DNA of 31,342 nucleotides, from the IMG/VR virus record IMGVR_UViG_3300027734_000218, positions 1 through 31,342 of that record, one strand, 5' to 3'. Positions within the stretch are counted from its first letter, which is position 1. Each line of letters starts with the position of its first letter. This document shows, piece after piece, positions 1 through 31,342 of the stretch. The position numbers and the translations under genes are program-made. This stretch comes from a virus. The notes under the pieces were generated by a model that searched no databases, had not been told where the DNA came from, and saw only the letters and a list, made by a program, of their open reading frames with translations.

Positions 1-3000
1 GAAGTACCTGAAGTCGCAGATGTTCCACTTGTACCTGAGGTTCCTGTAGTACCGCTAGTTCCTGTTGTTCCACTTGTACCAGCTGTTGCAGATGTTCCTG
101 AAGTTGCAGATGTACCTGAAGTACCAGTTGTTCCTGAAGTTCCCGTTGTACCACTTGTTCCAGCAGTTGCCGAAGTACCTGAAGTCGCAGATGTCCCACT
201 TGTTCCTGACGTTCCTGTAGTACCGCTAGTTCCTGTTGTTCCACTTGTACCATTTACACCAGATGTACCACTTGTTCCAGCAGTTGCAGATGTTCCTGAA
301 GTTGCAGATGTCCCACTAGTTCCTGAAGTACCTGTTGTTCCTGACGTTGCAGATGTTCCACTTGTTCCTGACGTACCTGTAGTACCTGATGTACCAGCAG
401 TTGCTGATGTTCCTGAAGTACCACTAGTTCCTGTTGTTCCTGAAGTACCACTAGTTGCAGATGTTCCTGAAGTTCCACTTGTACCCGTAGTTCCTGATGT
501 ACCAGCTGTTGCTGATGTTCCACTTGTTCCTGATGTACCCGTAGTTCCTGATGTACCTGTAGTTCCTGATGTACCTGTAGTTCCTGAAGTTCCAGCTGTT
601 GCCGAAGTTCCTGACGTACCACTTGTTCCTGTAGTTCCTGATGTACCTGACGTTGCAGATGTTCCACTTGTTCCTGATGTACCCGTAGTTCCTGATGTTC
701 CAGCTGTTGCTGAAGTTCCTGATGTACCGCTTGTGCCCGTAGTTCCTGAAGTTCCACTTGTAGCCGAAGTACCTGATGTACCACTTGTTCCTGTAGTTCC
801 TGATGTACCACTAGTACCTGTTGTACCTGATGTACCACTAGTTGCAGAAGTACCACTTGTTCCTGAAGTTCCTGTAGTACCTGAAGTACCACTAGTTGCA
901 GATGTACCACTTGTTCCCGATGTACCTGTAGTTCCTGATGTACCACTTGTAGCGGATGTTCCTGAAGTACCACTAGTTCCTGTTGTACCTGAAGTACCTG
1001 ATGTTGCAGAAGTTCCTGACGTACCACTTGTTCCTGAAGTTCCTGTTGTACCTGAAGTTCCACTTGTTGCAGATGTTCCTGAAGTTCCTGATGTACCCGT
1101 AGTTCCTGATGTTCCTGCAGTTGCTGATGTACCTGAAGTTCCAGATGTACCACTTGTTCCTCTTGTACCAGAAGTTCCACTTGTTCCTGATGTTCCATTT
1201 GTGCCTGCCAGGGCCATTACTGCCCAACCACCATCAAAAGGATTATTGTCTATTTGTACTTGTAGAGATATGTAACTACTACCAAACAGTTCAACAACAT
1301 CGTTAATCTGATATAAGGTTGAACCATTATAAGTTCCTCTCCAAGTAAAGGATGTACCTGAAGTTCCACTCGAACCACTCGTACCTCTAGTTCCACTTGT
1401 TCCTGATGTACCTGTAGTACCTGAAGTTGCGGATGTTCCACTAGTTCCTGAAGTACCTGTAGTTCCTGATGTTCCTGTTGTACCACTTGTTCCAGCAGTT
1501 GCTGATGTACCTGAGGTTGCTGAAGTACCTGAAGTACCACTAGTTCCTGTTGTTCCTGACGTACCTGTTGTACCGCTAGTTCCTGAAGTTGCAGATGTTC
1601 CTGAAGTTCCTGTTGTTCCACTTGTTCCTGTAGTTCCACTTGTTCCACTTGTTCCTGTAGTTCCACTTGTTCCTGAGGTTGCAGATGTTCCTGAAGTTCC
1701 GCTAGTTCCACTTGTACCTGATGTACCCGAAGTTGCAGATGTTCCACTTGTACCTGACGTTCCTGTTGTTCCACTTGTTCCTGTAGTTCCACTTGTACCT
1801 GAAGTTCCTGTTGTACCACTTGTTCCCGCAGTTGCGGATGTACCTGAAGTAGCAGATGTACCACTAGTTCCTGAAGTGCCTGCAGTACCTGTTGTACCAC
1901 TTGTTCCAGCAGTTGCAGATGTTCCACTAGTTCCTGACGTTCCTGTTGTTCCTGACGTTCCTGTTGTTCCACTTGTTCCTGTAGTTCCACTTGTTCCTGA
2001 TGTACCTGTTGTACCACTTGTTCCAGCGGTTGCTGAAGTTCCTGAAGTTGCAGATGTACCACTTGTTCCTGTAGTTCCACTAGTTCCTGATGTTCCTGAT
2101 GTTCCTGATGTTCCTGTAGTTCCACTTGTACCTGAAGTTCCAGATGTACCTGTAGTTCCTGAAGTTCCACTTGTTGCAGATGTTCCTGAAGTTCCAGATG
2201 TACCTGTAGTACCTGAAGTACCACTAGTTCCACTTGAACCATTATTTCCTGATGTACCCGAAGTACCTGTTGTACCCGAAGTACCTGTTGTTCCTGAAGT
2301 ACCTGTTGTTCCTGATGAACCGCTAGTACCACTTGTTCCACTTGTCCCTGAAGTACCTGTTGTTCCTGACGTACCTGAAGTCGCAGAGGTTCCACTTGTT
2401 CCTGATGTACCTGTTGTTCCTGAAGTTCCTGTTGAACCACTAGTTCCTGAAGTTCCTGTTGAACCACTAGTTCCTGAAGTTCCTGTCGTTCCTGATGTAC
2501 CTGTTGTACCGCTTGTTCCTGTCGTACCTGAAGTACCATCTATTCCTGAAGTTCCACTTGAACCAGATGTACCTGTTGTACCGCTTGTTCCTGTAGTTCC
2601 TGATGTACCACTTGTTCCTGTAGTTCCTGATGTACCTGTTGTACCTGAAGTACCACTAGTTCCACTTGAACCTGATGTTCCTGTTGTACCTGAAGTACCA
2701 CTAGTTCCCGTAGTTCCTGAAGTACCGCTTGTTGCTGATGTTCCTGAGGTTCCACTTGTTGCGGATGTACCCGAAGTACCACTTGTGCCTGATGTTCCAC
2801 TAGTTCCTGTTGTACCGCTAGTTCCTGCAGTACCTGAAGTACCTGTTGTTCCTGAAGAACCACTTGTTCCTGAAGTACCTGTTGTTCCAGCAGTTCCTGA
2901 TGTACCGTTTGTACCTGAAATACCCGAGGTTCCTGATTCACCTGACACACCTGATGTTCCTGAACTACCTGAAATACCATCTGTTCCACTTGTTCCTGAG

Positions 3001-4952
3001 GTACCTGATGTGCCACTTGTTCCTGATGTTCCTGAAGAACCTGATGTTCCGCTTGTTCCTGATGTTCCCGTTGTACCACTTGTTCCTGAAGTCCCTGTTG
3101 TACCTGAAGTACCTGAAGTACCCGAAGTACCACTAGTACCTGTTGAACCACTAGTTCCTGAAGTCCCTGTTGTACCACTTGTTCCCGAAGAACCTGCAGT
3201 ACCCGCAGTAGCAGATGTTCCTGAAGAACCTGAGGTTCCTGTTGTACCGCTTGTTCCTGTTGTACCGCTTGTTCCTGATGTTCCTGTTGTACCTGAAGTA
3301 CCACTAGTTCCTGAAGAACCTGAAGTCCCTGTTGTACCACTAGTACCTGAAGTCCCTGTTGTTCCTGAAGAACCTGATGTTCCACTAGTACCAGAAGTAC
3401 CTGTTGTACCGCTTGAACCGCTTGTTCCTGAAGAACCTGATGTTCCGCTTGTTCCTGAAGTGCCTGTTGAACCACTTGTTCCTGATGTTCCTGAAGAACC
3501 ACTTGTTCCTGATGTTCCTGAAGAACCTGAGGTACCGCTAGTTCCTGAAGAACCTGCAGTTCCAGCAGTTGCTGAAGTACCCGAAGAACCGCTTGTCCCT
3601 GAACTACCAGATGTTCCTGTTGTACCACTTGTACCTGAAGTACCACTTGTTCCGTCTATTCCTGATGTTCCTGAAGAACCACTTGTTCCTGTTGTACCTG
3701 AAGAACCTGATGTACCACTAGTTCCTGTTGTACCGCTAGTTCCTGAAGAACCCGAAGTACCTGTTGTACCTGAAGTTCCTGATGAACCTGATGAACCTGA
3801 TGTACCACTTGTACCTGTAGTACCTGAAGAACCTGAAGAACCACTAGTTCCTGTTGTACCACTTGAGCCGCTAGTTCCTGAAGAACCACTTGTTCCTGTT
3901 GTACCACTTGTACCCGATGTACCTGTTGTACCACTAGTTCCGTCTATTCCTGATGTTCCTGAAGAACCACTTGTTCCGTCTATTCCTGATGTTCCTGAAG
4001 AACCACTTGTTCCTGTTGTACCTGAAGAACCTGATGTACCACTAGTTCCTGTTGTACCGCTAGTTCCTGAAGAACCCGAAGTACCTGTTGTACCTGAAGT
4101 TCCTGATGAACCTGATGAACCTGATGTACCACTTGTACCTGTAGTACCTGAAGAACCTGAAGAACCACTAGTTCCTGTTGTACCACTTGAGCCGCTAGTT
4201 CCTGAAGAACCACTTGTTCCTGTTGTACCACTTGTACCCGATGTACCTGTTGTACCACTAGTTCCGTCTATTCCTGATGTTCCTGAAGAACCACTTGTTC
4301 CGTCTATTCCTGATGTTCCTGAAGAACCACTTGTTCCTGTTGTACCACTTGAACCTGATGTTCCTGTAGAACCTGATGTTCCACTAGTCCCTGTTGTTCC
4401 TGAAGAACCACTAGTTCCTGTCGTACCGCTTGTTCCATCTATGCCTGATGTTCCTGAAGAACCGCTTGTACCTGTTGTACCTGAAGAACCACTTGTACCT
4501 GAAGTACCACTAGTTCCATCTATTCCTGATGTTCCTGAAGAACCACTTGTTCCTGAAGAACCGCTTGTTCCGTCTATTCCTGATGTTCCTGAAGAACCAC
4601 TTGTTCCTGAAGTACCACTAGTTCCATCAGTACCTGAAGTACCATCTGTTCCGCTAGTTCCTGATGTTCCTGATGTTCCACTTGAACCTGATGTTCCTGA
4701 TGTTCCACTTGAACCTGATGTTCCTGATGTTCCACTTGAACCTGATGTTCCTGAAGTACCATTTAATGTTGAGGCACTAATAGTGTGTAATTGTCCATTA
4801 GCGTCAATAGTAACCACCAAAGGGTCGACCGATTGGGTCAACCCTGAGATGAAAATTTCTCCTGCGCTTCCGAGTTTTATTCTTTTAATCCCATCCGTTG
4901 ATAAAAATAATTCATCGTCAATCGAATAGAAAAAACCTTTATTAAGTGCCAT
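1..4952 (-). CDS. Giant collagen-like (Gly-X-Y) tail fibre protein, partial (C-terminus beyond left edge)
   Basis: The true frame starts at ATG 4952 and stays open to base 1, giving at least 1650 residues without a stop. I checked the phase of the glycine codons at about eight points and found no frameshift. Residues 1-64 are a non-repetitive head beginning [16 protein letters not shown], probably the part that attaches to the tail or a partner fibre (inference). Gly-X-Y triplets follow, mostly GTS, GTT, GSS, GTD and GID, with almost no proline and no Lys/Arg. Residues about 1202-1250 form a globular island with [22 protein letters not shown] and [10 protein letters not shown], resembling the CBM5/12-like modules of phage fibres. 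Gly-X-Y then resumes, but with many Ala residues at Gly positions. The gene lies 3 bp after the stop of the other collagen-like fibre and in the same frame. It is probably a trimeric stalk for receptor binding; the receptor-binding tip is expected beyond the window. No Shine-Dalgarno sequence is evident. Confidence 0.85.
3642..4346. repeat. 324-bp exact tandem duplication in the partial collagen-like fibre
   Basis: Bases 3642-4022 are identical to 3966-4346, giving a 324-bp period (108 codons, 36 Gly-X-Y triplets). The unit keeps the reading frame. Exact identity, including synonymous positions, contrasts with the silent-site variation among ordinary triplets and indicates a recent event. Confidence 0.9.
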
Positions 4953-4955
4953 ATG

Positions 4956-7900
4956 TTATATAATTTGTACCCATCCACCTGATTTATAGATATATAATCC
5001 TTCGTCTCCGTCTGTTTGATATACTATTAAAGCCACATCAACTGCCGACATCGTTAGATTATTTCTCTGAGTTTCTGTTAATCTTGGGAACATGATTCCT
5101 CTTGTTCCAAATATTTCGAATATTGCGTTTACGGTTGTTCTTGTTGTTTGTCCTATTACTATCGTATTTCCTGTTCCTCCTGTTACCTCAGCAATTGGTG
5201 TTGTCGTATCTCCAATAGTATCTGTTGAAGTGAATTTAACAATTGTGTTAAGTGTTCCTCCTACTGCGACTGAGGTTCCTGAAGTACCTGTTGTACCTGA
5301 AGTTCCACTAGTACCTGTTGTTCCTGAAGTACCTGATGTTCCGCTAGTTCCTGTTGTTCCTGATGTTCCTGATGAACCACTAGTTCCGCTTGTACCCGTT
5401 GTACCTGAAGTACCTGATGAACCACTAGTTCCATCTGTACCTGAAGTTCCTGATGTACCACTTGTTCCTGAAGTACCATCTGTACCGCTAGTACCTGATG
5501 TTCCTGTTGTTCCTGATGTTCCTGATGAACCTGATGTTCCTGTTGTCCCTGAAGTACCACTAGTACCACTAGTACCACTAGTACCTGTTGTGCCACTTGA
5601 GCCGTCTGTTCCTGAAGTACCACTAGTTCCTGTTGTACCTGATGTTCCTGAAGTACCACTAGTACCTGTTGTACCACTTGAACCATCTGTTCCCGAAGTA
5701 CCGCTAGTCCCTGTTGTACCTGAAGTACCATCTGTACCTGAAGTACCTGAAGTTCCACTTGTTCCTGATGTACCACTAGTTCCTGATGAACCACTAGTAC
5801 CCGTTGTTCCTGAAGTTCCTGAAGTTCCTGATGAACCACTAGTTCCTGTTGTTCCTGAAGTTCCACTAGAACCACTTGTTCCTGAAGTACCACTTGAACC
5901 ACTTGTTCCTGAGGTTCCTGAAGTTCCTGATGAACCACTTGTTCCTGTTGTACCATCCGTTCCTGAAGTTCCTGATGAACCGCTAGTACCTGATGAACCT
6001 GAAGTTCCCGTTGTACCTGAAGTTCCCGTTGTACCTGAGCTACCTGATGTTCCGCTAGTACCTGAAGTACCACTAGTTCCTGATGAACCTGAAGTACCAC
6101 TAGTTCCTGATGAACCTGAAGTACCATCTGTTCCGCTAGTCCCTGATGAACCTGAAGTTCCGCTAGTTCCATCTGTACCACTTGTTCCGTCTGTTCCTGA
6201 AGTTCCTGATGAACCTGAAGTTCCTGAAGTTCCTGAAGTACCGTCTATACCACTAGTACCTGATGTACCATCTATACCACTAGTACCTGAAGTACCATCT
6301 ATTCCGCTTGTTCCTGAAGTACCATCTAAACCTGATGTACCGCTAGTTCCTGATGTTCCTGATGTTCCTGAAGTTCCGTCTATTCCTGAAGTTCCGCTAG
6401 TTCCTGATGTTCCATCTATTCCGCTAGTTCCTGATGTTCCATCTATTCCACTAGTTCCTGATGTTCCATCTATTCCACTAGTTCCTGATGTTCCATCTAT
6501 TCCTGAAGTTCCATCTGTACCGCTAGTCCCTGAAGTACCGTCTGTTCCGCTAGTTCCTGAAGTTCCATCTGTACCGCTAGTTCCTGAAGTTCCCGAAGTT
6601 CCTGTTGTTCCACTTGAACCTGAGGTCCCTGTTGTTCCCGAAGTTCCTGTTGTTCCCGAAGTTCCTGAAGTACCACTTGTTCCGTTAACCCCACTTAATC
6701 CTGAAGTACCTGATGTTCCATCAGTTCCGCTAGTACCATCTGTACCCGATGTTCCATCTATTCCACTAGTTCCTGAAGTACCGTCTGTTCCGCTAGTTCC
6801 ATCTGTACCTGAAGTACCGTCTGTTCCGCTAGTTCCGTCTATTCCTGAAGTACCGCTAGTACCATCTGTACCCGATGTTCCATCTATTCCACTAGTTCCT
6901 GAAGTACCGTCTGTTCCTGAAGTACCATCTGTACCTGAAGTACCGTCTGTTCCGCTAGTTCCGTCTATTCCTGAAGTTCCTGATGAACCTGAAGTACCAC
7001 TTGTTCCATCTATTCCTGATGTACCTGAAGTACCGTCTGTTCCTGAAGTACCATCTGTTCCGCTAGTTCCATCTATTCCTGAAGTACCGCTAGTTCCTGA
7101 TGTACCTGAAGTACCGTCTGTTCCTGAAGTACCATCTGTTCCGCTAGTTCCATCTATTCCTGAAGTACCGCTAGTTCCTGTTGTACCACTTGTTCCGTCA
7201 GTACCTGAAGTACCATCTGTTCCGCTAGTTCCATCTATTCCTGAAGTACCGCTAGTTCCTGTTGTACCACTTGTTCCGTCAGTACCTGAAGTACCATCTG
7301 TTCCGCTAGTTCCATCTATTCCTGAAGTTCCACTTGTTCCGTCAGTACCTGAAGTACCATCTGTTCCACTAGTACCATCTATTCCTGAAGTACCTGATGT
7401 ACCATCTGTTCCACTTGTTCCGTCAGTACCTGATGTACCATCTATTCCTGAAGTACCACTAGTTCCTGTTGAACCTGAAGTTCCGTCTATACCTGAAGTA
7501 CCGCTAGTACCTGATGTACCATCTATTCCTGAAGTACCACTAGTTCCTGTTGTACCTGATGAACCTGAAGTTCCACTAGTTCCTGATGTACCTGATGTTC
7601 CTGATGTTCCACTTGAACCTCGTGCTCCTACAAGACAAAGTGTAACTCCTGCCTGTGTTTTATAACCAGGATTTTGAGAATATGTAATAACCGCGACTAA
7701 AGCTCCTGTTGAAGCGGTATAACCGCTAATTAAAATATCTTCTATAATATTATCAGGTGCATATACACTTAATGTTTGTCCTGGTGCCCATGACATATTT
7801 GGATACGAAGGTCCATTGTAGGGCTGTCCTACCGATTGAAAATAATAATCACCAGCTAAGAATGGTGTACAAATTAAAGGTGATGTTCCTGATGTACCAC

Positions 7901-10367
7901 TAGTTCCTGAAGTACCGCTAGTACCTGTTGAACCTGAAGTACCACTTGTTCCGTCTATACCTGATGTACCTGAAGTTCCACTAGTTCCATCTATTCCTGA
8001 AGTACCGCTAGTTCCTGTTGTTCCTGATGAACCGCTAGTTCCTGTTGTTCCTGATGAACCGCTAGTTCCTGAAGTACCCGTTGTTCCTGATGAACCGCTA
8101 GTTCCTGAAGTACCACTTGTTCCGTCAGTACCTGAAGTGCCATCTATTCCTGAAGTTCCGCTTGTTCCTGTTGTACCTGAAGTACCGTCTGTTCCACTTG
8201 TTCCGTCAGTACCTGAAGTGCCATCTATTCCTGAAGTACCACTAGTTCCTGTTGTACCTGAAGTACCATCTATTCCACTTGTTCCATCTATTCCTGAAGT
8301 ACCGCTTGTTCCTGTTGTACCTGAAGTTCCATCTGTACCTGAAGTACCATCCGTACCGCTAGTTCCGTCTGTACCGCTAGTTCCGTCTGTACCCGAAGTA
8401 CCATCTATTCCTGAAGTACCTGAAGTTCCGCTAGTTCCTGTTGTTCCACTTGTTCCGTCAGTACCTGATGTACCATCTGTTCCACTAGTACCATCTATTC
8501 CTGAAGTACCGCTAGTTCCTGTTGTACCTGAAGTACCATCCGTACCGCTAGTTCCGTCAGTACCTGAAGTACCATCTGTTCCACTTGTTCCGTCAGTACC
8601 TGATGTACCATCTATTCCTGAAGTACCACTAGTTCCTGTTGTACCTGATGAACCTGAAGTTCCTGAGGTACCATCTGTTCCACTAGTTCCGTCTATTCCT
8701 GAAGTACCTGATGTACCACTTGTACCTGAAGTACCATCTGTTCCACTAGTTCCGTCTATTCCTGAAGTACCTGATGTACCACTTGTACCTGAAGTACCAT
8801 CTGTTCCACTAGTACCATCTATTCCTGAAGTACCGCTAGTTCCTGTTGTACCTGAAGTACCATCTGTTCCACTAGTTCCGTCTATTCCTGAAGTACCTGA
8901 TGTACCACTTGTACCTGAAGTACCATCTGTTCCACTAGTACCATCTATTCCTGAAGTACCGCTAGTTCCTGTTGTACCTGAAGTACCATCTGTTCCACTA
9001 GTACCATCTATTCCTGAAGTACCGCTAGTTCCTGTTGTTCCACTAGTTCCATCTATTCCTGAAGTACCGCTAGTTCCTGTTGTACCTGATGTACCATCTG
9101 TTCCACTAGTTCCATCTATTCCTGAAGTTCCACTAGTTCCTGTTGTTCCTGATGTACCATCTGTTCCACTAGTTCCATCTATTCCTGAAGTTCCACTAGT
9201 TCCTGTTGTTCCTGATGTACCATCTGTTCCACTTGTTCCGTCAGTACCTGAAGTACCATCTGTTCCACTAGTTCCATCTATTCCTGAAGTTCCACTAGTT
9301 CCTGTTGTTCCTGATGTACCATCTGTTCCACTTGTTCCGTCAGTACCTGATGTACCATCTGTTCCACTAGTACCATCTATTCCTGAAGTTCCACTAGTTC
9401 CTGTTGTTCCTGATGAACCTGAAGTTCCTGAGGTACCATCTGTTCCACTAGTTCCGTCTATTCCTGAAGTACCTGATGTACCACTTGTACCTGAGGTTCC
9501 TCCTGTTATTGTTACGGTAATATTTCCACCACCATCGTTTGTTACTGTTGCACCATTAAATGTTATTCCTGATACAGGGTCAACTGTCGTAATTCCGTCA
9601 CCAACCGATAAGGCTGAACCAGAACCTGAAGTAATTCCTGTTATAACAACACTACCTCCACCACTATTATTAAGAGTTAAACTTGAAGTTCCACTATCAT
9701 AAGTTCCACCAGTAACACTACTGTTGAACCCTGAAATTGATACTGTACCTCCTGTACTATTATATAAATCTAAAGTTGAAGTTGCTGAGTAATAAGTACC
9801 ACCTGTGATGGCCTCATTATCTCCATGGAATATTCTCCATCTTGCATCTAAGTAAGTCGCTCCATCAATACCTTCAATTGTAGAACCTGTCCATGCATTC
9901 ATAAGAGCAGTACCACCTGCTCCGACATTAACAACTTGATAACCGTATTCTAATTCGGTAACGTCATTATCAGCAACCGCAATGTTCCAAAGTGACGAAT
10001 AATTAGGTATTTGAAATTGATATGTTTCCTGAGTTTCTTGGACAAATACCAACATACCCAATCTTCTTCTACCCGAAGAAATACCATCATTATACAAGTT
10101 TAATTGGTTAATTACTGGCGGATTAAATGGAACGTAACCCCCACATATGAAACTGATTGGAATGGTATTACCTGTAAAGACTACCTCCCCACCTCCATCA
10201 TATATATCGGTAGGAATAGTCCAATTTAAGTCAGATAGGTTCCATACTTCCATGTACCCACCTACCATGTCGACACTAAATGATACTCCCGTATTACTTA
10301 TTCTATCAACGGAAAAAGGTCCATTAACAAAAGTATCTGAGGTTGGATTTTTATAATTGAAACTCAT
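4956..10367 (-). CDS. Giant collagen-like (Gly-X-Y) tail fibre protein, complete (1803 aa)
   Basis: Residues 1-289 are non-repetitive and rich in Gly, Ser, Thr and Asn, with beta-type repeats such as TGGTYDSGTSSLTLNNSGG; this is the likely attachment and shaft base. Residues about 290-830 are unbroken Gly-X-Y triplets, dominated by a 21-residue super-repeat of GID, GTS, GTD and GTT units. An island of about 80 residues (834-914; FLAGDYYFQSV, LSVYAPDNIIEDILISGY) interrupts the tract, and Gly-X-Y resumes to about 1698. The C-terminal 105 residues contain MFPRLTETQRNNL, ALIVYQTD and YIYKSGGW, a pattern common at the ends of phage fibres and Bacteroidota surface proteins, and a likely trimerisation or tip domain. 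Only Asp carries charge in the repeats, and proline is absent from them. The ATG at 10367 is preceded by an A/T-rich leader. The product is inferred to be a long fibre contacting the host; its receptor is unknown. Confidence 0.88.
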   Translation of the reverse strand: MSFNYKNPTSDTFVNGPFSVDRISNTGVSFSVDMVGGYMEVWNLSDLNWTIPTDIYDGGGEVVFTGNTIPISFICGGYVPFNPPVINQLNLYNDGISSGRRRLGMLVFVQETQETYQFQIPNYSSLWNIAVADNDVTELEYGYQVVNVGAGGTALMNAWTGSTIEGIDGATYLDARWRIFHGDNEAITGGTYYSATSTLDLYNSTGGTVSISGFNSSVTGGTYDSGTSSLTLNNSGGGSVVITGITSGSGSALSVGDGITTVDPVSGITFNGATVTNDGGGNITVTITGGTSGTSGTSGTSGIDGTSGTDGTSGTSGSSGTTGTSGTSGIDGTSGTDGTSGTDGTSGTDGTSGTTGTSGTSGIDGTSGTDGTSGTDGTSGTDGTSGTTGTSGTSGIDGTSGTDGTSGTTGTSGTSGIDGTSGTDGTSGTTGTSGTSGIDGTSGTTGTSGTSGIDGTSGTDGTSGTTGTSGTSGIDGTSGTDGTSGTSGTSGTSGIDGTSGTDGTSGTTGTSGTSGIDGTSGTDGTSGTSGTSGTSGIDGTSGTDGTSGTSGTSGTSGIDGTSGTDGTSGTSGSSGTTGTSGTSGIDGTSGTDGTSGTDGTSGTDGTSGTDGTSGTTGTSGTSGIDGTSGTDGTSGTDGTSGTTGTSGTSGTSGIDGTSGTDGTSGTDGTSGTDGTSGTDGTSGTTGTSGTSGIDGTSGIDGTSGTTGTSGTSGIDGTSGTDGTSGTDGTSGTTGTSGTSGIDGTSGTDGTSGTSGTSGSSGTTGTSGTSGSSGTTGTSGSSGTTGTSGTSGIDGTSGTSGTSGIDGTSGTSGSTGTSGTSGTSGTSGTSPLICTPFLAGDYYFQSVGQPYNGPSYPNMSWAPGQTLSVYAPDNIIEDILISGYTASTGALVAVITYSQNPGYKTQAGVTLCLVGARGSSGTSGTSGTSGTSGTSGSSGTTGTSGTSGIDGTSGTSGTSGIDGTSGSTGTSGTSGIDGTSGTDGTSGTDGTSGTSGIDGTSGTDGTSGTDGTSGTSGIDGTSGTDGTSGTDGTSGTTGTSGTSGIDGTSGTDGTSGTDGTSGTTGTSGTSGIDGTSGTDGTSGTDGTSGTSGTSGTSGIDGTSGTDGTSGTDGTSGTSGIDGTSGTSGSSGTSGIDGTSGTDGTSGTDGTSGTDGTSGTSGIDGTSGTDGTSGTSGIDGTSGTDGTSGTDGTSGTDGTSGTSGIDGTSGTDGTSGTDGTSGTSGLSGVNGTSGTSGTSGTTGTSGTTGTSGSSGTTGTSGTSGTSGTDGTSGTSGTDGTSGTSGTDGTSGIDGTSGTSGIDGTSGTSGIDGTSGTSGIDGTSGTSGTSGIDGTSGTSGTSGTSGTSGLDGTSGTSGIDGTSGTSGIDGTSGTSGIDGTSGTSGTSGSSGTSGTDGTSGTDGTSGTSGSSGTSGTDGTSGSSGTSGTSGSSGTSGTSGTSGTSGSSGTTGTSGTTGTSGSSGTSGSSGTSGTDGTTGTSGSSGTSGTSGTSGSSGTSGTSGSSGTSGTTGTSGSSGTSGTSGTTGTSGSSGTSGTSGTSGTSGTSGTDGTSGTTGTSGTSGTDGSSGTTGTSGTSGTSGTTGTSGTSGTDGSSGTTGTSGTSGTSGTSGTTGTSGSSGTSGTTGTSGTSGTDGTSGTSGTSGTSGTDGTSGSSGTSGTTGTSGTSGSSGTSGTTGTSGTSGTSGTTGTSGTSGTTGTSGTSVAVGGTLNTIVKFTSTDTIGDTTTPIAEVTGGTGNTIVIGQTTRTTVNAIFEIFGTRGIMFPRLTETQRNNLTMSAVDVALIVYQTDGDEGLYIYKSGGWVQII
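7060..7302. repeat. 81-bp tandem repeat (three copies) in the 1803-aa fibre
   Basis: Units begin at 7060, 7141 and 7222 with CCGCTAGTTCCATCTATTCC, and a fourth start lies at 7303. The copies at 7141 and 7222 are identical over 81 bp, and the 7060 copy differs in its second half. Each unit encodes 27 residues, nine Gly-X-Y triplets. Confidence 0.8.
8671..9048. repeat. 63-bp tandem super-repeat (six copies) in the 1803-aa fibre
   Basis: Units begin at 8671, 8734, 8797, 8860, 8923 and 8986 with CCATCTGTTCCACTAGT. Each encodes 21 residues (seven Gly-X-Y triplets including one GID and at least one GTD). The first two copies are identical, and later copies vary in the middle. The 63-bp phase reappears at 9094, 9157 and 9220. 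Confidence 0.85.
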
Positions 10368-10386
10368 TTTATATTATCTTTTTTTT

Positions 10387-10396
10387 TATTTATATA
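10387..10396 (-). promoter_or_regulatory. Candidate T4-late-like TATAAATA element before collagen-like fibre gene
   Basis: The minus strand reads TATATAAATA, which contains TATAAATA, the T4-type late promoter core, in the correct orientation about 19 nt before ATG 10367. The whole gap (10368-10418) is A/T-rich, so a chance match is possible. Confidence 0.35.
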
Positions 10397-10418
10397 ATTT
10401 ATCTTAATAATTTTATTT

Positions 10419-12038
10419 TTATACTAACGTTCCTCCTTGTAAGAAGTTTGGTAGTGAACTTATAGGTAATTGGAACGACGTACCATTGTACGTTGAATAC
10501 ATTCTATATGTTCCAGCTGGCATGTTAGTGCTTCCTGAATAGTTAACTATTAAACTATTATAAGTTGTATTCATATTTCTTGAAATCATCGAACCTGATG
10601 ATGTTCCGTTTTTAACTTGTGAATATTTCAATCCATTAGTTGCTCCAGTTGAAGCGAAAATTATAACCCAACTTGTTGCTGAGAATGCTCCTGTTGGGAT
10701 TCTAGTTGTTTGGAATTTGTAAGCTTCAATTGGATTACCAAATGCGTCATTACCTCCTGATACTGTTGAAATTGGTGCCGTAATAATTGCTGGTTCATAA
10801 ACTCCCCATCCTGAGTAACTAATAAATGCATTCATTTGAGTATCAAATGATGCCTGTGTTGTTGACGGTACTGAGAATCCAGCAACGTTAAATCCTCTAA
10901 ATTGAGGTGTTATCGCTCCTTGATTACCTTGCATCCAAGTACTTAAATTGTTTCTAGAAGCAACATCACCTTGGTCCATAAAGATGTAAGCGAATAACGG
11001 AGCATTTGTTGGTGTAGGTGTTGGTGTACTTGTTGAAGTTGTTGTTACCGTTGGTGTATTTGTTTGTGTTACCGTTGGTGTATTTGTTGGTGTTTCAGTT
11101 GGTGTTGAAGTTACAGTTGCAGTGTTAGTCGGAGTAGGTGTCATAGTAGCTGTTGCAGTTGCCGTTGCGGTAACTGTCGCAGTGTTAGTTGGTGTAGGTG
11201 TAGCCGTTGCCGTCTCAGTTGGAGTCGGTGTTAACGTCGCAGTTGCGGTTGGTGTTGATGTTAAAGTTGTTGTTGGTGTACTTGTAACTGTTGGAGTTTG
11301 AGTTGGTGTTTCAGTAGGAGTACTTGTTGGTGTTTCACTTGGAGTTTGAGTCGGAGTTTCTGTGTTAGTTGGTGTTACTGTAGGTGTTGAAGTCTCAGTA
11401 TTTGTAGGCGTATTTGTAGGAGTCTCTGTTGGAGTTGATGTCGGAGTTTCTGTATTAGTTGGTGTTACACTTGCAGTATTAGTTGGTGTATTAGTTGGTG
11501 TTTCACTCGGAGTATTAGTTGGTGTATTAGTTGGAGTTGAAGTTACTGTTTGTGTATTAGTTGGTGTTACCGTTGAAGTGTTAGTTGTAGTTACAGTTGG
11601 AGTATTTGTTGGTGTTTCACTTGGTGTGTTTGTTGGAGTTTCTGTTGGCGTAGGACTAGCTCCTATTGTAGGAGTTGGACTTGGCGTATTTGTTGGTGTT
11701 GGAGTATTAGTTGCAGTCTCTGTCGGAGTCGGCGTATTGGTCGCAGTCTGTGACGGAGTTGGCGTTAATGTTGCCCCTGGAGTTATTGATGGAGTAGGTG
11801 TTGGTGTAGGTGTAGTACAATCTAAGGTTATTACTACCCCGTTGAACATATCTGTTCTTGTATAACCTGAACCAATTAAAGATGTGTTGACGTAAATACT
11901 AAATGGACCTAACGCATTTGAGTTAGAAGCTAGTCTTACTATGTAAGTTGTACATGCGCTTACACTAAGTTGTTCTGTTACTGTAGTATCATTACAACCA
12001 GGTGCATTATTTACGACTAAAATATTATAAAGTGCCAT
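10419..12038 (-). CDS. Putative fibre/adhesin with long Thr/Pro-rich stalk
   Basis: This 539-residue protein has three parts. Residues 1-73 are a small Cys-containing domain ([18 protein letters not shown], then [13 protein letters not shown]). Residues about 74-345 are a low-complexity Thr/Pro/Asn stalk built from TPT, NTPT and ETPT units; its only charge comes from Glu. Residues about 346-539 are a globular C-terminal domain beginning [18 protein letters not shown] and ending in a Gly-, Ser- and Thr-rich beta-type sequence. The stalk resembles extended, often O-glycosylated Thr/Pro linkers in secreted proteins (family knowledge). The C-terminal domain is a candidate receptor-binding or enzymatic tip, but I do not recognise it. 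The gene lies between the SprB-repeat group and the collagen-like fibres, which supports a tail-fibre or decoration role. ATG 12038 lies inside a 10-bp palindrome. Confidence 0.8.
11005..11820. repeat. Thr/Pro low-complexity coding tract
   Basis: About 270 codons of degenerate 6- to 12-bp units (plus-strand GTTGGTGTA, GTTTCAGTTGGTGT and similar) encode TPT, NTPT and ETPT units in the 539-aa protein. Synonymous variation is high, so recent expansion is not evident. Confidence 0.85.
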
Positions 12039-12046
12039 CCGCGGAT

Positions 12047-12062
12047 TTTATTTAATAAATAC
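12047..12062 (-). promoter_or_regulatory. Candidate promoter element before Thr/Pro fibre gene
   Basis: The minus strand reads GTATTTATTAAATAAA, matching CTATTTATAAATTAAA at 13 of 16 positions and lying 8 nt before the ATG at 12038. It sits in a 94-bp intergenic gap (12039-12132) in which I see no gene. Confidence 0.35.
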
Positions 12063-12132
12063 CGCAAGTATTCTATTTCCCTACTATTAATCTTAAAAAT
12101 AATAAAATGATTCTTTTTTTTTTAATTATGGA

Positions 12133-12516
12133 TTAGCAGCTTGGGTCTGATAAACTTAAATCATTAATAAAACAACTCGGGTCGGCTAAACTAACTCCAA
12201 AAACACAAGAAGAATTTTGAATGTCTATGTTAACAACACAGCTTTCCATCTGAATTGTAATTTGGAATGTACATCCAAAAGTACATTGAAGTATTTTAAA
12301 AACTTGACATCCATTCGCATCGACCAACAAAAGCATTATTTCAGGTGCAGTTTCAAAAATTGAAGGAATTACCGTGTTATAATAGACTGTTGGTGGAACT
12401 GTTGTTCCTGTTGCAATCGTACCTAATAACGATTGATTATTTCCATAAACATCCGCTATATAAACATTAATTGGATTCGTTCCTCCTGATATGTCCGTTA
12501 TTCTTACTTGTGTCAT
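12133..12516 (-). CDS. Small Cys-rich tail-associated protein with C-terminal Cys repeats
   Basis: I chose ATG 12516 (127 aa) because it overlaps the upstream TGA by 4 nt (ATGA), the usual mark of translational coupling. A GTG at 12525 would add three residues. The N-terminal half (MTQVRITDISGGTNPINVYI) looks like a small beta domain. The C-terminal third carries regularly spaced cysteines: LQCTFGC, MESC, NSSC, DPSC and a final DPSC, with 10-11 residues between the last ones, giving an acidic Asp/Ser/Cys repeat. I do not recognise the family. Its neighbours suggest a minor tail-fibre or baseplate decoration. Whether the cysteines form disulfides or bind metal cannot be read from the sequence. 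Confidence 0.75.
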   Translation of the reverse strand: MTQVRITDISGGTNPINVYIADVYGNNQSLLGTIATGTTVPPTVYYNTVIPSIFETAPEIMLLLVDANGCQVFKILQCTFGCTFQITIQMESCVVNIDIQNSSCVFGVSLADPSCFINDLSLSDPSC

Positions 12517-14645
12517 GATAAGCACATTATGTCATAAACTATAACTAAGTCGATTATAATTTCTTGTCCTTGTAGAGAAGTATTATTTCTGCTTGTTTCA
12601 ATAGTTATTTGGTTATTTAATTGGTCGATAGTTACATTACCAATGCCAGGAATACTCAACAATAAAGATTTAATAGTATTATACCATAAATTATCACTTG
12701 GCGCTTGAACTAACGATGTTGAAGTAAAGAATGGTTGACTTACAACTGTTCCTGCAGGATTTACAGATACTTTAGCGGTATAGACCGCATTAACTAACGC
12801 GCATTCTGTGTTACCTGTCGTTAAATCATAGAATCCTTCATTTAACATTTGCAACATACCAAATTTAGTTGGAGATGATATGTTGAAGACTTCGGCTCCC
12901 ATTACATATGATTGATATGACGCGTAATTTTTGTAACAATTAATATTTGTTGACCTTGTTAATGAACATCCATTACTATCTACGACAGTTAAACTATATG
13001 TTCCCGCAGTTAATCCTGTTACTTGAATTTGTTGTGGTTCATTGGCAATATTGTCCGACCAATTAAAATTAAATGGTGGTTCTCCTGATGAAATAAATGC
13101 AGTTATTTGTCCGTTACTTCCACTACCACAAGAAGTACTATATAATGAGAAGTCTAAACGTTGGCTAAATGGAATAGATACTGTTTGAGTTTGAACACAA
13201 CCGTCAGAATCTGTTACTGTAACCGTATGAGGCCCTGCAGATAAATTATTAAATGTTACCGCACTTAAATTTGTATCAAGAACATTATATAACCCATCAA
13301 CAGAATAGTCTAATGGCATAGTTCCTCCCGTTGTTGAATATATTGTGATTAGTCCATTATTTTGATTACAACTTGTTGAAGTTACATCTGTTGAAATTGT
13401 AAATTTGTTTTCAGTAATAATTGTTACTTCTTGCATATATGAGCAACCCGTTGAATCTGAAACCGCAACAGTATATGTACCAGTTGATAATCCATTAAAA
13501 ACATAAGTTGTTTGTGAGGTATTAATATTTGTTTGAGCTCCGTTTGGAGATATTAATGTGTAAGTATATGGTGTTGACCCTCCAACCACTGATATTTGAA
13601 TCAATCCGTTTGTGCTTGAACATGTTGAATTTTGGTTACTTACTAATACAGATGTTATACCACCTGGAGTTTGTAATGTTGTCCCCGCAAATAATTGACA
13701 AAACGCGGCGTCAGTAACTTGGAAATTGTAATCTCCAGCGGTTAACCCTGATAAACTATACGTTCTTGAATAAGATACTAAAACATTACCTGTTGACGCA
13801 GAATAATAAAATGGCGCGGTTCCTCCTGTAATCGTCAAATTAATTACCCCATTATTTTGAAAACAACCTGGTGATGTCGATGTAATAATACCTAAACCTA
13901 TTTGATTAACATTTGTAACGGAACCTTCAGCAGATTTTGTACATCCATATGCATCGGTTACAGCAACTGAATAACTACCCGAAGTTAAACCTGTAATTGT
14001 ACTACCTGTTTGTCCATTACTCCATAGGTATGAAAAAGGAGCTTGTCCTGTTTGACCTGTTACTGTAATTTTACCTATTGGAGTTCCACCGCAACTTGAA
14101 TTTGGCACAACATACAATCCAAAATCAAATGCTGTTGATGTATCAATAATAAAACTTTGAGTTTCACCTGAACATCCACCCAAATCTTCTGCAACCATAT
14201 AATAGGAACCATAGTCTATATTACCAAAAATAATTTCTGAAGTATTAGTTATCGCAGATTGAATTAAAGTATTACTCATGTCATACAAATAAAAATTTGT
14301 TGACGAATATAATGATGTTGATGTTCCTGTTACAGAGCCGTTCGCAAAATCACATGTAGTATCTTGTACACCTAAAATTGACGCACAAACACCACTTGAG
14401 ACTGGTATGTTTATGTAAAATTCTTGGTTTGTTGGTAATGTAGAATCATTAACTCTTACAACATATGTGTCAGCAGATAAATTGTATCTAGACGAATATA
14501 AGACTGCGGTATCTTGACCTAAGTTAGGGCTTGTCCATTGGACAGTATATGGCTCGGTTCCTCCTGTTGGTACTATGGTGATAGCACCAGTGTTTTGGGA
14601 TTGACAATCCCCCGTAATCTGTAATATATAATTAAATGCTGCCAT
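12513..14645 (-). CDS. Tail protein with seven SprB-like repeats
   Basis: This 710-residue protein consists of about seven modules of 55-70 residues (roughly residues 13-70, 98-165, 183-243, 262-325, 343-410, 427-493, 506-567). Each opens with a Cys followed by an N-G-x-I-type strand and closes with a V-x-D-x-x-G-C-type motif. The third is the clearest, with PFSYLWSNGQTGSTITGLTS followed by YSVAVTDAYGC. This matches the SprB repeat family known from Bacteroidota gliding adhesins and secreted surface proteins. Residues about 570-710 form a separate C-terminal domain that also appears at the end of the preceding gene product. ATG 14645 overlaps the upstream TAA by 1 nt. The protein is inferred to be a fibre or adhesin-like decoration with paired cysteines bracketing each module. 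The exact function is unknown. Confidence 0.82.
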   Translation of the reverse strand: MAAFNYILQITGDCQSQNTGAITIVPTGGTEPYTVQWTSPNLGQDTAVLYSSRYNLSADTYVVRVNDSTLPTNQEFYINIPVSSGVCASILGVQDTTCDFANGSVTGTSTSLYSSTNFYLYDMSNTLIQSAITNTSEIIFGNIDYGSYYMVAEDLGGCSGETQSFIIDTSTAFDFGLYVVPNSSCGGTPIGKITVTGQTGQAPFSYLWSNGQTGSTITGLTSGSYSVAVTDAYGCTKSAEGSVTNVNQIGLGIITSTSPGCFQNNGVINLTITGGTAPFYYSASTGNVLVSYSRTYSLSGLTAGDYNFQVTDAAFCQLFAGTTLQTPGGITSVLVSNQNSTCSSTNGLIQISVVGGSTPYTYTLISPNGAQTNINTSQTTYVFNGLSTGTYTVAVSDSTGCSYMQEVTIITENKFTISTDVTSTSCNQNNGLITIYSTTGGTMPLDYSVDGLYNVLDTNLSAVTFNNLSAGPHTVTVTDSDGCVQTQTVSIPFSQRLDFSLYSTSCGSGSNGQITAFISSGEPPFNFNWSDNIANEPQQIQVTGLTAGTYSLTVVDSNGCSLTRSTNINCYKNYASYQSYVMGAEVFNISSPTKFGMLQMLNEGFYDLTTGNTECALVNAVYTAKVSVNPAGTVVSQPFFTSTSLVQAPSDNLWYNTIKSLLLSIPGIGNVTIDQLNNQITIETSRNNTSLQGQEIIIDLVIVYDIMCLS

Positions 14646-17632
14646 TAAATGGTACTACAATTTATACTAATGTTTATTCCTGAATTTAAAGACAATGTTT
14701 CTTTAATATTTCTTTCAGTACAAGTTAGACTTGTTATTGTTAACATATTACCATTTAGGTAATAAGTGTACCCATATTTGTACAATTCAGGTAGATATTG
14801 GATAAGGGCATTTCTCCAAGCTCTATTTGTCGGTACGTCAGTTAATCCATATCCAGTATAAAATGGTTCTTGTATAATAACATCCCCACCAATTGTTAAA
14901 TTAACATACCAATTAGACTGTACTGAATTTTGAACACATTGATTTAATGTTAACCCACTTGATGCCAACATACTATTCAATCTATTAGATAAAATACTAC
15001 TAAAATTACTTACCGCAACATCACCGTTTAACCACGGATAAATGTTAAAGTCTGTATATTCTGTTGCACAGGTATAATCAAAAATATTTGAGATTATATA
15101 ACATGGGTCAACAGGTACAGGTATGAATTGACATCCTCTTTGTCTTCTATAAACAAATTTTTGTTTATGTAAAACTGAATTCTCCATCTTAACACCCGTA
15201 TTCCAAATTGTTGTTGCAGGAATCATTTGTTCCGCCAACTTCATCCAATAAGGACCTATACCATTTACATAATCAATTAGTTTTTGATAAGTGTATTTGT
15301 TATTTGGTATCCCCATTTTTTCTTCAGACTCAATATATTTCCACCAAATAGATTGTAATGTCGGATATCCTCCTGTTTTACCATCTGTGATGTATTGTCT
15401 GTTTCTAACATTAATCATATTCTGCCAAAATGTTTGGGAGAATTCAAAAAATGTTTTTTTCTTTGGCTCGGGATTAACGTATGTCCAATCCACTCCACCA
15501 GGTACAGGATATCCCACAGTTAAACCTGACTCAGGAAACGGATAATCATATCTTCTTGATTCATCCCAAACGTCATATACAAGACCTTGTGCAGGATTCA
15601 AGAATAAATCAACGTTCTTAACGTTTAGAACTAACTTTTCATTATCAACATAATAGTAAGCGTTGTAATCAGCGTTTATTGAAACTCTGATTCTATTATC
15701 ACTCGCTAACCATGATTTGTTATTATCAACAACTTGAGTTAATTTAAATCCTTCAGTCATGTATGGAAAGTCTCTAAATCTATTTAAATATGGCTGTCCG
15801 TATGAGAATGGTGTAAGTTGGGTTTGAATATTATAGTTTTGACCTGTGTATACATTTCCTGTAATTTGTACTTGGTCAGGGCTTCTATGTTGTGGCGTAA
15901 CCTCATACCATCCCGCACCTAATTGGAAGAAATAATCTTCAGTATTAAGAGGAGCTTTGGGAAATCCTAAATCATCAATTGGGTAATCGACTAACTTAAT
16001 GTTAACATCGGTATATGTCGCAACAGAGGTAAATGCACTATAAAAATAACCTTTAATTTTATATGTTTGTCCTGGCAAATATGCTGGCGTATCTTGAACA
16101 TAAGTACCTCCCGAAATAGATGCCCATTGTACATAAAATTGGTCTAAATTAATTTTTTGGTCAGCAAGATAAATGTGTTCATTAAATTCGACTAATGATT
16201 CTGGCGCCCCAATCAATCTCATCATAAATTCAACAGACCTTCTTGTTCCTTTAGATTTGAATAGGTATGCCGCATTTAAAATCAAATTTCTATAAAACGC
16301 GTAATTTAATTCTGTTGGTGTTAAAGCTCTCGCATAACCAGGATAAGTTGGTGTATTTGTATTTCCAAAAACAGAACTTAAAAAGTCTTCATTTGTTATT
16401 GGTGAAAAATTTGAAGAATACCCTAACGTTCTTGCAAGGTTAACTAACAATTCAGATGGAATATCATTTTCAGGATTATAATTAACTGAATTCATGTAAG
16501 CTAACGCATCGATGAATTGTTTTACTTGGTCAAAACTTCTACCATATATTTGAAATATTTTTTCAACCTTTTGTCCTCTTGTGTCAAATTCTTTTAATGA
16601 ATCAGAAGTTAAAAATCTTGATATTAGATTTGTTTTAAATGAATCTAAATTCTTACCTATCTCCTCTAATTTACTTAAATAATCATCAAACAAAAAAGAC
16701 CTAATATCTAAATTCCAATTACCGTCTAACGGCCAAGTAACTTGTTGATAGTCGGTATAAAATTGTCCGTCCTCATTTTGTTGAGGTACTTGGAATATGG
16801 CAGTGTAAGGAGGTCTTATTAAACGATTTAATAAGAATTTTTCAACCTCGTCAAAGTTTTCCGCAAATATCTTATCTGTAATAAAATCGTTTGGTCTTAT
16901 TTGGTATTGTTGGTTAATTGTAGACGCTGTAGTTCCAAATGGTGCTCCTGATACATAGAATTGAATATAACCCGATGTTAGGGTGTCTGATGGGCTAAAT
17001 GACACTACATTGTATATGTTGTCATTAATACTAACGCAATAGTCTAAATAAGTGTTGTATAAATTTCTATATGGTGATTGTAATATTTCACTTGCCGATA
17101 AGTTTGTTGACGCACTTATAGAGTAATCAATTCCAAACGGGTTGTTAATTCTATCAACATAAACTTTAAAATATGTTTCATCTGTTGTTGAGTCGTATTG
17201 AATATCAACCGCAGTTGGACCTGTTGTAAAATCTAAGTTGGTGTACATTATATCCAAAGACGCAGGAAATTGATGAATAATATGTGTTACAGATACTTGA
17301 AATCTTTTACTTAATGACCCATACATTGAGAAATTAAGAACTTGAGAAACATCGTAGTTTGGATACACTCTAAACTGAGTTGCCATGATTCTACGGCTTT
17401 CAGTTAAGTCTTCAATGTTCAACGAATCTAAACTAATAGGTTCTGAAAACGCCCCAACATTAAAAGTTCTATTAACCTTCTCAACAACTGATGTTGTAAA
17501 CTCAAAGTTACCTTGCGTAAGTCCGCCACCCTCAACTGTTTGTAATCCTACAATGTTGTCAGAAAAGGTTGCTGCTCCACTACCAGGTCTTGGAGGGTAA
17601 AAGTATTTCGTAGTCTTTTGCGTTATCGCCAT
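14645..17632 (-). CDS. Tail/baseplate structural protein, gpI-like region
   Basis: This 995-residue protein starts at ATG 17632, overlapping the upstream TAA by 1 nt. Residues about 340-385 (helical, GQKVEKIFQIYGRSFDQVKQ) and about 444-482 (YRNLILNAAYLFKSKGTRRS followed by VEFMMRLIGAPESL) resemble the helical region and the KGT signature of phage tail protein gpI-like baseplate proteins. Near residue 820, IPATTIWNTG is followed by a basic RRQRGC segment. Residues about 860-995 form a distinct C-terminal domain shared with the SprB-repeat protein encoded next (PFYTGYGL, then W-x-N). By position and motif it could be the baseplate wedge component between the gp6-like ring and the fibres (gpI/gp7 role). 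That assignment is inference; the structural role itself is more secure. Confidence 0.72.
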   Translation of the reverse strand: MAITQKTTKYFYPPRPGSGAATFSDNIVGLQTVEGGGLTQGNFEFTTSVVEKVNRTFNVGAFSEPISLDSLNIEDLTESRRIMATQFRVYPNYDVSQVLNFSMYGSLSKRFQVSVTHIIHQFPASLDIMYTNLDFTTGPTAVDIQYDSTTDETYFKVYVDRINNPFGIDYSISASTNLSASEILQSPYRNLYNTYLDYCVSINDNIYNVVSFSPSDTLTSGYIQFYVSGAPFGTTASTINQQYQIRPNDFITDKIFAENFDEVEKFLLNRLIRPPYTAIFQVPQQNEDGQFYTDYQQVTWPLDGNWNLDIRSFLFDDYLSKLEEIGKNLDSFKTNLISRFLTSDSLKEFDTRGQKVEKIFQIYGRSFDQVKQFIDALAYMNSVNYNPENDIPSELLVNLARTLGYSSNFSPITNEDFLSSVFGNTNTPTYPGYARALTPTELNYAFYRNLILNAAYLFKSKGTRRSVEFMMRLIGAPESLVEFNEHIYLADQKINLDQFYVQWASISGGTYVQDTPAYLPGQTYKIKGYFYSAFTSVATYTDVNIKLVDYPIDDLGFPKAPLNTEDYFFQLGAGWYEVTPQHRSPDQVQITGNVYTGQNYNIQTQLTPFSYGQPYLNRFRDFPYMTEGFKLTQVVDNNKSWLASDNRIRVSINADYNAYYYVDNEKLVLNVKNVDLFLNPAQGLVYDVWDESRRYDYPFPESGLTVGYPVPGGVDWTYVNPEPKKKTFFEFSQTFWQNMINVRNRQYITDGKTGGYPTLQSIWWKYIESEEKMGIPNNKYTYQKLIDYVNGIGPYWMKLAEQMIPATTIWNTGVKMENSVLHKQKFVYRRQRGCQFIPVPVDPCYIISNIFDYTCATEYTDFNIYPWLNGDVAVSNFSSILSNRLNSMLASSGLTLNQCVQNSVQSNWYVNLTIGGDVIIQEPFYTGYGLTDVPTNRAWRNALIQYLPELYKYGYTYYLNGNMLTITSLTCTERNIKETLSLNSGINISINCSTI

Positions 17633-18540
17633 TAGCTAGTTATGTTTGTAAAGTTTTTACTGAAATCAATATTATCGTTTCTATTCTGTCTAACCTCATA
17701 TAACAATGCGTTAAATTGGTCTCTAATCTCATACAAGTTGTATTGTCTGTAGATATTGTTTTGACTGTCATAGATTGTATAGATACCATCATCAATAGAT
17801 TTAGTTTGATTACCGTAAAGGGCAATTGCAAGAGATGAAATATCGTATTCTACCATTTCGACTTCCAAACTAATTGGGTTGAAGAAAGTATTGGTAATAA
17901 TAATATCTTGGTCAGGCTGTCCAATATATGGAGTAGCGTTTGGTTTGTTTGTTGGTGAAGATGACGGTGATAGTGTTAGGAAAATAAGGTTTGAGTCTCC
18001 ATCAACGTATCTATATCTGATAGACTTTTGAGAAGTATTAACTTCGTTTGTAACAACTGGTTCACAATAAAAACTTGAAGTAACAACTCTAAAGAAGTTA
18101 GGTATTTTTGAACCATCGTTATTTAGATATTCAATTCTAAATCCAACAAGTCCTTGGGGAACAAATTTGTTTTGATATTGTGTTGGAACATTACTTATGT
18201 CAATCACAAGTCCTTTAACATTTGGTAATGCACTTAGAACACCGCAATCCGTAATAACTGTTCTTATTTGGGCTGGTCTTAAATAAAGAGTATAGATACC
18301 TAATGCGTTGAATTGGTTTGCAGGTAATGTTAAGTTATATAATCCACCTAAAACCTCAACCCCCGCGTTTCCACCTGTTTCAGTATTAGCAAAGTAAGGT
18401 TTAAGTATAGTAGGTGCATCCAACTTCGTTAGCACGAATTGGTCTGTCACATCCCTTGTTGGAGTGTAGTTCATGATTATCTCAACATCTTGTGGTGAAA
18501 CATCACTGGGTCTTATTGTACCGTATGAGCCTATTGCCAT
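17632..18540 (-). CDS. Hypothetical structural protein (302 aa)
   Basis: The protein begins MAIGSYGTIRPSDVSPQDVE and has no membrane segment or signal peptide. It is a mixed-composition protein with beta-rich stretches (YNLTLPANQF, GIYTLYLRPAQIRTVI) and a C-terminal helical part (YNLYEIRDQFNALLYEVRQN). I do not recognise a family. It starts just downstream of a 19-nt element that is identical to the one before the 1593-aa gene, and its stop overlaps the start of the 995-aa tail gene. It may therefore head a co-transcribed block of tail genes. A baseplate or tail assembly role is inferred only from context. Confidence 0.75.
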   Translation of the reverse strand: MAIGSYGTIRPSDVSPQDVEIIMNYTPTRDVTDQFVLTKLDAPTILKPYFANTETGGNAGVEVLGGLYNLTLPANQFNALGIYTLYLRPAQIRTVITDCGVLSALPNVKGLVIDISNVPTQYQNKFVPQGLVGFRIEYLNNDGSKIPNFFRVVTSSFYCEPVVTNEVNTSQKSIRYRYVDGDSNLIFLTLSPSSSPTNKPNATPYIGQPDQDIIITNTFFNPISLEVEMVEYDISSLAIALYGNQTKSIDDGIYTIYDSQNNIYRQYNLYEIRDQFNALLYEVRQNRNDNIDFSKNFTNITS

Positions 18541-18550
18541 GTTCTCTTAT

Positions 18551-18569
18551 TTAATTTATAAATAGTTTA
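18551..18569 (-). promoter_or_regulatory. Candidate late promoter/leader element, copy 2
   Basis: This is the same 19-nt sequence as before the 1593-aa gene, here 10 nt before the ATG of the 302-aa gene, in one of the few intergenic gaps of the cluster (18541-18583). The matching spacing argues for a functional signal rather than chance. Confidence 0.5.
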
Positions 18570-18583
18570 GTTCTTTTTTTCAA

Positions 18584-19675
18584 TTAAGTTCTTTTCTTAT
18601 TCTCGACATTAAAAAATCCGTAACCGTAATTAATCATGTCTCCTAAGTTATCAACCTCACCTAATCTTAGTACTCTTTCATAAGCACTGTTCTTTCCTCT
18701 TTCAACAAATACATCCGTTTGTACTTGAGCTTGGTCCACAACTTTCAATAAAACCTCATCTTTTGTTATTGGACTTGCTTGTAAATTATTCTCAGTTAAT
18801 CCTGATGATTGTTGAAAAAATATTGTAGTTCCGTCACTGTAGTCATAATAGTTGACTTCTGTAATAGTGTAAGCAGTATACACCGAATTGATATCAGAAA
18901 TTGCTCCCCATATTTGCCCGTTCGCAATTACAGGAACTCCGACTTGGAATTTTGGTGAACCGTATTGTGCTAATTCATTTATTCTCGACTTAGTTAATCC
19001 CGATACTGTAAATGGTATTGTAACATAATTGTTAGAGGTTTGTGCCGAAACAACGTTAACCGCATCCCCTGAAAATATGTAATCATAAGACACTGGTGTT
19101 CCAATCCAATTTCCTGAAGAAGGAGTGAAGTAAGCAGTTCCTTTAGGATTATAAATTGTTGGGTTAGTGAATGGTGTTTTAATTGTTTTTGACACTCTTG
19201 TTACTCCCCATGGATTAGTTTGTTCCATAGTGATAGTATACTCATTGCTAGCGGAAGCGTATGTGTGTCTTATTGAAGTGGGTGTATATCCTGTAATAAT
19301 TTCTTTTGGTGTACCATCACCCCAATCTATTCTATATGCCGATAAATCCAAAAACTTTTGAAATTGGTTTGAGGTGTTATATACGTTATAAACATAAGGG
19401 TTAGTAGTAGTTGAAGAAAATATGAAATTCACAACCACGTCTTTTTGTAATACTGCGCCATCAAATGGGCTATAGTAACCAGCATCTACTGCTGTTTGTC
19501 TCAATAGAATTGGTACCGTTAAGTTAGTTAATAATGAAGTACCATAAGGACCTGAGCTAACAACCGCAGTCATTGCCGAATAAACGCCCACAGGTGTCCC
19601 ATTGTAATTAACAATAGATAAATCTCTTTTTACGTTTTCTGGTGATACCGTTATTTTATATAAATCTTGCGCCAT
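18584..19675 (-). CDS. Tail structural protein with PKD-like module (363 aa)
   Basis: Residues about 110-165 read as a PKD-like Ig-fold module: YRIDWGDGTP at 114-123, then HTYA at 137-140 and EYTITM. This is the WGDG...H.Y....Y.V signature known from PKD domains in surface proteins. The N-terminal 100 residues and the C-terminal half (ending in a Lys/Arg-rich NVENKKRT) are not recognised. The ATG overlaps the upstream TAA by 1 nt, so translation is probably coupled. PKD modules usually mediate protein-protein or protein-carbohydrate contact, so a tail decoration or fibre-connector role is plausible, but this is inference. Confidence 0.74.
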   Translation of the reverse strand: MAQDLYKITVSPENVKRDLSIVNYNGTPVGVYSAMTAVVSSGPYGTSLLTNLTVPILLRQTAVDAGYYSPFDGAVLQKDVVVNFIFSSTTTNPYVYNVYNTSNQFQKFLDLSAYRIDWGDGTPKEIITGYTPTSIRHTYASASNEYTITMEQTNPWGVTRVSKTIKTPFTNPTIYNPKGTAYFTPSSGNWIGTPVSYDYIFSGDAVNVVSAQTSNNYVTIPFTVSGLTKSRINELAQYGSPKFQVGVPVIANGQIWGAISDINSVYTAYTITEVNYYDYSDGTTIFFQQSSGLTENNLQASPITKDEVLLKVVDQAQVQTDVFVERGKNSAYERVLRLGEVDNLGDMINYGYGFFNVENKKRT

Positions 19676-20499
19676 TATTGTGGTGGATTAACATATTCGT
19701 ACCATTTTATGGGTATATTTGTTCCCATCCTTTGACCATAAGTATTAAACACTTGATAGGTTTGTGTTGGGTAATCCAACTTAACCGTGTAGTAGAAATA
19801 CTGAGTACTATCAAAAGCATATTTGTTATCGGGTAAATAAACTTGAGGTCCGTTTGTTTGGTCTGAAGGATTGGTTCCTCTACCCGTCATCATTTTAGTA
19901 AACTTACCTGTCTTGGCGTTATAGAATTTAGCGCTCATATAAAAAGTACTAACATCTAAAAAAGTTCTTTTCTTCAACCAATAAATGAAAAACCCTTCTT
20001 TATCTCCAACATAGTCTAACACAAACTTTGGTTTCTTAATATTAACCAATGTTCTTTGCATTTGAGTTTCCATTGTTAACCCTTGTTGGGTTGGTAAAAT
20101 TATTGTCAAATAATTTGTTTGAGCTTTCTCATCAGGTGTGTCATAAAAATCCAATTTAAAAAATGAATTACTAAAATTGTTTTCGTAGTAATACACTTCT
20201 TGTGGTGTAAATCCTTCTCCTAAATAATTAATTCTCCAATTATTAATATCGTTTAATGAACCTCCAGAATAAAAATAAAACTCATAATTAATCTCCGTAT
20301 TATTGGTTGTACCAGTTGCAGGTAAATGGTCAAATCTTGAAACTTCAAAATCTCTACCCACACCAATTACCTCAGTAATGATGTCTTGCTCATATTCCTC
20401 AATAGCCATGTCCAAACCTAAATAATCCCATTGAAGTTCAACAGGTATATTGATTTGTTTGTTGGTTAGCTCGTCTTGTCTTATTACTACTTTATTCAC
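19675..20499 (-). CDS. Hypothetical structural protein (about 274 aa)
   Basis: No ATG fits the beginning of this frame. I chose GTG 20499 (MNKVVIRQDELTNKQINIPV), which overlaps the upstream stop by 8 nt, the same overlap seen at the previous junction. A TTG at 20508 would add three residues. The protein is rich in Tyr, Phe and Asn (INYEFYFYSGGSLNDINNW, GFFIYWLKKRTF) and appears to be a soluble mixed alpha/beta protein without signal peptide or transmembrane segment. I do not recognise the family. It is sandwiched between tail genes with overlapping ends, suggesting a minor baseplate or tail component. Confidence 0.68.
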   Translation of the reverse strand: MNKVVIRQDELTNKQINIPVELQWDYLGLDMAIEEYEQDIITEVIGVGRDFEVSRFDHLPATGTTNNTEINYEFYFYSGGSLNDINNWRINYLGEGFTPQEVYYYENNFSNSFFKLDFYDTPDEKAQTNYLTIILPTQQGLTMETQMQRTLVNIKKPKFVLDYVGDKEGFFIYWLKKRTFLDVSTFYMSAKFYNAKTGKFTKMMTGRGTNPSDQTNGPQVYLPDNKYAFDSTQYFYYTVKLDYPTQTYQVFNTYGQRMGTNIPIKWYEYVNPPQ

Positions 20500-22207
20500 A
20501 ATTATCAATTAATGGTTTGAATGAAAAATCAAATCCTGTTAGATTATCATTATAGTTTATACCTTCAGGTATCAGTCTAAAGTTAATATCTGCGTAAGGA
20601 TAATGTGCCGTGTTTATATACGGATAATCTACACCTCTACCAAAATTATCTTTAAACCCATAAGTATATAGGTCTCTCCATCTAAATTGTTGGTCTGTCA
20701 TTGAGTAGAACGACCACTCAGGCACTTGGTCTATAAAAGCAACTCCTCCAGTTTCAACATAATCTGAGAATACTTTGATAGTCATTTTATTATGTGGTTT
20801 GTAATAATATCCTGGCGCGTTAGTTGTGGCAACGGTTGTTGTTTGAAACACCGTTTGATTGAACTTTAGCTTGTGGTAGTATGGTGATACAACTCTCTCA
20901 ACTTGCTCATAATCATTCCACTCACAAAAATCACCATCCATAATGTCTCCCTTCTGTAAGTCGAGATTATAATAGAATGTTTTAGTTTCTCCATTTGTTA
21001 AAGTGTAAGCCGAAACGGGTATGTTTGTGTTAGATTTCTGATTACTTAAATTCCACCATGGATTTGTTGTTTTTGATAAATTAAATTCCCATCCTTGTTT
21101 TAATCCAACACCGTTTTGTGGGCTATTGAAATATCCCGAGTAACCTTTATTTACTATTGTAAAATATATTTCACTAATAGGTCTTTTTTGATTGTCTTTT
21201 AATCCCGCAAAATCCAAATCATAATTTGATGTGGCGTTGTAAGTATTACTACTTGTCTTTTGAGAGATTCTTGTAAGATTGTTTGGTGTAATTGAACTAT
21301 ACTCTAACTTTCTTTCTTCGTTAAATACATTTTTTTCAAATCCTGCTTTAACCATGTCGATATCAGTCAAGTTTGTTAAAACTTTATTCTGTTTTACATA
21401 ATATTTTGACGTAGTCTCAGTTAAATTATCAGGGTTAATTACTCGTCTGAATGTACCAATCGTATTATTACTAAATGTTGTACCTGTGTATCCTATATTC
21501 AAGACGTTAAACACGTATTCGTCACTACCAAATAATCCATTACCAATAGAATAAACTTGGAATATATTTGAATTTCTATACGTCAGTGATAACTCAACAT
21601 ACTCACCTTCAGTTAATCCGTGTGGGGCAATACAGTTAAACGCAATTAAACCATTTCCATTATTTGTTGAATTTAAAATAGAAAATGGTATTCCTTGACT
21701 CGCTTTCCAATTAACCGCATTTGTACTTGTTGAATAATACGTTAATTCTTTATCGTAATTATTTTCGTAAGGATATGTTAAGTAATATGTCCAATTGTAA
21801 GTGTACGCACTTTTTGATTTGTAAACAAAGTGTTGGTCTGAAACATCTGGTCTAAAAAAATCAAACTCATAGTATTGTGGGAACCCAGGCCATTTACCTC
21901 CTCCACCATTTTGAGAACTTGATTTTGAATTCTCAGGACTTGTGTAGTAAAGATTGTATTGAAATGGTAAGTACCCTGTAGTACCTGTATAAGTGTTTGC
22001 ATAAAGATACGTTACTTTAAACGTTGGTCTAAAGATTGTACACCTTTGTCTTTCATCATCATATACTTGAGCAAGACTAATTGTGGTACTCCTATCATAC
22101 TCGGTTATTTGCTGACTTTGCTCTTCAAGAGTTATGTCTATTTCTTCATCAACCGATGGAGCTCCCTTATACCTTAAATTACTTGGAACTATTGTATACT
22201 TACTCAT
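20492..22207 (-). CDS. Hypothetical tail structural protein (571 aa)
   Basis: ATG 22207 overlaps the stop of the 1593-aa gene by 8 nt. Residues about 188-240 (APHGLTEGEYVELSL, then IFQVYSIGNG and EYVFNVLNIG) resemble the small HGL-x-x-G beta module repeatedly found in phage tail and fibre proteins. The rest is aromatic- and Asn-rich (WGFNLS-type segments, YNWTYYLTYPYENNY), typical of baseplate and tail-tip beta structures. The C-terminal part includes SFYSMTDQQFRWRDLYTYGF. No catalytic motif was found. Location directly after the large baseplate-region protein suggests a structural partner of it; the exact role is unknown. Confidence 0.74.
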   Translation of the reverse strand: MSKYTIVPSNLRYKGAPSVDEEIDITLEEQSQQITEYDRSTTISLAQVYDDERQRCTIFRPTFKVTYLYANTYTGTTGYLPFQYNLYYTSPENSKSSSQNGGGGKWPGFPQYYEFDFFRPDVSDQHFVYKSKSAYTYNWTYYLTYPYENNYDKELTYYSTSTNAVNWKASQGIPFSILNSTNNGNGLIAFNCIAPHGLTEGEYVELSLTYRNSNIFQVYSIGNGLFGSDEYVFNVLNIGYTGTTFSNNTIGTFRRVINPDNLTETTSKYYVKQNKVLTNLTDIDMVKAGFEKNVFNEERKLEYSSITPNNLTRISQKTSSNTYNATSNYDLDFAGLKDNQKRPISEIYFTIVNKGYSGYFNSPQNGVGLKQGWEFNLSKTTNPWWNLSNQKSNTNIPVSAYTLTNGETKTFYYNLDLQKGDIMDGDFCEWNDYEQVERVVSPYYHKLKFNQTVFQTTTVATTNAPGYYYKPHNKMTIKVFSDYVETGGVAFIDQVPEWSFYSMTDQQFRWRDLYTYGFKDNFGRGVDYPYINTAHYPYADINFRLIPEGINYNDNLTGFDFSFKPLIDNCE

Positions 22208-25200
22208 CTATTGAATATTTTGTTTTAAATCTATCTAACGCAGATTGTCCTTTAACCACACCAAAATAAAATTGGAATGGTGCTCCGACTAAAAATCTTG
22301 TTGATTTTTGTGGTGTTGAAATATATCGTCCTCCCACGGTTGGGTAATTTGTTACATCACCATCCACACTATATATGTATCCTCTTGCAGTTAAGTCATT
22401 TGCCGTTGAGGTTCCGTTTAAATAATATTTAGTATTAGTCGCAGCTCTATCTAAAGATTGATAGTTATTTTGAATAATATCTGAAGGAGTTGTTGCCCAA
22501 TTATTTTTTTGGTTTCCAAAAATAGTACTACTACCTGGGTCTAATTTCCATTGGTAAAATGGAACTAATTGTGACTTAACACCATAAGCAAATGGGAAAT
22601 AACCATTGTTGTTTGTTCCTCTAAAATCAATTCTACCAGGAGTTAAATAATCTTTAGTTTGAAGGTCTTGAGTTGTAGAAGAGTACCATACCGCCATAAT
22701 TGGGTCCTCGCTTGTACCTAATATTGTTGTAGGGTTTATTGCTCCAGGTCTTATTTCATAATATTCAGGTGAAAAATTAACATTACCTATTTCAGAATTA
22801 ATCGACATTAATTGAGCTAAATCACCATCAATTCTTTTTGATGGCCTGCTAAATAATTGGTCAATAGAATTATCTCCTAATGGAATAATATTCGCTAAAA
22901 ACCCTTCGTCTGTAATTCTAGAAATAACAAATAAATTAACTAAATCTGAAGTATCTCCATAACTAGTTGAGTCAATATTTGGCATTATGTATCCTTTGGT
23001 TGATGGGTCAAAAGTTATTTCAGAATAGAAATAATCTTTCATACCTAAATTAACAATTGTCGTTGGGTATAATAAATTTAAATCATTAACTCCTCCAGGA
23101 TTCCCAGTTCTTTTACCAACAAATTTATTTGATGAATCATTCCATGGACTACTTCTATAGTAGAAATTATTACTATCCATATTAAAGTACGCAACATCAT
23201 CTGCAAAATCAGGATATTCAGGTTTGTTCTTACTATCGTAGTATGTATTAACTTGTAACGGGAATGCATATAACGAACCATTAATCCAATTGTTCATAAA
23301 TGATTGAGATAAAACTCCTCGACATAATCCATAAAAGAACCTAAATCTAAAACCCCATTCTCCAAAATTTCCAAGGTCTTTAAATAAGTCCTTTAAAGGT
23401 CTTCTCATAAACATATAACAACCCCCTTCAACAGCATCCGCGGTTGTACATTGTTGATTAATAGTAAAGTTGTCTCCAAATCCTTGGTAACAATCTAACC
23501 CTACCATACTTTCACAATTAAAGCTTTCTAAAACTTTAATTGAATTTGGTAATCCTTCTAAATCGGGTGTTACTGTTTGAGCCCCTGTTGAGAATGCGTT
23601 AGACGTAATATCTTCCGAGTCAGTATTAATTAAATAAATGCTGAAATTATTATTTTGCTGTAATAATGCAGGATTATATGTAAATGAAGAGCCATCTAAT
23701 CCGTCAGATGACGGTAGTCTATCAGTTCTTAAAACATTTAATGTGTCATTATTGATTAACATTAATGGGTTATTACTAAAAAATGTTTTTGTACTATAAA
23801 AATAGTTGAAAACTATATCGTAATTACTACTAATAAAACTACTTGAAGGGATAGTACACTTCATAATTGCACCTCCAGACAAATCTTCACTATTATCATA
23901 CTTAATACTTGACGCATTTATATAATAAAACCCATTAGCAGATATTGATATAAGTTTTCGTGGAGACGAACCGCTTAATGTTGAACCTATTGGTAATGGA
24001 CTTGTACTTGCATCTAATGAACCATAATATGCGGTATTTGTGGTGGTAAATCCTGTAAAAGATTGACCCGCAACTGCTGACGTTGTTGTGCCAGGTTTAA
24101 AAAAATACGACTGATAGAACATATCAGTTTGATTATACGATTGTACTGATATTGATGAGCTTGTAAGTTTTTGTATTGGTATATTAACTCTTGTTGACGC
24201 AGTTACCGTCCAATTTGTGTCAAATTCAGTTGTTCCAAATAAAGTACCTAAAGAATATTCGTTAACGTATTTTGGAGAATACGGGTCAACACCTCTTTGT
24301 AAAACTAAAATATATTGTTGATTTGCATCAGCAAAGTAGTTGAAAGCATTGAAACTGATTGGCGCTCCGTCAACATACCAAAGCCCACCAACAAATGGTT
24401 TCCATGGAATAGATACCATAGGAGTATTAAGAACGTTACCAAAAGATTGTGTTGTACCTGTATTCCATATTTTAGCGGCATCGGAAACTGTAATTGCGGT
24501 AATTACTTGGTAGTATTCCACATCTGCAGGAAATCTATAGTTAGTTTCTTCAGAACCGTAAGGTAAGTTATACCTAACAGGTGTTACTACGTTTGATAAC
24601 TGTGTTGTCGCGTACGATACGTCAATAGTTGTTGCTCCACTACCGTTATAAGTTTCACCACTAATACCTGTAATAATACCATTAGCGGTTAATGCACTAT
24701 AAAGGTAGTTAGTATCTGTGGTTCCCGTTAAATCAACAAAAGTTAACAAATCTCCAGCAGCAAATTGTTCTTGGCATAATACCGTTATGGTATTATCATA
24801 ATGATATTTTCCTGCGTTTGAATCTTTTGCAAATGTTACTTTAATTTTATTTATATTTGAAAAATAACTATCTCTTTGATTAAAGATATTAATTCTTTCT
24901 CCAATAGGTAAGTCAAATGAGTTAACAAATCTAGGCCCTCCACTTGGAATATCTAGTTGTTGTGAAAAAGGTAATTTATATCTTGATGTATCAGCAATAA
25001 CTGAAGTTAATGCAAGACCTGCAAATGACTGACTAAATAAAGTTGACCAAGTGTCTCCATTATCAGTATCTCCTGAAAAATAACTTGATGCCAATCCGTC
25101 ATAATAACTATCAGGTGATGAAACATAACTCAATACTCCAGAACCAGTGTTGCTTTGTCCCGCATTTCTTGACGTTTTCAAATCCTGAGCACACTCACAA

Positions 25201-26981
25201 GCTTGACAATCAGGGTAAGTAATCATTGGTAATCTAATTGTATAATCTTTTTTATCACAACTAATACCTAACGAACGACAAATCCATCTAAATAGGTATA
25301 CTTTAATAATTGGTATTCTTATACCGCAAATCCAACAAAGAGCTTGTATTACTAAGTTATAAAGATATATTAAAATATGTGCAATTGTTAATACAATTAA
25401 GGCAACAGGTTGTATTACAGTAAAGATTATTGAGAATAGGAAAAATAAAAAGTCAAAATTTCTAAACCCATCATTAACGGGAAATTTATTAACTGAATCT
25501 TCACAATCTTGGCTATCAATTTCTTTAATACCAATAAATTTACCAGGAGCAGGACCAAATATTCCTCCACCTTTTTTATATTGGTCAATTAATGAAGATA
25601 CCGTATAAACTCTATTATATTGAAACTCATAAAAAGTATCCTCACAATCAATTATTTCGTTAAGTCTGTTAATTCTATTTTGTCCTGTAAAACCATTAGT
25701 ATACCCACTCCAAGCCAGTCCAAAATAATAAGAACTTTGTTGTTGTTTACCTCTTGCGGTTGTAGGGAATGAGTATGTTGTCGGGTCTGAACCTGGTGTT
25801 GTCCATCCATACTCTTTAACATTTGGAACTAAATAATATGCTCGTCTTGTTTGTAACGTTAAATCATTTGGTTGTGTCCACTTAACTTTAAAACGGTATT
25901 TCCCTTTTGTTGGTATACCAATAGTTGGGTCATTAGATAAAACTTTTTCACCAAATTCATTAGTTATAAAATAATCTAAGTTCATTGGTAACTCTATTAA
26001 CCATGTTCCATTTCCATCAATAACATTACCCGATTGTTCTAAGTCATATTGTTCTAATACAGGATTGCCATCACTATCTTGTTGTATGGTTTGTCTTAAT
26101 GCTAATATTTGACCAGGAGCGGTAGTTAACCCACATAAGTTACCCATATCATCTCTTGGTCTACCATTCGCTCTTAATCGATAACTATCGGGAGCCGAAA
26201 ACATCGACCCCATAAAAACTGACGTAGGTTGTATATCTACATTAGCGTCGTCTCTTAAGTCAAAGTCAACTCTGTTTACTGCAATTTGGCAAATGGTTGG
26301 GTCTCCCCATAATGGAGAAATTTCGGCTTGTTTAGTTAAACTAATAATTTGAGGTAATGAAGTTAAATCAGTTGATGACCTAAATTTACTACCCGCAACT
26401 TGAGCTTCTGTCGCAAGTCCCATTCTAATCAAGTCTTGAGGTGTTAGAGAAAAATCCCCAATATCTGATAGGTCAACATCCATCACTATAGTTTGTTCCC
26501 CTAACGGAACTCCCATAATCATGTAGTCACCACTTTCATTAGTTTTGGCTGTGAACTTATAGTAAGTATCGTAAATTTCAACTGCTGTTAACCCTGTTAA
26601 GGCATCCAATCTTGTTGGAAGGGTTCCTGTCGCTGCGTGTTTTGAATAAGATTTTTCGTAAGGTAATAAATTGTATCTGTAACCATCATCATTTTTATCT
26701 GTTGGTGATTTGTATGGATAGATGCTAGAAATGATAGGGTTCGATTCATCTACTGTCTTAATTGGGATGAATACAGATACTCTGGCGTTAGGAATACCAA
26801 ATCCATTATTTGCCGTAATCCTACCAACTAATACACCATACTCCGAACAACTTCTTGTATAGATGTTGGATTGCTGTATTTTTAACGATAAGATTTCTAA
26901 AAACTCAAATTCTTGGTCTATTTGAACATTAATAGTTTTATTAACACCAAGTTCGGTTTTAATACGATATGATTCAGCCAT
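22200..26981 (-). CDS. Large baseplate/tail structural protein with hydrophobic Cys-rich insert (1593 aa)
   Basis: Residues about 49-175 form a carboxypeptidase-regulatory-like (CarboxypepD_reg) beta domain: GVLVGRITANNGFGIPNARV at the start and NESGDYMIMGVPLGEQTIVM at the end. Residues about 508-565 are strongly hydrophobic (FLFFLFSIIFTVIQPVALIV, then LTIAHILIYLYNLVIQAL) and look like two to three membrane-spanning or buried helices. They are followed by a cysteine cluster (CWIC, WIC, SC, DCQACEC) ending near residue 595. Another Cys-containing stretch lies near residues 1180-1215 (DCYQGFGDNF, EGGCYMFM). The C-terminus (FQFYFGVVKGQSALDRFKTK) is soluble-looking. The gene directly follows the gp6-like wedge gene and starts 9 nt after a 19-nt element repeated before the 302-aa gene. 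It is inferred to be a baseplate or tail-tip component; what the hydrophobic insert does is unclear. Confidence 0.8.
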   Translation of the reverse strand: MAESYRIKTELGVNKTINVQIDQEFEFLEILSLKIQQSNIYTRSCSEYGVLVGRITANNGFGIPNARVSVFIPIKTVDESNPIISSIYPYKSPTDKNDDGYRYNLLPYEKSYSKHAATGTLPTRLDALTGLTAVEIYDTYYKFTAKTNESGDYMIMGVPLGEQTIVMDVDLSDIGDFSLTPQDLIRMGLATEAQVAGSKFRSSTDLTSLPQIISLTKQAEISPLWGDPTICQIAVNRVDFDLRDDANVDIQPTSVFMGSMFSAPDSYRLRANGRPRDDMGNLCGLTTAPGQILALRQTIQQDSDGNPVLEQYDLEQSGNVIDGNGTWLIELPMNLDYFITNEFGEKVLSNDPTIGIPTKGKYRFKVKWTQPNDLTLQTRRAYYLVPNVKEYGWTTPGSDPTTYSFPTTARGKQQQSSYYFGLAWSGYTNGFTGQNRINRLNEIIDCEDTFYEFQYNRVYTVSSLIDQYKKGGGIFGPAPGKFIGIKEIDSQDCEDSVNKFPVNDGFRNFDFLFFLFSIIFTVIQPVALIVLTIAHILIYLYNLVIQALCWICGIRIPIIKVYLFRWICRSLGISCDKKDYTIRLPMITYPDCQACECAQDLKTSRNAGQSNTGSGVLSYVSSPDSYYDGLASSYFSGDTDNGDTWSTLFSQSFAGLALTSVIADTSRYKLPFSQQLDIPSGGPRFVNSFDLPIGERINIFNQRDSYFSNINKIKVTFAKDSNAGKYHYDNTITVLCQEQFAAGDLLTFVDLTGTTDTNYLYSALTANGIITGISGETYNGSGATTIDVSYATTQLSNVVTPVRYNLPYGSEETNYRFPADVEYYQVITAITVSDAAKIWNTGTTQSFGNVLNTPMVSIPWKPFVGGLWYVDGAPISFNAFNYFADANQQYILVLQRGVDPYSPKYVNEYSLGTLFGTTEFDTNWTVTASTRVNIPIQKLTSSSISVQSYNQTDMFYQSYFFKPGTTTSAVAGQSFTGFTTTNTAYYGSLDASTSPLPIGSTLSGSSPRKLISISANGFYYINASSIKYDNSEDLSGGAIMKCTIPSSSFISSNYDIVFNYFYSTKTFFSNNPLMLINNDTLNVLRTDRLPSSDGLDGSSFTYNPALLQQNNNFSIYLINTDSEDITSNAFSTGAQTVTPDLEGLPNSIKVLESFNCESMVGLDCYQGFGDNFTINQQCTTADAVEGGCYMFMRRPLKDLFKDLGNFGEWGFRFRFFYGLCRGVLSQSFMNNWINGSLYAFPLQVNTYYDSKNKPEYPDFADDVAYFNMDSNNFYYRSSPWNDSSNKFVGKRTGNPGGVNDLNLLYPTTIVNLGMKDYFYSEITFDPSTKGYIMPNIDSTSYGDTSDLVNLFVISRITDEGFLANIIPLGDNSIDQLFSRPSKRIDGDLAQLMSINSEIGNVNFSPEYYEIRPGAINPTTILGTSEDPIMAVWYSSTTQDLQTKDYLTPGRIDFRGTNNNGYFPFAYGVKSQLVPFYQWKLDPGSSTIFGNQKNNWATTPSDIIQNNYQSLDRAATNTKYYLNGTSTANDLTARGYIYSVDGDVTNYPTVGGRYISTPQKSTRFLVGAPFQFYFGVVKGQSALDRFKTKYSIDE

Positions 26982-26990
26982 GTATTACCT

Positions 26991-27009
26991 TTAATTTATA
27001 AATAGTTTA
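26991..27009 (-). promoter_or_regulatory. Candidate late promoter/leader element, copy 1
   Basis: The minus-strand sequence TAAACTATTTATAAATTAA lies 9 nt before the ATG of the 1593-aa gene. The identical 19-nt string occurs before the 302-aa gene. It contains the A/T-rich core TATTTATA, the reverse complement of the T4 late core TATAAATA. A promoter role is inferred from identity and position only. Confidence 0.5.
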
Positions 27010-27076
27010 TGTGTTATTTTTAAAGTACTAACACACTCTATTAAATTATAAACTAAACGATTTGAGAATAAACCTA

Positions 27077-28915
27077 TTACGAGAAGGTAACTGATTGGAA
27101 GTTCTTAACTGAAACGGTGATATCTTTATTTGGATAACGAATTTGGTAAACCTGTGATGGTTGTGCAAATATTGTATCGTCAACAGGTGCAATTTCTTTT
27201 GTTTCAGGATTTGAATATTGCATTGAAGTTTCAGCAGATGAATATTGTCCACCAACATTATTATAAACGTTAAGTCCCGCAACAGTTAATACACCATTTT
27301 GATTTTGAACAATACTTCTAATCTCAGATAGATAAACATTTTGTCCAAGTTGTCTTACTTGTGGGTTAAAATATGCCGAAACTTTATCAACAACATCTGA
27401 TATAATTTGACCAGAATTTTGAGCAGAATCTAAAACAATCTGAATATCAATACTAAGGTCAATAACCTCAGCCGTTAAGATTGAAATGTAATCGTTTATC
27501 ATTCTATAGTTAGATAAGTATGTTGCAACGTTCTGTCTTAAAGTGTCAGACACAATGTTTGTTAACTTACCCGAAGTATCATAAGATAATAATTGGATTA
27601 AAATTTTGTTGTTGTTTTCAGTGATGGAAACCTTTGCAGGTGCCCCAAACTCTGATGGCATGTTTCTAATGATTGCCTCATAATCTTGTACAGTAACCGC
27701 TCTTTTTTGAGCTGCGAAATTAAACGAAACATAGTTTCTAATTTCTTCTAATGAAGGTAATCCCGCCCCACCAATAGCGGCAGTCACGTTATTACATCTT
27801 AATGAGTTAACAACGGCCGAGTTAGTTAATTCTGAAGGACCGTTAACGTAGAATGAAACAGTACCAATTTGGTTAATAACGTTTGTACCTAAATTTGTCG
27901 CTAAACCTCCCCCAACTCTATATTGAACAAATAATGTTGAATTAGGAGTTAATGCTGAACCTAACGAAAAGTTGTTAGAGTATCTTTGTAGGTCTAATGT
28001 TGTTCCTAAAGTTGTAAATTGATTTAACGCATCTTGAGCGGTATTAGTACCGCCACCAAAAGTTAATTTTTTAAATCCTTCAGGAGTATACTCACTAATA
28101 AATCTATTTTGTGTTTGGATATATCTTCCAACTTTAATACCTGGCTGGTCTGAAACTTTTGTAGGGTCTTCAACAAATACTCTATCTTCAGCTAATGCAT
28201 CTACTTGGTACCATTTGTTTGGTACCCCTAAAAATTCTGCCGCGGTTGGTAAGTTGGTATATTCTGTTCCGTCTTTCAACAAAACACTTGTAATACCTAA
28301 CACATTCTTTTCAGGTAAAAATAACTCAAAGAAAGGTTTAACATCGTTTGGTCCAATAACTCTCTTGAATACTTTAGTTATACCATTAACAACAAGTTCT
28401 CTTTTTGTAATCGTATAGTTAATTAAAACGTTATTAGCGTTGAAGTTAGGTATCTTTAATCTATTTGGAAATCCTTGGGCGTTATATGGTGACGTAAAAT
28501 CAATATCATAAATGTTTTCAAAAACAATTCCAGCACCTGTTACTTGGGACCCTCTTGTTAGGGTTCCTAAGTATCTTTCGTCTTCTTTGTCTCCAAAAGC
28601 TGGTACTGTGATTGAAAAATCAACTAAAGCAACTGAAGGTCTTTGACCTGGCAATTTTAAACCATAAGTTCTTGCAATGTTATAAATTGAAGACCTTTGT
28701 TGAGCGTATTGAAGGACCGTCTCTTGAATACTTCTATCAATGTGATAGTGTAAGTTATCTGCAACCGCAGCATTTAAATCTAAGAATACTGAGAATACGG
28801 AAGCATCATTAAAATCCTGTATTAGTTCAGGGTAATATGTTCTTACATAATTTAATAACTCAGTTCTTATTCCTTGATAGTCTCTGGTTGTGTATGATAT
28901 TTTACGATTTGCCAT
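27077..28915 (-). CDS. Baseplate wedge protein, gp6/J-like (612 aa)
   Basis: The N-terminus (SYTTRDYQGIRTELLNYVRT, then YYPELIQDFNDASVFSVFLD) is the standard opening of T4 gp6-type and J-like baseplate proteins. It is followed by ADNLHYHIDRSIQETVL and an R-x-x-x-Y-N-I-A-R-T-Y-G-L motif. The central part includes EEIRNYVSFNFAAQKRAVTV with the QDYEAIIR motif, also characteristic of baseplate J/gp6 proteins. In contractile-tailed phages this protein forms the inner baseplate ring around the hub and pairs with the gp25-like protein. That gene lies immediately upstream here, with a 5-bp gap. Length is close to that of T4 gp6. This is a confident family call; the exact T4 equivalence rests on motif and synteny. 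Confidence 0.9.
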   Translation of the reverse strand: MANRKISYTTRDYQGIRTELLNYVRTYYPELIQDFNDASVFSVFLDLNAAVADNLHYHIDRSIQETVLQYAQQRSSIYNIARTYGLKLPGQRPSVALVDFSITVPAFGDKEDERYLGTLTRGSQVTGAGIVFENIYDIDFTSPYNAQGFPNRLKIPNFNANNVLINYTITKRELVVNGITKVFKRVIGPNDVKPFFELFLPEKNVLGITSVLLKDGTEYTNLPTAAEFLGVPNKWYQVDALAEDRVFVEDPTKVSDQPGIKVGRYIQTQNRFISEYTPEGFKKLTFGGGTNTAQDALNQFTTLGTTLDLQRYSNNFSLGSALTPNSTLFVQYRVGGGLATNLGTNVINQIGTVSFYVNGPSELTNSAVVNSLRCNNVTAAIGGAGLPSLEEIRNYVSFNFAAQKRAVTVQDYEAIIRNMPSEFGAPAKVSITENNNKILIQLLSYDTSGKLTNIVSDTLRQNVATYLSNYRMINDYISILTAEVIDLSIDIQIVLDSAQNSGQIISDVVDKVSAYFNPQVRQLGQNVYLSEIRSIVQNQNGVLTVAGLNVYNNVGGQYSSAETSMQYSNPETKEIAPVDDTIFAQPSQVYQIRYPNKDITVSVKNFQSVTFS

Positions 28916-28920
28916 TTATA

Positions 28921-29391
28921 TTAAATATTGATAATAACAAAATCACTCTGCGAATAAGTGTTTTTATCTGTTGAGTAGTCTATTTTAACCTTTGCTGTGT
29001 AATCCGAAGTTCCTTTTCCTGGAAATCTATATATTGGAGATTCACTTGTTCCCGCTAAATTTTGACCTGTTGCAATGTCAACTTCCTCTTGTGGGTCAGC
29101 AGGAGTGATTGTTATATTATTCAACAATAGATTAGGCATAAAAGTTCCTACCGCATCTCTTATGTCAGATTCGATTGCGTCGAATGTAAGTCCGTCAAAC
29201 GGTTCAAATACAAATTCGTATAATCTTGTTCCAAAAGTAGGTAGAAAATATCTTGAACCCTTTCTTGTTAACAAAAGATGAATCAAATCCGCTTTAATTT
29301 CCTGTGCCTCAAATTGAGTAAGTTGCAAATAATCTCCCCTACTAGAATCTCTAAAAGGAAAATTAATACCATATGTTGTACCTTCAGCCAT
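28921..29391 (-). CDS. gp25-like baseplate wedge protein (GPW/gp25 family)
   Basis: This 156-residue protein has the compact gp25 layout: INFPFRDSSRGDYLQLT near the N-terminus, a helix (EAQEIKADLIHLLLT), then KGSRYFLPTFGTRLYEFVFE, the family's signature of a Gly-Ser-Arg turn followed by an F-G-T-R-L-[YLF] strand. The protein ends in a charged beta strand region. Known members sit in the baseplate wedge and help start sheath assembly. The lysozyme-like name of the family does not imply activity. It is placed directly before the gp6-like gene, the common order in contractile tails. A conserved A/T element lies about 30 nt upstream. No Shine-Dalgarno motif is visible. Confidence 0.92.
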   Translation of the reverse strand: MAEGTTYGINFPFRDSSRGDYLQLTQFEAQEIKADLIHLLLTRKGSRYFLPTFGTRLYEFVFEPFDGLTFDAIESDIRDAVGTFMPNLLLNNITITPADPQEEVDIATGQNLAGTSESPIYRFPGKGTSDYTAKVKIDYSTDKNTYSQSDFVIINI

Positions 29392-29420
29392 AACTATAAA
29401 TATAATGTCCTGATTTTTCC

Positions 29421-29430
29421 TTATAAATAG
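29421..29430 (-). promoter_or_regulatory. Candidate promoter element before gp25-like gene
   Basis: The minus strand reads CTATTTATAA, the core of the 19-nt element found before two other genes, 29 nt upstream of the gp25-like start. It follows the nrdA terminator, where a new transcript would be expected to start. Confidence 0.4.
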
Positions 29431-29435
29431 ATTAA

Positions 29436-29471
29436 AATAAATAATCCCGATGTTAGTCGGGATTATTTATT
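29436..29471 (-). terminator. Intrinsic terminator after nrdA
   Basis: A perfect 15-bp inverted repeat with a 6-nt loop lies just after the nrdA stop codon. The arms are 29436-29450 (AATAAATAATCCCGA) and 29457-29471, with a CCCGA/TCGGG core. On the minus strand the hairpin is followed by TTTTAATC. It separates the nucleotide-metabolism unit from the tail genes. The surrounding arms are A/T-rich, so it could also act from the other strand. Confidence 0.82.
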
Positions 29472-29474
29472 GTA

Positions 29475-31342
29475 TTAAGATGAACAACCGAAACACTCGA
29501 TTTCGATTCCTTCTGGTTTTGGTGGTAAGTTCATATCACTATAATCCACTTTAGGAACCTCAACCATAGGTTTTGATTTCTGTATTTTTGATACATCAAC
29601 CGCTAAGTGTTTAGCTCCTGTTGAAATTGCTTTAGTTCTAACATAGTAACATAAAGTCTTTAATCCTTTCTCCCATGAGTGGAAGTGTGATGAAGTAATT
29701 TTAGACAATGTTGGATTACTCATATAAATGTTCATTGATTGTGATTGGTCAATAAACGGAGCTCTGTCCGCCGCCATGTCAATCAATTCTCTTTGAGAGA
29801 TTTCCCAAATTGTTTTATATTTTGGAATCAAGTGTTCAATTCTCTTAACTTTTTTATTGTAGTTTCTGTCTTCAGGGTCAAGGTATTGGTTAAAGTTAAT
29901 GTTTTGGATAGAACCTTCATTCATGATTATTTCGTTTTTCAAGTCTTCACACCATACCCCAATTTTCTCGAAGTCGTTAATTAAGTACTTGTTTACAATC
30001 ATGATTTCACCTCCAACAACTCTTCTGTTAAATAATGCAGAGTGAGCTGGTTCTGTCATTTCAAATGAACCTGTGATTTTAGCTGAAGATGCAACTGGCA
30101 TCTGAGCCGTAAATAAAGAGTTACACACTCCGTATTCTTTAACGTCTTTTTTCAAGGTCTCCCAATCTAAAAATAATTCAGATTCGTTTAATCCCCACAT
30201 ATCAAATTGGAATACTCCTTTTGACATTGGTGACCCTTTAAAGAATTTGTATGGTTCTCTAACACCTCTCTTACACAAGTCATTACTTTCAGTAATAGCC
30301 GCGAAGTAGATAGCTTCGAATATGTTTTTATTTAAAACTTTAGCCTCTTCAGATGTGAAGATGTAATCCATCAAATAGAATACGTCAGCAAGTCCTTGAG
30401 TTCCGATAGCAATCGCTCTTTGTTCAAGTCCTCCTTTTAAACCTTTTTCAGTTGAGTAGTTATTCTTGTCGATTACATTGTTCAACGCTCTTACCGCTCT
30501 TCTAACTTCTTCAATCAATAACTTATAATCAAACTTACCATCAACGATAAAATTTTTCAATACGATAGAAGATAACGTACAGATTGCAGTTGTCTCTTCA
30601 TCAGTGTATTGGTAAATCTCGTTACACAAGTTTGATTGTTTAATCACACCGATATTTTGGTGGTTAGTTTTCTTGTTAGCACTATCTTTAGCACATAAAT
30701 AAGGAACACCAGTCTCAACTTGAGATTCAATAATTTTAGACCAAATGTCTTGCGCCTTCACTTTTCTACCAATACCAACGTTAATCGCCTTTTGATAGTT
30801 TTCTTCGTATTCATCACCATAACATTCTTGTAATGGTTTGATACCCGCTTTAATAATTTCATTAGGACAGAATAAGTACCAATCTTCATTGTTCTTAACC
30901 GCTCTCATAAAGTTATCAGGAATCCATAATGCGGTGAATAAATCTCTCGCTCTCAATTCCTCAGCACCTGTGTTCTTTTTAATTTCTAACAAGTCCATGA
31001 TATCTCTGTGCCATGGTTCTAAATAGATAGCCGCACTTCCAGGTCTTCTTCCTTGTTGGTTAAAGAATCTTAATGACTCGTTAACAATTTTTAAGTATTT
31101 CAACAATCCACCTGCAAATCCACCTGATGATTTAATACGACTTTCTTTACTACGGATGTTAGACATTGATAGTCCAATTCCCGCAGCGTCTGAAGAATAC
31201 GTTGAGATATCATTCAAGGTTTTCAATAGACCTTCTCTCGAGTCAGAGTTGTTGTAATGTAACACACAAGAAGCTAATTGAGGTACTCTTGTACCCGCAT
31301 TAATCATAATAGGTGTTGCCTTTGATATACGTTGGTTTGATA
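29475..31342 (-). CDS. nrdA: Ribonucleoside-diphosphate reductase large subunit (class I), partial (N-terminus beyond right edge)
   Basis: The frame continues to the right edge of the window: SNQRISKATPIM precedes the internal Met often taken as a start, and ATPIMINAGT matches the family's TPM-x-N-AGT region. The gene is therefore 5'-truncated, with about 621 residues present. Catalytic features are visible: the first active-site Cys (QLASCVL), the N-x-C-x-E radical-site motif (SNLCNEIY), the partner Cys (ICTLSSIV), a GTQGLADVFYLMD loop, and a C-terminal CFGCSS redox tail. It reduces ribonucleotides to deoxyribonucleotides with a small radical-generating subunit not in this window. The N-terminal allosteric domain is not visible. 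It ends 83 bp before the gp25-like gene, with a terminator between them, so it belongs to a different transcription unit from the tail genes. Phage-encoded nrdA supplies nucleotides for replication. Confidence 0.95.
   Translation of the reverse strand, partial: SNQRISKATPIMINAGTRVPQLASCVLHYNNSDSREGLLKTLNDISTYSSDAAGIGLSMSNIRSKESRIKSSGGFAGGLLKYLKIVNESLRFFNQQGRRPGSAAIYLEPWHRDIMDLLEIKKNTGAEELRARDLFTALWIPDNFMRAVKNNEDWYLFCPNEIIKAGIKPLQECYGDEYEENYQKAINVGIGRKVKAQDIWSKIIESQVETGVPYLCAKDSANKKTNHQNIGVIKQSNLCNEIYQYTDEETTAICTLSSIVLKNFIVDGKFDYKLLIEEVRRAVRALNNVIDKNNYSTEKGLKGGLEQRAIAIGTQGLADVFYLMDYIFTSEEAKVLNKNIFEAIYFAAITESNDLCKRGVREPYKFFKGSPMSKGVFQFDMWGLNESELFLDWETLKKDVKEYGVCNSLFTAQMPVASSAKITGSFEMTEPAHSALFNRRVVGGEIMIVNKYLINDFEKIGVWCEDLKNEIIMNEGSIQNINFNQYLDPEDRNYNKKVKRIEHLIPKYKTIWEISQRELIDMAADRAPFIDQSQSMNIYMSNPTLSKITSSHFHSWEKGLKTLCYYVRTKAISTGAKHLAVDVSKIQKSKPMVEVPKVDYSDMNLPPKPEGIEIECFGCSS

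What the first reader, a model, noticed from the sequence alone, without database searches (positions are those of the whole stretch)
1..2800. Graded Gly-to-Ala replacement inside a collagen-like tract
Reading the partial fibre in frame, Ala occupies Gly positions (ATS, ATA) about twenty times in the 1-1200 region, often every second to fourth triplet. It becomes sparse above 2400 (about two between 2800 and 4760). No such replacement occurs in the 1803-aa fibre. A single Gly replacement normally disrupts a collagen helix, so a regular pattern with a gradient along the protein suggests either a designed flexible zone or a transition to a different repeat fold toward the C-terminus.
Basis: seen in the sequence. 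Interest (0 to 1): 0.62.

Follow-up and report, generated by a model that had tools for sequence, protein, structure and literature searches.

The report
Alanine-spaced collagen-like phage tail fibre
A large phage, probably infecting Bacteroidota, makes a collagen-like tail fibre in which the normally obligatory glycine is repeatedly swapped for alanine by strict placement rules that look selected at the protein level, so either these triple helices tolerate planned weak points or the repeat folds in a way not yet described.

Summary
The minus-strand ORF 4952 to 3 (1650 aa, no C-terminus) holds 511 Gly-X-Y triplets; 38 carry Ala, and nothing else, at the Gly position: 2 in the first 222 triplets, 36 in the last 289. 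The neighbouring 1803-aa fibre has 0 of 442. Spacing is not 'every second to fourth triplet' but mostly six triplets (18 aa), with some two-triplet doublets. The six-triplet unit ([18 protein letters not shown]) shows in the protein, yet synonymous codons show no six-triplet memory, so it is not a fresh DNA duplication; selection on protein sequence is the simplest reading. Relatives carry the same grammar: 612 Ala sites in 175 viral tracts (scan-selected), never in adjacent triplets, Ser before nearly every Ala and never Thr. In unselected viral GTS tracts Ala is rare (4 per 1000 triplets), and no GTS-collagen hit came from 85,000 bacterial and archaeal genomes. The gradient is not general (42 ORFs, mean z 0.0). 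Most likely this is the distal, periodically underwound part of a homotrimeric tail-fibre shaft. Published Gly-to-Ala peptides stay linear but lose stability, so 'flexible hinge' is only weakly supported. The fold is undetermined.

The parts
3..4952 (-). Partial collagen-like fibre protein, 1650 aa, C-terminus beyond the contig end
   Evidence: One open frame; Pfam Collagen PF01391 1.8e-180
4761..4952 (-). N-terminal non-repeat domain (aa 1-64)
   Evidence: Translation; 97% identical in L002 and L003; no Pfam, PHROG or named-phage match
2763..4760 (-). Ala-poor part of tract 1 (222 triplets, 2 Ala at Gly positions), rich in GSS, GID and GTD
3630..4393 (-). 324-bp direct duplication, 2.4 copies at 96%, inside the Ala-poor part
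   Evidence: TRF
1359..2762 (-). Ala-containing part of tract 1 (156 triplets, 15 Ala at Gly positions)
1206..1358 (-). Inserted CBM5/12-like domain (aa 1199-1249)
   Evidence: Pfam CBM_5_12 in 9 of 11 relatives, not in the window copy by itself; PDB chitin-binding domains and tail fibres; AlphaFold pLDDT 85
9..1205 (-). Tract 2: 133 triplets, 21 Ala at Gly positions, six-triplet unit [18 protein letters not shown]
4956..10367 (-). Neighbouring 1803-aa collagen-like fibre with no Ala at Gly positions (442 triplets)
27077..28915 (-). Baseplate wedge subunit (gp6-like), context for a tail-fibre cassette
   Evidence: PHROG 219 1.6e-22; Flavobacterium phage immuto baseplate wedge 26.6%
28921..29391 (-). 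Baseplate wedge gp25
   Evidence: PF04965 6.1e-10; PHROG 261

Best explanation
This is the shaft of a long, collagen-like, most likely homotrimeric phage tail fibre. Its proximal half is an ordinary Gly-X-Y rod and its distal half carries Ala at Gly positions, about one triplet in six in tract 2. The Ala sites are kept by selection on the protein: each sits after a Gly-Thr-Ser triplet, is followed by Thr, is never adjacent to another, and is usually followed two triplets later by Gly-Thr-Thr. In a homotrimer each site would place three methyl groups in the core. The best-supported consequence is local unwinding with loss of stability, without a fixed bend, so the distal shaft would be a straight but underwound rod with soft nodes roughly every 5 nm (18 residues at about 0.29 nm each, textbook rise). 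Shown here: sequence pattern, placement rules, lack of codon memory, occurrence in other phages, baseplate context. Inferred: trimer, triple helix, local unwinding, and any benefit such as torsional compliance or easier assembly of the distal part.
For: Only Ala replaces Gly (38 of 511, no other residue). All 38 follow a GTS triplet where GTS is 64% of Gly triplets. Lag 6 p = 7e-5; GxT two triplets after Ala 15 times against 3.7 expected. Triplet identity at lag 6 is 0.63 while synonymous identity is 0.433 against 0.438 expected, z = -0.2; the same test does detect duplications in other tracts (fibre 1 lag 7 z = 5.0, L047 lag 5 z = 6.7). Relatives: adjacent Ala triplets 0 against 51 expected; Ser before 469 of 474 Ala and Thr before none, while Thr precedes about 10% of Gly. 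The closest relative shows the same paralogue split: fibre 1 without Ala, fibre 2 with 7 Ala in 149 triplets. Fibre context: same strand and window as gp25 and gp6-like wedge genes; the inserted domain resembles one in phage tail fibres such as cyanophage A-1(L) 8kec. Gly-to-Ala peptide: Tm 29 C against 60-64 C, linear, locally unwound, water-bridged (PMC9898670).
Against: No structure: AlphaFold of tract 2 alone had pLDDT 28, and a trimer could not be modelled. The tract has no proline, so triple-helix stability is doubtful without glycosylation or the trimerising ends. The peptide data are for one Ala in a Pro-Hyp-Gly host, not many Ala in a Gly-Thr-Ser chain. Short-range recombination could scramble codons without mutation, which would weaken (not remove) the selection argument. 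A distinct codon context at Ala (TCT before 22 of 38 Ala against 8 of 343 other Ser) shows that something at DNA level also marks these sites.
Confidence: 0.5

Rival explanations
1. Neutral drift in a repeat that no longer needs strict Gly: Ala arises by single G-to-C changes and is spread by repeat copying, with no function.
For: Gly GGA/GGT to Ala GCA/GCT is one base change; Ala codons are mostly GCA with TCT before them, as a founder spread by copying would give; the preferred codon before Ala differs between genomes (L127 TCT, L160 AGT).
Against: Neutral loss should also give Ser, Asp, Val, Arg or Cys at Gly positions; none in 511 triplets. Spacing and neighbour rules are strict and shared by unrelated phages. 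Units carry no synonymous-codon memory except at the Ser just before Ala.
Confidence: 0.2
2. The Ala tract has left the collagen fold and forms another repeat structure (polyglycine-II-type bundle or an unknown solenoid).
For: Ala occupies a fixed phase of an 18-residue unit in tract 2; in L021 the tract switches abruptly from 0 Ala in about 440 triplets to Ala or Ser at about every second triplet with one Leu per 24-residue unit.
Against: Tract 2 here has almost no hydrophobic residues (X position is Thr in 132 of 133), so a solenoid would have no core; the Gly phase is never broken by an indel; the 6-, 3-, 12- and 8-triplet periods of different phages do not point to one coil length.
Confidence: 0.2
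3. Ala sites are deliberate bend points or hinges that let the distal fibre flex, as interruptions do in mannan-binding lectin and C1q.
For: Interruptions can bend triple helices (GQG in MBL, up to 85 degrees; PMC9898670); an Ala for Gly in C1q chain B is named as a possible cause of an untwisted triple helix (PMC11869133).
Against: The Gly-to-Ala peptide itself stayed linear in crystal and solution (PMC9898670); sites every 18 residues make a uniformly softened rod more likely than discrete hinges.
Confidence: 0.1

Closest known systems
Collagen-like phage tail fibres (Pfam PF01391; for example the E. coli prophage proteins of PMC3368898)
   Same: Long Gly-X-Y tracts in tail-fibre-related genes with other domains beside them
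   Different: Those are Pro- and charge-rich with at most a single conserved interruption; this one has no Pro in the tract, mainly Thr and Ser, and dozens of Ala-for-Gly sites by rule
GTS-type bacterial collagen-like proteins (Burkholderia Bucl3, PMC4565658)
   Same: Tract of GTS and GSS triplets
   Different: Ala at Gly positions is not mentioned in the passages found; no GTS-collagen hit came from the bacterial and archaeal genome scan
Interrupted collagens of C1q and mannan-binding lectin
   Same: Natural breaks in the Gly repeat with structural consequences, including an Ala for Gly in C1q chain B (PMC11869133)
   Different: One or a few breaks per chain there; here 38 in the part seen, in a repeating unit, and only Ala
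Gly-to-Ala collagen peptide (1CAG, discussed in PMC9898670)
   Same: Ala replaces Gly in all three chains of a homotrimer
   Different: Single site in Pro-Hyp-Gly, synthetic

Membership tests
Collagen-like (PF01391) | Profile match above Pfam's cut-off | tested here: met
   585 bits against a cut-off of 27.2
Collagen-like (PF01391) | Gly at every third residue without replacement | tested here: not met
   38 of 511 Gly positions are Ala; 2 of 222 in the first part, 36 of 289 in the rest
Collagen-like (PF01391) | Right-handed triple helix of three chains | not testable with these tools
   Single-chain AlphaFold gave pLDDT 28; no multimer prediction on hand
Phage tail fibre | Gene lies in the tail/baseplate cassette | tested here: met
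   gp25 and gp6-like wedge genes in the same window and strand
Phage tail fibre | C-terminal tip or receptor-binding domain | not testable with these tools
   Contig ends inside the gene; both close relatives end there too
Phage tail fibre | Inserted domain of a kind seen in solved tail fibres | tested here: met
   CBM5/12-like fold; best Foldseek match cyanophage A-1(L) tail fibre 8kec, TM 0.80 but E only 0.008
Interrupted collagens (C1q, MBL) | Isolated break in an otherwise perfect tract | tested here: not met
   Breaks recur about every six triplets in tract 2
Polyglycine-II bundle | Bundle of parallel and antiparallel single-chain helices | not tested
   No usable structural model of the tract

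The most novel reading that the evidence does not exclude
Some phages use a repeat in which Gly is not obligatory: a three-chain (or other polyproline-II-like) shaft that takes Ala at about one Gly position in four to eight by a placement code (Ser before, almost never adjacent, fixed unit length), giving a shaft with programmed twist or stiffness along its length.
Probability: 0.3. Interest if true: 0.72.

Novelty: new variant of a known kind. Interest (0 to 1): 0.5.

Why it matters
The rule that every third residue of a collagen helix must be Gly is among the firmest in protein structure. Here is a natural set of phage proteins that break it often, with one residue only and by rule. If they fold as triple helices, they give a ready-made test bed for how Gly-to-Ala changes, known from brittle-bone disease and model peptides, can be tolerated, and a design language for tuning twist and stability along a collagen-like rod. 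If they do not, Pfam's collagen label is wrong for a class of phage fibres.

Tried and rejected
Frameshift or assembly error: rejected, one open frame with zero indels over 511 triplets and three Ala codons in use. Recent tandem duplication as the source of the unit: rejected by the codon test, although the Ala-poor half does hold a 324-bp duplication. A general Gly-to-Ala gradient: rejected over 42 ORFs. Single-chain AlphaFold of tract 2: uninformative. Homologues in named phages by protein: none for the whole fibre, its N-terminus or the 995-aa protein; by DNA, a 735-kb uncultured phage matches the GTS DNA but its GTS tracts hold at most one Ala. A full-length C-terminus was sought with the N-terminal domain and with the fibre-1 C-terminal domain: only the same two truncated relatives carry this gene. 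PDB sequence hits to collagens merely reflect the Gly periodicity. Literature: nothing found on Ala at Gly positions in phage collagens; only open-access papers could be searched. The Ala-scan set was chosen by a pattern containing one Ala, so its density is biased; the placement rules were read from all Ala in those tracts (the pattern allows Thr before Ala), and the density was taken from an unselected scan. In L021, left out of the 469/474 count, a few adjacent Ala pairs do occur (4 in 207).

Full report
WHAT THE WINDOW IS. The window is a whole 31,342-base virus record with no further sequence. It holds a tail module of a large contractile phage on the minus strand: an NrdA-like ribonucleotide reductase, gp25 and gp6-like baseplate wedge proteins, several large unknown proteins, a protein with SprB repeats, a Pro-Thr-rich repeat protein, a complete 1803-aa collagen-like fibre and a second, incomplete one of at least 1650 aa. 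Relatives by baseplate and reductase include phages of Flavobacterium, Tenacibaculum and Cellulophaga, a Microcystis phage and uncultured huge phages; with the SprB repeats, a Bacteroidota host is likely but not shown.

THE OBSERVATION. The second fibre starts at 4952 and runs off the window at base 3 in one open frame. It has 378 Gly-X-Y triplets, a 51-residue insert, then 133 more. 38 of 511 first positions are Ala and none is anything but Gly or Ala. Per 400 bases from the N-terminal side the counts are 0, 0, 0, 2, 0, 2, 4, 5, 4, 6, 7, 8. The spacing claim does not hold: the commonest gap is six triplets, with a few doublets of two; gaps of one, three and four triplets are absent in tract 2. 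The rise of Ala is matched by a fall of GSS and of Gly-X-Asp triplets, while GTS and GxT stay roughly level, so the protein passes from one repeat dialect to another.

THE UNIT. In tract 2 the unit is [18 protein letters not shown]. Lag six is enriched (10 against 3.0, p = 7e-5) and a Gly-X-Thr triplet follows Ala at plus two 15 times against 3.7 expected. All 38 Ala follow a GTS triplet although only 64% of Gly triplets are GTS. The DNA does not share the period: aligned at lag six, triplets are identical in 63% of cases but synonymous codons agree in 43.3% against 43.8% expected by codon usage (z = -0.2). The same test finds clear duplications elsewhere (fibre 1 at lag 7, z 5.0; L047 at lag 5, z 6.7), and TRF finds a 324-bp duplication in the Ala-poor half. 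So the period was not made by recent copying; either old copies were kept alike by selection on the protein while codons scrambled, or the pattern was assembled by selection. Neighbouring triplets avoid equal codons (z = -5.3 here, -13.1 pooled over viral GTS tracts), which would also slow DNA slippage.

RELATIVES. Two records carry the same N-terminal domain at 97%, and both also end inside the gene. In one, the second fibre has 7 Ala in 149 triplets with the same context and the first fibre has none. In 175 non-redundant tracts with 612 Ala, adjacent Ala triplets never occur (51 expected), lag three is enriched (80 against 50), and the two preceding triplets are almost always G-T/S-S or another Ala triplet. 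The residue before Ala is Ser in 469 of 474 and never Thr, although Thr precedes about 10% of Gly. In an unselected scan of viral GTS tracts Ala is found at 4.1 per 1000 triplets, in 21 of 89 tracts, against 45 per 1000 (17/378) and 158 per 1000 (21/133) in this protein's tracts 1 and 2; Pro-rich viral tracts have 2.8. So this is a minority habit. A scan of about 85,000 bacterial and archaeal genomes gave 31 matches, none inside a GTS collagen tract. Units differ between phages: three triplets in L127, twelve in L160, eight in L021. The gradient is not shared: 42 ORFs have a mean position z of 0.0.

THE INSERT. The 51-residue insert resembles carbohydrate-binding module family 5/12: Pfam recognises it in 9 of 11 relatives (not in the window copy itself), profile search hits a chitin-binding domain at 6e-6, and a pLDDT-85 model best matches a domain of the cyanophage A-1(L) tail fibre (TM 0.80, E 0.008). 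This supports a fibre carrying a sugar-binding-like module on its shaft; sugar binding was not tested.

MECHANISM. From published work, replacing one Gly by Ala in (Pro-Hyp-Gly)10 lowers the melting temperature from 60-64 to 29 C, unwinds the helix locally and swaps direct for water-bridged hydrogen bonds, yet the helix stays linear in crystal and solution (PMC9898670). A natural Ala for Gly in C1q chain B is named as a possible cause of an untwisted triple-helix segment (PMC11869133). The most economical model is therefore a straight, underwound and softened distal shaft, not a hinge. The near-ban on adjacent Ala and the ban on Thr just before Ala are what one would expect if each site must be buffered by intact, less bulky neighbours; that is inference.

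WHAT IS NOT EXPLAINED. The Ser codon before Ala is TCT in 22 of 38 cases here against 8 of 343 for other Y-position Ser, with AGT and AGC absent (p = 9e-40), and Ala is GCA in 31 of 38 (p = 1.5e-8 against the other genes' usage). Other genomes show other preferences. This may be a founder effect, or avoidance of TCT before GG codons in this phage; it was not resolved.

VERDICT. Filed as a new variant of collagen-like phage tail fibres, with the defining 'Gly at every third residue' tested and not met in the distal half.

Noticed in passing
window 9-4760 (-), all Ala sites: Ser codon immediately before Ala is TCT in 22 of 38 (8 of 343 elsewhere) and Ala is GCA in 31 of 38; unexplained DNA-level mark of the Ala sites.
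   Followed up: partly
L021 (L052, L076, L119 show the same tracts), aa 432 onward: A 1474-triplet tract: about 440 triplets without Ala, then 207 Ala plus some Ser at Gly positions in a 24-residue unit with one Leu; an abrupt switch that may be a different fold.
   Followed up: partly
viral GTS tracts in general: Neighbouring triplets avoid using the same codons (pooled z = -13.1), as if selected against 9-bp DNA repeats.
   Followed up: partly
window 12513-14645 (-): SprB repeats (PF13573, 1.1e-19), a domain known to me from Bacteroidota surface adhesins, in a phage virion-like protein.
   Followed up: no
window 10419-12038 (-): 539-aa protein with a long PTPTNTPT-type repeat and reversed GC skew (0.45 at 11-12 kb), just upstream of the two collagen-like fibres.
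   Followed up: no
window 3630-4393 (-): 324-bp unit repeated 2.4 times at 96% inside the fibre gene: recent length change of the shaft.
   Followed up: no
window 1876-4929 (+) and 5092-7665 (+): Long antisense open frames (1017 and 857 aa) are a by-product of GGN-ACN-TCN codons read backwards (Glu/Asp-Val-Pro), not genes.
   Followed up: yes
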